DNA of 64,000 nt, taken from the NCBI RefSeq assembly GCF_041053105.1, contig NZ_CP163444.1, forward strand, positions 4,402,001-4,466,000, written 5' to 3'. Positions 1 to 64,000 of the stretch are shown piece after piece. This DNA comes from Streptomyces sp. R44 (GTDB lineage: Bacteria > Actinomycetota > Actinomycetes > Streptomycetales > Streptomycetaceae). Numbering within the stretch: position 1 is the stretch's first letter; each line of letters begins with the position of its first letter. The position numbers were made by a program, and so were the translations under genes. The notes below the pieces were generated by a model. The model made no database searches. It worked only from the letters and a program-made list of their open reading frames with translations, and was not told where the DNA came from.

Positions 1-781
<781 letters not shown>

Positions 782-798
782 CGAGCAGCGCCCCCCTG

Positions 799-862
799 GA
801 TCCGCCGATCCGCCGATCCGCCGATCCGCCGATCCGCCGATCCGCCGATCCGCCGATCCGCC
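799..862. repeat. 8-bp tandem repeat, eight perfect copies
   Basis: Eight head-to-tail copies of GATCCGCC occupy the space directly after thiC and run into the left arm of the hairpin at 858-900. The tract is non-coding and is a likely length-polymorphic microsatellite. Confidence 0.95.
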
Positions 863-900
863 GGACCCGCCGACCCTCAGGGCGTCGGCGGGTCCGGCGG
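858..900. terminator. Bidirectional terminator between thiC and the convergent membrane-protein gene
   Basis: A perfect 17-bp inverted repeat: left arm 858-874, 9-base loop, right arm 884-900 (CCGCCGGACCCGCCGAC and its complement). It lies between convergent genes and overlaps the last codons of the minus-strand gene at 877. Confidence 0.8.
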
Positions 901-1518
901 CGGGTCGGTCGCGGCGAGGGCGGCTCGGAGGAAGGGGAGGATGCCGCGTTCCAGGAGGGCGCGGCGCCAGGCTTCGCGGGCGCGGGTGAGTTCGTCGTCT
1001 GCGGGGGCGGTTCCGTCCGCCGCGGCCGGTCTGTTGCGCAGGGCGGTCAGGAGGAGGCCGGTGCCCGCGCTGAGCAGCCCGGCGGCGGCGAGGGCGGCGA
1101 AGACCAGGCCGGCCGTCAGCAGGGTCTCGCCGAACACGACCGTGGGGGCGAGGGCGTGCAGGACCGCCCCGACCAGCAGGAGGATCGCGGCGGCGGTGCC
1201 CGCGAGGACGGGCACCATCACGGTGACGATGGCGACGACTCCGGCGCCCGTGCCGGGGTCCGCCACGGGTATGCGGGTGTCGATGGCCGCGCGGTTCTGC
1301 TCGCGGACCTTCACGAAGTGGTCGTACTCGCTCGCCGCGGCGGTGGTGATGAGCGCTGTCGCGTTCAGTGTCATGGCGCGTAGCTGCGCGACCGTGAGCC
1401 GCGTTCCGACTCCGTCGAGATCCGGACGTGCGTGGGCGGTGCTCAGTGCGTCGTCGAGGACCCGCTCGTACTCGGCGCGGTCCTCGGTCAGCAGGTGCGG
1501 AGCCACGTTCATGTGCAT
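877..1518 (-). CDS. Hypothetical two-helix membrane protein
   Basis: This is a 213-residue protein I cannot assign to a characterised family. The N-terminal 85 residues are hydrophilic. They are followed by two long hydrophobic segments (about residues 90-118 and 128-155), then a polar helical tail ending in a proline-rich stretch. Codon usage is typical of the neighbourhood, so the gene looks real and resident. It converges on thiC, shares that gene's hairpin, and its TGA is at 877-879. A membrane location is inferred from hydropathy; no catalytic motif is visible. Confidence 0.7.
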   Translation of the reverse strand: MHMNVAPHLLTEDRAEYERVLDDALSTAHARPDLDGVGTRLTVAQLRAMTLNATALITTAAASEYDHFVKVREQNRAAIDTRIPVADPGTGAGVVAIVTVMVPVLAGTAAAILLLVGAVLHALAPTVVFGETLLTAGLVFAALAAAGLLSAGTGLLLTALRNRPAAADGTAPADDELTRAREAWRRALLERGILPFLRAALAATDPPPDPPTP

Positions 1519-1677
1519 CCCCCGATGCTCCGTAGGCCCGGATCAGCCGTGGGAAACGGTCGGTTGGGCGGAAACGGAGGAGAGCCTGCTACGGATGACC
1601 CGATGGTATTGCGGTGACGCCACGGCCTGACAGGGTGTTTCCGGAAATCGACTTCCCCGGATGCGCAGGGTTATGCG

Positions 1678-3180
1678 TCAGCCGTTCAGGGGGAGTTGGA
1701 CGACCAGTAGCTTTCCGGCCATGGTCACGCCGCCGTCCATGGCGATCGCGAGACCGTCGGCGTACACGTGCGGTCCGTCGACGACCGGGCCCCCGCCGTC
1801 CTCGCCGTCCTCCGTGCCGACCTGGCCGAGGAGGTACGGGATGGGGCTGTGGCCGTGCACGATGCGGCGGCCGCCGTAGGTGGAGAGCAGCTCCTGGACG
1901 GCCTGCGGGCCGCCGTCGTCGCGGAACGCGAAGCGTTTGGTGAACTTCCGGAAGAGGTCCCAGACCTCGTCGGCGTCGTTCCGGTTGAGGACCTCGTGGA
2001 CCGTGTCGTTGACGTCCTCGATGGTCTGGCCGTATTCGAGGTACGCGGTGGTGTCGGAGTGCACGAGGAGGTGGTCGTCCTCGCGGACCACGGCGTCCAG
2101 CCGGGACATCCACTGGAGGTGGACGTCCTGGAGCCGGTCCATGTCGTGCTTCTGGCCGCCGTTGAGCAGCCAGGCGGCCTGGAAGGTGGCAGTGCCCGCA
2201 CCGGAGTTGACGGGCGTGTCGCCGAAGCGCTTGGCGCCGATGAGCAGCAGCTCGTGGTTGCCCATGAGGGCCTTGCAGTAGCCGCCCGCGGCGGCGGCCT
2301 CGGCGGAGAGGCGCATGACGAGGTCGATGACGCCGATGCCGTCGGGCCCGCGGTCGGTGAAGTCGCCGAGGAACCAGAGCCGGGCGTTGCCCGCGGACCA
2401 GTTGCCGTTCTCGTCGATGAGGCCCTGGGCGCGCAGCGCGGCGATGAGCTCGTCGAGGTAGCCGTGGACGTCGCCGACGACGTAGAGGGGGCCGGGGCCG
2501 TCGCCGTTCCCGGGAGCCGGGGCGGGGGCCGGCTGCTCGGGGGTGACCGGGACCTGGACGGTGTCGCCGCGGTTGATGACCGGGAGGTCGCGCTCGGTCG
2601 GGGTGTATCCCTCGGGCTCGCCCTCGGGGAAGGCGTTGCCGGGGTGGCCGGTGGCGACGGAGACGATGGAGGAGCCGGTTGTGGAGGTGGTGTACGCCGG
2701 GGCGAGGCGGTGACCCAGGTGGAGGGTCGGAGCGGCGGGCATCGGCGCGGGCGCGGGCGGCGCGGTCACGGGCGCGACCGGCGCGGCGGGCGCGGGTGCC
2801 TGCGGCGCGGGGGACATGGGCTGGGCCGCGGACGCCACCGGGGCGGCGGGTGCTGCGGGCGCCACGGGTGCGGGCGGCGCCGTCACGGGCGCGGCCGGGG
2901 GCGGCTCGATCGGCGAGGCCGTGGCCTGCGGGGTCGGCACCCGGACGGCCTCGACCGGTGAAGGGGCGACCGGCGGCATGTGCGCCGCGGACGCGGGGTG
3001 TTCGACAGGGGTCAGGCGTTCGCTGGGGGCGTGCTCCACCGCCGGAGCCGGTGCCGCTTCCTCCGGGGAGAGGGGCTCGGCGGCATGGCCCTGCACGGGC
3101 ACGCGGGCGTACGGCGGTACGCGGAAGTCACGCAATGTCGCCGTGCGTACCACGGGCTCCTGACCGGCCCCCTGAGTCAT
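1678..3180 (-). CDS. PPP-family metallophosphoesterase with a proline/alanine-rich N-terminus
   Basis: This 500-residue protein has a C-terminal calcineurin-like serine/threonine or bis-nucleotide phosphatase domain. The three metal-binding signatures are intact and in order: GDVHG near residue 235, GDFTDRG near 271 and GNHE near 307. A later HGHSP supplies the usual distal histidines. The first ~190 residues are low-complexity Pro/Ala-rich and probably an unstructured linker. The frame is open further upstream to 3327, but ATG 3178-3180 is preceded on its strand by GGAGGGG at 4-base spacing, so I chose that start. The substrate cannot be told from sequence; protein phosphatase and diadenosine-polyphosphatase activities both occur in this family. 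Confidence 0.88.
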   Translation of the reverse strand: MTQGAGQEPVVRTATLRDFRVPPYARVPVQGHAAEPLSPEEAAPAPAVEHAPSERLTPVEHPASAAHMPPVAPSPVEAVRVPTPQATASPIEPPPAAPVTAPPAPVAPAAPAAPVASAAQPMSPAPQAPAPAAPVAPVTAPPAPAPMPAAPTLHLGHRLAPAYTTSTTGSSIVSVATGHPGNAFPEGEPEGYTPTERDLPVINRGDTVQVPVTPEQPAPAPAPGNGDGPGPLYVVGDVHGYLDELIAALRAQGLIDENGNWSAGNARLWFLGDFTDRGPDGIGVIDLVMRLSAEAAAAGGYCKALMGNHELLLIGAKRFGDTPVNSGAGTATFQAAWLLNGGQKHDMDRLQDVHLQWMSRLDAVVREDDHLLVHSDTTAYLEYGQTIEDVNDTVHEVLNRNDADEVWDLFRKFTKRFAFRDDGGPQAVQELLSTYGGRRIVHGHSPIPYLLGQVGTEDGEDGGGPVVDGPHVYADGLAIAMDGGVTMAGKLLVVQLPLNG

Positions 3181-3466
3181 CGACCCCTCCACCACCGTCG
3201 CGATGCCCTGCACATCGCGGACCGGCCTGGTCGTGGTGGTCCGCGGTGTCGTCCGCCCATCATAGGAATGAGGGTCCTCCTGTGTGACGCACCAGGGGTG
3301 GTGAATCCGGGTCCACTCCGGGTTCACCGGTTGTTTCGCCCGAATTGAGAAGGTCCAGTCCAGGGTCGAGGCCGGTACGGTGACCGGTTTCGCCGTCCCT
3401 GCCCACGGGCAGGGGCGGGGACGGCGGGTCGGATGACGGCGGGTTCGGGCGCCGCCGCCCGTGGTG
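3181..3466. other. Intergenic region with a hairpin and a sequence shared with the serS upstream region
   Basis: About 290 bases lie between two minus-strand genes. Bases 3335-3350 (TTCGCCCGAATTGAGA) recur exactly at 35005-35020 upstream of serS. Bases 3391-3426 form a GC hairpin (CGCCGTCCC ... GGGACGGCG) that probably ends the LacI-family gene's transcript. I see no other gene here. Confidence 0.5.
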
Positions 3467-4573
3467 TCAGTCCTTCGCGGGTGAGCGCGGCGGGCTGACC
3501 GTGGTGCGCGGCGAGCGCCGCTGCGAGGAGGTGCGGACGATGAGTTCGGTCGGTATCACCTGCTCGACCGGTCCGTCGGTGTCGATCCCCTCGATGGCGT
3601 CGATGAGGAGCTGGACGACGGCGGTGCCGATGCGGCGGGGTTTGAGGGAGAGGGTCGTGATGGGTGGTTCGGTGGTGGCGTAGACGGTGGATTCGCTGCA
3701 GCAGACGATCAGGAGGTCGTCGGGGACGCGCAGTCCGTAGCGGCGGGCGGCGGCGAGGAGGTCGGTTCCGTTGGGGTCGAAGAGGCCGTAGACGGCGTCG
3801 GGGCGGTCGGGGCGGGCGAGCAGCCGGTCGGCCGCGACGGCGCCCGCGCACGGGTCGTGCGCCGGGTAGGCCTCGTAGACGGGGTCCTGTCCGACGCGTT
3901 CGCACCAGTTGAGGTACGCGGTGGTGGACAGGCGGGTGTAGGTGTCGGTGGTGGTTCCGGTGAGGAGGCCGATGCGGCGGGCGCCGGCGTCGGCGAGGTG
4001 GTCGAGCAGGTCGAGGACGGCGGCTTCGTGGTCGTTGTCGACCCAGGCGGTGACCGGGAGGGTGCCGGCGGGGCGTCCGTCGGAGACGACGGGCAGGCCC
4101 TGGCGGACCAGTTCGGTGACGACGGGGTCGTGGTCGGAGGGGTCGATGACGACGGTGCCGTCGAGGGCGACGTTGGACCAGACGTCATGGCGGGAGGTGG
4201 CGGGGAGGATGACCAGGGCGTAGCCCCGGGCGAGTGCGGCCGAGGTGGCTGCTCTGGCCATCTCCGCGAAGTATGCGAATTCGGTGAAGGTGAAAGGTTC
4301 ATCCCCGTACGTGGTCACGGTCAGGCCGATGAGTCCCGATTTGCCGGTACGGAGCGTGCGGGCCGCCGCGGATGGGCGGTAGCCCAGCCGGTCGGCGACC
4401 TCGCGGACGTGGCGGCGGGTGGCGTCCGGGAGCCGGCCCTTGCCGTTGAGCGCGTCGGAGACAGTCGTGATGGAGACCCCGGCGGCGGCGGCCACGTCCC
4501 GGATTCCCGCCCGGCCCTGCCGGCTTCCCCGGGTCTGTGCCCGGCTCACCTGGTGCTTCCCTGCTGCTGTCAT
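3467..4573 (-). CDS. LacI/GalR-family transcriptional regulator
   Basis: This 368-residue repressor has the classical architecture. The N-terminal helix-turn-helix (AAAGVSITTVSDALNGKGR, about residues 27-45) is followed by the hinge region (PSAAARTLRTGKSG) and a periplasmic-binding-protein-like sensor domain that binds a small ligand, usually a sugar. The frame stays open far upstream to 5962, but that part is the antisense of the aminotransferase gene. ATG 4571-4573 places the HTH at the normal distance from the N-terminus. No sugar transport or catabolic gene is adjacent, so its targets and effector cannot be inferred here. Confidence 0.92.
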   Translation of the reverse strand: MTAAGKHQVSRAQTRGSRQGRAGIRDVAAAAGVSITTVSDALNGKGRLPDATRRHVREVADRLGYRPSAAARTLRTGKSGLIGLTVTTYGDEPFTFTEFAYFAEMARAATSAALARGYALVILPATSRHDVWSNVALDGTVVIDPSDHDPVVTELVRQGLPVVSDGRPAGTLPVTAWVDNDHEAAVLDLLDHLADAGARRIGLLTGTTTDTYTRLSTTAYLNWCERVGQDPVYEAYPAHDPCAGAVAADRLLARPDRPDAVYGLFDPNGTDLLAAARRYGLRVPDDLLIVCCSESTVYATTEPPITTLSLKPRRIGTAVVQLLIDAIEGIDTDGPVEQVIPTELIVRTSSQRRSPRTTVSPPRSPAKD

Positions 4574-4892
4574 GGCGAGCCGATAGTAGGGCGATGAGGG
4601 GCGGTCGGGACGGCCGCATATGCGGGCATTGACAGGCACGTTTCTGCATGATCGAACAGGCTCAAGAGGCAGTGAATCGAAGGTAGTTGCAGCTTCTGTC
4701 GTGCGATCCGTGACCATCCGGCGGTGTGGGCCTGGCGAGGGGGCGAGGTCTCGAAGAGGTCTCAACTCACCTCTACGGGGGATGCGCGCCACGGCGCCCG
4801 CCACCGGCGCCCGCCACCCGATCGCGCGCTCCCCCCTCTCCGGGGGAGGGTCGCCGCGGGACCGGGGCCGTTTCCACAGCGTGTCCCTCCTG

Positions 4893-4901
4893 TTGTCCAC
4901 A
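4893..4901 (+). promoter_or_regulatory. Perfect DnaA box (TTGTCCACA)
   Basis: This is an exact match to the Streptomyces DnaA-box consensus, 75 bases upstream of the aminotransferase start. A weaker partial match (GTTTCCACA) begins at 4870. It is a single box, so function is uncertain. Confidence 0.5.
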
Positions 4902-4975
4902 GCCCATTCGCAGCGGAGGCGAATCCTCTTAAGGTGAGGAGTATTGGCGGTACGGACGGTCGAGGAGGCCACACT

Positions 4976-6067
4976 GTGAGCGAGACCAGCGGGACGAGCA
5001 CCGGCAGCCCCAAGCTGCGCGCCGAGCTGGACGGCGTCCCCACCTACAAGCCGGGCAAGCCGGCCGCCACGGGCGGGCCCGTGGCCTTCAAGCTGTCCTC
5101 CAACGAGAACCCCTACCCGCCGCTGCCGGGGGTCATGGAGACCACCCTCGCCGCCGCCGCGAACTTCAACCGCTACCCGGACATGGCCTGCACCGGCCTG
5201 ACGGAGGAGCTGGCGAACCGCTTCGGCGTGCCCGTCTCCCACCTGGCCACCGGCACCGGCTCGGTCGGCGTCGCGCAGTCGCTGCTCCAGGCCACCTCGG
5301 GCCCGGGCGACGAGGTGATCTACGCCTGGCGCTCCTTCGAGGCGTACCCGATCATCACGCAGATCAGCGGGGCCACCTCCGTGCAGGTGCCGCTGACCGA
5401 GGGCGAGGTGCACGACCTCGACGCGATGGCCGAGGCGATCACCGACCGGACCCGGCTGATCTTCGTCTGCAACCCCAACAACCCCACGGGCACCGCGGTG
5501 CGCCGGGCGGAGCTGGAGCGCTTCCTGGACCGGGTGCCCTCCGACGTCCTGGTCGTGATCGACGAGGCGTACCGGGAGTTCGTCCGTGACGCCGAGATCC
5601 CGGACGGCATCGAGCTGTACCGCGACCGGCCGAACGTGGCCGTGCTGCGCACCTTCTCCAAGGCGTACGGCCTGGCGGGGCTGCGGGTCGGCTTCGCGGT
5701 CGCCCACGAGCCGGTCGCGGCGGCGCTGCGCAAGACGGCGGTGCCGTTCGGCGTGAGCCAGCTGGCGCAGGACGCGGCGGTGGCCTCGCTGCGGGCCGAG
5801 GACGAACTGCTCGGTCGGGTCGGCTCGTTGGTGGCCGAGCGAGAGCGGGTCCATGCGGGGCTCGTGGCCCAGGGCTGGACCGTGCCGGACACCCAGGCGA
5901 ACTTCGTCTGGCTGCGGCTCGGCGAGCGGACCATGGACTTCGCGGCGGAGTGCGAGCGGCACGGCGTGATGGTGCGGCCGTTCGCGGGCGAGGGCGTGCG
6001 CGTCACGATCGGTGAGTGCGAGGCGAACGACCTGTTCCTGAAGGCGGCGGAGGGCTTCCGCAAGTAA
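4976..6067 (+). CDS. Histidinol-phosphate / aromatic amino acid aminotransferase (HisC2/Pat type)
   Basis: This is a 363-residue class I/II PLP aminotransferase. Its features are the [13 protein letters not shown]-terminal signature, [15 protein letters not shown] and the PLP-lysine motif [12 protein letters not shown] (Lys229). The protein aligns with the HisC/Pat subgroup. Because it stands outside a histidine operon, the Pat role (phenylpyruvate/aromatic transamination) is at least as likely as histidine synthesis. GTG 4976 was chosen over an earlier open frame because AGGAGG lies 7 bases upstream. The pheA gene for phenylpyruvate is at 35.4 kb, too far for co-transcription. Confidence 0.9.
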
Positions 6068-6080
6068 CGCAGGTAGGGCT

Positions 6081-6098
6081 GATCAGCGAGGTCTGATC
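6081..6098. terminator. Short inverted repeat between convergent genes
   Basis: GATCAG, a 6-base loop and CTGATC lie 13 bases after the aminotransferase stop and 9 bases before the end of the convergent gene. This is a weak terminator candidate. Confidence 0.35.
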
Positions 6099-6107
6099 GG
6101 CCGAGTC

Positions 6108-6482
6108 CTAGACGAGCTCCACGCGGATCGGGTCGCCGTCCCTGACGGTGGCCAGGATCCGCGGGTCGCCGTCCAGCGCGCCCAGCAGATTGCAGGGGCT
6201 CGCGAGCCGGCACTCGTCGCCCCGTGAGATCGGGGTGGGGCCGTAGGGGAGGGCCAGCGCGTCGCCCTCCGTCCAGAAGGCCACGGTGCCGGGCTCGACG
6301 ACCTGGCGCGCGTCGCCCTCGACCGAGGCCGAGACCGGCGTGTCGAAGTAGACCTCCTCGCCCCAGGTCCGGGCGGTGGAGGAGATCGGGAGGGCTCCCG
6401 CGAGCGCCTTGCTCGTGGGGGTCTCCTCAAGTGTGGCCGTGGTGTGTCCGGCCGGCCAGCTGATGCGTATCCGAAGGGTCAT
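6108..6482 (-). CDS. Cyclophilin-like fold protein (DUF369 type)
   Basis: This 124-residue protein resembles the archaeal/bacterial cyclophilin-like family. It begins with a short beta strand (LRIRISWPAG), then has the conserved EVYFDTPV, a WTEGDALALPYGPTP segment and a short C-terminal strand ending IRVELV. Members have a cyclophilin barrel but lack the canonical peptidyl-prolyl isomerase active site, and their function is unknown. No clear ribosome-binding site precedes ATG 6480-6482. Instead a 7-bp inverted repeat with a 3-base spacer lies 8 bases upstream, suggesting tight repressor control of a short-leader or leaderless transcript. Confidence 0.75.
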   Translation of the reverse strand: MTLRIRISWPAGHTTATLEETPTSKALAGALPISSTARTWGEEVYFDTPVSASVEGDARQVVEPGTVAFWTEGDALALPYGPTPISRGDECRLASPCNLLGALDGDPRILATVRDGDPIRVELV

Positions 6483-6490
6483 GCCCCGGA

Positions 6491-6507
6491 TTCAACAATA
6501 TGTTGAA
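6491..6507. promoter_or_regulatory. Palindrome TTCAACA-N3-TGTTGAA, candidate operator
   Basis: A perfect 7-bp inverted repeat with a 3-base spacer sits just upstream of the cyclophilin-like gene, in the divergent space with cydA. Its size and spacing suit a MarR- or TetR-type repressor site; the cognate regulator is unknown. Confidence 0.4.
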
Positions 6508-6586
6508 GGTCCTGGGAAGAGGTGACCTTCGAGTAGGGGACCCCCACTCTTACGTACGGATTTCGTATGAGCCATAATGCTTGTGA

Positions 6587-6604
6587 ATGTGAACGCGTTC
6601 ACAA
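6587..6604. promoter_or_regulatory. Rex operator upstream of cydA
   Basis: ATGTGAACGCGTTCACAA contains a perfect 16-bp palindrome and differs at one base from the Rex operator consensus TTGTGAANNNNTTCACAA. A direct half-site TTGTGAA precedes it at 6581-6587. Rex is an NADH-sensing repressor known to control cydABCD in Streptomyces, so derepression when NADH/NAD+ rises under low oxygen is expected. The site lies about 85 bases before the start codon. Confidence 0.88.
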
Positions 6605-6687
6605 GCGTGTCCTGCTTCCTCCCTGTTTGGGTGGAACCCGCCAGGCAGACTGCCCGCTGTGACCACGTCGAGTAAGGAGAAGACGAC

Positions 6688-8196
6688 GTGAACCTAGCTT
6701 TGGCGCCGGAGACACTGGCGCGCTGGCAGTTCGGCATCACCACGGTCTACCACTTCCTGTTCGTACCCCTGACGATCTCGCTTGCCGCGCTCACCGCCGG
6801 CATCCAGACCGCCTGGGTCCGTACGGGCAAGGAGAAGTACCTCAGGGCGACCAAGTTCTGGGGCAAGCTCTTCCTGATCAACATCGCCATGGGTGTGGTC
6901 ACCGGAATCGTGCAGGAGTTCCAGTTCGGCATGAACTGGTCCGACTACTCCCGGTTCGTCGGCGACATCTTCGGTGCCCCGCTCGCCTTCGAGGCGCTCA
7001 TCGCCTTCTTCTTCGAGTCGACCTTCATCGGTCTGTGGATCTTCGGCTGGGACAAGCTGCCGAAGAAGATCCACCTCGCCTGCATCTGGATGGTGTCGAT
7101 CGGCACCATCCTCTCCGCGTACTTCATCCTGGCGGCCAACTCCTGGATGCAGCACCCCGTGGGCTACCGGATCAACGAGGAGCGCGGCCGGGCGGAGCTC
7201 ACCGACTTCTGGCACGTGCTCACCCAGAACACCGCGCTCACCCAGTTCTTCCACACGATCACGGCGGCGTTCCTGGTCGGTGGCGCGTTCATGGTGGGTA
7301 TCTCCGCGTTCCACCTGGCGCGCAAGAAGCACATCCCGATCATGCGGACCTCGCTGCGGCTCGGCCTGATCACCCTGATCATCGCCGGACTCGGCACCGC
7401 CATCAGCGGCGACCTGCTCGGCAAGGTCATGTTCAAGCAGCAGCCGATGAAGATGGCCGCCGCCGAGGCGCTCTGGGACGGTGAGGCGCCCGCACCCTTC
7501 TCGGTCTTCGCCTACGGCGACGTCGAGAAGGGCCACAACACGGTCGCCATAGAGATCCCGGGCCTGCTGTCCTTCCTCGCGAACGACGACTTCAGCTCGT
7601 ACGTCCCGGGCATCAACGACGTGAACAAGGCCGAGCAGGAGAAGTTCGGGCCCGGCGACTACCGGCCCAACATCCCCGTCGCCTACTGGGGCTTCCGCTG
7701 GATGATCGGCTTCGGCATGGCCTCGCTGGGCCTCGGCATGCTCGGCCTCTGGCTGACGCGGAAGAAGTTCATGCTGGCACCGGGGATGCGGACCGGTGAG
7801 GACGAGGTGCCGAACCTGGTCCTCTTCAAGCGGAAGGCCCTCAGCCCCCGCCTGGGCAACTGGTACTGGATCATCGCCCTCTGGACGATGGCGTTCCCCC
7901 TGATCGCCAACTCCTGGGGCTGGATCTTCACCGAGATGGGCCGCCAGCCCTGGGTCGTCTACGGCGTGCTGCGCACCCGTGACGCGGTCTCCCCCGGTGT
8001 CTCCCAGGGCGAGGTCCTCACCTCGATGATCGTCTTCACCACCCTCTACGCGATCCTCGCCGTCGTCGAGGTCAAGCTCCTCGTCAAGTACGTCAAGGCC
8101 GGACCGCCGGAGCTCACCGAGGACGACCTCAACCCGCCCACCAAGATCGGCGGGGACTCTCGTGACCCCGACCGCCCGATGGCCTTCTCGTACTGA
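6688..8196 (+). CDS. cydA: Cytochrome bd quinol oxidase subunit I
   Basis: This is the 502-residue catalytic subunit of the high-affinity terminal oxidase in the cytoplasmic membrane; it oxidises menaquinol and reduces O2. The N-terminus (WQFGITTVYHFLFVPLTISLA) carries His22, the counterpart of the high-spin haem ligand. Several further membrane helices follow, including the FFESTFIGLWIFGWD segment. A second haem-ligand His region occurs in TQFFHTITAAFLVGG. The C-terminus is hydrophilic. GTG 6688 is preceded by AAGGAGAAG. It is the first gene of a cydA-cydB-cydCD operon, with cydB starting 18 bases after its stop, under the Rex site at 6587. Confidence 0.97.
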   Translation: MNLALAPETLARWQFGITTVYHFLFVPLTISLAALTAGIQTAWVRTGKEKYLRATKFWGKLFLINIAMGVVTGIVQEFQFGMNWSDYSRFVGDIFGAPLAFEALIAFFFESTFIGLWIFGWDKLPKKIHLACIWMVSIGTILSAYFILAANSWMQHPVGYRINEERGRAELTDFWHVLTQNTALTQFFHTITAAFLVGGAFMVGISAFHLARKKHIPIMRTSLRLGLITLIIAGLGTAISGDLLGKVMFKQQPMKMAAAEALWDGEAPAPFSVFAYGDVEKGHNTVAIEIPGLLSFLANDDFSSYVPGINDVNKAEQEKFGPGDYRPNIPVAYWGFRWMIGFGMASLGLGMLGLWLTRKKFMLAPGMRTGEDEVPNLVLFKRKALSPRLGNWYWIIALWTMAFPLIANSWGWIFTEMGRQPWVVYGVLRTRDAVSPGVSQGEVLTSMIVFTTLYAILAVVEVKLLVKYVKAGPPELTEDDLNPPTKIGGDSRDPDRPMAFSY

Positions 8197-8214
8197 GGCT
8201 CAGGAGATCGAGGC

Positions 8215-9216
8215 ATGGAACTCCACGACGTCTGGTTCGTACTCATCGCCGTCCTCTGGATCGGCTACTTCTTCCTCGAAGGCTTCGACTTCGGGGTCGG
8301 CATCCTGACCAAGCTGCTCGCCCGGGACCGGGCCGAGAAGCGGGTCCTCATCAACACCATCGGACCCGTCTGGGACGGCAACGAGGTGTGGCTGCTCACC
8401 GCCGGCGGAGCGACCTTCGCCGCGTTCCCCGAGTGGTACGCGACGCTGTTCTCCGGCTTCTACCTGCCGCTGCTGATCATCCTGGTCTGCCTGATCGTCC
8501 GGGGCGTCGCCTTCGAGTACCGGGCGAAGCGGCCCGAGGAGAACTGGCAGCGCAACTGGGAGCAGGCCATCTTCTGGACCTCGCTGATCCCCGCGTTCCT
8601 CTGGGGCGTGGCCTTCGGCAACATCGTCCGGGGCGTGAAGATCGACGGCGACATGGAGTACGTCGGCACCTTCTGGGACCTGCTCAACCCGTACGCGCTC
8701 CTCGGCGGTCTGGTCACGCTCACCCTCTTCACCTTCCACGGCGCGGTCTTCGCCTCGCTCAAGACGGTGGGTGACATCCGGGGGCGGGCGCGGGCGCTCG
8801 CGCTCAAGCTGGGTCTGGTCACCGCCGCGCTCGCCCTGGGCTTCCTGATCTGGACCCAGGTCGACACGGGAGACAGCTGGAGCCTCGCGGCGATGCTGGT
8901 CGCAGTGGTGGCGCTCGTCGGCGCCATCGCCGCCATCAAGGCGGGGCGCGAGGGCTGGTCGTTCGCGCTCTCGGGCGTCACGATCGCGGCGGCGGTGGCG
9001 ATGCTCTTCCTCGCCCTCTTCCCGGACGTCATGCCCTCTTCGCTCAACCCCGAGTGGAGCCTTACCGTGACGAACGCGTCGTCGAGCCCGTACACGCTCA
9101 AGATCATGACCTGGTGCGCGGCGATCGCGACCCCGCTGGTGCTGCTCTACCAGAGCTGGACCTACTGGGTGTTCCGCAAGCGCATCGGTACGCAGCACAT
9201 CGCCGACGCCCACTAG
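8215..9216 (+). CDS. cydB: Cytochrome bd oxidase subunit II
   Basis: This 333-residue integral membrane partner of CydA completes the bd oxidase. The start MELHDVWFVLIAVLWIGYFFLEGFDFGVG is diagnostic of CydB, as are the WDGNEVWLLTAGGATFAAFP loop and the C-terminal MTWCAAIATPLVLLYQSWTYWVFRKRI helix. The start has a good site (CAGGAGATCG). The TAG stop at 9214-9216 lies inside a 32-bp unit that is repeated once directly downstream. Confidence 0.97.
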   Translation: MELHDVWFVLIAVLWIGYFFLEGFDFGVGILTKLLARDRAEKRVLINTIGPVWDGNEVWLLTAGGATFAAFPEWYATLFSGFYLPLLIILVCLIVRGVAFEYRAKRPEENWQRNWEQAIFWTSLIPAFLWGVAFGNIVRGVKIDGDMEYVGTFWDLLNPYALLGGLVTLTLFTFHGAVFASLKTVGDIRGRARALALKLGLVTAALALGFLIWTQVDTGDSWSLAAMLVAVVALVGAIAAIKAGREGWSFALSGVTIAAAVAMLFLALFPDVMPSSLNPEWSLTVTNASSSPYTLKIMTWCAAIATPLVLLYQSWTYWVFRKRIGTQHIADAH

Positions 9217-9272
9217 GGCCGACGCCCGCTAGAGCCGAGGCCCACTAGGGCCGACGCTCGCTCAAGCCGACT
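9209..9272. repeat. Imperfect 32-bp tandem duplication spanning the cydB stop codon
   Basis: Units 9209-9240 and 9241-9272 both begin CCCACTAGGGCCGACGC and differ at a few positions. The cydB stop TAG is inside the first unit, so the second carries an untranslated copy of the gene's end. Confidence 0.85.
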
Positions 9273-9286
9273 CTCACAAGAGGGGC

Positions 9287-12200
9287 ATGTTTCACGTGAA
9301 ACCGATCGATCCGCGCCTGCTCCGGTATGCCAGGGCCACCCGTGTCTTCCTGCTCGCGGTGGTCGCTCTCGGCCTCGTCGGAGCGGCGCTGGTCATCGCC
9401 CAGGCGATGCTCATCGCCGAGATCGTGGTGGGGGCCTTCCAGAAGGCCCTGTCGGTTTCCGAACTGACCACGCCCCTGCTGCTGCTCGCCGGAGTGGCGG
9501 TGGCGCGGGGGCTGGTCTCCTGGCTGACCGAGCTCGCCGCCCACCGGGCGAGCGCGGCGGTCAAGTCCGAACTCCGCGGCCGGCTCCTCGGCCGCGCGGC
9601 CGCGCTCGGGCCGGGCTGGCTCAGCGGCCAGAAGGCCGGTTCGCTGATCGCCCTCGCCACGCGGGGCGTGGACGCCCTCGACGACTACTTCGCCCGCTAT
9701 CTGCCGCAGCTGGGGCTCGCGGTGGTCGTGCCGGTGGCGGTGCTGGCCCGGATCGTCACCGAGGACTGGGTCTCGGCGGCGATCATCGTCGTCACGCTGC
9801 CGCTCATCCCGGTCTTCATGGTCCTCATCGGCTGGTACACCCAGGCCCGGATGGACCGGCAGTGGAAGCTGCTCTCGCGGCTCTCCGGTCACTTCCTGGA
9901 CGTGGTGGCCGGCCTTCCCACGCTCAAGATCTTCGGCCGGGCCAAGGCCCAGGCCGAGTCGATCCGCGCGATCACCTCGGAGTACCGCCGGGCGACCATG
10001 CGCACCCTGCGGATCGCCTTCATCTCCTCGTTCGCCCTGGAGCTGCTCGCGACCCTGTCGGTCGCGCTCGTCGCCGTGACCATCGGCATGCGGCTCGTCC
10101 ACGGTGAGCTCGACCTGTACACCGGGCTCGTCATCCTGATCCTGGCGCCCGAGGCGTACCTTCCGCTGCGGCAGGTGGGGGCGCAGTACCACGCGGCGGC
10201 CGAGGGGCTCGCGGCGGCGGAGGAGATCTTCGACGTCCTGGAGCAGCCGGTACGGGAGGGCGGCACGACCGCGGTGCCGGAGTCCGTACGGCTTCAGCTC
10301 GACGGCGTGACCGTACGCCATGCGGGACGCACCGAGCCCTCGCTCGACGCGGCGACGCTGACGGTCGAGCCCGGCGAGACGGTTGCCTTGGTCGGGCCGA
10401 GCGGCGTCGGGAAGTCGACCCTGCTCGACGTCGTGCTCGGGTTCGCGGTGCCGGAGGAGGGCGGTTCGGTACGGGTCGGGGGCGTCGACCTGGGGACGCT
10501 GGACCTGGAGGAGTGGCGGGCCCGGATCGCCTGGGTGCCGCAGCGGCCGTACCTCTTCGCGGGAACGGTCGCCGAGAACGTACGGCTCGCCCGGCCGGAC
10601 GCCTCCGACGAGGCGGTACGGGACGCCCTGCGGGACGCCGGGGCGGACGGGTTCGTCGCGGGGCTGCCGCAGGGGCTCGACACGGTCCTCGGCGAGGACG
10701 GCGCGGGGCTCTCGGCGGGGCAGCGGCAACGGCTCGCGCTCGCCCGGGCGTTCCTGGCGGACCGCCCGCTGCTGCTGCTCGACGAGCCGACGGCGGCGCT
10801 GGACGGGGCGACGGAGGCGGGGGTGGTGGAGGCGGTGCGGCGGCTTGCCGCGGGGCGCACCGTCTTGTTGGTCGTGCACCGGCCGGCGTTGCTTGCGGTG
10901 GCGGATCGCGTGGTGAGCCTCGGCGGCAACATGCCCGCTCCGTTTCACGTGGAACATTCGCCCTCGACGAGCCCGGTCGTGCAGGCGTCCACCGCCGGCT
11001 TCGTGGAAGAGGAACCCCTCACGAGCCCTGCCGGACAGGCGCCGGTGGCCTCCTCGTCGGTGCTCGCGCGGGTGCGGGGGATGGCCGGGGAGCTCAAGGG
11101 GCGGATGGCGCTCGCGCTGTTGCTCGGGAGTCTGGCGCTCGGGTCGGCCGTGGGGCTCATGGCCGTGTCCGGGTGGCTCATCTCGCGGGCCTCCGAGCAG
11201 CCGCCCGTGCTCTATCTGATGGTCGCCGTCACCGCCACGCGCGCCTTCGGCATCGGCCGGGCCGTCTTCCGGTACGCCGAGCGGCTCGTCTCGCACGACG
11301 CCGTCCTGCGGATGCTCGCCGACCTGCGGGTCTCCGTCTATCGGCGCCTGGAGCGGATCGCCCCGGCCGGACTGCGCCGCACCCGGCGCGGTGACCTCCT
11401 CGCGCGGCTCGTCCAGGACGTCGACGCGCTCCAGGACTACTGGCTGCGCTGGCTGCTCCCGGTGGGCGCCGCGCTCCTCGTGGGTGTCGGTTCCGTCGGG
11501 TTCACCGCCTGGCTGCTGCCCGAGGCCGGGGCCGTCCTCGCCGTCGGCCTGCTCGTCGCCGGCGTCCTCGTGCCGGCGGCCGGCGGGGCCCTCGCCCGCC
11601 GGGCCGAGCGGCGGCTCGCCCCCGCGCGCGGCGCCCTGGCCACGGCCGTGGCCGATCTGCTGCGCGGCTGCGCCGAACTGACCGTGGCCGGTGCGCTCCG
11701 GGACAGGATCGAGCGGGCCCGGGACGCCGACCGCACCCTCACCTCCATCGCCTCCCGGCAGGCCGCCGCCACCGCGCTCGGCGCCGGACTCTCGGCCCTG
11801 GTCTGCGGCCTGACGGTCGCGGCGGCCGCGCTCGTCGGCGTCCAGGCCGTACGGGACGGACGGCTCGAAGGGGTGGCCCTCGCGGTGGTCGTCCTGACGC
11901 CGCTCGCCGCCTTCGAGGCCGTCACCGGGCTCCCGCTCGCCGTCCAGTACCGGCAGCGGATCAAGCGCAGCGCCGAGCGGGTCTTCGAGGTGCTCGACGC
12001 CCCCGTCGCCGTACACGAGCCGGAGACGCCCGCCGCTCCCCCGGCGAGCCCGTTCCCGCTGGAGCTGGCCGGGCTCTCCGCCCGGCACGCCGGGCAGGAG
12101 CGGCCCGCGCTCGACGACTTCGCCCTCACCCTGGAGGCCGGGCGGCGGGTCGCGGTCGTCGGCGCCTCCGGTTCCGGCAAGACCACGCTCGCCCAGGTGC

Positions 12201-12832
12201 TGCTGCGGTTCCTGGACGTGGAGCACGGCATGTACCGGATCGGCGGAGTGCCCGCCTGGGAGCTCGACGGCGACGCGGTCCGCCGCCTCGTCGGCCTCTG
12301 CGCCCAGGACGCCCATCTCTTCGACAGCTCCGTCCGCGAGAACCTGCGGCTCGCCAAGGTCGGAGCGGACGACGAGGAGCTGCGCGAGGCGCTGCGCCGG
12401 GCCCGGCTGCTCGACTGGGTCGAGGGGCTGCCCGCCGGACTCGACACCCTCGTGGGCGAGCACGGTTCGCAGCTCTCCGGCGGTCAGCGGCAGCGCCTCG
12501 CGCTCGCCCGCGCCCTCCTCGCCGACTTCCCGGTCCTCGTCCTCGACGAACCCGCCGAGCACCTGGACCTGGCCACCGCCGACGCGCTCACCGACGACCT
12601 GCTCCGGGCCACCGAGGGCCGCACCACCGTCCTCATCACCCACCGGCTGCACGGTCTCGACGCCGTCGACGAGGTGGTGGTCCTCGACGAGGGCCTGACC
12701 GTGCAGCGCGGCCCGTACGCCGAACTCGCGGCGGTGGACGGCCCGCTGCGGCGGATGCTGGAGCAGGAGCGGGCGACCGATCTGCTCGCCACGACAGACG
12801 GCGGTGGACGGCCGACTTTTCTCGCCAAATAG
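9287..12832 (+). CDS. cydCD: Thiol reductant ABC exporter CydDC, fused single chain
   Basis: This 1181-residue protein joins the two half-transporters that are separate in E. coli. CydDC exports glutathione or cysteine (low-molecular-weight thiols) and is needed for assembly of cytochrome bd. The first half (about 1-550) has six membrane helices and an ATPase with Walker A GPSGVGKST, signature LSAGQRQRLALARAF and Walker B LLLLDEPTAALD. After a Pro-rich linker, the second half repeats this with GASGSGKTT, LSGGQRQRLALARAL and VLVLDEPAEHLD. In the second ATPase the usual T-A-A-L-D is changed to A-E-H-L-D. The ATG overlaps a parS-like palindrome, and a second one codes for part of the linker. Confidence 0.96.
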   Translation: MFHVKPIDPRLLRYARATRVFLLAVVALGLVGAALVIAQAMLIAEIVVGAFQKALSVSELTTPLLLLAGVAVARGLVSWLTELAAHRASAAVKSELRGRLLGRAAALGPGWLSGQKAGSLIALATRGVDALDDYFARYLPQLGLAVVVPVAVLARIVTEDWVSAAIIVVTLPLIPVFMVLIGWYTQARMDRQWKLLSRLSGHFLDVVAGLPTLKIFGRAKAQAESIRAITSEYRRATMRTLRIAFISSFALELLATLSVALVAVTIGMRLVHGELDLYTGLVILILAPEAYLPLRQVGAQYHAAAEGLAAAEEIFDVLEQPVREGGTTAVPESVRLQLDGVTVRHAGRTEPSLDAATLTVEPGETVALVGPSGVGKSTLLDVVLGFAVPEEGGSVRVGGVDLGTLDLEEWRARIAWVPQRPYLFAGTVAENVRLARPDASDEAVRDALRDAGADGFVAGLPQGLDTVLGEDGAGLSAGQRQRLALARAFLADRPLLLLDEPTAALDGATEAGVVEAVRRLAAGRTVLLVVHRPALLAVADRVVSLGGNMPAPFHVEHSPSTSPVVQASTAGFVEEEPLTSPAGQAPVASSSVLARVRGMAGELKGRMALALLLGSLALGSAVGLMAVSGWLISRASEQPPVLYLMVAVTATRAFGIGRAVFRYAERLVSHDAVLRMLADLRVSVYRRLERIAPAGLRRTRRGDLLARLVQDVDALQDYWLRWLLPVGAALLVGVGSVGFTAWLLPEAGAVLAVGLLVAGVLVPAAGGALARRAERRLAPARGALATAVADLLRGCAELTVAGALRDRIERARDADRTLTSIASRQAAATALGAGLSALVCGLTVAAAALVGVQAVRDGRLEGVALAVVVLTPLAAFEAVTGLPLAVQYRQRIKRSAERVFEVLDAPVAVHEPETPAAPPASPFPLELAGLSARHAGQERPALDDFALTLEAGRRVAVVGASGSGKTTLAQVLLRFLDVEHGMYRIGGVPAWELDGDAVRRLVGLCAQDAHLFDSSVRENLRLAKVGADDEELREALRRARLLDWVEGLPAGLDTLVGEHGSQLSGGQRQRLALARALLADFPVLVLDEPAEHLDLATADALTDDLLRATEGRTTVLITHRLHGLDAVDEVVVLDEGLTVQRGPYAELAAVDGPLRRMLEQERATDLLATTDGGGRPTFLAK
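9288..9303. other. parS-like ParB-binding site over the cydCD start codon
   Basis: TGTTTCACGTGAAACC matches the bacterial parS consensus TGTTTCACGTGAAACA at 15 of 16 positions, with the inner 14-mer perfect. It overlaps the ATG and encodes MFHVK. Confidence 0.9.
10941..10956. other. parS-like site inside the cydCD linker
   Basis: CGTTTCACGTGGAACA matches the parS consensus at 14 of 16 positions. It lies in the low-constraint linker between the two transporter halves, encoding PFHVEH. Confidence 0.75.
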
Positions 12833-12852
12833 GACTTACTAGGCTCAAGGCC

Positions 12853-14565
12853 ATGACCGCCGCCGCGTCCGAGTCCTCGGACCCCCTGGAAGCCGCCACT
12901 CAGGCCACCCGCAGCCTCCAGGGGCTGTCCACGGAGCTCACGGCCCGCGTGCCGCAGCTCCTGGAGGCCATGCGCTCGGTCGGCACCGGGCTCGAACTCC
13001 ACTCCACCCTCGACCGGATCTGCGAGACCGCCGCCGAACTCGCCGACGCCCGCTACGCCGCGATCGGCGTCGTCGACGACGAGGGCGACGGCCTCTCCGA
13101 CTTCGTCACCTTCGGGGTCGGCGAGGACGTGGCCCGCCGGATCGGCCGACGCCCCGACGGCCACGCGGGCCTGCTCGGCGCGCTGATCCGCGACCCGCAG
13201 ACCATCCGCCTCGCCGATCTGTCCACCGATCCGCGCGCGGCGGGCTTCCCGCCCGGGCACCCGCCGATGCGGACCTTCCTCGGCGTCCCCATCCGGGTCC
13301 AGGGCGAGATCTTCGGCAACCTCTACCTCGCCGAGAAGCGCGGCGGGGGCGAGTTCAACGACTACGACGTGCACATGGTCCGGGTCCTCGCCACCGAGGC
13401 CGGCATCGCGATCGGCAACGCCCGGCTGTACGAGGCGGCCCGGCAGCGCGAACGCTGGATCGACGGCTCGGTCGCCGTCACCACCGCGCTGCTCTCCGGC
13501 GGCGACGCCGACGACGCCCTCACGGTCGTCGCCGAGCAGGCCCGCCGGCTCGCCGAGGCGGACGCCGGGATCGTGCTGCTGCCCGCCGAGGAGGGCGGCC
13601 TGGAGATCGTCGCCGTCTCCTCGCCCCGGCCCACGAAGTCGCTGGGCGTGGTGATCCCGCCCGAGAGCGCCGTGGTGAAGGAGCTCCTGGAGGGAGAGGC
13701 GGTCTTCGTGACGGACGCCTCGACCGACCCGCGCATGATCAGCCGGCTGACGGCCTCGTACGGACCGAGCATGATGCTGCCGCTCCAGAGCGGCGGACGG
13801 GTCCTCGGCGCGCTCGCGACGCCCCGGGTGCGGGGCGCCCGGCAGTTCACGGAGGCGGAGCGGACGCTCGCCACCCAGTTCGCCTCGCAGGCCGCCCTCG
13901 CCCTGATGATGGCCGACGCCCAGCGCGACCGGGAGCGCCTCGCCGTCTACGAGGACCGCGACCGGATCGCCCGCGACCTGCACGACCTGGTGATCCAGCG
14001 GCTCTTCGCCACCGGGATGATGCTGGAGAGCGCCCAGCGGAAGTCGATCGTGCCCGCCGTGCGCGAGGGCGTGGGCAAGGCCGTGGACGAGCTCGACGTG
14101 ACGATCCAGGAGATCCGTACGGCGATCTTCGCGCTCCAGCAGGGGCCCGCCGAGGCGCCTTCGGGGCTGCGCACCCGTGTCCTGCGGGAGATCAACATGG
14201 CGGCCGTGCCGCTCGGCTTCAAGCCCGCGCACCGCTTCCTCGGCGCGATCGACGCGGCGGTCGGCGAACTCACCGGCAAGAACCTCATCGCCGCCCTGCG
14301 CGAGGCGCTCTCCAACGCGTTCCGGCACGCGGCGGCGAGCCGGATCGAGGTGGTCGTCGACGCCGGAGTGACGCTGCCGGACGGCGCCGCCGGGGTGCGT
14401 CTCTCGGTCGCCGACGACGGCATCGGCCTCCCGGAGGGCGGGCGGCGCAGCGGCCTGCGCAATCTCGCCCGCCGGGCCGAGTCGCTGGGCGGCGCGAGCT
14501 GGTGCGGCCCGGGCCTGGGCGAGGACGGGGGCGGGACGACGGTGGTGTGGGAGGCCCCGCTCTGA
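12853..14565 (+). CDS. DosS/DevS-like sensor histidine kinase with two GAF domains
   Basis: This is a 570-residue kinase without membrane segments. GAF-A spans about 45-195, GAF-B about 205-355, and a HisKA_3 dimerisation domain follows with RDRIARDLHDLVIQRLF (phospho-acceptor His377). A HATPase_c domain ends the protein, with N box EALSNAFRHA and G1 VADDGIGLP. The GAF-A stretch GFPPGHPPMRTFLGVPIRV contains His136. This segment closely resembles the part of mycobacterial DosS/DevS that holds the haem-ligating histidine, so oxygen, NO or redox sensing is a reasonable inference. It starts 20 bases after cydCD. No response regulator is adjacent, so the partner is elsewhere. Confidence 0.9.
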   Translation: MTAAASESSDPLEAATQATRSLQGLSTELTARVPQLLEAMRSVGTGLELHSTLDRICETAAELADARYAAIGVVDDEGDGLSDFVTFGVGEDVARRIGRRPDGHAGLLGALIRDPQTIRLADLSTDPRAAGFPPGHPPMRTFLGVPIRVQGEIFGNLYLAEKRGGGEFNDYDVHMVRVLATEAGIAIGNARLYEAARQRERWIDGSVAVTTALLSGGDADDALTVVAEQARRLAEADAGIVLLPAEEGGLEIVAVSSPRPTKSLGVVIPPESAVVKELLEGEAVFVTDASTDPRMISRLTASYGPSMMLPLQSGGRVLGALATPRVRGARQFTEAERTLATQFASQAALALMMADAQRDRERLAVYEDRDRIARDLHDLVIQRLFATGMMLESAQRKSIVPAVREGVGKAVDELDVTIQEIRTAIFALQQGPAEAPSGLRTRVLREINMAAVPLGFKPAHRFLGAIDAAVGELTGKNLIAALREALSNAFRHAAASRIEVVVDAGVTLPDGAAGVRLSVADDGIGLPEGGRRSGLRNLARRAESLGGASWCGPGLGEDGGGTTVVWEAPL

Positions 14566-14569
14566 CGGG

Positions 14570-15433
14570 TCAGACCTGCTGCGCCAGGGCCTCGGCGACG
14601 AGTTGCTCGATGACGACGGCCACCCCGTCGTCGTTGTTGCCGACGGTCCGGCCCGAGGCGGCGGTGATGACGTCGGGGTGGGCGTTGCCCATCGCGTAGG
14701 AGCGGCCGGCCCAGCTCAGCATCTCGATGTCGTTCGGCATGTCGCCGAAGGCGACGACCTCCTCGGCCGCGATGCCGCGCTCGGCGCAGCACAGGGCGAG
14801 GGTGGAGGCCTTGGAGACGCCGAGCGCGCTGATCTCGATGAGGGCGGTCGGGCTGGACCGGGTGAAGGCGGCCCGGTCGCCCGCGGCCTCCCGCGCGATC
14901 GCGAGGAACACGTCGGGGTCGAGCTCGGGGTGCTGGGCGAGCAGCTTGAGCACCGGCGCGGCCGAGCCGGGCTTCTCCTCGAAGAGGAGCTTCTCGGCGG
15001 TGGCGACGGTGGCGCCGGGGTCGAGGAAGAAGGGCGGGTACTCCGGCTCGTAGTGGATGCCGGTGGTGAGCTCGACGGCGAAGGACGTCCCCGGGGCGGC
15101 GGCGCGCAGCGCGCTGACGACGTCGAGCGCGACCGGCCGCTCCAGCGGGCGGACCTCCAGGAAGGTGCCTCCGGAGTGCAGGTCGACGACGGCGGCGCCG
15201 TTGGCGCAGATGGCCATGCCGTGCCCGTGGACGTGGTCGCTGACGACGTCCATCCAGCGGGCGGGGCGGCCGGTGACGAAGAAGACCTCGATCCCGGCCT
15301 GCTCGGCCGCCGCGAGGGCGGCGACCGTGCGCTCGGAGACGGACTTGTCGTCACGCAGCAGGGTGCCGTCGAGGTCGGTGGCGATCAGCCGGGCCGCCGG
15401 GGCGGAAGGGCGCGGGGAACGGGGAGAGGTCAC
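14570..15433 (-). CDS. Cof-type HAD-superfamily phosphatase
   Basis: This 287-residue cytoplasmic phosphatase belongs to HAD subclass IIB. The nucleophile motif is [11 protein letters not shown] (about residues 15-25), motif II is FFVTGR, and the metal-binding motif is [11 protein letters not shown] followed by GNAHPDV. Such enzymes dephosphorylate sugar phosphates, nucleotides or flavin and PLP precursors; specificity is not readable. GTG 15433 is the nearest start upstream of the catalytic motif. The gene converges on the histidine kinase with 4 bases between stops. A second member of the family lies at 32853-33659. Confidence 0.88.
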   Translation of the reverse strand: MTSPRSPRPSAPAARLIATDLDGTLLRDDKSVSERTVAALAAAEQAGIEVFFVTGRPARWMDVVSDHVHGHGMAICANGAAVVDLHSGGTFLEVRPLERPVALDVVSALRAAAPGTSFAVELTTGIHYEPEYPPFFLDPGATVATAEKLLFEEKPGSAAPVLKLLAQHPELDPDVFLAIAREAAGDRAAFTRSSPTALIEISALGVSKASTLALCCAERGIAAEEVVAFGDMPNDIEMLSWAGRSYAMGNAHPDVITAASGRTVGNNDDGVAVVIEQLVAEALAQQV

Positions 15434-15525
15434 CGTCCCATTCTTCCGCACCGAACGCACGGGCGTGCGAGGAGCTGCACATATGAGCCCGGGTTCTTGG
15501 GTCGAGGCCCTCTCCGGCGGTGTTC

Positions 15526-16176
15526 TCAGTACGCGACCTCCACGACGGCCCGGTGGGTGCGGCGGTCGTCGACGTGGGTGAGCAGGTAGTGCGCGAGATC
15601 GGCGCGGGAGAGGGACTTCGGCCGCTCCAGAGGGGCGTTCTCGGCGGTCCGGTAGGTGCCGGTCAGCGGGCCGTCGGTCAGCATCGGGGGCCGGACCACC
15701 GTCCACGCGGTGCCGTCCGCGGCCGGGGAGCGTACGAAGCCCTCCATCCGGGCCATGTCGGCGTAGCCGTGGCGGTAGAGCCGCTGGATCACGTACCGGG
15801 TGACGAGCCGCTGCGGCAGCGGCACGTCCGATGTGACCTCCAGGCCGGCGGACGAGAGGCAGAGCAGCCGGCCGACGCCGGAGGCGCGCATGGCCTCGAC
15901 GATGTTCCGCGTGCCCTCCGAGTAGACGGTCGTGGGGTGCCTGCGGTCGGTGCTGCCGAGGCAGGAGAGGACGGCGTCGTGGCCGGTGACGGCCTGCCGC
16001 CAGGACCCGGGGGCGAGGACGTCGCCGGGCAGGACGGTCAGCCGCGCTCCCGGGTCCGTGACCGGGACCCGGGCGGGGTCGCGGGCGACGGCGGTGACCT
16101 GGTGGCCGGCGGTGAGGGCCTGGGTCAGGAGCTGGGCGCCCGTACCGCCGGTGACGCCGAAGAGCATCAGTTTCAT
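15526..16176 (-). CDS. NAD(P)-binding Rossmann protein (NmrA/SDR-a type)
   Basis: This 216-residue protein begins with a dinucleotide-binding fold (MKLMLFGVTGGTGAQLL, glycine motif GxTGGTG) and has LPGDVLAP, AVLSCLG and LCLSSAG as expected for atypical short-chain dehydrogenases of the BVR-B/NmrA group. These act as flavin or biliverdin reductases or as NADP sensors. ATG 16174-16176 overlaps the TGA of the preceding SGNH hydrolase gene (ATGA), so it is the last gene of a three-gene operon. Confidence 0.85.
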   Translation of the reverse strand: MKLMLFGVTGGTGAQLLTQALTAGHQVTAVARDPARVPVTDPGARLTVLPGDVLAPGSWRQAVTGHDAVLSCLGSTDRRHPTTVYSEGTRNIVEAMRASGVGRLLCLSSAGLEVTSDVPLPQRLVTRYVIQRLYRHGYADMARMEGFVRSPAADGTAWTVVRPPMLTDGPLTGTYRTAENAPLERPKSLSRADLAHYLLTHVDDRRTHRAVVEVAY

Positions 16177-16991
16177 GAGGCGCGTTCCTCGGTCAGTGCG
16201 TGGACGAGGGCGACGGTGACGGCGCGCTGGCCGTCGAGCGTGAGGTGGATCCCGTCGTCCAGGTGCAGTCCGGCCGTGGCGTGCCGGGTGTCGACCGTGC
16301 GTTCCGGCTGCCCGAGGAGGAAGTCGGCGACGCCGTCGACGTCCTCGCTCGTCCAGCCGATCCCGGCGCGGCGGAAGTGCGGGTAGGCGTCGGCCCGTTC
16401 CTGGTCGACGGAGCTCGGGGTGAGCCAGATCCAGCGGTCCGGGTCGGAGAGTCCGCCGCGGCCGGCGAGTTCCCGCAGGGCGAGGAGGTTGCGCTCGGTC
16501 TCCGCCGCGCTGACCAGCCGGGTGCCGGCCGTCCGCGCGCCGCGGCCCAGCCGCTGGGCGTCGTTCGCGCCGAGCATGCACAGGATCCAGTCGGGGCGCA
16601 GGAAGGCGAGTGGGGGGAGCTGGGCGAGGGCCTGGGTGGTGGTGGAGCCGGAGACGGCGAGGTTGACGAGTTCGACGCCGTCCGGGAGGAGGTGGCGCAG
16701 GATCGAGAACCAGGACAGCCGGTCGGCGGTCGTGCTCTCGCCGAGGGCCACGATCCGCTGCCCCGGCCGGAAGGGGAGCCGGCCGGCCCGCTCGGCGAAG
16801 GCGGGGTCCTTGAGCAGTTCGACCGCGGTGTCCCGGGTCCGGTCGTCGAAGTCCCGCAGTAGCGTCCGGTACGCCTCGGGGTCGAGGCCGAAGAGGCCCG
16901 CGAGGCGCGTGTCGGGCAGCTCCCCCAAGTAGCGGAGGGTCTTCTCGGGCTGCTGGAAGCGCACGAGCTTGTCCGTGAGGTTCTCGGTCAT
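16173..16991 (-). CDS. SGNH/GDSL-family hydrolase
   Basis: This 272-residue predicted esterase has no signal peptide. Block I appears as VALGESTTADRLSW (nucleophile Ser in GEST), the oxyanion Gly in VNLAVSGSTT, the Asn of block III in MLGANDAQ, and the DxxH pair in DDGIHLTLDGQRA. The first 75 residues form an extra helical region. Its ATG lies 1 base after the stop of the upstream membrane-protein gene and its stop overlaps the next start, so expression is coupled. The natural substrate is unknown. Confidence 0.85.
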   Translation of the reverse strand: MTENLTDKLVRFQQPEKTLRYLGELPDTRLAGLFGLDPEAYRTLLRDFDDRTRDTAVELLKDPAFAERAGRLPFRPGQRIVALGESTTADRLSWFSILRHLLPDGVELVNLAVSGSTTTQALAQLPPLAFLRPDWILCMLGANDAQRLGRGARTAGTRLVSAAETERNLLALRELAGRGGLSDPDRWIWLTPSSVDQERADAYPHFRRAGIGWTSEDVDGVADFLLGQPERTVDTRHATAGLHLDDGIHLTLDGQRAVTVALVHALTEERAS

Positions 16992-16992
16992 G

Positions 16993-17730
16993 TCAGAGCT
17001 CCTTGTTCGTGCGGGTGCGGCGGCGGGGCAGCAGGAAGCCGGCGGCGATCAGCCAGCCCAGGCAGGTGAAGCGGGCCAGCGGCAGCAGCAGGGCGGCGCC
17101 GTCGAGGAGCAGGGTCAGGGTGGCGAGCTCGGCGATCGCCGCGAGGACCAGGCCGGTCACGGCGAGGGCGCGGGGCAGCAGCCCGGCGAGGAGTCCGGGG
17201 ACGGCGATCCCGGCCACGAGCAGGCCCAGCGTCACCACGTGGCCCGGGCCGCCGGTGGCGAAGGCCAGGTACTGGAGGGCCCGGACGAGCGACGGGAGGT
17301 CGAGTACCTCCGTACGGGACAGGGTCCAGTTCACCAGACCGCAGCAGGCCAGGAATCCGGCGGCGAGGAGGCCGCCGGCCAGGGCGATGGTCGCGCCGGG
17401 GGCGCGGACGCCGAGGCGGTGCAGCCGGGCCGAGACCGTGGCGGCGTAGACGGCGAGGGGGATCGAGGCCGCGAACTGGAGGGCGCCCATGATCCGGACG
17501 GCGCCGGAGTGGGCGCGGAAGTACGCCACGATCTCGCCGGTCTCGCCGAAGGGCGAGGGGAAGGTGTCGCCGTCGGCGAGCACGGTGCCGAGGACGAGCC
17601 CGGCCAGGAACAGGCCGGTGAAGACGACGGCGAGCACGCCGGGCGGTGGTCCTCCCTGGGCTTCCCGGCGTCCTCGGGGGGCCTCGGTCGGGCGGGTCGG
17701 CCGGGGGTCGGTCCAGCTCTCTGCAGACAC
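16993..17730 (-). CDS. Multi-spanning membrane protein (DUF4386-like)
   Basis: This is a 245-residue integral membrane protein with a Pro/Arg-rich start and about six hydrophobic helices; it ends in a basic tail (RRRTRTNKEL). The topology resembles DUF4386 proteins, but I see no decisive motif. The frame is open to GTG 17763, but that start would collide with the divergent MarR-type gene's control region, so I prefer GTG 17728-17730. It is the first gene of the operon with the SGNH hydrolase and Rossmann protein, and is probably controlled by the divergent regulator. Confidence 0.75.
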   Translation of the reverse strand: MSAESWTDPRPTRPTEAPRGRREAQGGPPPGVLAVVFTGLFLAGLVLGTVLADGDTFPSPFGETGEIVAYFRAHSGAVRIMGALQFAASIPLAVYAATVSARLHRLGVRAPGATIALAGGLLAAGFLACCGLVNWTLSRTEVLDLPSLVRALQYLAFATGGPGHVVTLGLLVAGIAVPGLLAGLLPRALAVTGLVLAAIAELATLTLLLDGAALLLPLARFTCLGWLIAAGFLLPRRRTRTNKEL

Positions 17731-17760
17731 GGGCCTATCCGTTCTCTCAGGAGAATAGTT

Positions 17761-17783
17761 CACAATGGAGAATCATTCTTGTG
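17761..17783. promoter_or_regulatory. Nested inverted repeats in the divergent MarR/membrane-protein promoter
   Basis: CACAA-N13-TTGTG (17761-17783) encloses the palindrome AGAAT-C-ATTCT (17769-17779). The position between divergent starts fits an autoregulatory MarR operator controlling both sides. Confidence 0.45.
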
Positions 17784-18314
17784 GCGTACGATAACCCCGT
17801 GAGCAGTGACCGGCAACCAGTGGAAGATCCCGGAGCGGCGGCGGTCCCGCCCCCGCGCGGCGGAGCGTTCCTGCTCGCCCAGCTCGGGGCGCACGCGGCG
17901 GGACGCTTCGGAGAGCGCGTCGGCGAGCTCGGCCTCGCCCCGCCGGACGTCGGCCTGCTGCGGATGATCGCCACGGAGCCGGGGCGGAGTCAGCGCTCGC
18001 TCGCCGCCGACCTCGGCGTCGTCCCGAGCCGGGTCGTCGCGCTCATCGACAACCTGGAGAAGAAGGGGTTCGTCGAACGGCGCCGCAGCGCCGAGGACCG
18101 TCGCCACCACGAGCTGTACGTCTCCGAGGACGGGCGCCGCGCACTCGGACGCGTCCGCGAGGTCGCCGCGCTGCACGAGGACGACCTGTTCGCGGCGCTC
18201 GACGAGGAGGACCGGGTGCGGCTGACGGCGCTCCTCGGGCGGATCGCCGAACAGCAGGGCCTCACCCCGGGCGTCCATCCGGGCTACCGGAACCTGCAGA
18301 AGCGCCCGGGCTGA
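17781..18314 (+). CDS. MarR-family transcriptional regulator
   Basis: This 177-residue winged-helix repressor has LGLAPPDVGLLRMIATEPGR followed by the recognition region SLAADLGVVPSRVVALIDNL and the wing VERRRSAEDRRHHELYVSEDG, all typical of MarR. GTG 17781 has GGAG 10 bases upstream; GTG 17799 is an alternative giving 171 residues. It is divergent from the membrane protein/hydrolase/Rossmann operon, which is its most likely target. Family members usually respond to small phenolic or lipophilic ligands or to oxidants. Its stop codon lies in a repeat unit that recurs downstream. Confidence 0.88.
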   Translation: MAYDNPVSSDRQPVEDPGAAAVPPPRGGAFLLAQLGAHAAGRFGERVGELGLAPPDVGLLRMIATEPGRSQRSLAADLGVVPSRVVALIDNLEKKGFVERRRSAEDRRHHELYVSEDGRRALGRVREVAALHEDDLFAALDEEDRVRLTALLGRIAEQQGLTPGVHPGYRNLQKRPG

Positions 18315-18378
18315 GCGAGCGGCAGGGCTGAGCGAGCGCGAGCGCCTCGGCCGAGCGAGGGTCGGGGCTGAGCGAGCG
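18308..18378. repeat. Interspersed 14-bp repeat starting at the MarR-gene stop codon
   Basis: GGGCTGAGCGAGCG occurs at 18308-18321 (containing the stop TGA), 18325-18338 and 18365-18378. A degenerate copy lies at 18348-18361. Confidence 0.8.
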
Positions 18379-18476
18379 GGAACGGTCCGTCACGAATTGG
18401 CCGTAAACACCCGTTCGTTTTCGGCGTGACGGGGAAGACCCCTGGGAGCTGACGGCGTCTCCAGGGAGGGCGGGGC

Positions 18477-18779
18477 ATGGTCGCGGGCCGGCGAAGCGAG
18501 GAGTGCGACTCCTGCGGTGCGCCGTACGGAACGTGGGTCGGGAGCCTCCGCATGGCCCTGTGCGCGGAGTGCGAGCGGGCCGGAGCGGCGCATCCGGTAC
18601 GGGAGCCGGTGCTGGTGGGGGACGTCCTGGCCGGTCTGGCCGACATCGTGGCACTGCCGGCGGCCCGCGCCCTCAGCGCCGTACCGGACGTGTCGAGTGC
18701 CGTGCCCCAGCAACGGGCGCCGTCCCCCGCCGCCTGTGACCGGGGCGGGCGACGGGCGGAGTGGCATCGCACGGCCTGA
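18477..18779 (+). CDS. Small hypothetical protein with two CxxC pairs
   Basis: This 100-residue protein starts at ATG 18477 after an AGGGAGG-like site. The N-terminal half carries CDSCG and LCAECE separated by about 20 residues, a spacing compatible with a small zinc ribbon. The C-terminal half is low-complexity. I do not recognise a family. Coding status is moderate: frame choice is helped by the paired cysteines and the ribosome-binding site, but a competing antisense frame exists. Confidence 0.5.
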   Translation: MVAGRRSEECDSCGAPYGTWVGSLRMALCAECERAGAAHPVREPVLVGDVLAGLADIVALPAARALSAVPDVSSAVPQQRAPSPAACDRGGRRAEWHRTA

Positions 18780-18810
18780 TCCGCCCCGGTGCGGGGCGGG
18801 TCGGTGAAGG

Positions 18811-19713
18811 TCAGCCCAGCTGGGCGAGTGCCTCGGTGGCGATGTTCTCGAAGACCGTCGGGTCGGTGGCGAAGAGGGAGTCCGCGATCGGCCAGTGGAT
18901 CACGATCTCGGTGAAGCCGAGCTCGCGGTGGCGCCCGGCGAAGTCGACGAACGCGTCCACGGACTCCAGCGGGCCGTTCCGGTCCGGGGTGAACCCGGTC
19001 AGCAGGATCTTGTCCAGCTCGGCGACGTCACGCCCGGACTCGGCGCACGCCTTGGCGAGCTTCTCGACCTGGCCGCGCAGCGCCGCCACCGACTGCTCGG
19101 GGGTCCCCTCCTCGTACAGCTTCGGGTCGCCGGTCGTCACCCACGCCTGCCCGTACTTCGCGGCCAGCCTCAGCCCGCGCGGCCCGGTCGCCGCCACCGC
19201 GAACGGCAGCCGCGGGCGCTGGACGCAGCCGGGGATGTTCCGCACCTCGTCGGCCGAGTAGAACGCGCCCTGCTCCGACACCACGTCCTCGGTGAGCAGC
19301 CGGTCGAGCAGCGCCACGAACTCGCCGAACCGGTCGGCCCGCTCCTTCGGCGTCCACGCCTCCTGCCCGAGCGCGGTGGCGTCGAAGCCGTTGCCACCCG
19401 CGCCGATGCCGAGGGTGACCCGCCCGCCGGAGACGTCGTCCAGCGAGATGAGCTCCTTGGCCAGCGTCACCGGGTGCCGGAAGTTCGGCGAGGTCACGAG
19501 GGTGCCGAGACGGAGCCGCTCGGTGGCCGTCGCGGCAGCGGTGAGCGTGGGCAGCGCGCCGAACCACGGGCGGTCGCGGAAGGTCCGCCAGGACAGGTGG
19601 TCGTAGGTGTACGCCGTGTGGAACCCCAGCTCCTCGGCGTGCCGCCACTTCTCGCGGCCCCCCTCGTGCCAGCGGTCGACGGGCAGGATCACGGTGCTCA
19701 GACGCAGGCTCAT
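18811..19713 (-). CDS. LLM-class (luciferase-like) F420-dependent oxidoreductase
   Basis: This 300-residue TIM-barrel protein has the usual marks of the bacterial luciferase-like family: ELGFHTAYTYDHLSW, LRLGTLVTSPNFRHPVTLAKE, DDVSGGRVTLGIGAGG and LPFAVAATGPRGLRLAAKYGQAWVT. Actinobacterial members of this length normally use coenzyme F420, which Streptomyces makes; FMN cannot be excluded. The substrate is unknown. It is a single gene, converging on the small CxxC protein, with 19 bases between it and the next minus-strand gene. Confidence 0.88.
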   Translation of the reverse strand: MSLRLSTVILPVDRWHEGGREKWRHAEELGFHTAYTYDHLSWRTFRDRPWFGALPTLTAAATATERLRLGTLVTSPNFRHPVTLAKELISLDDVSGGRVTLGIGAGGNGFDATALGQEAWTPKERADRFGEFVALLDRLLTEDVVSEQGAFYSADEVRNIPGCVQRPRLPFAVAATGPRGLRLAAKYGQAWVTTGDPKLYEEGTPEQSVAALRGQVEKLAKACAESGRDVAELDKILLTGFTPDRNGPLESVDAFVDFAGRHRELGFTEIVIHWPIADSLFATDPTVFENIATEALAQLG

Positions 19714-19732
19714 GACCCCGAGCCTACGGTGG

Positions 19733-20185
19733 TCAGCGGACGCGGGCGCTCATCCAGGGGGTGAGGGTGGCACCCGTGACCAGTTCCTTGTACGTCTCGT
19801 CGCCGGGCGTCGGGACGATCAGCCACCAGCCGGGCGGGAAGAACCGGCCCTTCACATGGGCGAGGCCGCCGTGGACGGAGCGGACGAAGGCGGGGACGGC
19901 GTCGCGCGGCACGTCCGCGAACTCGATGCCGTCGACGGTGATCAGGGCGTCGTCCTCGGGGAAGACCTGGACGGTGACGGCGGGGGAGCCGCCGAGTTCG
20001 ACATGGGCCTCGTGGGGCAGGGAGCCGTCCGGGTCCAGGACGGTGAACGCGCCGGCGGAGGTGCGCCGGGACGTCCGGTCGGCGCCGATGTCGTCGGTCA
20101 CCGTCATCTCCAGGGCGAACTCCCGGGCGACCTCGCGGATCGCGATGACGGCGGCTTCCGTGCTGGGCAGGTGAGGGTGGGCCAT
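19733..20185 (-). CDS. Conserved-looking hypothetical protein
   Basis: This soluble 150-residue protein has alternating beta segments (FTVLDPDGSLPHEAHVELGG, AVTVQVFPEDDALITVDGIEF) and a Trp-containing C-terminal part (RFFPPGWWLIVPTPGDETYKEL). No motif I can name. Codon use is normal for the region and there is a clear ATG. It lies between the F420-type oxidoreductase and kptA on the same strand. Confidence 0.65.
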   Translation of the reverse strand: MAHPHLPSTEAAVIAIREVAREFALEMTVTDDIGADRTSRRTSAGAFTVLDPDGSLPHEAHVELGGSPAVTVQVFPEDDALITVDGIEFADVPRDAVPAFVRSVHGGLAHVKGRFFPPGWWLIVPTPGDETYKELVTGATLTPWMSARVR

Positions 20186-20226
20186 GAGCCGATCATGCCC
20201 CAGATCTGCCCGGATTCGGATCTGTC

Positions 20227-20769
20227 TCAGGACGGGAAGCGGAGGAACTCCGGCGGGACGGCGTCCGTCAGCCAGACCCCGTTGGCGCTGACGTGGAAGA
20301 CGTGCCCGGCCCGCCGCATGGCTCCGGCGTCGACGCTCAGCACGACGGGCCGCCCCCGGCGCGCCCCGACGCGGGTCGCCGTCTCCCGGTCGGGGGAGAG
20401 GTGGACGTGGTGGCGGGCCATGGGCCGCAGCCCCTCCGCCCGGATCGCGGGGAGCCGGGCCGCGACCGTACCGTGGTAGAGGTACGCGGGCGGTTCGGCG
20501 GCCGGCAGGCCCAGGTCGACCGTGACGGTGTGGCCCTGGCTCGCGCGGATGCGGGTGCCCTCGATCGCGAAGCGTTTCTTGTCGTTGGTCGCGACGACGT
20601 GGTCGAGCTCCTCGCGGGTGATCGGGAAGCCGTGCTCCGCGGCGGCCCTGAGCAGGACGTCGATCTCGGTCCAGCCGTGCGCGTCGAGGACGAGTCCGAT
20701 GCGCTCGGGCTGATGGCGCAGGTGCTTGGAGAGGTACTTCGACACCTTCACTGTGCGTGCTTGGTTCAT
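20227..20769 (-). CDS. kptA: RNA 2'-phosphotransferase KptA/Tpt1
   Basis: This 180-residue protein transfers a 2'-phosphate from RNA to NAD+, giving ADP-ribose 1'',2''-cyclic phosphate and nicotinamide. It contains VSKYLSKHLRHQPERIGL, DHVVATNDKKRFAI, the NAD-site YHGT, and MARHHVHLS with the following Arg-containing segment, as in Tpt1. The ADP-ribosyltransferase fold uses an R-H-R-R core. ATG 20769 was preferred over a longer frame to 20853 because the family N-terminus starts here. Bacteria generally lack the tRNA ligase that makes its classical substrate, so its role is open. A DnaA-box cluster lies upstream. Confidence 0.93.
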   Translation of the reverse strand: MNQARTVKVSKYLSKHLRHQPERIGLVLDAHGWTEIDVLLRAAAEHGFPITREELDHVVATNDKKRFAIEGTRIRASQGHTVTVDLGLPAAEPPAYLYHGTVAARLPAIRAEGLRPMARHHVHLSPDRETATRVGARRGRPVVLSVDAGAMRRAGHVFHVSANGVWLTDAVPPEFLRFPS

Positions 20770-20825
20770 TCCGTCAGGATGCCGGAGCGTGAAACTCCTC
20801 ACCATCGAATTCGAGCGGGCAGGTT

Positions 20826-20879
20826 TGATCCACAACCAAAGCCGTTTATCCACAGGCGAGTTGATGATTCTGTGGACAA
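20826..20879. promoter_or_regulatory. Cluster of three DnaA boxes
   Basis: TGATCCACA (20826-20834, 8/9) and TTATCCACA (20846-20854, perfect) are on the plus strand. TGTGGACAA (20871-20879, perfect inverse of TTGTCCACA) is on the minus strand. All lie in the 123-base gap between kptA and a MerR-type gene. Confidence 0.75.
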
Positions 20880-20892
20880 CAGGGCCGCACTT

Positions 20893-21861
20893 TCAGGGTG
20901 ATTGGGTAAGTTCATTCCCTATGCGATGACTTGAGGCAAGAGCATCCAATGCCCTTTTGCTCACCTCTCGTTCGGTGGCCGCGGCGATGAAGGCCTCGAC
21001 GCCCTCCGCGCCAACCAGGTTCTGCACGGCCCGTATCGTCCCGGCGGGCAGCGACACCGCTCGGGGCTGATCGTCCTTCACGGCGGGCCCATCGGGCGAC
21101 AGGTGGATCTGGAGGTGACGGGTCGCCAGCAGGCGCATGGCGCGGGCCAGTTCGGCGTCCACCGTCTGCTGGGCGAGCGGCCTGAGCCGCCGCACCATCG
21201 TCGCCGCCTCGGTCGCGTCCGCGTCCGTCGGCGGCCGGTGCTCCAGATAGCGCGCGAAGACGTGCTCGGTCGTGAACTCCAGGAAACGGGACGCGATGTG
21301 CTCGACCTGATCGCGAAGTTCCCTCAGATGCCCCGTGATTGCCGACAGCGGCACCCCGGCCGCGTACAACTCGGCCGCCACCGCGAGCTCTTGCGGACTG
21401 GGTACGAGGTACTCCTCGGTCTCCCGGCCCGGCAGTCGTTCCAGTACGCCGAGCTCGACGGCCTCCCGGATGGCGTCCTCGTCCGGCGTGCCGCCGAAGC
21501 GGGCGTCCAGCTCCGCCCGGGAGATCCGGTCCGCCTCCTCGTCCGTCCAGGGGCCGTTGACCTCCGCGACCAGGCCCAGCACGCCGCCGAGCCCCCGGCC
21601 GGTGTCCCAGGCCTCCAGGAGCTCCTTGATCGAGGCCAGGGTGTAGCCCCGGTCGAGGAGATCGGCGATCTGGTGGAGCCGCGCGAGATGCGCGTCCCCG
21701 TACACGTTCGACCTGCCCCGCCGCTCCGGGCGGGGCAACAGACCTCGGTCCTGGTAGGCGCGGATCGTCCGGACCGTGGCCCCGCTGTGATGGGCGAGAT
21801 CCTCGATCCGGTACTCCGGCTGTGCTGACTGCTCGGACAAACCCGCTCCCACCGACCGCAT
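20893..21861 (-). CDS. MerR-family transcriptional regulator
   Basis: This 322-residue regulator has a winged-helix MerR domain (YRIEDLAHHSGATVRTIRAYQDRGLLPRP, about residues 17-45, then GRSNVYGDAHLARLHQIADLLDRGYTLASIKELL). The long C-terminal region is predicted helical and probably binds a ligand. It lacks the cysteine clusters of metal or redox MerR proteins, so a small-molecule effector is more likely. Target genes are not evident: the neighbours are kptA and an EphD-like gene, all on the same strand. The final codons border the DnaA-box cluster. Confidence 0.88.
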   Translation of the reverse strand: MRSVGAGLSEQSAQPEYRIEDLAHHSGATVRTIRAYQDRGLLPRPERRGRSNVYGDAHLARLHQIADLLDRGYTLASIKELLEAWDTGRGLGGVLGLVAEVNGPWTDEEADRISRAELDARFGGTPDEDAIREAVELGVLERLPGRETEEYLVPSPQELAVAAELYAAGVPLSAITGHLRELRDQVEHIASRFLEFTTEHVFARYLEHRPPTDADATEAATMVRRLRPLAQQTVDAELARAMRLLATRHLQIHLSPDGPAVKDDQPRAVSLPAGTIRAVQNLVGAEGVEAFIAAATEREVSKRALDALASSHRIGNELTQSP

Positions 21862-22012
21862 CCTCCACCCCGCAGCCGCGGGGCCCCTCCTGGAAGGGAT
21901 CGTACGACCGCAGGTCCCGGCCTGCTCCCCGCGATCCGGGCCCGGCCCCGGGCCCGGCCCGGCACCGGCCCGGGGTGGGGCCGGGGCCGCGAACCGTCCC
22001 GCGCCACGCCCC

Positions 22013-23815
22013 CTACGCCGGCGGCTGCCAGCGGGCCAGCGCCCGCAGGGCTCCCGGGCTGAGCCGGGACAGGAAGTGGGCGCCCCGGGCCTCAGGGGTC
22101 ACCGGCACGACCGCCCGGTCGTGCAGCACCGCCCCCAGGATCGCGTCCGCGACCTTCTCCGGCGGGTAGTTCCGCAGCCCGTACAGCCGGGAGGCCTTCT
22201 GCTGCCGCCGCTTCTCCTCCGCCGCGTCCGTGACCCCGGCGAACCGCGCGGTCGCCGTGATGTTGGTGTTCACGATGCCGGGGCATATCGCCGACACCCC
22301 GATGCCCTGGTCGGCCAGTTCGGCACGCAGACACTCGCTGAGCATCAGCACCGCCGCCTTCGACGTGCTGTACGCGGGCAGCGCCCGGGAGGGCTGGAAG
22401 GCCGCCGCCGAGGCGGTGTTGACGATGTGGCCGCCCTGGCCGCGCGCGGTCATCTGCGCGCCGAAGAAGCGGCAGCCGTGGATGACGCCCCACAGGTTGA
22501 CGTCCAGGACCCGCTTCCACTCCTCGGCCGAGGTCTCGAAGAAGGAGCCCGTGAGCCCGATGCCCGCGTTGTTGACCAGGACGTCGACGACGCCGTACTC
22601 GCTCGCCACCTTCGCGGCCAGCTTCTCCATCGCCTGCTCGTCGGCGACGTCCACCGTCTCGCCCCATGCCTCCGGGGAGCCGATCAGACGCGCCATCTCG
22701 GCCGTGCGGGCCGCCCCCTCGGCGTCCCGGTCCACGGCCACCACCCGGGCGCCGGCCTCCGCGAACGCGAAGGCGGTGGCCCGGCCGATGCCGCTGGCCG
22801 CCCCGGTGACCAGGACGAGCTGGCCGCCGAACCGCTCCGCGTACTGCGGCTTCACACCGCTCTTCGCCGTCGTCGACGCCACGGGCTGACGAAGACCTGC
22901 TGCCCTGGTCGCCGCGTCCTCGTTCGCCCGGACGAACTCGGTGATCCAGGCGGACAGCTGGTCCGGCCGGGTGCGCGGCACCCAGTGCTTGGCGGGCAGG
23001 GTGCGCCGGGTCAGGTCCGGCACCCAGGTGGCCAGGTCGTCGTAGAGCCGCTCGGAGAGGAAGGCGTCACCGGTCGGCGTGATCAGCTGCACGGGCGCGT
23101 GGGCGTACGCGTCGGGCCGCGGCCTGCCGAGCCGGGCCCGGACGTTGTCCCGGTAGAGCCAGGCGCCGTGGGCCGCGTCGTTCGGCAGCGAGGGCGTCGG
23201 GTAGTCGCCGGCCGGCACCTTCTCGATCCGCTCCAGGACCTTCGGCCAGCGCTTGCCGAGCGGGCCGCGCCAGGCGAGCTCCGGCAGCACGGGCGTGTGC
23301 AGCATGTACACGTACCAGGACTTGGCGCCCTGGCCGAGGAGCTGTCCGACCCGGCGCGGGGTGGGCCGGGCCATCCGCTGCTTGATCCAGTGCCCGAAGT
23401 GGTCCAGCGAGGGCCCCGACATGGAGGTGAAGGAGGCGATCCGGCCCTCGGTGCGGGCCACGGTCACGAACTCCCAGGACTGGACCGAGCCCCAGTCGTG
23501 CCCGACGACGTGCACCGGCCCGTCCGGGCTGACCGCGTCGGCGACCGCGAGGAAGTCGTCCGTCAGCTTCTCCAGGGTGAAGCCGCCGCGCAGCGGGGCC
23601 GGCGCCGTCGAGCGGCCGTGGCCCCGGACGTCGTACAGCACGACGTGGAAGTCCTCGGCCAGCCGGGTCGCGACCTCCGACCACACCTCCTTGGAGTCCG
23701 GGTACCCGTGCACCAGGAGGACGGTCGGCCGGTCCGTCTCGCCGAGCTCGGCGACGCACAGCTCGATCCCGCCCGTCCGGACCCAGCGCTCCCGCGCTCC
23801 GTTGAGCCCCGCCAT
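22013..23815 (-). CDS. EphD-like fusion: alpha/beta hydrolase plus short-chain dehydrogenase
   Basis: This 600-residue bidomain protein has an N-terminal epoxide-hydrolase-like alpha/beta hydrolase: LLVHGYPDSKEVW oxyanion region, nucleophile elbow VVGHDWGS with Asp, and lid helices around WYVYMLHTPVLPE. The C-terminal classical SDR (about 325-600) has VTGAASGIGRA, NNAGIG, and a Ser with YSTSK giving the catalytic Tyr/Lys. The same fusion is known as EphD in Mycobacterium tuberculosis, where it acts in mycolic acid metabolism. Streptomyces makes no mycolates, so the substrate here must differ. ATG 23815 shares its A with the stop of the upstream M24 peptidase gene. Confidence 0.9.
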   Translation of the reverse strand: MAGLNGARERWVRTGGIELCVAELGETDRPTVLLVHGYPDSKEVWSEVATRLAEDFHVVLYDVRGHGRSTAPAPLRGGFTLEKLTDDFLAVADAVSPDGPVHVVGHDWGSVQSWEFVTVARTEGRIASFTSMSGPSLDHFGHWIKQRMARPTPRRVGQLLGQGAKSWYVYMLHTPVLPELAWRGPLGKRWPKVLERIEKVPAGDYPTPSLPNDAAHGAWLYRDNVRARLGRPRPDAYAHAPVQLITPTGDAFLSERLYDDLATWVPDLTRRTLPAKHWVPRTRPDQLSAWITEFVRANEDAATRAAGLRQPVASTTAKSGVKPQYAERFGGQLVLVTGAASGIGRATAFAFAEAGARVVAVDRDAEGAARTAEMARLIGSPEAWGETVDVADEQAMEKLAAKVASEYGVVDVLVNNAGIGLTGSFFETSAEEWKRVLDVNLWGVIHGCRFFGAQMTARGQGGHIVNTASAAAFQPSRALPAYSTSKAAVLMLSECLRAELADQGIGVSAICPGIVNTNITATARFAGVTDAAEEKRRQQKASRLYGLRNYPPEKVADAILGAVLHDRAVVPVTPEARGAHFLSRLSPGALRALARWQPPA

Positions 23816-24660
23816 CAGACCGCCCCTTCGTTCCAGCGCCGCACGTGCGGCAGATCGTCGTCCAGCCAGAAAGCGCTCTGCTCGGGGTCCCGGGAGTCGG
23901 TGACGACCAGGATCTCCTCGAACTTCGCGCCCGTCCCCCGGAATCCGAGGTGCGGTTCGACCGCCCACAGCCCCGGCTTGGGCGGGTGGTCGGAGAACTT
24001 GTACGGCGACCAGAGCGGCGACCAGCCGTCCCGGTGGCCGTGCACGGCGTCGCTCGCGAGGCCCTTGAGCGACTGGGTGCCGAAGCCGAAGAGCGTCGGC
24101 GACCAGCGGCGCTCCTTCACCCGGTCGATCTTGTGGGCGATGACGCCGAAGGGATAGGCCCGGTGCCGGTTCGCGTACCCCTGGCGGACCATGAGCCGGT
24201 CCACGTCCTCGTATATCTCGCGCAGGGTGCGGCGCTCGCGGACCTCGCGCAGGATCAGCTCGCGGTGCGCCTCCAGGTCGGCGAGCAGCTTGTCGTGCAG
24301 GGGGTTGAGGCCCAGGCAGCCGCTGTAGCCGATGTCGGCCGTGTAGCCCTTGTAGACCGGTGCCATGTCGAGGATGAACGGCATCCCCGCCTCCAGACGC
24401 CGGTTCGTCGGGAAGAACTGCAGCGGAATCTTGAAGTCCACGAAGGCGGTGCGGTCCCCGAACCAGGCGAACGGCCGGTGGAACCAGTCCCGCACCCCCC
24501 GCTCGTACAGCCACTCCCGCTGCATCCGGGCGGCCTCGCGCTCGGTCACGCCCGGCTTGAGCTGGGCCGCGACGGCTTCCGCGCACTCGTAGGAGAGCCG
24601 CTGTACTTCCCTGAACCCCCGCAGCTCCGCGGAGAGTTCGCCTGTCACTGCTGAGGCCAT
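23815..24660 (-). CDS. M24-family metallopeptidase (Xaa-Pro aminopeptidase/creatinase fold)
   Basis: This 281-residue pita-bread-fold protein has no separate N-terminal domain. Metal-ligand candidates are the aspartates of ILDMAPVYKGYTADIG and a late Glu in VEPHLGFRGTGAKFEEILVVT; the usual GHG motif is replaced by a less standard region around FGVIAHKID. It is therefore either a divergent peptidase or an enzyme using the fold for other chemistry. ATG 24658-24660 was chosen over the open frame beyond it. It is coupled to the EphD-like gene by a one-base overlap, so the two probably act on the same compound. Confidence 0.82.
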   Translation of the reverse strand: MASAVTGELSAELRGFREVQRLSYECAEAVAAQLKPGVTEREAARMQREWLYERGVRDWFHRPFAWFGDRTAFVDFKIPLQFFPTNRRLEAGMPFILDMAPVYKGYTADIGYSGCLGLNPLHDKLLADLEAHRELILREVRERRTLREIYEDVDRLMVRQGYANRHRAYPFGVIAHKIDRVKERRWSPTLFGFGTQSLKGLASDAVHGHRDGWSPLWSPYKFSDHPPKPGLWAVEPHLGFRGTGAKFEEILVVTDSRDPEQSAFWLDDDLPHVRRWNEGAV

Positions 24661-24709
24661 GCCACCCGCCGTCCCGTGTGAGCGCCCGGCTGCGCTACGC
24701 GTTCGTAAC

Positions 24710-24731
24710 TTGACACCGATGAATGTGACAA
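24710..24731. promoter_or_regulatory. Imperfect inverted repeat upstream of the M24/EphD-like operon
   Basis: TTGACAC-N8-GTGACAA has one symmetric mismatch per arm and lies 50 bases before the peptidase start, in the divergent space with the ABC operon. It is a possible TetR-type operator. Confidence 0.35.
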
Positions 24732-24903
24732 TGCCCGGCGGCTGCGTCAAGGGGTCGGACGGCGACCCTGTGGAAAAGTCCGTACGACCGCCGCGGGAAA
24801 GACTTTCGTCTCGACGCCCTTACGGGCTTGTACTCCTGAAGTGGGAGAAGGATCGAGCCGTTGGGCTGACGACTGCTGTGGCGCACACCACTACCGTCGA
24901 AGC

Positions 24904-25866
24904 GTGACTGTGATCGCCACCGAAAGCCTCAGCAAGCGGTTCCCCCGGGTGACCGCTCTCGACCGGCTCTCCCTGGACATCGGGCCCGGTGTGACCGGAC
25001 TGGTGGGTGCCAACGGAGCCGGCAAGTCCACGATGATCAAAATCCTGCTCGGGCTCTCCCCCGCCACGGAGGGCAGCGCCCAGGTCCTGGGCCTCGACGT
25101 CCGGACCCACGGCCCGGAGATCCGCGAGCGCGTCGGATACATGCCCGAGCACGACTGCCTCCCGCCCGACGTCTCGGCCACCGAGTTCGTCGTCCACATG
25201 GCGCGGATGTCCGGGCTGCCCGCGACCGCCGCCCGCGAGCGGACCGCCGACACCCTGCGCCACGTCGGCCTGTACGAGGAGCGCTACCGCCCGATCGGCG
25301 GCTACTCGACGGGCATGAAGCAGCGGGTGAAGCTGGCCCAGGCGCTGGTCCACGACCCGAAGCTGGTCCTCCTCGACGAGCCGACCAACGGCCTCGACCC
25401 GGTCGGCCGGGACGAGATGCTCGGACTGATCCGCCGGGTCTGGACCGACTTCGGCATCTCCGTCCTCGTCACCTCGCACCTCCTGGGCGAGCTGGAGCGC
25501 ACCTGCGACCACGTCGTCGTCATCGACGGCGGCCGGCTGCTCCGCTCCAGCTCCACCAGCGACTTCACCCGGACCACCACGACCCTCGCCGTCGAGGTCA
25601 CCGACTCCGACGCGCACCCCGACGGCACGCGTGCGCTCCGCGACGCGCTGGCCGCCGCCGGTGTGACGATCCACCCGGGCGTGGAGGACGGCCTGCCGGG
25701 CGCCGGCCACATCCTGCTCCTGGAGACGGCCGGCGAGGAGACGTACGACCTGGTGCGGGACACCGTCGCCGGTCTCGGCCTCGGTCTCGTCCGCATGGAA
25801 CAGCGCCGTCACCACATCGCCGAGGTCTTCAAGGCGACGGACCAGGAGGAGGTGGCGGCTCGATGA
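24904..25866 (+). CDS. ABC transporter ATP-binding protein
   Basis: This 320-residue ATPase is of the CcmA/NatA exporter type. Features are Walker A GANGAGKST, Q-loop region VGYMPEHDCLPPDVSA, signature YSTGMKQRVKLAQAL, Walker B LVLLDEPTNGLDP and switch His in VTSHLLGELE. A 100-residue C-terminal extension follows the nucleotide-binding domain. GTG 24904 or GTG 24910 could start translation. It is the first of four genes in an ATPase-permease-ATPase-permease operon; its stop overlaps the next start by four bases. The substrate is unknown. Confidence 0.92.
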   Translation: MTVIATESLSKRFPRVTALDRLSLDIGPGVTGLVGANGAGKSTMIKILLGLSPATEGSAQVLGLDVRTHGPEIRERVGYMPEHDCLPPDVSATEFVVHMARMSGLPATAARERTADTLRHVGLYEERYRPIGGYSTGMKQRVKLAQALVHDPKLVLLDEPTNGLDPVGRDEMLGLIRRVWTDFGISVLVTSHLLGELERTCDHVVVIDGGRLLRSSSTSDFTRTTTTLAVEVTDSDAHPDGTRALRDALAAAGVTIHPGVEDGLPGAGHILLLETAGEETYDLVRDTVAGLGLGLVRMEQRRHHIAEVFKATDQEEVAAR

Positions 25867-26753
25867 GCACCCAGACCCCCGACACCACCCAGATCCACAA
25901 CATCGGCTACCGGTCCTACGACGGCCCGCGCCTCGGCCGGGCGTACGCGCGCAGGTCGCTGTTCTCGCAGTCGCTGCGCGGCGCGTACGGCCTGGGCCGC
26001 AGCGCCAAGTCCAAGGTGCTGCCGATGCTGCTCTTCGCGGTGATGTGCGTCCCGGCGCTCATCATCGTCGCCATCTCGGTGTACACCAAGGCCGACAAGC
26101 TGTTCATGGAGTACACCCAGTACGCGATCTACCTCCAGCTCGTCATCGCCGTCTTCCTGGCCTCCCAGGCCCCGCAGTCGGTCTCCCGCGACCTGAGGTT
26201 CCGGACGGTCCCGCTGTACTTCTCGCGGCCGATCGAGCGCGTGGACTACGTGCTCGCCAAGTTCGGCGCGATGGCCTCGGCGCTGTTCGTCCTCACCGCC
26301 GCCCCGCTGCTGATCCTGTGGATCGGCTCGATGCTGGCCAAGATGGACTTCGCCGAGCAGGCCAAGCTGTTCGGCCAGGGCATCGTCTCCGTCGCGATCC
26401 TGTCGGTGCTCTTCGGCGGCATCGGCCTGGTCATGGCCGCGCTCACCCCGCGCCGCGGCTTCGGAGTCGCCGCCGTGATCGCCGTCCTCACCATCTCGTA
26501 CGGAGCGGTCTCCACCCTCCAGGGCATCTCCTACGCCACCGAGAACACCGGCTCCATCGTCTGGCTCGGCCTGTTCTCCCCCCTCACCCTCGTCATCGGC
26601 CTGCAGAACGCCTTCCTCGGCGCTCCCGCCTCCTTCCCCGGCGAGATGCACGTCGGGGCCGGGGTGGGCGTGGTCTACCTGCTGGTCGTCCTCGGCCTCG
26701 TAGCCGCCTGCTACGGCATCCTGATGCGCCGCTACCGAAAGGTCGGACTGTGA
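25863..26753 (+). CDS. ABC transporter permease (ABC-2 type)
   Basis: This 296-residue membrane protein has a hydrophilic N-terminus of about 55 residues that includes YRSYDGPRLGRAYARRSLF, followed by six predicted helices. The segment RDLRFRTVPLYFSRPIERVDYVLAKF between helices 2 and 3 is characteristic of ABC-2 permeases of this group. ATG 25863 overlaps the ATPase stop (ATGA). It pairs with the ATPase at 24904 or with the one downstream. Confidence 0.9.
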   Translation: MSTQTPDTTQIHNIGYRSYDGPRLGRAYARRSLFSQSLRGAYGLGRSAKSKVLPMLLFAVMCVPALIIVAISVYTKADKLFMEYTQYAIYLQLVIAVFLASQAPQSVSRDLRFRTVPLYFSRPIERVDYVLAKFGAMASALFVLTAAPLLILWIGSMLAKMDFAEQAKLFGQGIVSVAILSVLFGGIGLVMAALTPRRGFGVAAVIAVLTISYGAVSTLQGISYATENTGSIVWLGLFSPLTLVIGLQNAFLGAPASFPGEMHVGAGVGVVYLLVVLGLVAACYGILMRRYRKVGL

Positions 26754-27661
26754 GCACCTTGCACATCGACCACGTCTCCCGCTGGTTCGGAAACGTCGTA
26801 GCGGTCAACGACGTCACGATGTCGATCAGCCCCGGCGTCACCGGTCTCCTCGGCCCCAACGGCGCCGGAAAGTCCACCCTCATCAACATGATGGGCGGCT
26901 TCCTCGACCCCTCCACCGGCAGCGTGACCCTCGACGGCCAGCCCGTCTGGCGCAACGAGTCGGTCTACCGCTCCATCGGCGTCGTCCCCGAGCGGGAGGC
27001 GATGTACGACTTCCTCACCGGCCGCGAGTTCGTCGTGGCCAACGCCGAGCTCCAGGGCCTCGGCGCGGCGGAGGCCCAGCGGGCGCTCGCGACCGTCGAG
27101 ATGGAGTACGCGCAGGACCGGAAGATCTCCACGTACAGCAAGGGCATGCGGCAGCGCGTGAAGATGGCCTCGGCCCTCGTCCACGAGCCGTCCGTGCTGC
27201 TGCTCGACGAGCCGTTCAACGGCATGGACCCGCGCCAGCGCATGCAGCTCATGGAGCTGCTGCGGCGGATGGGCGCGGACGGGCGCACGGTCCTCTTCTC
27301 CTCGCACATCCTGGAGGAGGTCGAGCAGCTCGCCTCCCACATCGAGGTGATCGTGGCCGGACGGCACGCCGCCTCCGGCGACTTCCGGCGGATCCGCCGC
27401 CTGATGACCGACCGGCCGCACCGCTATGTGATCCGCTCCAGCGACGACCGGGCGCTCGCCGCCGCGCTGATCGCCGATCCGTCCACGGCCGGCATCGAGG
27501 TCGACGCGGTGGACGGCGGACTGCGGATCCAGGCCGTCGACTTCGGACGGTTCACCGAGCTGCTGCCGAAGGTCGCGCGGGAGCGGGGCATCCGTCTCCT
27601 CACGGTCTCGCCCTCGGACGAGTCCCTCGAATCCGTCTTCTCGTATCTCGTCGCGGCCTGA
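26750..27661 (+). CDS. ABC transporter ATP-binding protein
   Basis: This is the second ATPase of the operon, 303 residues: Walker A GPNGAGKST, signature YSKGMRQRVKMASAL, Walker B VLLLDEPFNGMDP, switch His in FSSHILEEVE. It ends with a regulatory extension. GTG 26750 overlaps the permease stop (GTGA). It shares the architecture but not close identity with the first ATPase, suggesting an old duplication and a heteromeric exporter. Confidence 0.92.
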   Translation: MSTLHIDHVSRWFGNVVAVNDVTMSISPGVTGLLGPNGAGKSTLINMMGGFLDPSTGSVTLDGQPVWRNESVYRSIGVVPEREAMYDFLTGREFVVANAELQGLGAAEAQRALATVEMEYAQDRKISTYSKGMRQRVKMASALVHEPSVLLLDEPFNGMDPRQRMQLMELLRRMGADGRTVLFSSHILEEVEQLASHIEVIVAGRHAASGDFRRIRRLMTDRPHRYVIRSSDDRALAAALIADPSTAGIEVDAVDGGLRIQAVDFGRFTELLPKVARERGIRLLTVSPSDESLESVFSYLVAA

Positions 27662-27677
27662 AAGGAGCACGACCCCG

Positions 27678-28397
27678 ATGTACGACCCCACTGTCGCCCG
27701 GCTCACCTACCGGGCCCTCCTCGGCCGCCGGCGGGCGGCGATCCTCTTCCTGCTGCCCGCCCTGCTCGTGCTCATCGCCGCGGCCGTCCGCGTGCTCAAC
27801 GGTGCGGACGACCAGGTCGCGGCCGATCTCCTCGGCGGCTTCGCGCTCGCCACGATGGTCCCGCTGATCGGTGTCATCGCCGGCACGGGCGCGATCGGCC
27901 CGGAGATCGACGACGGCTCCATCGTCTATCTGCTCTCCAAGCCGGTGAAGCGGTCGACGATCATCACGACCAAGCTGATCGTGGCCATCGCCGTCACCAT
28001 GGTCTTCTCGGCCGTCCCGACGCTGATCGCCGGCTTCATCCTCAACGGCAACGGCCAGCAGGTGGCCGTCGCCTACACGGTGGCCGCGCTCGTCGCCTCC
28101 ATCGCCTACAGCGCCCTGTTCCTGCTGCTCGGCACCGTCAGCCGGCACGCCGTGGTGATCGGCCTGGTCTACGCCCTGGTGTGGGAGGCCCTCTTCGGCT
28201 CCCTGATCGCCGGCGCCCGGACCCTGAGCGTCCAGCAGTGGGCGCTGGCCCTGGCGGAGAAGGTCACCGGCGACGGCCTGGTCACCTCCGAGGTCGGGCT
28301 GCCGACCGCGGTGACGCTCCTGGTGGCGGTCACGGTCGCGGCGACCTGGTTCGCCGCCCAGAAGCTGAGCAGACTGACCCTGGCCGGCGAGGAGTAG
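27678..28397 (+). CDS. ABC transporter permease
   Basis: This 239-residue permease has six predicted helices. The EIDDGSIVYLLSKPVKRSTIITTKL segment corresponds to the conserved inter-helix region of the first permease. ATG 27678 is preceded by AAAGGAG. It is the last gene of the four-gene operon and is followed by a strong hairpin at 28413-28471. Confidence 0.9.
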   Translation: MYDPTVARLTYRALLGRRRAAILFLLPALLVLIAAAVRVLNGADDQVAADLLGGFALATMVPLIGVIAGTGAIGPEIDDGSIVYLLSKPVKRSTIITTKLIVAIAVTMVFSAVPTLIAGFILNGNGQQVAVAYTVAALVASIAYSALFLLLGTVSRHAVVIGLVYALVWEALFGSLIAGARTLSVQQWALALAEKVTGDGLVTSEVGLPTAVTLLVAVTVAATWFAAQKLSRLTLAGEE

Positions 28398-28412
28398 GAC
28401 GACAGAGACGAA

Positions 28413-28471
28413 GCGGTACGGCTCCGAGGGGCGTCGCCCGGAACCGGGAGGCCCACCCCGAGCCGTACCGC
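28413..28471 (+). terminator. Terminator of the ABC operon
   Basis: A perfect 12-bp inverted repeat (GCGGTACGGCTC at 28413-28424, complement at 28460-28471) encloses further GC pairing. It lies between the ABC operon and the convergent MFS gene. Confidence 0.75.
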
Positions 28472-28514
28472 CCCCGCCCTCGTCTCCCGGACTCTCGTCT
28501 CCCGGGCCCTCGTC

Positions 28515-29780
28515 TCAGACCGTCCGGGCCCGGGCCGCGAGGAGCCCGACGGCGAGGGCCGTCGCGCAGACGCCGAGGACGCCGCAGATCGGCAGGGTCC
28601 AGGAGCCGGTGGCCTGGTGGAGGGCGCCGGCCGCCAGCGGCCCCGCGGCGGCCATCAGATAGCCGACCGTCTGGGCCATCCCGGACAGCCGGGCCGCCGT
28701 CACCGCGTCCCCGGAGCGCAGCACGATCAGGGTCAGGGCGAGGCCGAGGGCGCCTCCCTGGCCGACGCCGAGGACCGCCGACCAGAGCCAGGCGCCCTCC
28801 ACGGGGGCCACCATCAGACCGGCGTAGCCGGCCGCGACGAGCGTCGTGACCAGCACGATCAGCGGGCGCTGGCTGCGCATCCGGCCGCTGAGCAGCGGCA
28901 CGGCGAAGGCACCGGCGACCTGGATCAGGTTGTTGAAGGCGAAGACCATGCCGGCCGTGGAGCGGCTCATCCCGTGGTCGGTGAAGATCGTCGGCATCCA
29001 GGCGATCAGCACGTACGACCAGAGCGACTGCAGGCCCATGAAGAGGGTGACCTGCCAGGCGAGCGGCGAGCGCCAGACGCTCACCGGGCGGGCGCCGCCG
29101 GCCGGGACGGCCCGTACCTCGTGTCCCGTACGACCACGGGCGATCAGCACCTGGGGGAGCCAGGCGAGGGCCGCGACCGCGGCGAGCAGCGACCAGAAGC
29201 CGAGGGAGGCCTCCCAGCCGCCGCCCAGGGCGTTCTCCAGGGGGACCGCGACCGCCGCGGCGACCGTCGCGCCGGCGACCATCGCGCCCGTGTAGACCGA
29301 GGTCATCGACGCGGCCCGGTCCGGGAAGTCACGCTTGATCAGGCCCGGCATCAGCACGTTGAGCAGGGCGATCGCGGTGCCGACGAGGACCCCGCCGGCG
29401 TACAGCGCGTACACGGAGGGCAGTACGCGCGCGAGGATGCCGATTCCGAGCAGCAGGAGCGCCGCGAACAGCACGCGCTCGGCGCCGAAGCGGCGGACGA
29501 GCCAGGGCGCCACCAGGGCGCCCAGGCCGAGGAACAGCACCGGCACCGAGGTGACGAGCGAACTCGCGGTCGCCGAGAGGCCGAAGGCGGCGGATATCTC
29601 GCCGACCAGCGGCGCCACGCTCGCGAGCGCGACCCGCATGTTGAGCGAGGCGAGGACGATGCCGACGAGGAGCACCGCCGGGTGCGCGAGCAGGGCGCGC
29701 CGGGCCGCCGCCCCCTCGGCCGAGGGCCGTACCCCGGCCTCGGCGTCGACGAGTACGCGGTTCTCCTCCTCGGTCCTCAT
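28515..29780 (-). CDS. MFS transporter, CynX/NimT-like
   Basis: This 421-residue transporter has 12 predicted membrane helices and a 35-residue hydrophilic N-terminus. The N-terminal helix segment [26 protein letters not shown] is typical of the CynX/NimT (cyanate/2-nitroimidazole) subgroup, as is the [10 protein letters not shown] loop in mid-protein. ATG 29778-29780 overlaps the stop of the GntR-type gene upstream (ATGA), so the regulator and transporter are co-transcribed. The substrate is probably a small organic anion or drug, but it cannot be named. Confidence 0.88.
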
Positions 29781-30457
29781 CGGTTCTGCTCCGTCAGCGC
29801 CGCGACCGTCTCCATGGGGACCCGCAGCAGTTCGCGGGCCTGCCGCTCCGCGGCCTCCGGGTCGCCGGCCTCGACGGCCGCAACCAGGGCCTCGTGGGCG
29901 TCGATGTCGACCGGGGGCATCTCCCGGTCGCCGAGGGCCTCCACCAGGACCTCGTGCACCTGCGTGGAGAAGAAGCGGTACACCTCGACGAAGGCGGTGT
30001 TGTGGGTGGCGCCGACGACGGCGAGGTGGAAGGCGAGGTCCGCGTCCGCGTCCCGGTCGCCCTCCTCCCGCAGGGTGGTCAGGGCGGCCCGCAGCCGCAG
30101 CAGGTCGTGGGTGTCGCGCCGGGCGGCCGCGAGCCGGGCGGCCTCCGCCTCCAGGGCGACCCGCAGTTCGAGGACGTCGGCCGCGCCCGCGTGCCGGACG
30201 CCGTGGAGCACGGCGGCCGGGTCGGCGGTCGACCGGACGAAGGTGCCGTTGCCCTGACGGGACTCCAGGAGGCCGGCGTGGACGAGGACCCGGACCGCCT
30301 CGCGGACGGTGTTCCGGCCCACGCCGAGCTGCTGCGCGAGCTCGTGCTCGGTCGGGATGCGGTCGCCGACCGCCCACTCCCCTTCGGTGAGCTGCGTGCG
30401 CAGCTGTTCCACCACGGAGTCCACCAGCGAGGTCCGCCCCGCCGCCTTGAGTGCCAT
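29777..30457 (-). CDS. FadR/GntR-family transcriptional regulator
   Basis: This 226-residue repressor has an N-terminal winged helix ([41 protein letters not shown], about residues 34-74). The FCD-type all-helical ligand domain has the metal-site histidine pattern ([13 protein letters not shown], then [14 protein letters not shown]). It is the first gene of a two-gene operon with the MFS transporter, so it most likely represses export until the transported compound or a metabolite binds. Confidence 0.9.
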
Positions 30458-30485
30458 GGAAATCCTCTATTCGCCCGGTTGCCCA

Positions 30486-30502
30486 GTCATCCTACAAGTG
30501 AC
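30486..30502. promoter_or_regulatory. Possible operator of the FadR/GntR gene
   Basis: GTCATCCTACAAGTGAC has matching GTCA/TGAC ends around a 9-base centre, 29 bases upstream of the regulator's start. This is a weak candidate for autoregulation. Confidence 0.3.
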
Positions 30503-30592
30503 CTCCCTCGCGCCCCCGGCCGGCCCGCAGCGACCGGACTACTGTGGGCTCGTACGTGTGCCGAACACCCTCACCACCCTCGGGAGTCAGTC

Positions 30593-31996
<1,404 letters not shown>

Positions 31997-32031
31997 GGTT
32001 TCTCCCGGCTTCGGGTGATAGGCACTGAAAG

Positions 32032-32721
32032 GTGCCGAGCAGAACCTCTCCGGGTGAAACCCCTCCGGGCGAAACCCCACCGGGTGGCGAACCGTCCCGG
32101 CCGATCAGGTCGTGGGTGTGTTCGTCACCCGGTACGCATGTGTGGCTGGCGGTCATCGCGATCACCAGCCTCGTCATCGCGCTCGTCCCCCACGGCCTGG
32201 AGACCTATCTCCTCCACCGCAACAGCAGCAATCTCCACCAGCTCGCCCACCACCCCATGCGGGCCCTGCTCGGCAGCGCGTTCTGGATCGAGAACCCGGC
32301 CGACCTCCTCCTGTACGCGGTGCTCTTCGAGGTCTTCCACGCCCCCGTGGAACGCTGGCTCGGCACCCCGAAATGGCTCTTCACCGTCGCCACCGCCCAC
32401 ATCGCGGCCACGCTCATCAGCCAGCAGGTGGTCCTCGTGGCGATCCGGCTCCACGACGTGCCGCGCAGCATGGCCCATGTCGTCGACATCGGGGTCAGCT
32501 ACGGCCTCGCCGCCTCCGCCGGGATCCTGACCTACCGGCTCCCGAACCCCTGGCGCTGGCTCTACCTCCCCGCGGTCCTGGCGTTCTTCCTCGTCCCGCT
32601 CGCCACCGACCGCACCTACACCGACCTCGGCCACGCGATCTCGCTGGCGATCGGTCTGGCCTGCTACCCGCTGACGCGCGGAAAACCGGTCGCCCCCGAA
32701 CGGGCGCCCGGCGCACACTAG
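32032..32721 (+). CDS. Rhomboid-like membrane protein
   Basis: This 229-residue protein has a Pro/Gly-rich start (a PPGET repeat) and five or six hydrophobic helices. The candidate intramembrane protease dyad is Ser in DIGVSYGLAASAG (helix 4 position) and His in YTDLGHAISLAIGL (last helix). The canonical rhomboid GxSG is changed to GVSYG, so activity is uncertain. The short hydrophilic loop LFEVFHAPVERWLGTPKWL precedes helix 3. GTG 32032 starts 36 bases after lpdA. Confidence 0.75.
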   Translation: MPSRTSPGETPPGETPPGGEPSRPIRSWVCSSPGTHVWLAVIAITSLVIALVPHGLETYLLHRNSSNLHQLAHHPMRALLGSAFWIENPADLLLYAVLFEVFHAPVERWLGTPKWLFTVATAHIAATLISQQVVLVAIRLHDVPRSMAHVVDIGVSYGLAASAGILTYRLPNPWRWLYLPAVLAFFLVPLATDRTYTDLGHAISLAIGLACYPLTRGKPVAPERAPGAH

Positions 32722-32766
32722 TTGCACGGGGGACACGGGGGATCTCCCGGGTGCGGCCGCTTCGAG

Positions 32767-32789
32767 CGCGCGGACCCTCGGTCCGCGCG
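32767..32789 (+). terminator. Hairpin after the rhomboid-like gene
   Basis: CGCGCGGACC, a 3-base loop and GGTCCGCGCG form a perfect 10-bp stem. It lies 45 bases after the stop and is the first of two tandem hairpins. Confidence 0.65.
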
Positions 32790-32802
32790 GGCCGCGAACC
32801 CA

Positions 32803-32836
32803 CGAAGGCCCGCTCCCTCCGGGGAGCGGGCCTTCG
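32803..32836. terminator. Strong bidirectional terminator
   Basis: A perfect 15-bp stem (CGAAGGCCCGCTCCC and its complement) with loop TCCG lies between the convergent rhomboid-like and HAD genes. Confidence 0.85.
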
Positions 32837-32852
32837 CGCAGAACTCGGCAGC

Positions 32853-33659
32853 TCAGCCTGCCAGCAGGCGCTCCAGGACGACCGCGATGCCGTCCTCCTC
32901 GTTCGAGGCCGTCACCTCGTCCGCCACCGCCCGCAGCTCCTCGTGCGCGTTGCCCATGGCCACGCCGTGCGCCGCCCAGCCGAACATCGGGATGTCGTTG
33001 GGCATGTCGCCGAAGGCGATCGTCTCCGCGGCCTTCACGCCGAGCCGGCGCGCCGCGAGCGACAGACCGGTCGCCTTGCTCAGACCGAGCGGAAGGATCT
33101 CCACGATGCCCGGGCCCGCCATGACGACGTCCACGAGTCCGCCGACCGTCTCCCGCGCGACCCGGGTCAGCTCGTCGTCGCTCAGCGTCGGGTGCTGGAC
33201 GTACAGCTTGGTCAGCGGCGCCGACCACAGCTCCGCCGGGTCCTCGTACGCCACGTACGGCAGGGGCCCTTCGTGGGCCTTGTAGCCCGGACCCATCAGG
33301 ACCTCGCCGTCCAGACCGTCGCGGCTGGCGGCCAGCGCCAGCGGGCCCACCTCCGCCTCGATCTTGGAGAGGGCGAGCCCCGCGAGCTGCCGGTCCAGGG
33401 TCAGCGAGGTCAGCAGCCGGTGCTCACCGGCGTGGTAGACCTGCGCGCCCTGCCCGCACACCGCGATCCCCTGGTAGCCGAGGTCGTCGAGGATGTGCCG
33501 GGTCCAGGGCACCGCCCGGCCGGTGACCACGATGTGCGCGGCACCCGCCGCCGTCACGGCGGCGAGCGCGTCCCGCGTGCGGTCCGAGACGGACTCGTCG
33601 GCCCGCAGCAGCGTGCCGTCGAGGTCCGTCGCGACCAGGCGGTAGGGGAAGGGGCTCAC
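32853..33659 (-). CDS. Cof-type HAD-superfamily phosphatase
   Basis: This 268-residue HAD-IIB phosphatase has [14 protein letters not shown] near the N-terminus, IVVTGR, and [26 protein letters not shown] at the metal site. It is a paralogue of the gene at 14570, with similar motifs but a different cap domain sequence. GTG 33657-33659 overlaps the serS stop (GTGA), so it is translated with seryl-tRNA synthetase. A housekeeping or metabolite-repair role is likely. Confidence 0.88.
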
Positions 33660-34945
33660 TTGGCGATCGGCTCCAGGACCTCACGGCCGCCGAGGTACGG
33701 GCGGAGGATCTCGGGCACGCGCACCGAACCGTCGGCCAGCTGGTGGTTCTCGAGGATCGCCACGATCGTGCGCGGGACGGCGCACAGCGTGCCGTTCAGG
33801 GTGGCCAGCGGCTGCACCGTCTTCTTGCCGCCCTGCTCGTCGCGCATGCGGACGGAGAGCCGACGGGCCTGGAAGCTGTCGCAGTTCGACGCGGAGGTCA
33901 GCTCGCGGTACTTGCCCTGCGTCGGGATCCACGCCTCGCAGTCGAACTTGCGGGAGGCGGAGGCGCCGAGGTCACCGGTGGCGACGTCGATGACCTGGAA
34001 CGGCAGCTCCAGGGAGGTCAGCCACTGCTTCTCCCAGTCCAGGAGCCGCTTGTGCTCGTTCTCCGCGTCCTCGGGCGCGACGTACGAGAACATCTCGACC
34101 TTGTCGAACTGGTGGACGCGGAAGATGCCCCGGGTGTCCTTGCCGTACGTGCCGGCCTCGCGGCGGAAGCAGGGCGAGAAGCCCGCGTACCGCAGCGGCA
34201 GCTTGTCGGCCTCGATGATCTCGTCCATGTGGTACGCGGCGAGGGGCACCTCGGACGTGCCGACGAGGTAGTAGTCGTCCTTCTCCAGGTGGTACACGTT
34301 CTCCGCGGCCTGGCCGAGGAAGCCGGTGCCCTCCATGGCGCGCGGACGGACCAGCGCCGGGGTCAGCATCGGGATGAAGCCGGCCTCGGTGGCCTGGGCG
34401 ATCGCGGCGTTGACCAGGGCGAGCTCAAGGAGCGCGCCGACACCGGTCAGGTAGTAGAAGCGCGAGCCGGAGACCTTGGCGCCCCGCTCGACGTCGATGG
34501 CGCCGAGGGCCTCGCCCAGCTCCAGATGGTCCTTGGGCTCGAAGCCCTCGGCCGCGAAGTCGCGGATGGTGCCGTGCGTCTCCAGGACGACGAAGTCCTC
34601 CTCGCCGCCGACCGGGACGTCCGTGTGGACGATGTTCCCGAGCTGGAGCAGCAGCGCGCGGGCCGTCTCGTTAGCCTCGTTCTGCTCGGCCTCGGCGGCC
34701 TTGACGTCGGTCTTGAGCTGCTCGGCCTTCTGCAGGAGCTCGGCGCGCTCCTCGGGGGAGGCCTTGGGGATCAGCTTGCCGAGCGCCCTCTGCTCGGATC
34801 GGAGCTCGTCGAAGCGGACGCCGGACGACCTGCGCCGCTCATCGGCGGAGAGCAGGGCGTCGACGAGCGCGACGTCCTCTCCACGGGCGCGCTGGGAGGC
34901 GCGAACACGGTCGGGGTCCTCACGGAGCAGGCGAAGGTCAATCAC
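33656..34945 (-). CDS. serS: Seryl-tRNA synthetase
   Basis: This 429-residue class II synthetase charges tRNA-Ser and tRNA-Sec with serine. The N-terminal coiled-coil arm (about 30-100, [20 protein letters not shown]) contacts the long variable arm of tRNA-Ser. The catalytic core shows motif 2 [23 protein letters not shown] and the [17 protein letters not shown] region, with motif 3 further on. GTG 34945 starts the protein ([10 protein letters not shown]). It is the first gene of a pair with the HAD phosphatase. A tRNA-Ser gene lies at 53.3 kb. Confidence 0.97.
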
Positions 34946-35030
34946 CCCACCAGGCTACCGGTGCGCGTTCGCGTGCCCCCACCGGATAAGGGTGCGCGTG
35001 TTGATTCGCCCGAATTGAGACGCGAGGAAA

Positions 35031-35394
35031 TGTGGACGGCCGGCCGCCGGCATTCACTTATCCACAGGCTGTGCGGAAGATCTGTGGACTACCGAGAAGA
35101 TCACGGGGATTTCCCTCATCGTCCCTGAGAATTCCGTGATCAAACACCATTGACGCACTCATTTGGGTGGGAATTGCTCGCTCCAACGAGTGGGTCCGCA
35201 GAGGGCCGCTGACGAGGGCGTCCGTGGCGCTCTGTGGATGGCGCACGCAGTGGCGGGGGGTGAGTGGGGTGATTTGTCGACCTTGTCTCGGCGTGGTGTC
35301 GACTTGTCCCCAGGTCTCACGGGATCCTGTGGATAACCTCTGTGGGTAACCGAAAAGTATGCAGGTAGGACTAGTGGTTCGTACCTGTGGACGA
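35031..35394. promoter_or_regulatory. DnaA-box array (two perfect, four one-mismatch, two weaker)
   Basis: Perfect TTATCCACA lies at 35058-35066 (+) and 35328-35336 (-). One-mismatch boxes are at 35083-35091 (-), 35304-35312 (+), 35341-35349 (-) and 35386-35394 (-). Two-mismatch boxes are at 35031-35039 (-) and 35233-35241 (-). Such density is not expected by chance in a few hundred bases. DnaA-box clusters outside oriC that titrate DnaA have been described in Streptomyces. Confidence 0.85.
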
Positions 35395-35419
35395 ACGCTC
35401 CCGGGGCCGGGAGCGTTCG
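35392..35419 (-). terminator. Terminator of pheA
   Basis: A perfect 13-bp stem (CGAACGCTCCCGG and complement) separated by two bases, 13 bases beyond the pheA stop. The outermost DnaA-box-like sequence abuts it. Confidence 0.75.
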
Positions 35420-35431
35420 GTCACCATCGGA

Positions 35432-36367
35432 TCAGGCCCGACCGTCCTGGGCCCTCGCCAGCCAGTCGGAGGCCTCCATGAACTCCACGTCCGAAGTGCC
35501 GCGCCGCAGCGCCCGTACGTCCTCGACCGCGACGCCCGCCCGCGGGTACGAGCCGAGGAACCGCACGTTGGGGCAGATCCGCTTGAGACCCATCAGCGCC
35601 TCGCCCACCCGCCGGTCCGCGATGTGGCCCTCGGCGTCCACGGCGAAGCAGTAGTTCCCGATCCCCGCCCCCGTGGGCCGGGACTGGATCAGCATCAGGT
35701 TCACCCCGCGCACCGCGAATTCCTGGAGCAGTTCGAGGAGGGCACCCGGATGATCGTCACCCAGCCACAGCACCACCGAGGTCTTGTCCGCGCCCGTCGG
35801 GGCCGCCGGCCGGGCCGGCCGGCCCACGAGCACGAACCGGGTCTCGGCGTTCTCCGCGTCGTGGATCTCGGTGACCAGCGCTTCGAGGCCGTACGTCGCC
35901 GCAGCGAACTCCCCCGCGAAGGCGGCGTCGAAGCGGCCCTCCTGCACGAGCCGGGCCCCGTCCGCGTTGGAGGCGGCCGACTCCCACACCGCCTCGGGCA
36001 GGTGGGCCCGCAGCCAGTTCCGGACCTGCGGCTGGGCCACCGGATGGCCCGTGACCGTCTTGATCTCCGAGAGCTTGGTCCCGGGGCGGACGAGCAGCGC
36101 GAAGGCGATCGGGAGGAGCACCTCGCGGTAGATCATCAGCGGCTCGCCGGAGGCCAGTTCGTCCAGGGTCGCGGTCACCCCGCCCTCGACCGAGTTCTCG
36201 ATCGGTACGAGCGCGGCGGCGGCCTCCCCGTTCCGTACGGCGTCGAGGGCGGCCGGGACCGAGACCATGGGCACGAGTTCCCGCGTCGCGGCCTCGGGCA
36301 GCGTGCGCAGCGCCGCTTCGGTGAAGGTGCCTTCAGGGCCGAGATAGGTGTACCGGGTGGCGGACAT
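35432..36367 (-). CDS. pheA: Prephenate dehydratase
   Basis: This 311-residue monofunctional enzyme converts prephenate to phenylpyruvate in phenylalanine synthesis. The N-terminal catalytic domain begins YTYLGPEGTFTEAAL and includes VPIENSVEGGVTATLDEL. The C-terminal ACT domain, which binds Phe for feedback inhibition, has HPGALLELLQEFAVRGVNLMLIQSRPTGAGIGNYCFAVDAEGH. It stands alone, with the copper operon upstream on the same strand 90 bases away. Confidence 0.96.
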   Translation of the reverse strand: MSATRYTYLGPEGTFTEAALRTLPEAATRELVPMVSVPAALDAVRNGEAAAALVPIENSVEGGVTATLDELASGEPLMIYREVLLPIAFALLVRPGTKLSEIKTVTGHPVAQPQVRNWLRAHLPEAVWESAASNADGARLVQEGRFDAAFAGEFAAATYGLEALVTEIHDAENAETRFVLVGRPARPAAPTGADKTSVVLWLGDDHPGALLELLQEFAVRGVNLMLIQSRPTGAGIGNYCFAVDAEGHIADRRVGEALMGLKRICPNVRFLGSYPRAGVAVEDVRALRRGTSDVEFMEASDWLARAQDGRA

Positions 36368-36457
36368 ACCGTCACCCTAATGGTCGCCGCGGGAGCGAGC
36401 CGCCGTCCGAGCGAGGGCTCTCACTCCTCGGACGGGGGCGCGCTCCGGCCGGGCCGG

Positions 36458-37726
36458 TCAGGCCTCCAGGAGGCGCTGGCCCACGTACTCGCCCTCGGCG
36501 GGACCGCCCGGGACCGCGAAGAGCCCGCTCGCCTCGTGGCGGATGAACGCGGACAGCGCGTCGCCCCGGTCGAGCTTGCGCTGCACCGGGACGAAGCCCC
36601 TGAGCGGGTCCGCCTGCCAGCAGACGAAGAGCAGACCCGCGTCCGGGGTCCCGTCCGGGCCGATCCCGTCGTGGAAGGAGAACGGCCTGCGCAGCATCGC
36701 CGCCCCGCCGTTCTGTTCGGGGGCGGAGATCCGGGAGTGGGCGTTGTCCGGGATCACCGTCTTCCCGTCCGGACCGATCTTGTTCAGGTCGAGCTCGGTG
36801 GTCTCGGAGCCGCCGGTGAGCGGGGCCCCGTCGGACTTCCGGCGCCCGATCACCTTCTCCTGCCGGTCCAGCGGCAGCTTCTCCCAGTCGTCGAGCAGCA
36901 TCCGGATCCGGCGCACCACCGCGTACGAGCCGCCGGCCATCCAGTCCTGCGCGCCGCCGGCCCCGGCCGGGACGAAGATCCGCCGGTCGAAGTCGGGGTC
37001 GGTGGGCTTCGGGTTGCCCGTGCCGTCGACCTGGCCCATCAGATTGCGGGCGGTCATCGGCTGCGCGGTGGCACCGGCCGAGCGGTTGAAGCCGTTCATC
37101 TGCCAGCGCACCCGGGCCGCGTCCCCGGCGTCCTTCTGGACGGCGCGGAGCGCGTGGAAGGCGACGAGCGCGTCGTCGGCACCGATCTGCACCCAGAGAT
37201 CGCCCTCCGAGCGCCGGGGGTCCAGGGCGTCGGAGGAGAACGCGGGCAGCGGGTCGAGACCGGCGGGTCGGCGCGAGGTCAGTCCGGTGCGGTCGAAGAA
37301 GGTGCGGCCGAAGCCGAAGGTGACCGTGAGGGAGGAGGGACCCGCGTCGAGCGCGACACCGGTGTCCTCGGCCGGGGCCCTGCCCGCCATCAGCACCTTC
37401 GCCGTGGCCGACCAGCGGCGCAGCAGGGCGGTGGCCTCCTTGCGGCCGGCGCCGGGGGCGAGGTCGAAGGCGATCAGATGACCGCGGGACTGAAGGGGGG
37501 TGGTGATGCCCGCCTGATGTTTCCCGTGAAACATCACCGCGGTCGAGCCGACGGTGGTCAGCGCCGGGGCGCCGCCGGCTCCGGTACCGGCGGTGTCGTC
37601 GCCGGACAGGGCCGCGGAGATCCCGGCGCCGCCGGCCGCGCCGACGACGAGGCCGGCGGCTCCGGCCGCGCCGACGGTGCCGAGCAGGCGCCGGCGGGAG
37701 AGCTCAAGGTTGTCGCTGTCGGTCAC
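36458..37726 (-). CDS. dtpA: Tat-exported Dyp-type haem peroxidase (DtpA)
   Basis: This 422-residue dye-decolourising peroxidase has a twin-arginine signal (SRRRLLGTVGAAGAAGLV). The GXXDG motif appears as GQVDGTGNP (distal Asp234), and the proximal haem histidine is in HSRISAPEQNGG (His330). In Streptomyces lividans the orthologue, encoded in the same copper cluster, assists maturation of the radical copper oxidase GlxA needed for morphogenesis. GTG 37726 begins 5 bases after the CopC/CopD gene, so it is the last gene of the operon. A parS-like 16-mer lies in the region for residues 65-70. Confidence 0.93.
   Translation of the reverse strand: MTDSDNLELSRRRLLGTVGAAGAAGLVVGAAGGAGISAALSGDDTAGTGAGGAPALTTVGSTAVMFHGKHQAGITTPLQSRGHLIAFDLAPGAGRKEATALLRRWSATAKVLMAGRAPAEDTGVALDAGPSSLTVTFGFGRTFFDRTGLTSRRPAGLDPLPAFSSDALDPRRSEGDLWVQIGADDALVAFHALRAVQKDAGDAARVRWQMNGFNRSAGATAQPMTARNLMGQVDGTGNPKPTDPDFDRRIFVPAGAGGAQDWMAGGSYAVVRRIRMLLDDWEKLPLDRQEKVIGRRKSDGAPLTGGSETTELDLNKIGPDGKTVIPDNAHSRISAPEQNGGAAMLRRPFSFHDGIGPDGTPDAGLLFVCWQADPLRGFVPVQRKLDRGDALSAFIRHEASGLFAVPGGPAEGEYVGQRLLEA
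37518..37533. other. parS-like site inside dtpA
   Basis: TGTTTCCCGTGAAACA matches parS at 15 of 16 positions, with the single change near the centre. On the minus strand it encodes MFHGKH in the low-constraint stretch after the Tat signal. Confidence 0.7.
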
Positions 37727-37731
37727 TGGGC

Positions 37732-39684
37732 TCAGCCGATCTTCACGTTCTTGTCGATGGTGGTCTGGTCGATCTCGGAGGTACGGACGGTCACCTGGAT
37801 CTTCCATTCGCCCGGCATGGGGATCTGGACGCCGCTCGCGCTCCAGTGTCCGGTCTGGATCCGGTCGGGGGCGACGGGCAGCGGGCCCACGTCCTTCGCC
37901 TCCAGGGTGAGGGCGATCTTGATCTCGGGGACGTCCAGCGGCTTGCCGTTGGGGCGCTCGACGAAGATGTGGAGCGCGTTGGCGCCGGTGCGTCCGGGGT
38001 CGAAGGTGAGACGGACGACGCCCTTGCCGTCGACGCCGCCGGTGTCGAAGGGCAGCCGGATGTCGACGGGCCGGTCGGGCACGGCGGCCGGGCCGGAGGC
38101 GGAGGTGGCACGGCCGGCCTCCTCCTCGGTGCGGCCGGGCTCGGTCGAGGTGAGCACGGTGGTGACGGCGAGGAGGACGACGGCGACGGCGGCCTCGGTC
38201 AGCACCGAGCGGCGCAGACCGGCCCGCTCGGGGTCGGCGTCCCGCTCCCGCTTGCGCCGGGCGGTGGCGACGGCGGCCCGCTGCCGGGCGAGCTGCGCGG
38301 CCCGCTCGGGGTCGACGGCTTCGGCGGGTTCTTCGGAGCCCTGCGCGGCCTCGGCGTCCTGCGCGGTCTCCTGCGCGGCCTCGTCCGCGCCCTCCTCCGG
38401 GTCTCCGTCCGCTTCCGGGTTTCCGTCCGCTTCCGGTGTCGCCTGGTCGGCCAGGCGTCGGGTCCAGCGGCGGGAGATCCAGGCGATGCCGATGAGGACC
38501 GCCATGAGACCGATCTTGACCAGGAGCAGCTGGCCGTACCGGGTGCCGGTCAGCGCGGACCAGGAGCCGACCTGGCGCCAGGACTGGTAGAGCCCGGTGG
38601 CCGCGAGGACGGCCACGGAGCCGAAGGCCACCTTGGAGAAGCGCTCGACCGCGGAGCGCTCGACGGACGGCGCCCGGTAGAGGGCGACGAGCAGCACGGT
38701 GAGGCCGCCGAGCCAGGCGGCGACGGCGAGAAGGTGCAGGATGTCGACGGGCATGGCGATGCCGGGCTGGAGACCGGTCGAGGCGTGCTCGGCCAGGGCC
38801 CAGGTGCCGGCGATGCCGGCGGCGACGACGGTGCCGCCGAGACCGAGTCCGAAGGCGAGGTCCTTCTTCTCCTTCGGGTCGGTGCGGCGGGCGTAGGCGC
38901 CGAAGAGGACGGCCACGAAGAGCGCGGCCGCGCCGAGCAGCAGCAGCCGGGAGGTGAGCGCGGCGCCGGTCTTCGTCTCCAGGACGGCCTTCAGGCCGGC
39001 CAGGTCGAAGGCGTCGGAGAGCTTCCCGGAGCCGGTGTACGGGCTGCGCAGGAGCAGCATCGCCAGGGTGGCGCCGGTGAGGGTCAGCCAGCCGCGGACG
39101 ACGGTCTGCTGGACGGGGCGGACGCTCGCGCCGCGCGGCCAGCAGGCCAGGACGAAGGCGCCGCCGCCGACGAGGACGGCGAATCCGGCGTACGAGAGGT
39201 AGCGGGCGATGCCGTAGAGGGCGCCGACGAGGCCGCCCCCGGGCGCCCGGTCGGGCAGGGCGACGGAGGTCTGGGAGGGAGCGCCGATGGAGAAGGTGAA
39301 CGCACCGGCGACGGGGTGGCTGTCGGACGAGACGGCCTGCCAGGCCACGGTGTACGTGCCGTCGGGCAGTCCGGCGCGGAGCCCCACCCCGTACCGGACG
39401 ACGGAGCCGCTGCACAGGTCGCGTATCTCGCCGGTGTCGGCCCGGCGGCCCGCCGGGTCGAGGACCCGGATGGCGTCGGCGCTCATGGCGACCTGTTCGG
39501 AGAAGGTCAGGTTGACCTCCTTGGGGGCGGTGGCGACCACCGCCCCGTCCTTCGGGTCGCTGCCGGTGAGCGCCGCGTGCGCGGAGGCGGGGGCGGCGCC
39601 GGCGAGCAGCGTGCCGAGGAGCGCGGCCGCGAGGATCAGCAGCCGTGCCAGGGCGTTGCCGAGGCGCGGGGCGGTGGTTGTCAT
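37732..39684 (-). CDS. CopC/CopD/YtkA-domain copper protein
   Basis: This 650-residue membrane protein combines several copper domains. After a signal peptide, the CopC domain starts with the mature AHAALTGSDP, whose His36 provides an amino-terminal copper site; a second His lies in SSDSHPVAGAF. A CopD region of about eight helices follows (residues ~150-420). A charged acidic/basic linker leads to another helix and a C-terminal extracytoplasmic YtkA-like beta domain (about 555-650). It is predicted to bind copper outside the membrane and move it inward. It lies between pcu(A)C and dtpA in the copper operon. Confidence 0.9.
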   Translation of the reverse strand: MTTTAPRLGNALARLLILAAALLGTLLAGAAPASAHAALTGSDPKDGAVVATAPKEVNLTFSEQVAMSADAIRVLDPAGRRADTGEIRDLCSGSVVRYGVGLRAGLPDGTYTVAWQAVSSDSHPVAGAFTFSIGAPSQTSVALPDRAPGGGLVGALYGIARYLSYAGFAVLVGGGAFVLACWPRGASVRPVQQTVVRGWLTLTGATLAMLLLRSPYTGSGKLSDAFDLAGLKAVLETKTGAALTSRLLLLGAAALFVAVLFGAYARRTDPKEKKDLAFGLGLGGTVVAAGIAGTWALAEHASTGLQPGIAMPVDILHLLAVAAWLGGLTVLLVALYRAPSVERSAVERFSKVAFGSVAVLAATGLYQSWRQVGSWSALTGTRYGQLLLVKIGLMAVLIGIAWISRRWTRRLADQATPEADGNPEADGDPEEGADEAAQETAQDAEAAQGSEEPAEAVDPERAAQLARQRAAVATARRKRERDADPERAGLRRSVLTEAAVAVVLLAVTTVLTSTEPGRTEEEAGRATSASGPAAVPDRPVDIRLPFDTGGVDGKGVVRLTFDPGRTGANALHIFVERPNGKPLDVPEIKIALTLEAKDVGPLPVAPDRIQTGHWSASGVQIPMPGEWKIQVTVRTSEIDQTTIDKNVKIG

Positions 39685-39708
39685 CTGTGTGTCACTCCGT
39701 CAACGAGC

Positions 39709-40161
39709 TCAGTGCTGCTGCGGGTTGTGGTTGGGGGCTTCGACGGGAAGGTCGACCTTGATGGGGTCGGACTTCTCGAAGTGGAGCTCGACGGCGACCT
39801 TCTCGCCCTGCTTCGGCTTCGACTTCAGTGCCATGAACATGATGTGGCTGCCGCCGCGTTCGAGCTTCAGCTCCCCGTTCGCGGGGATGTCGAAGGACGT
39901 CACCTGCTGCATCTTCTGGTTCTTCGTCTCGTGCAGGGTGATGTCGTCCGAGAGCGAGCTGCTGACGGAGGTCAGTTTGTCCGCGCTGCCGCTGTCGTTC
40001 TTGATGGTGAGGAAGCCGCCGGCCATGTCCATCACCGGCTGGGGCATGAACGCGCCGCTGACCTGCAGATCGGGCTTGCTCCCGGAGGACGAGCACCCGG
40101 TCAGTGCGAGAGCGGCGGCGAGCGCCACGGCGGCGGACAGGGCGGTGGTGCGGCGGGTCAC
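39709..40161 (-). CDS. PCu(A)C copper chaperone lipoprotein (ECuC type)
   Basis: This is a 150-residue lipoprotein with lipobox LTGC (Cys23). The Cu(I) motif is recognisable: His77 and Met84 (HETKNQKM), and His106 with Met108 (HIM). This family loads the CuA site of cytochrome oxidase together with Sco. In S. lividans the protein from this locus is called ECuC and passes copper to Sco. The start GTG 40159-40161 overlaps the Sco stop codon (GTGA), so the two are translated together. Confidence 0.93.
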   Translation of the reverse strand: MTRRTTALSAAVALAAALALTGCSSSGSKPDLQVSGAFMPQPVMDMAGGFLTIKNDSGSADKLTSVSSSLSDDITLHETKNQKMQQVTSFDIPANGELKLERGGSHIMFMALKSKPKQGEKVAVELHFEKSDPIKVDLPVEAPNHNPQQH

Positions 40162-40874
40162 GGGTTCTCCCCCTTGATGATCTTCGGCAGGTCCTTGGCG
40201 TAGTCGTCGACGCTCGCGTCCTCGCCGTACAGGACGTAGCCCTGGTCGGTGGTGGGCGAGAAGGCGATCACCTGGGCGCCGTGCATGGAGACGACGTTGC
40301 CGTCCTTGTCCTTGGTCGCCGGGTCGATGCCGATGCCGATCTGCCGGGCGCCCGCCTGGATGGCGGAGAAGTCGCCGGTGAGGCCGGTGAAGGAGGGGTC
40401 GCCGGCGGCGGGCAGCCACTTGGCGAGCTCGGCGGAGGTGTCCCGCTCGGGGTCGGTGGTGACGAAGACGACCTGGAGCTTGTCCTGGTCGGCCTTGGGG
40501 AGCTGCTTCTTGGCGATGGCGATGTTGCTCATCGTCAGGGGGCAGACGTCGGGGCAGTGCGTGTAGCCGAAGTAGATGAGGGTCGGCTTGCCCTTGGTGC
40601 GCTCCCGCAGGTCGTACTTCTGGCCCTTGGTGTCGGTGAGGACGAGCGCGGGCTTGGTGAACGGCCGGTCGAGGACGGTGGCGGCCTTGGTGGAATCGGT
40701 GCCGCCGGACACCTCGGCGACGGCCGAGGAGCCCGAGGGCTTGTCGTCGTTGCCACCGAGGCCGACGGCGGCGGTGACGCCGATCGCGGCGACGATCGCG
40801 ACGGCCGCGATGACCAGCGGCGTGCGCCGCCCGGGACGGTCCGTTGCCGTCCCGGGCGTCTTCTGCTCAGACAT
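40158..40874 (-). CDS. sco: Sco1/SenC copper metallochaperone
   Basis: This 238-residue thioredoxin-fold chaperone is anchored by an N-terminal helix (residues 19-40). The copper ligands are present: CPDVC (Cys107, Cys111) and His198 in SMHGAQV. Sco delivers copper to cytochrome c oxidase and, in S. lividans, is required for GlxA activity and development. It lies 36 bases after the YcnI gene and overlaps the PCu(A)C gene. Confidence 0.95.
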   Translation of the reverse strand: MSEQKTPGTATDRPGRRTPLVIAAVAIVAAIGVTAAVGLGGNDDKPSGSSAVAEVSGGTDSTKAATVLDRPFTKPALVLTDTKGQKYDLRERTKGKPTLIYFGYTHCPDVCPLTMSNIAIAKKQLPKADQDKLQVVFVTTDPERDTSAELAKWLPAAGDPSFTGLTGDFSAIQAGARQIGIGIDPATKDKDGNVVSMHGAQVIAFSPTTDQGYVLYGEDASVDDYAKDLPKIIKGENP

Positions 40875-40910
40875 GGTGCTTCTTCCGGGTTTCGGGTGGG
40901 GGTCCGGCCG

Positions 40911-41678
40911 TCAGGCCGAGCGGCGGCGGCCGGCGAGGACGCCGAAGGCGATACCGGCGACACCGATGAGGATGCCGACGACACCGAGGACGCGCGCCGT
41001 GGTGTCGGTGGACGAGGAGGAGGCGGTCTCCTCGTGGTCGGCCGTCTCGTGGTCGTGACCGGCCTTCTCGTCCGTCCCCGCCGAGGCCGACGCGGACGGG
41101 GCGGCGCCGCCGCCGTGGTGGTCGGCGGAGGCGGCGGAGAGCTTCAGGACGGGGGCCGGGTTCTCGGGCTCCTCGGCGCCCTCCTTCTGCTCCTCGATCC
41201 AGCGCACGACCTCCTTGTTGTCGTACGTCTGGATCGCCTTGAGGACCAGTTCGTCGGTGTCCTCCGGCAGCTGGCCGAGGGAGAGCGGGAACTGCTGGAA
41301 CTGGCCGGGGCCGATCTTCGAGCCGTCGGCGGTCCAGGTGACCTTGGAGACGGCCTCGTTGATCTTCTTGCCGTGCAGCTCCAGCGGCTTGCTGAGCTTG
41401 CTCTTGGTCACCTCGGCCTTCCAGCCGGGGAGGGGCTGCGGCATGACGGAGGCCAGCGGGTGGTCGAGCGGGAAGTTGACCTCGAGCTTCACGGTGGAGG
41501 CGTTGTCGCGCTCGTTCGGCACCTTGATGTTGACGGTCGCGTAGCCGCCCTTGGCCGCCTCGCCCTGCGGCTGCACGCTGACGTGCGCGAAGGCGGTGCC
41601 GGACAGCAGCACCACGGAGGAGAGGGCGATGCCGCCGGCGAGGGCGGCGCGGGTGACGGAGACACGGGACATGCTCAT
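40911..41678 (-). CDS. YcnI-family (DUF1775) copper-binding membrane protein
   Basis: This 255-residue exported protein has a signal peptide ending at AFA. The mature protein starts HVSVQPQGE, giving the amino-terminal His32 that binds copper in YcnI. The domain contains the conserved PNERDNASTVKLEVNFP and PGWKAEV segments. A His-rich stretch (HHGG, GHDHETADHEE) precedes the C-terminal anchoring helix. ATG 41676-41678 gives MSMSRV; ATG 41672 is an alternative. It leads the downstream sco-PCu(A)C-copCD-dtpA genes. Confidence 0.9.
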   Translation of the reverse strand: MSMSRVSVTRAALAGGIALSSVVLLSGTAFAHVSVQPQGEAAKGGYATVNIKVPNERDNASTVKLEVNFPLDHPLASVMPQPLPGWKAEVTKSKLSKPLELHGKKINEAVSKVTWTADGSKIGPGQFQQFPLSLGQLPEDTDELVLKAIQTYDNKEVVRWIEEQKEGAEEPENPAPVLKLSAASADHHGGGAAPSASASAGTDEKAGHDHETADHEETASSSSTDTTARVLGVVGILIGVAGIAFGVLAGRRRSA

Positions 41679-41804
41679 GGCAGAAGACACTCCAGCTCGA
41701 AAGATCACAGAGAGGTGAGGGCGTCGGCGCGCCGGGGGACCGGAGTCCCGCACAGGCGTACGGACAGGCGCGGCCCACTCCCGTCGAGCGGTGAGCGGTC
41801 CGCG

Positions 41805-42590
41805 TCAGGCTGCGAGAACGCAGTCGGCGGCCGGGGGGCCGCGCCTGATCACCGTGTGCTGAAGGGCCTCGGCCACCGGCGGCGGCGAGGAGTCGGAGGT
41901 CGTACGGAGGGTCCGCCGCGGTCCTGTGCGCGGCGCCGCCGGCAGTCCGGCGAGCAGGGCCCGTACGAGACGGAGCGCGGCCCGCAGGGAGCGCACGAGG
42001 GCGCATTCGGCGAGCTCCGTGGCGCCCTGCTCGGAGAGCTCCACGAGCCGGCCGAGGGCGCGGTCGCCGCGGCGCAGCAGCCAGCCCGTGGCCAGCGCGG
42101 CCAGGAGGTGGCCGAGGAGCATGGGCAGACCCGGCACCAGCTCACCGGCGGGCGCGGTCGCCATCGCGGCCGTGTGGCCCATGTGGGCGTGCGCGGCGGC
42201 GGCCGGGTCGACTCCGGCGTCGGTGAGGATCCGGGTGGCGTCGGTGGGGCTGAGGGACGCCGTCCCCGCTCCGCAGACCAGCCGGGCGGCCATCCGGACG
42301 AGGGCGTCGTCGGCCTGGCCGCTCAGGGCGAGCTGCCGCTGGCCGAGCCCGAAGAGGACGTGCAGGCCGAGCTGCCCGCCGGCGAGGGCGCCGACGACGA
42401 AGCCGAGGGACCGCTCCCGGCCGGTGAAGAGCACCGTGATGCCGAAGACGCCGAGGAAACCGGCGACGACGGTCCACAGGGCGATGCCCGCGCAGGCGGC
42501 GAGGGCGTGGCCCAGCGCGGACAGCACGACGCAGACCGCGGTGAACACCGCGGCCCTCAGCAGCCGTGGAGCGAGCGCGGGGGCAGTCAT
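41805..42590 (-). CDS. Polytopic membrane protein upstream of the copper operon
   Basis: This 261-residue protein has four to five hydrophobic segments in the first 175 residues, a histidine-bearing stretch HAHMGHTAAMATAPAGE between helices, and a hydrophilic C-terminal 85 residues with two closely spaced polar helices. I do not recognise a named family. The His/Met cluster and the location 126 bases upstream of the YcnI gene suggest a copper-related role; this is inference. Confidence 0.7.
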   Translation of the reverse strand: MTAPALAPRLLRAAVFTAVCVVLSALGHALAACAGIALWTVVAGFLGVFGITVLFTGRERSLGFVVGALAGGQLGLHVLFGLGQRQLALSGQADDALVRMAARLVCGAGTASLSPTDATRILTDAGVDPAAAAHAHMGHTAAMATAPAGELVPGLPMLLGHLLAALATGWLLRRGDRALGRLVELSEQGATELAECALVRSLRAALRLVRALLAGLPAAPRTGPRRTLRTTSDSSPPPVAEALQHTVIRRGPPAADCVLAA

Positions 42591-42793
42591 GGCGGGCCCA
42601 TCATCGCACCACGCACCGCACCGCCATGAGGCAGGTCCGGAAGGTCACCCTTGGGCCTCTTCGCGGTGACATACACCGACGCGGCCGCACGGTCATCCGC
42701 CGAACGAGCGCTCTTGACGCCTCCCGGTGCTTACGGACCGTCCGCTCCGGCAATAGGTATCGGTATGTCGAGCCGCTGCCGGGAGGCTGGAGC

Positions 42794-43240
42794 ATGAGCA
42801 TCTGGTGGTCACTCCATCTGCGGCGCGAGGCCGCGAGCGTGCCGCTCGCACGGAGGCTTCTGCTGGGCACGATGGAGACGGCGGGTGTCGATCCCGACGT
42901 GTCGTACGAGTTGTCGGTCGCGCTGACCGAGGCGTGTGCCAACGCCGTCGAGCACGGCGGCGCGCACGGCCCCCGCGAACAGGGCGGGGCGTACCGGGTG
43001 ACGGCGTACCTGGACGGCGAGACCTGCCGCATCGAGGTCGCCGATTCGGGTCCGGGCTTCCCGGGAAGCGCCGTCCCGGCCGTCCCGTCCGACGAGGCCG
43101 AGCACGGCCGGGGGCTGCGGCTGATCGAGGAGCTGGCCGATCACGTGCAGTTCGGGAACCGCTCGGGCCGGGGCGGGGCCGTGGTCAGCTTCGACAAGAT
43201 CCTGAAGTGGCGGGACAGCCCCTCGCTCCTCATGGCGTGA
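42794..43240 (+). CDS. RsbW-like ATP-binding anti-sigma factor kinase
   Basis: This 148-residue protein is a single HATPase_c domain of the SpoIIAB/RsbW type. The N box is LTEACANAVEHGG, the G1 box IEVADSGPGF and the G2 box EHGRGLRLIEELAD. Such proteins bind sigma factors or phosphorylate anti-sigma-factor antagonists; a large set exists in Streptomyces. ATG 42794 has a GGGAGG site. The gene is divergent from the copper-locus membrane protein. Its TGA stop lies in the first copy of a 13-bp repeat. Confidence 0.88.
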   Translation: MSIWWSLHLRREAASVPLARRLLLGTMETAGVDPDVSYELSVALTEACANAVEHGGAHGPREQGGAYRVTAYLDGETCRIEVADSGPGFPGSAVPAVPSDEAEHGRGLRLIEELADHVQFGNRSGRGGAVVSFDKILKWRDSPSLLMA

Positions 43241-43287
43241 CGTACGGGTGTGACGTACGGGTGTGACGTACGGGAGTCACGTACGGG
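43237..43287. repeat. 13-bp direct repeat, four copies, starting at a stop codon
   Basis: GTGACGTACGGG occurs at 43237, 43250 and 43263, with GTCACGTACGGG at 43276. The first copy contains the RsbW-like gene's stop codon. Confidence 0.9.
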
Positions 43288-43290
43288 GAA

Positions 43291-43320
43291 GGGCCCCCGC
43301 CGGTCGGTCGGCGGGGGCCC
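43291..43320. terminator. Strong terminator between the RsbW-like gene and pepP
   Basis: A perfect 12-bp stem (GGGCCCCCGCCG and complement) with a 6-base loop, followed by TTCGTCT. It serves two convergent genes. Confidence 0.85.
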
Positions 43321-43343
43321 TTCGTCTCCAAACTACGCGGGCG

Positions 43344-44810
43344 TCAGCCCTTCAGCGCGGCCATCCACGCCTCGACCTCTTCGGCGCGCCGTGGCAGCGC
43401 GTCCGAGAGGTTCCGGTTGCCGTCCTCCGTGACGAGGATGTCGTCCTCGATCCGGACGCCGATGCCGCGGTACTCCTCCGGCACGGTCAGGTCGTCGGCC
43501 TGGAAGTAGAGACCGGGCTCGACGGTCAGGCACATGCCCGGCTCCAGGGTGGTGTCCACGTACTTCTCGGTGCGCGCGGCGGCGCAGTCGTGGACGTCCA
43601 TGCCGAGCATGTGGCCGGTGCCGTGCAGGGTCCAGCGGCGCTGGAGGCCGAGCTCAAGGACGCGCTCGACCGGGCCCTCGACGAGGCCCCACTCGACGAG
43701 CTTCTCGGCGAGGACGCGCTGGGCGGCGTCGTGGAAGTCGCGGTAGGCGGCACCGGGCTTCACCGCGGCGATGCCGGCCTCCTGCGCCTCGTACACGGCG
43801 TCGTAGATCTTGCGCTGGATCTCGGTGTACCGGCCGTTGATCGGCAGGGTGCGCGTGATGTCGGCGGTGTAGAGCTCGGTGGTCTCCACGCCGGCGTCGA
43901 GCAGCAGCAGGTCGCCGGAGCGGACCGGGCCGTCGTTGCGGACCCAGTGCAGGGTGCAGGCGTGCGGGCCGGCGGCGGCGATGGAGCCGTAGCCGATGTC
44001 GTTGCCCTCGACGCGGGCGCGCAGGAAGAACGTGCCCTCGATGTAGCGCTCGCTGGTGGCCTCGGCCTTGTCGAGGACCTTGACGACGTCCTCGAAGCCG
44101 CGGGCGGTGGAGGCGCAGGCCTTCTCCAGCTCGGCGATCTCGAAGTCGTCCTTCACGAGGCGGGCCTCGGAGAGGAAGATCCGCAGTTCCTCGTCGCGCT
44201 CGGCGGTGACCTTGTCGGTCAGCGCGGCCTCGATGCCGGCGTCGTGGCCGCGGACGGCGCGGACGGGGCCGGTGGCCTCCTTGAGGGCGTCGGCGAGCTC
44301 GCGCACGTCCTTGGCCGGGACGCCGAGGAGCCGCTCGGCCTCGGTGAGGGAGTGGCGGCGGCCGACCCACAGCTCGCCCTGGCCGTCGAGCCAGAACTCG
44401 CCGTTCTCGCGGTTGGAGCGCGGCAGCAGGTAGATCGTGGCCTCGTGGCCGTCGGCGGTGGGCTCAAGGACGAGGACGCCGTCCTGGGTCTGGTCGCCGG
44501 TGAGGTACGCGTACTCGGTGGAGGCGCGGAAGGCGTACTCGGTGTCGTTCGACCGGGTCTTCAGGTTCCCCGCGGGGATCACCAGGCGCTCGCCCGGGAA
44601 GCGGGCGGAGAGCGCGGCGCGGCGGGCGGCGGTCCTGTCGGCCTGCGCGATCGGCGCGAGGTCGTGCAGTTCGGTGTCGGCCCAGCCGGACTTCATGTTC
44701 TCGGCGAGCTCGTCGGACACGCCCGGGTAGAGGCCGTTCTTCCGCTGCTTGATCGCCTGCTCTTCGGTCTCGGTCTCTTCCGGGGTCTCCGGGGTGAGCT
44801 CCTCGGCCAC
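43344..44810 (-). CDS. pepP: Xaa-Pro aminopeptidase P
   Basis: This 488-residue cytosolic metallopeptidase removes N-terminal residues preceding proline. The N-terminal domain (about 1-215, with an acidic Glu/Thr-rich start) precedes the pita-bread catalytic domain. All five metal ligands are visible in context: LLLDAGVE, YTADITRTLP, HGTGHMLGMDVHD, LTVEPGLY and RIEDD. The start has an AGGAGG-like site. It is a housekeeping gene, followed by a repeat-bearing spacer and the PP2C gene on the same strand. Confidence 0.94.
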   Translation of the reverse strand: MAEELTPETPEETETEEQAIKQRKNGLYPGVSDELAENMKSGWADTELHDLAPIAQADRTAARRAALSARFPGERLVIPAGNLKTRSNDTEYAFRASTEYAYLTGDQTQDGVLVLEPTADGHEATIYLLPRSNRENGEFWLDGQGELWVGRRHSLTEAERLLGVPAKDVRELADALKEATGPVRAVRGHDAGIEAALTDKVTAERDEELRIFLSEARLVKDDFEIAELEKACASTARGFEDVVKVLDKAEATSERYIEGTFFLRARVEGNDIGYGSIAAAGPHACTLHWVRNDGPVRSGDLLLLDAGVETTELYTADITRTLPINGRYTEIQRKIYDAVYEAQEAGIAAVKPGAAYRDFHDAAQRVLAEKLVEWGLVEGPVERVLELGLQRRWTLHGTGHMLGMDVHDCAAARTEKYVDTTLEPGMCLTVEPGLYFQADDLTVPEEYRGIGVRIEDDILVTEDGNRNLSDALPRRAEEVEAWMAALKG

Positions 44811-44913
44811 GGGTCTGCCTCCTCTTGGTACGACACTGAACCCCCACCATCGTACGGTCGTGCGGAAGGGGGCCCAGGGCCGGAAGACCCATTACCGGAG
44901 TGTCACATTCCGG

Positions 44914-44988
44914 TCACTCGAAGCGTGCTCACTCGAAGCGTGCTCACCCGCGGCCCGGTCGGTCGCGGCCCGCTCACTCGAAGCGCGC
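44914..44988. repeat. 15-bp repeat derived from the end of the PP2C gene
   Basis: TCACTCGAAGCGTGC occurs twice in tandem (44914-44928, 44929-44943). It recurs with one change at 44974-44988, where it is the last four codons plus TGA of the PP2C gene on the minus strand. Confidence 0.85.
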
Positions 44989-46443
44989 CGCCAGCAGGAC
45001 CACGTCCTCGCCGTCCACGGCCGGGTCCAGGCCCTCGGGGAGCAGGGTCCGCAGGACGTGGTCGGCGACCGCGCCCGGGTCGCCCCGGTCGGCCTTCGGC
45101 ACGCTCGCGGCGGCCGCGTGGAGCCGCGCGAAGGCCCGGTCCATGGCGTCGCCGGTACGGCGCAGCAGCCCGTCCGTGTAGAGAAGCACCGTTTCTCCGG
45201 GTGCCGGGGACAGCTCGACGCTCGGCGCCTCCCAGCAGGAGAGCATCCCGAGCGGGGCCGAGAGCGAGGTCTCGACGAACTCGGTGCGGCGGTCGCCGAC
45301 GACCAGCGGCGGGGCGTGCCCGGCACCGGCGAGGACGATCCGGCGCTGTGCCGGTTCCGCGTACGCGAAGAGGGCGGTCGCCGAGCGGGCGGGTTCGGTG
45401 AGCCGGAGCAGGAGCTCCAGGTCGGAGAGGACGGCGACGGGGTCCTCGCCCTCCATCACCGCGTACGCCCGCAGGGAGGCGCGCAGCCGCCCCATGGCGG
45501 CGAGCGCGCTGGGGCCGGTGCCGGAGACGGAGCCGACGGACAGGCCGAGGGCGCCGTCGGGCAGCGGCAGCGCGTCGTACCAGTCGCCGCCGCCCATCGG
45601 GCCGGTGCGGTGACGGGCGGCGAGCTGGACGCCGGGGACGCGGGGGAGGCGGCTGGGGAGCAGTTCCTCGGCGACGGTGGTGACCTGGACGCGGGCGCGC
45701 TCGACCTGGAGGAGCCGGGCGAGCTGCTCGGTGGCGGAGCGGCCGTAGAGCCCGATGAGGTGGCGCTGCCGGTCGGTGGGTTCGGCGGGCTCGTCGTAGA
45801 GCCAGACGACCGCGCCGAGCCGGCCGGCCTCCTCGGTGGCGAGCGGGAGGGCGTAGCTGGCGGCGTAGCCGAGGCGGGCGGCGACCTCGCGGTGGCGCGG
45901 GTCGAGGCCCTCCTCCGTCCGGACGTCGCGGATGGCGATCGGATCGGGGACGCGCTCCGGGTGCCCGGGATCGGGCAGGCCGTCGAGGAGGCGGCCGTAG
46001 CTGGTGGCACCGCGCGGGACGGTCTCGATGGTGCCGAGGTCGGAGTGGGCGAGGCCGAGGCCGATGGTGCTGGCGGGGCCGTGGCCGTCGGCCGGTTCGA
46101 GGACGGCCATGCCGCGACGGGCGCCGACGAGGGCGGCGCCGGCGCCGAGCACCTCGCGGAGGGCCTCGTCGAGGGAGGCGGTCCTGATGAGGCGCTCGGT
46201 GAGTTCGTGGAGGGTGGTGAGGTCGGAGACCCAGGAGGCGAGCCGGTCCTGGATCAGGGCTCCGGGTGGGAGGGCCGTGTCGGCGGGACCCGCGGCCGCC
46301 GGGACCCCGGGGAGGGGCGCCGTAGTGTGCGGGGGCCCCGGAACAGTGGAATCGATTCCAGCCACTTTCGGCAGGTGTGGGGCGCTCATGTCAGTCGGCT
46401 TTCCGACCGGTGCGTTTGACGCCATAGCATCGCAAACCCCCAT
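44974..46443 (-). CDS. SpoIIE/RsbU-type PP2C phosphatase with GAF domain
   Basis: This 489-residue protein has an N-terminal GAF sensor domain (about 85-235) followed by a PP2C-like SpoIIE domain. Metal-binding motifs are ARHRTGPMGGGDWYDALPL (first Asp), SVGSVSGTG (the usual DVxGHG is altered), and LLYTDGLLRR with the late VDGEDVVLLAARF. Such phosphatases reactivate anti-sigma-factor antagonists and so oppose RsbW-like kinases, two of which are nearby (42794, 49945). The replacement of DVxGHG by SVGSVSGTG removes a usual metal-ligand Asp. ATG 46441-46443 was chosen; an internal ATG near 46424 is possible. Confidence 0.87.
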   Translation of the reverse strand: MGVCDAMASNAPVGKPTDMSAPHLPKVAGIDSTVPGPPHTTAPLPGVPAAAGPADTALPPGALIQDRLASWVSDLTTLHELTERLIRTASLDEALREVLGAGAALVGARRGMAVLEPADGHGPASTIGLGLAHSDLGTIETVPRGATSYGRLLDGLPDPGHPERVPDPIAIRDVRTEEGLDPRHREVAARLGYAASYALPLATEEAGRLGAVVWLYDEPAEPTDRQRHLIGLYGRSATEQLARLLQVERARVQVTTVAEELLPSRLPRVPGVQLAARHRTGPMGGGDWYDALPLPDGALGLSVGSVSGTGPSALAAMGRLRASLRAYAVMEGEDPVAVLSDLELLLRLTEPARSATALFAYAEPAQRRIVLAGAGHAPPLVVGDRRTEFVETSLSAPLGMLSCWEAPSVELSPAPGETVLLYTDGLLRRTGDAMDRAFARLHAAAASVPKADRGDPGAVADHVLRTLLPEGLDPAVDGEDVVLLAARFE

Positions 46444-46947
46444 GTCATCCTGAGCCGCTCGATGCATCCACATGTACACGCACAAGAGGAACGATGTCCA
46501 GCATTGTCCCCACGGGACTTGTGGTGTCCGTGAGCTTGCGCGCAAGGGTTGAAGTACGCGGGAACTTGGCTGAAAATTGCCCCCGGTGTGCACCTTTTGC
46601 GGTCGACTGGCGTCGTTTGAAAGCGCGTCATTCCAAGCGTGCTGGGTACGTAATCGGTGACAGGCAGGGGCAGTTGACACCGCCCCGGAACGTGACGCGG
46701 AACCCCGGCGTCTTTCCCGCCGCAGGCCGCAACCCGCCACCGAGTGGCGGGGAACGTGTTCTGACCCGCTCCGGCTCTGACCTGGCTCCACCCGGCTCCC
46801 CCGGGATCCAACCGGCACCGGCCCGGTCCGCACCGCCCCTCGGTGGTCCGGCACCCCGCCGACCCGGCACGCGCTGATACGCACGGTGAAGAGATCTGCA
46901 CATGGTGTGATGTGGATTCGGCGTTCAACGGAAAGGAACGAGCGCTC
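46444..46947. other. 504-base intergenic region
   Basis: This is the divergent promoter space between the PP2C gene and the Prim-Pol-like gene. It holds a 12-bp palindrome CTTGCGCGCAAG (46535-46546), a one-mismatch DnaA-box-like TTGTCCCCA (46504-46512), and a perfect hairpin CCCGCCAC-CGA-GTGGCGGG (46733-46751). The hairpin could end a transcript or attenuate the rightward gene. I see no coding frame with normal codon bias. Confidence 0.6.
46733..46751 (+). terminator. Hairpin in the leader of the Prim-Pol-like gene
   Basis: A perfect 8-bp stem with 3-base loop (CCCGCCAC-CGA-GTGGCGGG), about 200 bases before the start codon. It is a possible attenuator, or the end of an unseen small RNA. Confidence 0.35.
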
Positions 46948-47676
46948 ATGCGCGAGATCCTCGGAAGGCGACGCAGGCTCCGGTTCCGGCGCAAGGAGAG
47001 GACCGCCCGGCTCGACGCGGCGGTCGCCTTCGCGGTCGAGTGGAACTGGCCCGTCCTGCCGGGCGCGAGCCTGAGAACGACGACCCGTACGGCGGCGGGC
47101 GGGGGCCTGAGGCCGGCGACCCGTACCGGCGCGGGGGCGGCCACGGGCGCCGCCTGCTCCTGTCCCGACCCCGACTGCGTGGTGCCCGGCGCGCACCCCT
47201 ACGACCCCGGACTGCTCGCGGCCACCACGGACGAGCGCATGATCCGCTGGTGGTGGACCCGGCGCCCGGACGCCCCGGTGGTCCTCGCCACGGGCGGCCG
47301 CGCGCCCTGCGCGGTCAGCCTCCCCGCGGTGGCGGGGGCGCGGGCCCTCGCCGCGCTCGACGCGACGGGGATGCGGCTCGGCCCCGTGGTGGCGACGCCG
47401 ACCCGGTGGTCGATCCTCGTGGCCCCGTACAGCCTCGAACGGCTCGGCGAGCTGCTGTACGCGAAGGACAGCGTGCCCAGCTCGCTCCGGTTCCACGGCG
47501 AGGGCGGCTACCTGCTCCTCCCGCCCTCGGTCGCGGGCACCGGACAGGTCCGCTGGGAGCGGGCCCCGCTCGCCGGCTCGGCCCGGCCGTGGCTGCCCGA
47601 CGTCGAGGCGGTGGTCGACGCCCTGGTCGAGGCGAGCACGAGCGCGCCGGGCGGCGGAAGCCGACTGGCGTACTGA
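46948..47676 (+). CDS. Degenerate bifunctional primase/polymerase (Prim-Pol) N-terminal domain protein
   Basis: This 242-residue protein has a basic start (REILGRRRRLRFRRKERTARLD). It follows the Prim-Pol N-terminal family layout: AVEWNWPVLPG, a Cys-containing insert CSCPDPDC, GAHPYDPGLLAATTDERMIRWWWTRRPDAPVVLATG, then HGEGGYLLLPPS late. Where active Prim-Pols have the catalytic DxD, this one reads PCAVSLPA, so the catalytic aspartates are missing. It is probably a non-catalytic relative with a regulatory or binding role, as found in many Streptomyces. ATG 46948 has AAAGGAA 10 bases upstream. Confidence 0.78.
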   Translation: MREILGRRRRLRFRRKERTARLDAAVAFAVEWNWPVLPGASLRTTTRTAAGGGLRPATRTGAGAATGAACSCPDPDCVVPGAHPYDPGLLAATTDERMIRWWWTRRPDAPVVLATGGRAPCAVSLPAVAGARALAALDATGMRLGPVVATPTRWSILVAPYSLERLGELLYAKDSVPSSLRFHGEGGYLLLPPSVAGTGQVRWERAPLAGSARPWLPDVEAVVDALVEASTSAPGGGSRLAY

Positions 47677-47809
47677 GCCGGGACCGCACGCGTTCACCCG
47701 AACGGGTGTGTCCTGGTCCGACTTGCACGGGAAACGGGCGCGCGGCCGACCGGGCGCCCGGATCCCGCCGCTATGTTCACCCCACCGTCCAAGATCTCAG
47801 GAGCAGGTG

Positions 47810-48409
47810 GTGGGTCCCATGAGCCCGGTGAACCTCCGCGTGGTCGGACTCGGGACCGCCGTCACGGTCGCCGTCCTGCTGCCCCTCGTCGCCACGGCAC
47901 GGCCGACGGGCGATCCCGTACGGCCGGCCGGCGCGAGCGCCGGGGGCGACGCGAAGCCGGGGGACCTGCTGAGGGGGCTCGGCCTGGGACCCCGTACACC
48001 GATGTCCACCGCCCCCGCAACCGCTCCCGTGGTCCCGGCGGCTCCCGCGGCTCCCGAGCGCGTCACGCATTGTGGGCCGGAACTCGCCTCTCCCGAGGGG
48101 GCCGAGGCGCAGACCTGTGTCCTGGGCGAAGGCCCCGACGTCTGGGCGCGCACGTACTACCGGAACGCCACCGGCCGCCGGCTCGACGCGTTTCTGACCC
48201 TCATGGGCCCCGGCGGACGGACCGTGCAAGTGGACTGCCCGGTCCCGGCGCAGGACGAACCGGGAACCTGTGAAACACCGAGGGAGCGCGCTCGGGGCGC
48301 GGTCACGGCCTATACGGCGGTCGCGGAATTCGCCGGATCCGGCGAGGGCGGCAGTACTCCGCTGCTGCTCCGCGCGGGAAGCAACACGGCGGACGGCGAA
48401 GGAAGTTGA
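47810..48409 (+). CDS. Putative secreted or membrane-anchored protein
   Basis: This 199-residue protein begins with a signal or anchor helix (VNLRVVGLGTAVTVAVLLPLVATA), a Pro/Ala-rich linker to about residue 85, and a domain with four cysteines (THCGPEL, QTCVLGEG, VDCPVPA, GTCETP) that could form two disulfides. I do not know the family. GTG 47810 has AGGAG six bases upstream; ATG 47819 is an alternative. A hairpin at 48451-48490 follows. Confidence 0.72.
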   Translation: MGPMSPVNLRVVGLGTAVTVAVLLPLVATARPTGDPVRPAGASAGGDAKPGDLLRGLGLGPRTPMSTAPATAPVVPAAPAAPERVTHCGPELASPEGAEAQTCVLGEGPDVWARTYYRNATGRRLDAFLTLMGPGGRTVQVDCPVPAQDEPGTCETPRERARGAVTAYTAVAEFAGSGEGGSTPLLLRAGSNTADGEGS

Positions 48410-48450
48410 ACGTCGCATGCCCCGGCCCTGCCGGGAGCGGACATGGAAAG

Positions 48451-48490
48451 GCCCGGTCGCTGGCGACGGGGGATGCACCAGCGACCGGGC
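48451..48490 (+). terminator. Terminator after the secreted-protein gene
   Basis: A perfect 13-bp stem (GCCCGGTCGCTGG and complement) with a 14-base loop, followed by TTCAAG. Confidence 0.7.
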
Positions 48491-48630
48491 TTCAAGAACG
48501 GTAACAAGAGATCTGCTGTTCGCAAATTCGATCTCGGTTATTCGGACAGGGATTTGTCCGTCCGAAGACCCGCCTTGTGGCGGAAGTCACCGACTGGTCG
48601 GTCTGTCAGTCACCGATACCACCTGGGGTA
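48491..48630. ncRNA. Hairpin-rich non-coding stretch, possible structured RNA
   Basis: Four short perfect stems follow one another: TTCGGAC/GTCCGAA (48541-48566), CCGCC/GGCGG (48570-48583), GACTG/CAGTC (48592-48611) and GATACC/GGTATC (48615-48632). The region is less GC-rich than its flanks. The last stem may terminate the SEC-C gene on the minus strand. Assignment as a distinct RNA is speculative. Confidence 0.25.
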
Positions 48631-49608
48631 TCAGCTGAGAGTCACCTGACGGTTGGTGAGACCGCCGCGCGCCCGGCGCTCCTCCGCCGTCAGCGGGGCG
48701 TCCGAGGCGAGCGCCTCGGCCAGCCGCTCGGCGAACTCGGCCGCCGGCTTCTCGCAGTCCTCGGCCGTCATCGACGTCGGCAGGTCCCACACCGGCACCA
48801 TCAGGCCGTGGGCCCGGAAGGAGCCGACCAGCCGCGTGTCCGCGCCGAGCGAGGTGCCCTCGCCGGCCTGGAGACGGGCGAGCGCGTCGAGGAGCTTCTC
48901 CTCCGCGTGGGGCATGACCCAGCGCAGGTGGTTCTTGTCCGGGGTCTCGCACCAGTACGCCGAGTCGACGCCCGTCAGCTTCACGGTCGGGATCGCGGCC
49001 GCGTTGGCCCGCTCCAGGGAGGCGGCGACCTCCGGGTCCGCGCCGTCCGTGGACTGCGGGATCCAGAACTCGAAGCCCGAGTGGACCTCCGGCACGAACG
49101 GGGAGTCCGCGTCGAGGAGCTCCTGGAGGCGGGGGCCCTCGGCCGGCACGCGGCGCGCGGGGACGGGGGTGCCCGGCTCCGCCTCCAGGGCGCGCTGGAG
49201 GGTGTCCGCGAGGTCGCGGGCCAGGTCGCCGGAGGTGGAGTCGTTCTGCAGGGCGAGCAGGACGGAGCCGTCGTCGCGGCGGAGCGCCGGCCACGCCATC
49301 GGCAGCACGGTCGCGAGCGTCACGGACGGCACGCCCTCGGGCAGCCCGCCCTTCAGGGTGAGCGGCACGGTCGCGGCCGGCACGAGCTCGCGCAGCGCGA
49401 CCCAGTCGCACTCGCCGGGCAGCCCCTCGAAGGGGCGCTGGACGAGCTCGGTCACGGCGTGCGCGGCGGCCCGGCCGTGACACGCCTTGTAGCGGCGGCC
49501 CGAACCGCACGGGCACGGCTCGCGCGCGCCGACGACCGGGATCTCCCCGCTCGTGACCTGTGCCTGGCCGGCCTTGCCGGCCTTCGTCTGGGGGCGCTTC
49601 TTGGCCAT
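48631..49608 (-). CDS. SEC-C motif protein (DUF5926-like)
   Basis: This 325-residue cytoplasmic protein carries a zinc-binding SEC-C motif near the N-terminus (EPCPCGSGRRYKACHG, about residues 31-46), the same motif that ends SecA. It is followed by a long domain conserved in Actinobacteria (WVMPHAEEKLLDALARLQAGE, RAHGLMVPVWDLP). Function is unknown; an interaction with the ribosome or SecB-like partners is sometimes suggested for SEC-C proteins. The start ATG follows a basic MAKKRPQTKAGK. Confidence 0.82.
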   Translation of the reverse strand: MAKKRPQTKAGKAGQAQVTSGEIPVVGAREPCPCGSGRRYKACHGRAAAHAVTELVQRPFEGLPGECDWVALRELVPAATVPLTLKGGLPEGVPSVTLATVLPMAWPALRRDDGSVLLALQNDSTSGDLARDLADTLQRALEAEPGTPVPARRVPAEGPRLQELLDADSPFVPEVHSGFEFWIPQSTDGADPEVAASLERANAAAIPTVKLTGVDSAYWCETPDKNHLRWVMPHAEEKLLDALARLQAGEGTSLGADTRLVGSFRAHGLMVPVWDLPTSMTAEDCEKPAAEFAERLAEALASDAPLTAEERRARGGLTNRQVTLS

Positions 49609-49944
49609 GGTGTGGCTTTCTCCCGATCGCGGCTGTGCTCTGAGTGCGGTGCTGTACCGGGCGCGAGCCTAGCCGCACCGGCCGCCGGGGCCGCTCAGGC
49701 GGGGCGGCGGCCCGGTGCCGGCGGGGGCGTACGAACGTCCGCGCGCCCCGGTGCGGGAGGGGCGTAACGGGTGCCACGGGTACGGCCGGATCGGGGCTGT
49801 CGTACGGGTGCCACGGGTACGCCCGGATCGGAGGTGTTGTACGGGTGCCACGGGTACGCCCGGATCGGGGCTGTCGTACGGGTCGGGCGGGTCTTCCCCG
49901 GACGCCCGGGTACGGCGTACCCCGGCGCCCGCCTTCCCCCGCCG
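49609..49944. other. 336-base intergenic region with tandem repeats
   Basis: This region lies between two minus-strand genes. It is dominated by three 37-bp tandem units (49767-49877) and further GC-rich sequence with scattered GTACGGG words. No gene is evident. Confidence 0.7.
49767..49877. repeat. 37-bp tandem repeat, three copies
   Basis: Units 49767-49803, 49804-49840 and 49841-49877 all begin ACGGGTGCCACGGGTACG and differ at one to five positions. A truncated fourth copy (ACGGGTCGGGCGGG) follows. Confidence 0.93.
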
Positions 49945-50460
49945 TCAGTCCAGATCGTCGTACGCGTCCAGGAAATCGAGGCCCGGGCCGCCTCCGACGC
50001 GTGCCGCGAAGTCCTCGCGCCGGTGTCCCTCGGTGACCACGACCCAGACGGTGACCTCGCCGGTCGCGCTGTCCCGTACGCCCCAGTCCTGGGCGAGCGC
50101 CCCGATGATGTTCAGCCCGCGGCCGCCCCGTGCGGTGACCGAGGGCGTCGACGGAACGGGCCGTGTGGGACCACCGCCGTCCGTCACCTCGACCCGCAGG
50201 CCGCCCGCAGGGTCGACCCGCCAGGCCGCCCGTACATCGCCTTCGCCCCGCTCCGCGTGGCCCAGCGGCCTGCCGTACCGACAGGCATTGCTGAGCAGCT
50301 CCGAAAGGATCAGTACCGCGTCGTCGACGACCGATTCGGCCACCCCGCTGCGGAACAGCTCGTCCCGCAGCCGGTGTCGCGCCTCACCCACGCCCGCAGG
50401 GCCATGGGGTACGGCCATGCTCGACGACGTGGGCACCTCCTGTGCCACCACCAACGCCAC
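49945..50460 (-). CDS. RsbW-like ATP-binding anti-sigma factor kinase
   Basis: This 171-residue HATPase_c protein is of the RsbW/SpoIIAB group. The N box is ILSELLSNACRYGRPL, G1 RVEVTDGGGPTRPVP and G2 GRGLNIIGALAQDWGV. The frame is open to 50568, but GTG 50458-50460 has a perfect AGGAGG 8 bases upstream and is preferred. Together with the gene at 42794 and the PP2C phosphatase at 44974, it may belong to a partner-switching network, though no antagonist or sigma factor is adjacent. Confidence 0.86.
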   Translation of the reverse strand: MALVVAQEVPTSSSMAVPHGPAGVGEARHRLRDELFRSGVAESVVDDAVLILSELLSNACRYGRPLGHAERGEGDVRAAWRVDPAGGLRVEVTDGGGPTRPVPSTPSVTARGGRGLNIIGALAQDWGVRDSATGEVTVWVVVTEGHRREDFAARVGGGPGLDFLDAYDDLD

Positions 50461-50662
50461 CCCCGAGACCTCCTTTGCCCCACGCCACCGTGTGGATGCC
50501 CCAATGGCCTGGACCGGAAACCGGCCAATCCACGTGTGATGAGGCACTCGTGACGATCGCGTACGCACGGAACGCGCCGGTGCACACCCTGTAAGGCCTG
50601 TTATCCCCTGTGACGGACGGGAAAAGTGGGACGCGGGAGGCGTTTCGGACCCGGCCCGGAGG

Positions 50663-51484
50663 TCAGTCGCGGCCCAGCTGGGCGAGCACCTGCTTCGGGC
50701 GGTTGGTGATGATCGCGTCCACGCCCAGGCGCTCGCAGAGCTCGACGTCCTCGGCCTCGTCCACCGTCCAGACGTGCACCTGGTGGCCGGCCTTCTGGAG
50801 CCGCAGGATCACCGCGGGATTGTGCCGGACGATCCGGATCGACGGGCCCGCGATGCGCGCGCCCGCGGGGAGCCGCCCGTCGCGCAGCCGGGGCGAGACG
50901 AACTGGGCGAGCGAGACCGTGGGCAGCGTCGGCGCTGCGGCGGCGATCCGGTGCAGGGAACGGGCCGAGAAGCTCATGACGCGTACGGGCGAATCGGCGG
51001 GGGACGCGGGCGCGTCCAGGCCGAAGCGCTTGAGGAGCTGGAGCAGCCGCTCCTCGACCTGGCCCGCCCAGCGGGTGGGGTGCTTGGTCTCGATGGCCAG
51101 CTCGACCCGGCGCCCGGCGTCGGAGACCAGCTCCAGGAGCCGCTCCAGGGTGAGGACGGAGGTGGATCCGGGGTCTCCCCAGTCGGGGATCTCGCCGGAG
51201 TCGTCCCGGCCCTTCCAGGTCCCGAAGTCGAGGGCGGCGAGATCGGCGAGTTCGAGCGCGGACACGGCGCCGCGGCCGTTGGAGGTGCGGTCGACGCGCC
51301 GGTCGTGGACGCAGACGAGGTGGCCGTCGGCGGTGAGCCGGACATCGCACTCCAGGGCGTCGGCGCCGTCCTCGATGGCCTTCACATAGGCGGCCAGGGT
51401 GTGTTCCGGTGCGTCCTCGGATGCTCCGCGGTGGGCGACGACCTGGAGGGGGACGCGGTTCGGGTGCTGCCGTGCGTGAGTCAC
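50663..51484 (-). CDS. Glycerophosphodiester phosphodiesterase
   Basis: This 273-residue TIM-barrel enzyme hydrolyses glycerophosphodiesters to glycerol-3-phosphate and an alcohol. The catalytic region is intact: VVAHRGASEDAPEHTLAAY (His-Arg and Glu), ECDVRLTADGHLVCVHDRRVDRTSNG (Glu, Asp and His), and a late VWTVDEAEDVELCERLGVDAIITNRP. There is no signal peptide, so it is probably cytoplasmic. GTG 51482-51484 is the nearest start before the VVAHRG strand. It is divergent from the HtrA protease gene. Confidence 0.93.
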   Translation of the reverse strand: MTHARQHPNRVPLQVVAHRGASEDAPEHTLAAYVKAIEDGADALECDVRLTADGHLVCVHDRRVDRTSNGRGAVSALELADLAALDFGTWKGRDDSGEIPDWGDPGSTSVLTLERLLELVSDAGRRVELAIETKHPTRWAGQVEERLLQLLKRFGLDAPASPADSPVRVMSFSARSLHRIAAAAPTLPTVSLAQFVSPRLRDGRLPAGARIAGPSIRIVRHNPAVILRLQKAGHQVHVWTVDEAEDVELCERLGVDAIITNRPKQVLAQLGRD

Positions 51485-51667
51485 CGCGTCATGGTGCCAT
51501 TGGCGGGGTGGCGCGGGCACCCCGAACCTGTCCGTTCTGTCCGTATATAAAGGATGGGGGGTGAACGCACAGCTCCGCCTTACAGCGGCCTGACGTCCTG
51601 TGGGAAAAGCTGGTGCAGCACCCCGGAGCCACCTAGGTAACCGCGCCGTCGACGAGGAGAGCGAGCT

Positions 51668-53128
51668 GTGAGCACCGAGAACGAGGGCACGCCGGACCCG
51701 GCGGAGCAGGCTGCCCCGTCCGCCCCTCCGACGCCTCCCGTACCCCCGAAGGACGCGCCGCAGGAGGCGCCCCAGCCGGCCTCTGCGCCCCAGCCGGCCT
51801 CTGCGGCCCAGCCGACCCCCGCACCTCAGCCGGTCTCGCAGGCGGACGAGCCGACGACGGTCCAGGCCCCTGTTCCGGCCGCGCCCCCCGCCCCGGAGCC
51901 GCCCGCCGCCGTGGCCCCCGCCCCCGCCCCCGCCGGTGGCTGGCCGCCGCCCCCGCCGGCCGTCCCGGCCTGGGGCACCCCGCATCCCCCCGTACCCGAG
52001 GCGCCGCGCAGACGGACCGGCGGCCTCGTGGCGGCCGTGCTCGTCGCCTCGCTCGTCGCGGGCGGCATCGGCGGCGGCATCGGCTACTGGGCGGCCGAGC
52101 GCGGCGACAACGGCTTCAGCTCGACCACGGTCTCCTCCGGCCAGGCCCCCGCGTCCTTCAAGCGCGACCCGGGGACGGTCGCGGCGGTCGCGGCGAAGGC
52201 CCTGCCGAGCGTGGTCACCATCCAGGCCAAGTCCGGAGCCCAGGAGGGCGAGGGCGGCACGGGCACGGGCTTCGTCTACGACCAGGAAGGCCACATCGTC
52301 ACCAACAACCACGTGGTGGCGTCGGCGGCGGACGGCGGCACGCTGTCCGTGACCTTCTCGGACGGCAAGACGTACGACGCGGAGGTCGTCGGCCGGGCCG
52401 AGGGCTACGACGTGGCGGTCCTGAAGCTGAAGGACGCCCCGAAGGGCCTGACGCCGCTGCCGCTCGGGGACTCCGACAAGGTGGCGGTCGGCGACTCGAC
52501 GATCGCGATCGGCGCGCCCTTCGGCCTGTCCAACACCGTCACGACGGGCATCGTCAGCGCCAAGAACCGCCCGGTCGCCTCGGGCGACGGCTCCGGCGGC
52601 AGCAACTCGTACATGAGCGCGCTGCAGACGGACGCCTCGATCAACCCGGGCAACTCCGGCGGACCGCTGCTCGACGCGAGCGGTGCGGTGATCGGCATCA
52701 ACTCGGCCATCCAGTCGACCAGCGGCGGCTTCGGCCAGTCCCAGGCCGGCTCGATCGGCCTCGGCTTCGCGATCCCGGTCAACCAGGCGAAGAACGTGGC
52801 CCAGCAGCTGATCAGGACGGGCAAGCCGGTGTACCCGGTGATCGGCGCGACCGTGAACATGAACGAGAAGGGCCAGGGCGCGACCATCGCCTCCCAGGGC
52901 ACGGGCGGCACGGCCTCGGTCACGCCCGACGGCCCGGCGGCCAAGGCCGGGCTGAAGGCCGGCGACGTGATCACGGGCTTCGACGACCACCAGATCGACA
53001 GCGGCCCGACCCTCATCAGCGAGATCTGGACGCACAAGCCGGGCGACTCGGTGAAGATCACCTACGAGCGCGACGGCAAGACCGCGACGGCCACGGTCGT
53101 CCTCGGCGAACGCACCGGCGACAGCTGA
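51668..53128 (+). CDS. HtrA/DegP-type S1C serine protease with PDZ domain
   Basis: This 486-residue envelope protease has a Pro/Ala-rich cytoplasmic N-terminus (residues 1-115) with a repeated PQPAS element. One membrane helix (about 119-142) precedes an extracytoplasmic trypsin-like domain. The catalytic triad is His215 (NNHVVA), Asp248 (YDVAVLKL) and Ser330 (NPGNSGGPLLD). A C-terminal PDZ domain has PAAKAGLKAGDVITGFDD. Such proteases degrade misfolded exported proteins. GTG 51668 follows GAGGAGAGC. A strong terminator follows directly. Confidence 0.95.
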   Translation: MSTENEGTPDPAEQAAPSAPPTPPVPPKDAPQEAPQPASAPQPASAAQPTPAPQPVSQADEPTTVQAPVPAAPPAPEPPAAVAPAPAPAGGWPPPPPAVPAWGTPHPPVPEAPRRRTGGLVAAVLVASLVAGGIGGGIGYWAAERGDNGFSSTTVSSGQAPASFKRDPGTVAAVAAKALPSVVTIQAKSGAQEGEGGTGTGFVYDQEGHIVTNNHVVASAADGGTLSVTFSDGKTYDAEVVGRAEGYDVAVLKLKDAPKGLTPLPLGDSDKVAVGDSTIAIGAPFGLSNTVTTGIVSAKNRPVASGDGSGGSNSYMSALQTDASINPGNSGGPLLDASGAVIGINSAIQSTSGGFGQSQAGSIGLGFAIPVNQAKNVAQQLIRTGKPVYPVIGATVNMNEKGQGATIASQGTGGTASVTPDGPAAKAGLKAGDVITGFDDHQIDSGPTLISEIWTHKPGDSVKITYERDGKTATATVVLGERTGDS

Positions 53129-53148
53129 CACCCGGTGTCCGGGGCTGA

Positions 53149-53177
53149 GGGGGTACGGCGATGCCGTACCCCCTTTT
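53149..53177 (+). terminator. Intrinsic terminator of the HtrA gene
   Basis: An 11-bp perfect stem GGGGGTACGGC with loop GAT, followed by TTTT: a textbook rho-independent terminator 20 bases after the stop. Confidence 0.93.
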
Positions 53178-53295
53178 CCCCGACGTGCCGTTCGTCGTCG
53201 GATGACCCCGCGGCCGGCCTGTGGTCGGGGCTTCCATGACGGGGGTGGTCAGCCGGTAGGCTGTAGCCGCTCCGCGCCAGGTGAGGCGGGGCGAG

Positions 53296-53382
53296 GGTGG
53301 GTTGCCCGAGCGGCCTAAGGGAACGGTCTTGAAAACCGTCGTGGCAGCGATGTCACCGTGGGTTCAAATCCCACACCCACCG
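53296..53382 (+). tRNA. tRNA-Ser (anticodon UGA)
   Basis: This is an 87-base class II tRNA. The acceptor stem is GGTGGGT/ACCCACC with discriminator G. The anticodon stem is ACGGT/ACCGT with loop CTTGAAA, so the anticodon TGA is at 53330-53332 and reads UCA codons. A long variable arm (about 53340-53357) is typical of tRNA-Ser, and the T arm contains GTTCAAATC. The 3' CCA is not encoded. A terminator follows. Confidence 0.97.
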
Positions 53383-53390
53383 CAAGGTGA

Positions 53391-53427
53391 AACGGCCCCT
53401 GACCAGGTAGATCGGTCAGGGGCCGTT
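53391..53427 (+). terminator. Terminator of the tRNA-Ser gene
   Basis: A perfect 14-bp stem (AACGGCCCCTGACC and complement) with 9-base loop, then CTCG, starting 9 bases after the tRNA. Confidence 0.9.
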
Positions 53428-53567
53428 CTCGTGCCCGCTGCACGTGGGTTCGGCGCAGCCGGGTAGGGACTCGGGGAAGCGGCGTGGCGCCGCAGCGGCT
53501 GAGAGGAACGGGCGCACATCCGCGTGTGGAGCCGTAGACGGAAGGCCGCGATCTATAGGTTGGGCGG

Positions 53568-54086
53568 GTGCACCGCCTTTTCCGATGGCCTCGCAGATCC
53601 GACCACACTCGGTCGGCATCGCGGGCGGACCATGCAGGAGCCGTCTACGGATCGCTCCTTGCGGCTTCGGTGATCGCCACGGCCAGCGCGGTCGGTGACT
53701 TCCCGCGCGTTCAACTCATCGTTCTGCTTCTCGTGACGGGCGCGGTCTTCTGGGCGGCCCATGTCTATGCGCATCTCGCCGGCGAACGACTGGTCGGTCT
53801 GCCCGTCGGCTGGCCCGAGGTCCGACGGGCCGGACGGCGCGAGTTGCCCATCATCGAGGCGGCCGTGCTGCCGGCGGCGGCCTTGGCGGTGAGCCCACTC
53901 CTGGGGCTCGGGCCGAGCGGCGCGGGGTGGCTCGCACTGTCGGTCGCGGCGGCACAGCAGTTCTCCTGGGCCCTGTTCGGAGCCCTGAACGCCGGTGCAT
54001 CCCGCACCCAGGCGGTCATCGAGGGCCTGGTCAACCTGGTCTTCGTCCTGCTCATCGTGGCGGCGAAGGGGGCCCTCGCGCACTGA
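53568..54086 (+). CDS. Small integral membrane protein of unknown function
   Basis: This 172-residue protein has a basic N-terminus (RLFRWPRRSDHTRS) and four predicted helices: about 24-42, 48-68, 98-118 and 150-170. A HVYAHLAGERLVG stretch follows helix 2, containing paired His. I do not recognise a characterised family. GTG 53568 is the likely start. It is an isolated gene between the tRNA and the small antitoxin-like gene. Confidence 0.7.
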   Translation: MHRLFRWPRRSDHTRSASRADHAGAVYGSLLAASVIATASAVGDFPRVQLIVLLLVTGAVFWAAHVYAHLAGERLVGLPVGWPEVRRAGRRELPIIEAAVLPAAALAVSPLLGLGPSGAGWLALSVAAAQQFSWALFGALNAGASRTQAVIEGLVNLVFVLLIVAAKGALAH

Positions 54087-54269
54087 CGGGGTCCGACCGG
54101 GGCCACGCCTGACCGCTACCGGCAGCGCCCGGGGGAGCGCTCGTGGAGTCTCTGCGTGGCGTGTGCGCTGGTCACAAGGGGTGCTCCTGACGAGGAGCGC
54201 CTCTGCGGATGCGGTTCCGGCGGTGCGCCGCGATGCTGGAGGGGCTGGAACAGCGGCTAGGAGGCCAGG

Positions 54270-54464
54270 ATGTCTGTGCTGGACAAGCTCAAGGGAATGC
54301 TCAAGGGCCACGAGGACCAGACCTCCCGGGGCATCGACAAGGCCGGCGACATGGTCGACGAGAGAACGCAGGGCAAGCACGCGAAGCACGTCGACACGGC
54401 CCAGGAGAAGCTCAAGGAGCAGCTCGGAGGCCAGGGGCAGGACGCGCCGCCGCCGCAGCAGTGA
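54270..54464 (+). CDS. MT0933-like antitoxin family small protein
   Basis: This 64-residue highly charged helical protein (SVLDKLKGMLKGHEDQTSRG, then DKAGDMVDERTQGKHAKHVD) matches the pattern of the MT0933-like antitoxin family of Actinobacteria, which also resembles CsbD-type stress proteins. ATG 54270 is preceded by AGGAGG. No toxin gene is adjacent on either side, so its antitoxin role is doubtful; a solo stress-related protein is an alternative. A strong terminator follows, making it a single-gene transcript. Confidence 0.8.
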   Translation: MSVLDKLKGMLKGHEDQTSRGIDKAGDMVDERTQGKHAKHVDTAQEKLKEQLGGQGQDAPPPQQ

Positions 54465-54478
54465 CCGCACATGTCAGG

Positions 54479-54510
54479 AGGGGTGCCCCGGGTCTTCCCG
54501 GGGCACCCCT
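54479..54510 (+). terminator. Terminator of the antitoxin-like gene
   Basis: A perfect 14-bp stem (AGGGGTGCCCCGGG and complement) with loop TCTT, 15 bases after the stop. Confidence 0.9.
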
Positions 54511-54606
54511 TCCGGTTTCCGGGTCCGTTTTTCGGTGGCCGGCGGGGGCCCGGGGCCGCTTGAATCCGGCGATCGGAGACGGACGGCTTCAGGAAGGGCC
54601 CTTCTC

Positions 54607-55125
54607 GTGGTGCGCATCGTGCTGGTCCAGGGAGACATCACCGCCGAGGCGGCGGACGCGGTGGTCAACGCCGCGAACTCCTCTCTGCTCGGGGGCGGCG
54701 GGGTCGACGGGGCCATCCACCGCAAGGGTGGTCCGGAGATCCTCGCCGCCTGCCAGGAGCTGCGCCGCTCGCACTACGGCAAGGGCCTGCCGACCGGGCA
54801 GGCCGTGGCGACCACGGCGGGGCGGCTGCCCGCCCGGCATGTGATCCACACGGTCGGGCCGGTCTGGTCGCGGGACGAGGACCGCTCGGAGCTGCTGGCC
54901 TCCTGCTACCGCGAATCGCTGCGGGTCGCCGACGAGTCGGGGGACCGTACGGTCGCGTTCCCGGCCATCTCGACCGGGATCTACGGCTGGCCGATGGCGG
55001 ACGGCGCCCGGATCGCGGTGGAGACGGTGCGGGCGGCCCGTACGGAGGTCGAGGAGGTCCGCTTCGTGCTCTTCGACGCGGTGGCGTACGGGGCGTTCGA
55101 AGCGGCCTTGGGAGAGGCCTCGTAG
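54607..55125 (+). CDS. Macro-domain protein, O-acetyl-ADP-ribose deacetylase type
   Basis: This 172-residue single-macro-domain protein binds ADP-ribose. Signature segments are VLVQGDITAEAADAVVNAANSS, LLGGGGVDGAIHRKGG and VAFPAISTGIYGWPM. It aligns with the YmdB/MacroD class, which deacetylates O-acetyl-ADP-ribose, removes mono-ADP-ribose from protein or processes ADP-ribose phosphates. GTG 54607 or GTG 54610 starts translation, preceded by AGGAAGGG. It is a single gene. Its chemistry links with KptA at 20.2 kb, which releases an ADP-ribose cyclic phosphate. Confidence 0.92.
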   Translation: MVRIVLVQGDITAEAADAVVNAANSSLLGGGGVDGAIHRKGGPEILAACQELRRSHYGKGLPTGQAVATTAGRLPARHVIHTVGPVWSRDEDRSELLASCYRESLRVADESGDRTVAFPAISTGIYGWPMADGARIAVETVRAARTEVEEVRFVLFDAVAYGAFEAALGEAS

Positions 55126-55531
55126 CGTCGAACACCTTGTCCCTGTTGGATTTTCTCTTCGATTTCTGCGGGGTGGGGACGCGCCGTGGCGTCCTTCCGG
55201 GAGAAGGATCGGCGGAAAATCTGCCGGAACGCTTCCTCCCTTGCCGCGCACCGGCCCTGCCGCCCCCGCACCGCGCGCGGGCCCCTCCACCCGTGTGAGC
55301 TGGGACTTTCTTCGTACTGCCGGGGTTTATCGGCTTGTCCTCACGCTTGCGGGGGAATCGGCCGCTCCGGGGTGGTTCGCCGGGGATTCGGTGGGCAACT
55401 CTGGATTCGCGACGTCGAGCACGACGACCGAGGCGGTCGGCCAACTGCCTTGGACATGGCCGTACTTCAGAGCAGTTCCATAGAGCAGTTCCGTGCACCA
55501 GCAGCAGCTTTCAGTTCCCGGAGGAACAGAC
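55126..55531. other. 406-base non-coding leader region
   Basis: It contains a 6-bp hairpin GGACGC/GCGTCC (55177-55194), possibly ending the macro-domain transcript. An 11-bp direct repeat AGAGCAGTTCC (55469-55479, 55482-55492) lies shortly before the secreted-protein gene. No gene is seen. Confidence 0.5.
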
Positions 55532-55837
55532 ATGGCAAGCATCCGTACCGCCCGCATCCTCGCCGCCGCCGCCGCCCTGCCCCTCGCCGCCGCGCTCTTC
55601 ACCGGGGTGGCCCAGGCCGACAACGGAGGTTTCGCGGACGACGGATCGAACACGAGCGTCGCCACGATCATCGGCAGCGGCGTGGGCGGGGCCAACCTCG
55701 GCAACTCGACCACGACGCAGCAGGTCGCGACCGGTTCCGGTGCCTCCAACCAGAACAACACCGCGAGCGTGAACGGCTCCGCCTTCACGCACATCGACCA
55801 GGACAACAACGTGGTGAACTTCCACCCGTGGTGGTGA
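55532..55837 (+). CDS. Small secreted Asn/Thr/Ser-rich protein
   Basis: This 101-residue protein has a clear Sec signal peptide (ARILAAAAALPLAAALFTGVAQA, cleavage near residue 29). The 72-residue mature part is rich in Asn, Ser, Thr and Gly (GANLGNSTTTQQVATGSG, then SNQNNTASVNGSAF). It has no Cys and ends HPWW. The composition recalls small aerial-hypha surface proteins such as rodlins or short chaplins, but the diagnostic motifs of those families are absent. ATG 55532 has a perfect GGAGGA site. The long leader suggests regulated expression. Confidence 0.75.
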   Translation: MASIRTARILAAAAALPLAAALFTGVAQADNGGFADDGSNTSVATIIGSGVGGANLGNSTTTQQVATGSGASNQNNTASVNGSAFTHIDQDNNVVNFHPWW

Positions 55838-55977
55838 CCGGCAGTGCGGACTCCGGCCCGACGGGGGGCGTGACCGTGGTGTGAACGACGGCCTGTGCGC
55901 CGGTACTTCGGTACCGGCGGGCGGGCCGTCGCGTTTTTGCGCGCGGGCGCGTGCGCGGCCCGGGGGCGTCCTCGACC

Positions 55978-56011
55978 TTGACAGGCGCACGGAATCTGAC
56001 GGACAGTCAGA
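55978..56011 (+). promoter_or_regulatory. Promoter and overlapping operator of the igr-like operon
   Basis: A consensus -35 TTGACA is at 55978-55983; a -10-like GACAGT lies 18 bases on, at 56002-56007. The perfect inverted repeat TCTGACGGACAGTCAGA (55995-56011; 6-bp arms, 5-base centre) covers the presumed -10. The arrangement fits repression by a TetR-type regulator of acyl-CoA catabolism. Confidence 0.6.
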
Positions 56012-56043
56012 AACCTCAGTCGTCCCACCGGGAGGCCGTCGCC

Positions 56044-57210
56044 GTGCACCTCGCCCCGACCGAGCGGCAGCTGCGGCTGCGCGCCGAACTCCGCGCGTAC
56101 TTCAGGGACCTGATGCCCGACGGCCCACCGCCCGCCACCGACACGGCCGCCCAGCGGCGGCTGCTGCGCCGGATCGGCGCCGACGGGCTGCTCGGTCTCG
56201 GCTGGCCCGAGGAGTACGGAGGGCAGGGCCGCGGCCCCGACGAGCAGTTCGTCTTCTTCGACGAGGCGTACCGCGCCGGCGCCCCCGTCTCGATGGTCAC
56301 CCTCAACACCGTCGGACCCACGCTCATGGCGTACGGGACCGAGGAGCAGAAGGCCTTCTTCCTGCCCCGGATCCTGCGCGGCGAGGCCGTCTTCGCCATC
56401 GGCTACAGCGAGCCCGAGGCCGGGACCGACCTCGCCTCCCTGCGCACCCGGGCCGTGCGCGACGGGGACTCCTGGCGCATCGACGGGCAGAAGATCTTCA
56501 CCTCGAACGCCCAGAACGCCGACTGGATCTGGCTCGCCTGCCGCACCGACCCCGACGCGGCCCCGCACCGCGGCATCTCCATCGTCCTCGTCCCCACCGA
56601 CTCCCCCGGCTTCTCCTGGACCCCGATCGAGACGGTGGGCGGGCTGACGACGACCGCCACGTACTACGACGGGATACGGGTCCCCGCCGGCAACCTCGTC
56701 GGGCCCGAGCACGGCGGCTGGGGCCTCATCACCAGCCAGCTCAACCACGAACGGGTCGCGCTGGCCGCGATCGGCATGCAGGCCGAGGACTTCTTCGCGG
56801 CCGTCCTCGACCGGGCGCGTACCCCCGATCCGGTGACGGGCAGGCGTCGCATCGACGAGCCGTGGATCCGGATCCGGGCCGCCGAAGCGCATGCCCGGCT
56901 GGCCGCGACACGCCTTCTGAACTGGCGCCTGGTCGGTGACGTGGGGGCCGGCCGGCTGGCCCCGGGGGACGCGAGCGGCGTGAAGTTCGCGGGCACCGAA
57001 TCGGCGGTGGAGGTGTACCGCATCTGTCAGGAGATCGCGGGCGGGCCGGGAACGGTGCGAGCGGGATCGCCGGGGGAGTTCGACGGCGGTGAGCTGGAGC
57101 GCATGAACCGGGCCGCGCAGATCAACACCTTCGGGGGAGGAGTGAGCGAGGTGCAGCGCGAGATCGTCGCGAGGATGCGGCTCGGCATGAAGGCGAGGGG
57201 CAGGCGATGA
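56044..57210 (+). CDS. Acyl-CoA dehydrogenase, ChsE2/FadE29-like
   Basis: This 388-residue flavoprotein resembles M. tuberculosis FadE29 (ChsE2) along its length: LTPEQ-like start TERQLRLRAELRAYFRDLMP, LGWPEEYGGQGRGPDEQ, FAIGYSEPEAGTDLASLRTRAVRDGD, KIFTSNAQNADWIWLACRTDP, LITSQLNHERVAL and NTFGGGVSEVQREI. ChsE2 forms a heterotetramer with ChsE1 and contributes FAD contacts and the catalytic base, probably the Glu of NHER here. The pair desaturates a three-carbon steroid side-chain CoA ester. GTG 56044 has GGAGG 8 bases upstream. It is the first gene of five coupled genes. Confidence 0.9.
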   Translation: MHLAPTERQLRLRAELRAYFRDLMPDGPPPATDTAAQRRLLRRIGADGLLGLGWPEEYGGQGRGPDEQFVFFDEAYRAGAPVSMVTLNTVGPTLMAYGTEEQKAFFLPRILRGEAVFAIGYSEPEAGTDLASLRTRAVRDGDSWRIDGQKIFTSNAQNADWIWLACRTDPDAAPHRGISIVLVPTDSPGFSWTPIETVGGLTTTATYYDGIRVPAGNLVGPEHGGWGLITSQLNHERVALAAIGMQAEDFFAAVLDRARTPDPVTGRRRIDEPWIRIRAAEAHARLAATRLLNWRLVGDVGAGRLAPGDASGVKFAGTESAVEVYRICQEIAGGPGTVRAGSPGEFDGGELERMNRAAQINTFGGGVSEVQREIVARMRLGMKARGRR

Positions 57211-58139
57211 GCGGTACGGAGCGGACGGCGGAGGACGCGCTGTACGAGCGCCTCGCCGCGTACGAGGGCCGGCCCGCCGCCGTCGGGGGCACCGGGAAGG
57301 ACCCGGTCAACCTGCCCATGATCAGGCACTGGTGCGAGGCGATGGGGGACACCCACCCCGCCTACGCGGGGCCGGACGCCGTCGCGCCCCCCACCATGCT
57401 CCAGGCGTGGACGATGGGCGGACTCTCCGGGCACACGGACCGGTCGGCGGCGTACGAGGAGCTGTTCGCCCTCCTCGACGGCGCCGGATACACCTCGGTC
57501 GTCGCGACCGACTGCGAGCAGGAGTACCTGCGGCCGCTCCGCCCGGGCGAGGAGATCGGCTTCGACACCGTCATCGAGTCCGTGTCGGCGCGCAAGACCA
57601 CGAAGCTCGGCACCGGGTACTTCGTGACGACGCGGACGGACGTCCGCGCGGACGGCGAACTCGCGGGCACCCACCGCTTCCGCATCCTCAAGTACGCGCC
57701 CGCCGGCCGGCCGTCCCGGGAGCCGCGGAAGCCCCCGGCCCGGCGGCCCAGGCCCGTGGTCAACCGGGACAACGCCGGCTTCTGGGAGGGCGTGGCCGCG
57801 CACCGGCTGCTGATCCAGCGCTGCGGCGACTGCGCGAGCCTGCGCCTCCCCTGGCTGCCCGGGTGCGCCGACTGCGGCTCGCGGGAGTGGGACACGGTCG
57901 AGGCGAGCGGGGCCGGGACGGTCTTCTCGTACGTGGTGATGCACCACCCGTCCTTCCCGGCTTTCGATCCCCCTTACGCAGTGGGACTGATCGAACTCGC
58001 CGAGGGCGTACGCATGATCAGCAACGTGGTGGGCGTGCCGTACGACAAGGTGCGGATCGGAATGCCGGTGCGGCTCGAGTTCCAGCGGGTCGACGAGGAG
58101 CTGGAGCTTCCCGTCTTCCGCGCGGGAGGGGAGGACTGA
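57207..58139 (+). CDS. ChsH2-like protein: MaoC-type hydratase plus DUF35 OB-fold
   Basis: This 310-residue fusion has an N-terminal hot-dog domain (about 20-170, VNLPMIRHWCEAMGDTHPAY and VAPPTMLQAWTMGGLSG). The C-terminal DUF35 has a zinc ribbon CGDCAS...CADCG followed by an OB fold (GTVFSYVVMHHPSFPAF). This exact domain order is that of M. tuberculosis Rv3542c (ChsH2): the hot-dog half pairs with ChsH1 for enoyl-CoA hydration, and the DUF35 half pairs with Ltp2 for the aldol cleavage. ATG 57207 overlaps the upstream stop (ATGA). Confidence 0.9.
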   Translation: MSGTERTAEDALYERLAAYEGRPAAVGGTGKDPVNLPMIRHWCEAMGDTHPAYAGPDAVAPPTMLQAWTMGGLSGHTDRSAAYEELFALLDGAGYTSVVATDCEQEYLRPLRPGEEIGFDTVIESVSARKTTKLGTGYFVTTRTDVRADGELAGTHRFRILKYAPAGRPSREPRKPPARRPRPVVNRDNAGFWEGVAAHRLLIQRCGDCASLRLPWLPGCADCGSREWDTVEASGAGTVFSYVVMHHPSFPAFDPPYAVGLIELAEGVRMISNVVGVPYDKVRIGMPVRLEFQRVDEELELPVFRAGGED

Positions 58140-58140
58140 C

Positions 58141-59169
58141 ATGGACTTCACCCCCACCGAGGAGCAGGAGGCCGCCCGGGAGCTCGCCGGGCGGATCTTC
58201 GCCGACCTCGCGACCCACGAGCGGCTCCGGGCAGCCGGTACCGGCACGGACGCCGAGCTCTGGAAGGCGCTCTGCGCGGCCGGACTCCCCGGCGCCGTCG
58301 AGGAGACCGGCCTGCTCGGCCTGGTCCTCCTCCTGGAGGAGCAGGGCCGCAGGACGGCGCAGGTGCCGTTCGCCGCGAGCTGTGCGTACGGGATCCTCGC
58401 CGTCGGCCGGCACGGTACGGAGGAGCAGCGCGCCCGGCTCCTGCCCGGCCTCCGCGACGGGACGACGGTGATGACGGGGGCGCTCCCGGCACCGGGCACG
58501 GTCACGTCGGGTCCAGGGGGACTGAGCGGCGTCGTCGACTGGGTGCCGTGGCTCAGGGACGCCACCCACGTCCTCGTACCGGACGAGGACCGCGCCCTGT
58601 GGCTGGTCCGCGCCGAGGACGCGGCCGCCGTCGAGGCCGTCGAGCTCACCGCGCCCTGGGCCGCCGCCCGGCTCGTCCTCGACGGGACACCGGGGGAGCG
58701 GCTCGGCGGCACCGGGGCCCACGACGACGTGCTCGCCGCCGCGCGGACCGCCTTCGCCGGGCTCCAGGTCGGAGTGTGCGCCGGGTCCCTCGCGAGGGCC
58801 GTGGAGTACACCTCCGTACGGGAGCAGTTCGGGCGGCCGCTCTCGACCCACCAGGCGGTGCAACTGCGGGCCGCCGACGCCCATATGGACACCGAGGCCA
58901 TCCGGGTCACCGCCTACGAGGCCGCCTGGCGCTTCGACGAGGGGCTCGACGCCACCGGGGCGGCGCTCACCGCGGCCTGGTGGGCCTCCGAGGCGGGCAA
59001 GCGGGTCGTGCACGCCGGACAGCATCTGCACGGCGGGATGGGCGCGGACCTCGACCACCCCGTCCACCGGCACTTCCTGTGGGGCCGGCAGCTCGACGCC
59101 TACCTGGGCTGCGGCACCGAACTCCTCGCCGAACTCGGCGACCTGCTCGCGGAGGGGGACCTGTCATGA
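58141..59169 (+). CDS. Acyl-CoA dehydrogenase, ChsE1/FadE28-like
   Basis: This 342-residue acyl-CoA dehydrogenase-like subunit resembles M. tuberculosis FadE28 (ChsE1): MDFTPTEEQEAARELAG start, GLLGLVLLLEEQGRRTAQVPFAAS, a shortened middle domain, VREQFGRPLSTHQAVQLRAADAHMDTEAIR and HLHGGMGADLDHPVHRHF. In the heterotetramer this subunit lacks a functional catalytic base and completes the FAD site. It begins one base after the ChsH2-like gene and overlaps the next. Confidence 0.9.
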   Translation: MDFTPTEEQEAARELAGRIFADLATHERLRAAGTGTDAELWKALCAAGLPGAVEETGLLGLVLLLEEQGRRTAQVPFAASCAYGILAVGRHGTEEQRARLLPGLRDGTTVMTGALPAPGTVTSGPGGLSGVVDWVPWLRDATHVLVPDEDRALWLVRAEDAAAVEAVELTAPWAAARLVLDGTPGERLGGTGAHDDVLAAARTAFAGLQVGVCAGSLARAVEYTSVREQFGRPLSTHQAVQLRAADAHMDTEAIRVTAYEAAWRFDEGLDATGAALTAAWWASEAGKRVVHAGQHLHGGMGADLDHPVHRHFLWGRQLDAYLGCGTELLAELGDLLAEGDLS

Positions 59170-59558
59170 GCCCGGTGAAGCCCGGTGACGCACTGCCGCC
59201 GCTGCGGATCCCGATCACCCGCACCCTGATCGTCGCCGGGGCCCTCGCCTCACGCGACTACCAGGACGTGCACCACGACGCCGAGCTGGCCCGCGAGAAG
59301 GGCTCTCCGGACATCTTCATGAACATCCTCACGACCAACGGGCTCGTCGGCCGGTACGTCACCGACCACTTCGGTCCCCGGTCCGTCCTCCGCGGAGTCG
59401 CCATCCGCCTCGGCGCCCCCAACCACCCCGGAGACACCATGGTCCTGACCGGGACCGTCACCGAGGTGGACGGGGACACGGCGCGCGTCCGGGTCGTCGG
59501 CGCCAACGGGCTCGGACACCACGTCACCGGCACGGTCACCGTGGAGGTGACCCGATGA
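59166..59558 (+). CDS. ChsH1-like MaoC-type enoyl-CoA hydratase subunit
   Basis: This 130-residue single hot-dog protein carries the hydratase motif SRDYQDVHHDAELA, with the Asp and His expected to activate water as in ChsH1. The hydrophobic core segment is NILTTNGLVGRYVTDHFGP. It should form the hydratase with the hot-dog half of the ChsH2-like protein. Both flanks overlap (ATGA at 59166 and 59555), so stoichiometric synthesis with its partners is likely. Confidence 0.9.
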   Translation: MSPVKPGDALPPLRIPITRTLIVAGALASRDYQDVHHDAELAREKGSPDIFMNILTTNGLVGRYVTDHFGPRSVLRGVAIRLGAPNHPGDTMVLTGTVTEVDGDTARVRVVGANGLGHHVTGTVTVEVTR

Positions 59559-60721
59559 GCGTCCGCGGCAGGGACACGCTCGGCGGGCGGGCCGCCGTCG
59601 TCGGCATCGGGGCGACCGAGTTCTCCAAGGACTCGGGCCGCAGCGAACTCTCCCTCGCCGTCGAGGCCGTGCGCGCGGCCCTCGACGACGCCGGGCTCAC
59701 CCCCGCCGACGTCGACGGCCTGGTCACCTTCACCATGGACACCAACCCCGAGATCACCGTCGCCCAGGCGTCCGGCATCGGCGAGCTGTCCTTCTTCTCC
59801 CGCGTCCACTACGGAGGCGGCGCCGCCTGCGCCACCGTGCAGCAGGCCGCGCTCGCCGTCGCCGCCGGGGTCGCCGAGGTCGTCGTCTGCTACCGGGCGT
59901 TCAACGAGCGCTCGGGGCGCCGCTTCGGCTCCGGGGTCACGCAGCGCGAGCCCTCCGCCGAGGGCGCCGCGCTCGGCTGGCAGCTGCCCTTCGGGCTGCT
60001 CACCCCGGCCTCCTGGGTCGCCATGGCCGCCCAGCGGTACCTGCACACCTACGGGCTGACCCCGGACGCCTTCGGGCACGTGGCGGTGACGGACCGGCGG
60101 TACGCGGCGACCAACCCCGCCGCGTACTTCCACGGGAAGCCGATCACCCTCGCCGACCACGCCGCCTCGCGCTGGATCGTCGAGCCGCTCCGGCTCCTCG
60201 ACTGCTGCCAGGAGACCGACGGCGGCCAGGCGATCGTCGTCACCTCCGTCGAGCGCGCCCGCGACCTGCCGCGCCCGCCCGCCGTGATCCTCGCCGCGGC
60301 CCAGGGCGCCGGCCGGAAACAGGAGGCCATGACCAGCTTCTACCGGGACGAGCTGACCGGGCTGCCGGAGATGGGGGTGGTGGCCCGGCAGCTCTGGCGG
60401 ACGTCCGGGCTCGCGCCCTCCGACATCGACGTGGGCATCCTCTACGACCACTTCACCCCGTTCGTGCTGATGCAGCTGGAGGAGTTCGGCTTCTGCGGGC
60501 CGGGGGAGGCCGCCGACTTCGTCGCGGCCGACGCGCTCCCGCTGAACACCCACGGGGGGCAGCTCGGCGAGGCCTACCTCCACGGGATGAACGGGATAGC
60601 GGAGGCGGTGCGGCAGATCCGCGGCACCTCGGTGAACCAGACACCCGGCGCGGCCCGGACCCTGGTCACGGCGGGCACGGGGGTTCCCACGTCCGGGTTG
60701 ATCCTGGGCACGGACGGCTGA
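59555..60721 (+). CDS. Ltp2-like retro-aldolase (thiolase-fold lipid-transfer protein)
   Basis: This 388-residue thiolase-superfamily protein is of the SCP-x/Ltp2 subgroup: AAVVGIGATEFSKDSGRSEL, YGGGAACATVQQAALAVAAGVAEVVVCYRAFNERSGRR, GILYDHFTPFVLMQLEEFGFC and NTHGGQLGEAYLHGMNGIAEAVRQ. Ltp2 uses tyrosines rather than cysteines to cleave the hydroxylated side chain, releasing propionyl-CoA. Candidate tyrosines here are in ILYDHF and EAYLHG. It needs the DUF35 half of the ChsH2 partner. It is the last gene of the operon. Confidence 0.9.
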   Translation: MSVRGRDTLGGRAAVVGIGATEFSKDSGRSELSLAVEAVRAALDDAGLTPADVDGLVTFTMDTNPEITVAQASGIGELSFFSRVHYGGGAACATVQQAALAVAAGVAEVVVCYRAFNERSGRRFGSGVTQREPSAEGAALGWQLPFGLLTPASWVAMAAQRYLHTYGLTPDAFGHVAVTDRRYAATNPAAYFHGKPITLADHAASRWIVEPLRLLDCCQETDGGQAIVVTSVERARDLPRPPAVILAAAQGAGRKQEAMTSFYRDELTGLPEMGVVARQLWRTSGLAPSDIDVGILYDHFTPFVLMQLEEFGFCGPGEAADFVAADALPLNTHGGQLGEAYLHGMNGIAEAVRQIRGTSVNQTPGAARTLVTAGTGVPTSGLILGTDG

Positions 60722-60773
60722 GGCGACGGCCTGAGCGGTGGCCGGGCGGGGCGGGTGGATCTTCACTCGCGCC

Positions 60774-61901
60774 ATGAGCACTCGTACGCCGCCCGCATCC
60801 GAAGCCGCCCCCACGCACGTCCCGGCCCCGCCGTCGGTACCGGTCCGCCCACGCTCCACGCCGCCTCCCGGGGCGCGGACCGTGATCGCGGCGGTGCTGG
60901 TGGCGCTGGCCGGGACGACCCTCCTCCACACCCCGCCCGCGGCCACGGCGAGAGCGGAACGCCCACCCGCAACGACGACACCCGACACCACCGCGGTCCT
61001 CGCCGCCCCCGGGCCCGAGGCCGGCAGGGGCTCCGCCACCGCGCCGCGCGCCCTCGCCGCTCAGGCCGCTCCCGGCGCGCCCGCCCCGGCGGCTCCCGCG
61101 GCCCCCGCCCTGGCCGGCGCGCCCGTGCGGTTCGCGGGCAAGGCGTTCGACACCTGTGAGGCGCCGTCCCTCACCGTGATGAAGGCCTGGCGGGGGTCGC
61201 CGTACGGGGCCGTCGGGATCTACTTCGGCGGGCGCGGGCGGGGCTGCCCCGTACAGAAGGAGCTGACCCCCGCCTGGGTCGCCTCCGCCCACGCCATGGG
61301 CTGGCGGCTGCTGCCGCTCTTCGTCGGCTCCCAGGCCCCGTGCGTGGACTCCCTCGCCAAGCGCCGCTTCGCCATCGGCAGCGCGCCCGCGACCCAGGGC
61401 ACCAAGGAGGGCGGCGACGCGGTACGGGCCGCGAAGGCCCTCGGGATCGGTACGAGCAGCCCGCTCTACCTCGACATCGAGGCCTACCGGCGGGGCGACG
61501 CGAGCTGCGCCGCGACCACCCTCGCCTTCGTCCGCGCCTGGAACCGGGAGGTGCGGCGGCTCGGCTACCTCCCCGGCTTCTACAGCAGCGCCGACACGGG
61601 GGTGCGGGACATGGAGACGCAGCGGAGGGCGGGGACGAAGGACCTGCCGGACGTGATGTGGTTCGCGCGCTGGCGGGGCCAGCCGGCGCTGCTCACCGAG
61701 TCGGTGCTGCACCCGGACGCCTGGACGCCGCACGCCCGGATCCACCAGTACGCGGGGAACGTCACCGAGACGTACGGCGGGCGCACCCTCGCGATCGACC
61801 GCAACGCGATGGACGCACCGGTCGCCCGCGTCACCGCCCCCGCCAGGTTCACCACCCGCGTCCCCGTCCCCCTGTCCTTCGTCGCGGGTGGACGCCCCTG
61901 A
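60774..61901 (+). CDS. DUF1906 glycoside-hydrolase-like secreted protein
   Basis: This 375-residue exported protein has a Pro/Ala-rich N-terminus, a hydrophobic export helix (TVIAAVLVALAGTTLLHTPPAATA) and a low-complexity linker to about residue 120. A TIM-barrel domain of the Rv2525c/DUF1906 type follows: FAGKAFDTCEAPSLTVMKAWRGSPYGAVGIYFGG, WRLLPLFVGSQAPC, LYLDIEAYRRGDASC, YLPGFYSSADTG and HQYAGNVTETYGGRTLAIDRN. Acidic residues in DIEAY and AIDRN sit where GH25-like hydrolases have catalytic residues. The role is probably in cell-wall or glycan turnover. The frame is open from GTG 60738; ATG 60774 is my choice. Confidence 0.82.
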   Translation: MSTRTPPASEAAPTHVPAPPSVPVRPRSTPPPGARTVIAAVLVALAGTTLLHTPPAATARAERPPATTTPDTTAVLAAPGPEAGRGSATAPRALAAQAAPGAPAPAAPAAPALAGAPVRFAGKAFDTCEAPSLTVMKAWRGSPYGAVGIYFGGRGRGCPVQKELTPAWVASAHAMGWRLLPLFVGSQAPCVDSLAKRRFAIGSAPATQGTKEGGDAVRAAKALGIGTSSPLYLDIEAYRRGDASCAATTLAFVRAWNREVRRLGYLPGFYSSADTGVRDMETQRRAGTKDLPDVMWFARWRGQPALLTESVLHPDAWTPHARIHQYAGNVTETYGGRTLAIDRNAMDAPVARVTAPARFTTRVPVPLSFVAGGRP

Positions 61902-62085
61902 GGAGGACCGCCGCGCCCGGTGACCCTGCCGGGGAGGGCCTTCGACGCCCCTGACCCTGAGCCGGGTGACCCCGGGCCTCCACCCAGAGGAGGTGGAGCC
62001 ATCCCCACCCCTACAACCTGAGGCGGACGGCGGGTCGGGACCTGGGGCCGATCCGCCGGGTCCCGTGCCCTCCTAGCGTGGAGTC

Positions 62086-62631
62086 ATGACTCCGCCACCC
62101 TCTGGCCCCGTCTGCGCCGGTGCCTCGCAGTACGCGTCGTACCCGACCTTCACCTCGTACGTGCGGGCGCGTGGACCCGTGCTCCTGCGCACCGCGCGCT
62201 CCCTCACCGCCAACCCCTCGGACGCGGAGGACCTCCTCCAGACCGCGCTCGCCAAGACCTTCATGGCCTGGGAGCGCATCGAGGACCACCGCGCCCTGGA
62301 CGGCTACGTCCGCCGCGCGCTGCTGAACACCCGTACGTCGCAGTGGCGCAAGCGCAAGGTCGACGAGTTCGCCTGCGAGGAGCTGCCCGAGCCCGCCGGT
62401 CTCCCGGAGCCGGACCCGGCCGAGCGGCAGGTGCTGCACGACGCGATGTGGCGCGCGATCCTGAAGCTGCCGGAGCGGCAGCGCCAGATGGTGGTCCTGC
62501 GGTACTACGAGGACCTCAGCGAGGCCCAGACGGCCGAGGTGCTCGGGGTGTCGGTCGGCACGGTCAAGAGCGCGGTGTCCCGGGCGCTCGGCAAGCTCCG
62601 CGAGGACCCGGAGCTGACGCCCGTACGGTAG
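62086..62631 (+). CDS. SigE-family ECF RNA polymerase sigma factor
   Basis: This 181-residue sigma-70 factor contains only regions 2 and 4. Region 2 covers FTSYVRARGPVLLRTARSLTANPSDAEDLLQTALAKTFMAWERI; region 4 covers LPERQRQMVVLRYYEDLSEAQTAEVLGVSVGTVKSAVSRALGKLRE with its helix-turn-helix. The acidic linker (ELPEPAGLPEPDP) is common in the SigE-like group. No anti-sigma gene is adjacent. The start ATG follows a short spacer after the DUF1906 gene; an alternative downstream start is unlikely because region 2 begins soon after. Confidence 0.92.
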   Translation: MTPPPSGPVCAGASQYASYPTFTSYVRARGPVLLRTARSLTANPSDAEDLLQTALAKTFMAWERIEDHRALDGYVRRALLNTRTSQWRKRKVDEFACEELPEPAGLPEPDPAERQVLHDAMWRAILKLPERQRQMVVLRYYEDLSEAQTAEVLGVSVGTVKSAVSRALGKLREDPELTPVR

Positions 62632-62657
62632 CCGCGGAAGGACGACAGACCACTTCC

Positions 62658-62673
62658 GCCAGTAATCACTGGC
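62658..62673. promoter_or_regulatory. Inverted repeat GCCAGTAATCACTGGC
   Basis: A 6-bp perfect inverted repeat with a 4-base centre, about 100 bases upstream of the acyl-CoA ligase gene. It could be an operator, or a weak terminator of the sigma-factor gene. Confidence 0.35.
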
Positions 62674-62696
62674 AATTTACGTACTCTCGGGTAGTG

Positions 62697-62714
62697 ACAT
62701 ACCGCGCGGTACGT
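62697..62714. promoter_or_regulatory. Palindromic candidate operator upstream of the acyl-CoA ligase
   Basis: TACCGCGCGGTA (62700-62711) is a perfect 12-bp palindrome, extendable to 18 bases with one mismatched pair. It lies 56 bases before the ligase start, where a TetR-type fatty-acid regulator could act. Confidence 0.5.
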
Positions 62715-62769
62715 GCGCAGAATCTCCACACCCCATCTGCCCACGTAGCGCCCACCGGGAGGACGCCCC

Positions 62770-64000
62770 GTGTACAGCACCATGCAGGACGTACAACTGA
62801 CCGTGAGCCGCATCCTCCAGCACGGGATGACCATCCACGGAAAGTCCACCATCACCACCTGGACGGGCGAGCCCGAGCCGCAGCGCCGCACGTTCGCGGA
62901 GGCCGGAACACGCGCGCACCAGCTGGCCCACGCCCTGCGCGACGAACTCGGGGTCACCGGCGACGAGCGCGTCGCCACCCTCATGTGGAACAACTCGGAG
63001 CACGTCGAGGCCTACTTCGCGATCCCCTCCATGGGCGCGGTCCTCCACACGCTCAACCTCCGCCTGCCCCCCGAGCAGCTGGTGTGGATCGTCAACCACG
63101 CCGCCGACCGGGTCGTGCTCGTCAACGGCTCGCTGCTCCCCCTCCTCGCCCCGCTGCTCCCGCACCTGCCGACGGTCGAGCACGTCGTCGTCGCGGGCCC
63201 GGGCGACCGCTCCCTCCTCGACGGCGCCGCCCCGCGCGTCCACGAGTACGAGGAGCTGATCGCCGGCCGCCCGACCTCGTACGACTGGCCCGAGCTCGAC
63301 GAGCGCACGGCCGCCGCCATGTGCTACACCTCCGGCACCACCGGAGACCCGAAGGGCGTCGTCTACTCGCACCGCTCGATCTACCTGCACTCCATGCAGG
63401 TGAACATGACCGAGTCGATGGGCCTCACCGACAAGGACACGACCCTGGTCGTCGTCCCGCAGTTCCACGTCAACGCCTGGGGCCTGCCGCACGCCACCTT
63501 CATGACCGGCATCAACATGCTCATGCCGGACCGTTTCCTCCAGCCGGCCCCGCTCGCCGACATGATCGAGCGCGAGAGGCCGACCCACGCGGCCGCCGTC
63601 CCCACCATCTGGCAGGGCCTGCTCGCCGAGGTCACCGCGAACCCCCGCGACCTCTCCTCGATGACCCAGGTCACCATCGGCGGCGCCGCCTGTCCGCCCT
63701 CCCTCATGGAGGCGTACGACCGGCTCGGCGTCCGCCTCTGCCACGCCTGGGGCATGACCGAGACCTCCCCGCTCGGCACGATGGCCCACCCGCCGCACGG
63801 CCTCACCCCGGAGGAGGAGTGGCCGTACCGGGTCACGCAGGGCCGCTTCCCCGCCGGTGTCGAGGCGCGCCTCGTCGGCCCCGGCGGCGAACGCCTCCCC
63901 TGGGACGGCGAGTCGGCGGGCGAGCTGGAGGTGCGCGGCACCTGGATCGCGGGCGCGTACTACAACGGCGTCGACGGCGAACCGCTCCGCCCCGAGGACA
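62770..64000 (+). CDS. Long-chain acyl-CoA ligase (FadD type), 5' part
   Basis: The frame is open from GTG 62770, preceded by GGGAGGA, to the end of the window (410 codons), so the gene continues beyond 64000. It is an ANL-superfamily adenylate-forming enzyme. The P-loop AMP motif is MCYTSGTTGDPKGVVYSH, and downstream are VPQFHVNAWGLPHATFMTG, TIGGAACPPSLMEAYDRLG and HAWGMTETSPLG. The C-terminal domain is missing. It activates a carboxylic acid, fatty or sterol-derived, to its CoA ester, and may supply the igr-like module 2 kb upstream; that link is inference. Confidence 0.93.
   Translation, partial: MYSTMQDVQLTVSRILQHGMTIHGKSTITTWTGEPEPQRRTFAEAGTRAHQLAHALRDELGVTGDERVATLMWNNSEHVEAYFAIPSMGAVLHTLNLRLPPEQLVWIVNHAADRVVLVNGSLLPLLAPLLPHLPTVEHVVVAGPGDRSLLDGAAPRVHEYEELIAGRPTSYDWPELDERTAAAMCYTSGTTGDPKGVVYSHRSIYLHSMQVNMTESMGLTDKDTTLVVVPQFHVNAWGLPHATFMTGINMLMPDRFLQPAPLADMIERERPTHAAAVPTIWQGLLAEVTANPRDLSSMTQVTIGGAACPPSLMEAYDRLGVRLCHAWGMTETSPLGTMAHPPHGLTPEEEWPYRVTQGRFPAGVEARLVGPGGERLPWDGESAGELEVRGTWIAGAYYNGVDGEPLRPED

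Follow-up and report, generated by a model that had tools for sequence, protein, structure and literature searches.

What does a set of steroid-type side-chain genes do in a Streptomyces chromosome, and which substrate would it act on? In the window analysed here, that is the whole stretch of 64,000 nucleotides from Streptomyces sp. R44, an earlier note had matched five adjoining genes to mycobacterial ChsE2, ChsH2, ChsE1, ChsH1 and Ltp2, with no CYP125 or ring-degrading gene nearby, and had proposed either a dispersed pathway or another substrate. A genome survey, in its accessible part, reports 55 of 57 Streptomyces genomes as lacking the steroid pathway (PMC4810484), and our literature search for Streptomyces with an igr operon found none. 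The features of the locus are as follows.

55532..55837, + strand: gene for a small protein with the look of a secretion signal, left neighbour (conserved synteny; not of the pathway)
55978..55983, + strand: TTGACA, -35-like hexamer of the putative module promoter (by position)
55995..56011, + strand: TCTGACGGACAGTCAGA, palindromic putative operator, TetR-type by appearance (recurrent in module loci and genome)
56044..57210, + strand: chsE2-type (casL-type) acyl-CoA dehydrogenase subunit (Pfam; 6wy8_B; residues)
57207..58139, + strand: chsH2-type (casM-type) protein, hot-dog half, C4 zinc ribbon and OB/DUF35 (Pfam; 6ok1_B; residues)
58141..59169, + strand: chsE1-type (casN-type) acyl-CoA dehydrogenase subunit (Pfam; 6wy8_A)
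59166..59558, + strand: chsH1-type (casO-type) MaoC hydratase, predicted catalytic (Pfam; 4wnb_B; motif)
59555..60721, + strand: ltp2-type (casP-type) predicted retro-aldolase (NF005892; 6ok1_A; tyrosines)
62086..62631, + strand: ECF sigma factor gene, right neighbour (Pfam; conserved synteny)

The five gene identities held, with Pfam domains, nearest solved relatives and diagnostic residues in agreement. Their description as overlapping applies to three of the four junctions (4-base overlaps) and is slightly overstated because ChsH2 and ChsE1 are separated by a 1-base gap. ChsE2 starts at a GTG codon with GGGAGG upstream, and its GTGCAC start is also present in the loci of other species.

The best solved relatives of ChsE2 and ChsE1 are Tcur3483 (6wy8_B, 416 bits) and Tcur3481 (6wy8_A, 218 bits) of Thermomonospora curvata. 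ChsE2 retains the NHER glutamate and the NTFGGGV glycine, the acyl-CoA dehydrogenase (ACAD) glycine by which 6wy8 can be told from 6wy9 is kept, and the two distinct subunits have the features of a predicted heteromeric ACAD. ChsH2 combines a FAS1_DH region (hot-dog), zf-ChsH2 and OB_ChsH2_C (80.7 bits) within a single protein, bearing out the proposed hot-dog/DUF35 fusion; its DUF35 part is closest among solved structures to 6ok1_B (152 bits), and its hot-dog half reads GDTHPAY, with Tyr in place of His, hence it is predicted to be non-catalytic. ChsH1 (best solved relative 4wnb_B, 114 bits) carries the motif RDYQDVHHD, which was kept in 40/40 core loci. The features which define a ChsH1-ChsH2 hydratase, as set out in the accessible part of PMC11321319, were all found, namely the Asp/His dyad in H1, the His to Tyr change in H2 and a DUF35 at the H2 C-terminus.

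With NF005892 (cut-off 469) Ltp2 scored 667.6. Since a YDAF paralog at 3.7555 Mb likewise exceeds the cut-off (582), passing it does not by itself identify an Ltp2. Its best solved relative is T. curvata Ltp2 (6ok1_A, 574 bits), and the tyrosines expected of this enzyme type are present in YDHF and GEAYLHG, with no YDCY or catalytic Cys instead. YDHF was found in 59/59 core Ltp2 copies and 87/87 others, GEAY-HG in 59/59 and 84/87, and a loop of about six residues was absent from the window copy and all core Streptomyces copies read. Unrelated fatty acyl-CoA enzymes are ruled out for Ltp2 by its tree and for all five proteins by their closest solved relatives, which are steroid enzymes. A second ChsE2-like gene in the genome (846566, 56%) was rejected as another ChsE pair, as there was no adjoining ChsE1 in 12 genomes whose surroundings were read.

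Judged by these residues and relatives, the five genes probably remove the three terminal carbons of steroid side chains. As one operon they would remove a three-carbon isopropionyl-CoA side chain: ChsE1-ChsE2 would desaturate it, ChsH1-ChsH2 would then hydrate it, yielding a tertiary alcohol from which Ltp2, bound to the ChsH2 DUF35, would release propionyl-CoA and leave a 17-ketosteroid. The physical complexes foreseen in the earlier note (ChsE1-ChsE2 and ChsH1-ChsH2-Ltp2) would be compatible with this scheme. A DUF35-docked steroid aldolase and a hydratase also make up Sal-Shy of Proteobacteria, although in the available portions of PMC11321319 and PMC12329534 Sal has YDCY and Shy is homomeric, whereas the module has YDHF and a ChsH1-ChsH2 pair.

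The label "igr-like" proved right for gene content, the five functions being identical to those of the Mycobacterium igr operon (Rv3540c-Rv3544c type), but not for gene order or for the Ltp2 tree. In our set, the 7 loci with the name Mycobacterium or Mycolicibacterium all have the order E1-E2-H2-H1-Ltp2, whereas the module runs E2-H2-E1-H1-Ltp2, the ACAD-H2-ACAD-H1-aldolase order of the cholate operon casLMNOP. In a quick tree without bootstrap, core Streptomyces Ltp2 formed a clade of its own (SH-aLRT 100), separate from the igr-order group (SH-aLRT 100; L266 is missing from this label although it has igr order). The stem of this clade is long (0.5 changes per column), which allows for a shift in specificity. 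Together with the fixed chromosomal site, the separate clade rules out a recent transfer from mycobacteria. The core clade also lies outside the cholate-type group, into which T. curvata and Streptomyces steroid-island copies fall.

This position bears on whether the module serves a cholate-type (bile acid) pathway only, which we regard as improbable. The five functions and their order are identical to those of casLMNOP of Rhodococcus jostii RHA1, described in the accessible part of PMC8399759 for the C3 side chain of cholate, and T. curvata, the source of the nearest solved enzymes for four of the five proteins (sharing YDHF, the paired Tyr and the ACAD glycine with the module), could grow on cholate but not on cholesterol according to the available text of PMC4810484. 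However, the same order occurs outside the cholate-type group in actinobacterial and Acidimicrobiales MAGs (L257, L259-L262, L274, L285), hence it may be ancestral, and the Streptomyces module differs from that of RHA1 in its separate Ltp2 clade, loop deletion, own operator and isolation outside any bile-acid cluster. A second, cholate-type copy was found in six other genomes, five of them with it beside HsaA; these island copies have no operator, and we rejected the idea that the module belongs to such an island. Furthermore CYP125, needed for alkyl side chains, has the same putative operator as the module.

This putative operator, TCTGACGGACAGTCAGA, is 32 bases ahead of the module and is the single match in the 64-kb window (0.12 expected). 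Allowing up to three changes, 26 matches at 23 places were detected genome-wide, against 0 in a reversed control. Matches were present in 39/39 further core module loci compared to 1/20 empty sites, 2/13 loci around the lone ChsE2 paralog, 1/80 named loci, 0/20 steroid-island and ring-cluster loci of other genomes and 0/6 of R44's own ring-cluster loci. A scan of 260 bases ahead of the module's first gene found TTGACA or TTGACG in 36/40 core loci. The operator sites in R44 front CYP125 (509.6 bits to 2x5l; next CYP124 at 326.6), FadA5 (694, cut-off 515), an EchA19-like hydratase (PRK07799 411 against 316; EchA19 model 365, below its 400), a FadD3-family ligase (751, cut-off 657), a double acyl-CoA dehydrogenase and other Ltp/DUF35 genes. 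Several also front genes without a known steroid role and at least 3 of the 23 places are not ahead of a called gene, so the palindrome may be common to other regulators. A TetR-type repressor probably binds it, the TetR_C_38 protein encoded at 3.7642 Mb being a candidate.

CYP125 and FadA5 lie behind this operator at 2.675 Mb, placing CYP125 1.78 Mb from the module, whereas in mycobacteria it is next door to the igr operon. Whole-genome searches placed the single KshA, both HsaA and all 24 P450 matches outside the window. KstD, KshA and HsaC, which the earlier note had suggested looking for, were all found in a cluster with HsaA and HsaD at 8.01–8.05 Mb, approximately 3.57 Mb from the module. 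KshA scored 298 bits and HsaA and HsaD were above cut-off; HsaC (380.7 against 450) and KstD (686 against 789) were under it, though these are their best models, and specific models identified neither HsaB nor KshB. R44 is thus predicted to carry the aerobic steroid ring catabolism genes KshA, KstD, HsaA, HsaC and HsaD, and a dispersed pathway is the better supported option for this genome. We consider it likely that the module carries out the final step of a sterol side-chain pathway with dispersed genes and one common operator, in which CYP125, FadA5, the EchA19-like hydratase, a double MaoC hydratase, the double acyl-CoA dehydrogenase, ligases and other Ltp/DUF35 genes would act from scattered positions. 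The freed nucleus could in R44 enter the separate ring cluster, itself without the operator.

Beyond R44, module-type Ltp2 was detected in about 205 of 295 Streptomyces genomes and HsaA in 29/295. The former count derives from 211 genomes over the cut-off minus five whose best match scores like the YDAF paralog (G036, G073, G180, G201, G224), leaving 206, among which G195 seems to have an island copy only. HsaA was absent from about 179 of these 206, so ring degradation is not the module's usual partner, and in many such species another substrate may be used. CYP125A has 104 members in 203 Streptomyces species in the available part of PMC7369989. On sequence grounds the genus widely maintains the module under regulation of its own, irrespective of apparent ring-degrading capacity.

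Approximately half of the module loci have a trio form, in which the dehydrogenase genes ChsE1 and ChsE2 are both missing. The first 19 loci read comprised 13 full and 6 trio forms and are the only unbiased sample for this ratio, a further 20 having been picked for uncertain ChsE status; the 16 predicted trios whose loci were read all proved to be trios. With core ChsE2 as marker, the five-gene form was counted in 111 genomes, 104 with at least 73% ChsE2 identity (G224 with two in-frame stops) and 7 inferred from two matches, of which G294, G021, G087, G175 and G194 were confirmed by locus reading and G064 and G167 remain. It was present in 26/29 HsaA genomes and 85/266 others (Fisher 1.5e-9), an association not separable from descent since independent pairs on supported branches were too few (n = 2).

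A possible, still doubtful extension to the whole genus is a chromosome-wide sterol side-chain regulon under one operator and independent of ring degradation. In most species it would shorten sterol side chains to gain acetyl- and propionyl-CoA, both polyketide precursors, with 17-ketosteroids as the released products. The species without ChsE1-ChsE2, about half, would have dropped these subunits and would rely on the hydratase-aldolase complex by itself, acting on a substrate that other enzymes have desaturated or hydroxylated. Should the side-chain part prove to be a core genus trait, Streptomyces would contribute to the turnover of sterols in soil and possibly have a propionyl-CoA supply for polyketides; the common operator would give access to the gene set as a whole, and dehydrogenase-less species a natural test of the hydratase-aldolase pair acting by itself.

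The frequency of the module without HsaA would also suit an endogenous triterpenoid, though we think this unlikely. A hopanoid side chain cut to a C22 acid has the same geometry as a steroid (five-membered ring carbon, methyl-branched acid) and would yield 22,29,30-trisnorhopan-21-one and propionyl-CoA through the same three reactions. Squalene-hopene cyclase (SHC) was present in 282/295 genomes and module-type Ltp2 in 0/13 without it (Fisher 9e-8), however SHC changes four times on a neighbour-gene tree including 10 of these 13. As supported branches gave 3 independent pairs, this association is not separable from descent either. The common operator fronts CYP125 and FadA5, sterol side-chain enzymes, and no gene was recognised as hopanoid-specific beside operator sites, where neighbours were inspected rather than searched by HMM; a literature search on hopanoid side-chain degradation was near-empty.

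That the module is a once-steroidal operon, decaying and now functionless in most species, is highly unlikely. Decay could explain the module's absence from 71/282 SHC-bearing genomes (cut-off count) and the lack of ChsE1/E2 in about half of loci; among 22 trio loci, a ChsE2 remnant is convincing in L126 and possible in L137, while matches in L127, L305, L310 and L317 resemble chance hits and were left out of the count. Against this, Ltp2 was 87–97% identical to the window copy in 58 other core copies read, and the operator, YDHF and ChsH1 motif were retained in every core locus or copy scored. At the site itself, the ECF sigma gene and the left neighbour are less than 500 bases apart in 8/20 module-less genomes.

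The five genes at 56044–60721 (+) are genuine, read in one direction, and carry in order the Pfam domains ACAD; hot-dog, zf-ChsH2 and OB_ChsH2_C; ACAD; MaoC; and thiolase C-terminal. Steroid enzymes are the closest solved structures for all five proteins by sequence search (6wy8 B and A, 6ok1 A and B, 4wnb/4w78). Diagnostic residues are also in place: ChsE2 keeps both NHER, with its glutamate, and NTFGGGV, ChsH2 shows a His to Tyr change together with a C4 zinc ribbon, ChsH1 has RDYQDVHHD, and Ltp2 has YDHF and GEAYLHG. Domains, structures and residues thus bear out the earlier identification as ChsE2, ChsH2, ChsE1, ChsH1 and Ltp2. The available portions of two papers place the dyad in ChsH1 and not in ChsH2, and set the paired tyrosines and YDHF of Ltp2, as found here, against YDCY in Sal (PMC11321319, PMC12329534). 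The closest solved relatives of the window's ChsE1 and ChsE2 are Tcur3481 and Tcur3483 of T. curvata, named in PDB 6wy8/6wy9; the accessible part of PMC12502768 states that chsE1E2 was not found near ltp2 in this species.

Two main gene orders occurred among the best 80 named loci of the matches listed. E1-E2-H2-H1-Ltp2 was seen in all seven Mycobacterium/Mycolicibacterium-named loci (L275, L280, L286, L287, L292, L295, L298) and, among others, in Rhodococcus L271 and L289, whereas the window's module has E2-H2-E1-H1-Ltp2, shared with eight other Rhodococcus loci (L226, L229–L233, L245, L246), six Actinomadura loci and several Acidimicrobiales MAGs; R. hoagii AcN21-7 carries both. The window's order is that of casL-M-N-O-P in the cholate cluster, as given in the part of PMC8399759 available. 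A quick Ltp2 tree (107 rows, SH-aLRT only, without bootstrap) gave an igr-order group of 17 labelled rows plus L266, which has the same gene order (support 100), a second group of 47 rows including T. curvata, eight Rhodococcus and the Streptomyces island copies (support 95), and, apart from these, a group uniting the window's Ltp2 with 19 Streptomyces core copies, those at a fixed chromosomal site (support 100, stem 0.5 changes per column). A loop of six alignment residues that the 87 others possess is missing from all 59 core copies, which also have Q71, L168 and A203 in common. Hence the label "igr-like" in the earlier note holds for the five-gene content but not for gene order or Ltp2 clade. 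The island copies are a second, cholate-type Ltp2 in six Streptomyces genomes (L138–L143), lying <9 kb from HsaA in five; all but G195 also retain the core Ltp2. The record behind L231 is titled Rhodococcus sp. IEGM 1379; the origin table lists it as Cyanobacteriota, and its Ltp2 falls among Rhodococcus.

The core site is fixed, with a gene for a small secreted-looking protein on one side and an ECF sigma gene on the other. Among the 40 core loci read, 18 held five genes and 22 only the trio chsH2-chsH1-ltp2 (13 full and six trio in the first 19, picked regardless of chsE state), with at least six changes of state on the Ltp2 tree. In one trio locus, L126, part of the ChsE2 C-terminus survives, a remnant that speaks for loss. 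Trio loci also occurred in Microbispora (L228) and Nonomuraea (L239) among the best 80 named loci. Module genes were not found in 16 kb around the site in 20 module-less genomes; both neighbours were found in 13, ≤500 bases apart in eight. A lone ChsE2-like acyl-CoA dehydrogenase (G000:C1:846566-847729 on the source chromosome, L158; 56% identical, without a ChsE1 partner) is widespread in the genus, and might stand in for ChsE1-ChsE2 in trio species. An acyl-CoA ligase gene 3' of the module (62782–64000, continuing past the window end) is found in the same position at most loci read and lacks an operator site itself.

Upstream of chsE2, TTGACA is followed by the palindrome ATCTGACGGACAGTCAGA, a putative TetR-type operator. 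Allowing ≤3 changes in 18 bases, it matched in all 39 of the remaining core loci, regardless of whether chsE genes were present, in one of 20 empty sites, one of 80 named loci and two of the 13 loci that surround the lone ChsE2 paralog. No match fell in the 20 loci taken from other genomes' steroid islands and ring clusters or in six partly overlapping loci of the strain's own ring region. The whole source genome gave 26 matches at 23 places (reversed control pattern, 0); 18 of the 23 places are ≤100 bases from a gene start, plus one by eye (L369). Genes at these sites include:

CYP125 (2x5l, 509.6 bits), divergent from FadA5 (4ubv, 514 bits; NF005889, 694 vs cut-off 515)
EchA19-like hydratase and an acyl-CoA ligase, transcribed divergently
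G000:C1:3753810-3757300 (L009, L371), FadD3-family ligase and, diverging from it across the operator, a second Ltp (motif YDAF), then a DUF35 protein
3.7668 Mb, further Ltp
1.5576 Mb, zf-ChsH2 gene
Double acyl-CoA dehydrogenase, then another Ltp
Ferredoxin reductase-like protein, SDR, luciferase-like monooxygenase and two amidohydrolases

In addition, a double MaoC hydratase at 2.637 Mb stands behind a less strict version of the palindrome. The YDAF-motif Ltp, whose DUF35 neighbour is free-standing, passes the NF005892 cut-off and is possibly a related lyase. Not every site precedes a plausible steroid gene. We infer one common regulator for all sites; several related repressors could use such a palindrome.

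Ring-pathway genes are present ~3.57 Mb from the module, in line with the earlier suggestion of a dispersed pathway. Around the genome's single KshA match (PF19298, 298 bits, 8.029 Mb) are HsaA (625.8 vs cut-off 450), HsaD (485.9 vs 400), HsaC (380.7, under 450), KstD (686, under 789), a 4-hydroxy-2-oxovalerate aldolase gene, and, both over cut-off, a PRK07938 enoyl-CoA hydratase and a PRK07801 thiolase, which we take to be EchA20-like and FadA6-like. Two adjacent HsaA-type oxygenase genes lie in this cluster (G000:C1:8033020-8035819, L023; each above cut-off, at 539 and 625 bits). Because of this parts list and the common operator, a sterol side-chain pathway is the best reading for this strain, in which CYP125 would act at the start and the five-gene module at the end.

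Across 295 Streptomyces genomes, Ltp2 (NF005892) was over cut-off in 211, or ~205 once paralog-level matches were removed, squalene-hopene cyclase was present in 282, and strong KshA (≥260 bits) in 29, 28 of them HsaA genomes. The side-chain module is therefore common in Streptomyces although HsaA is uncommon (over cut-off in 29/295), the latter in agreement with the available part of a survey reporting the steroid pathway absent in 55 of 57 Streptomyces (PMC4810484). CYP125A has 104 members in a study of 203 Streptomyces species, which, from the part available, fits a widespread side-chain pathway (PMC7369989). Module-type Ltp2 occurred in 27/29 HsaA genomes (G195 via its island copy) vs ~179/266 others (Fisher 0.003), and the five-gene form, marked by ChsE2, in 26/29 vs 85/266 (Fisher 1.5e-9); an independent-pairs test on trees gave no significance for the survey traits, with too few trait changes. 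In species lacking HsaA the substrate may be sterols, hopanoids or something else. Among 147 genomes sampled across the order, Ltp2 copies ≥80% identical occurred only in the window's genus, one other genus had 65–68% copies, and two of five genera had a 1e-120 match. One core ChsE2 match (G224:C1:3902862-3903842) contains two in-frame TGA codons, so that either the gene is broken or the assembly is in error.
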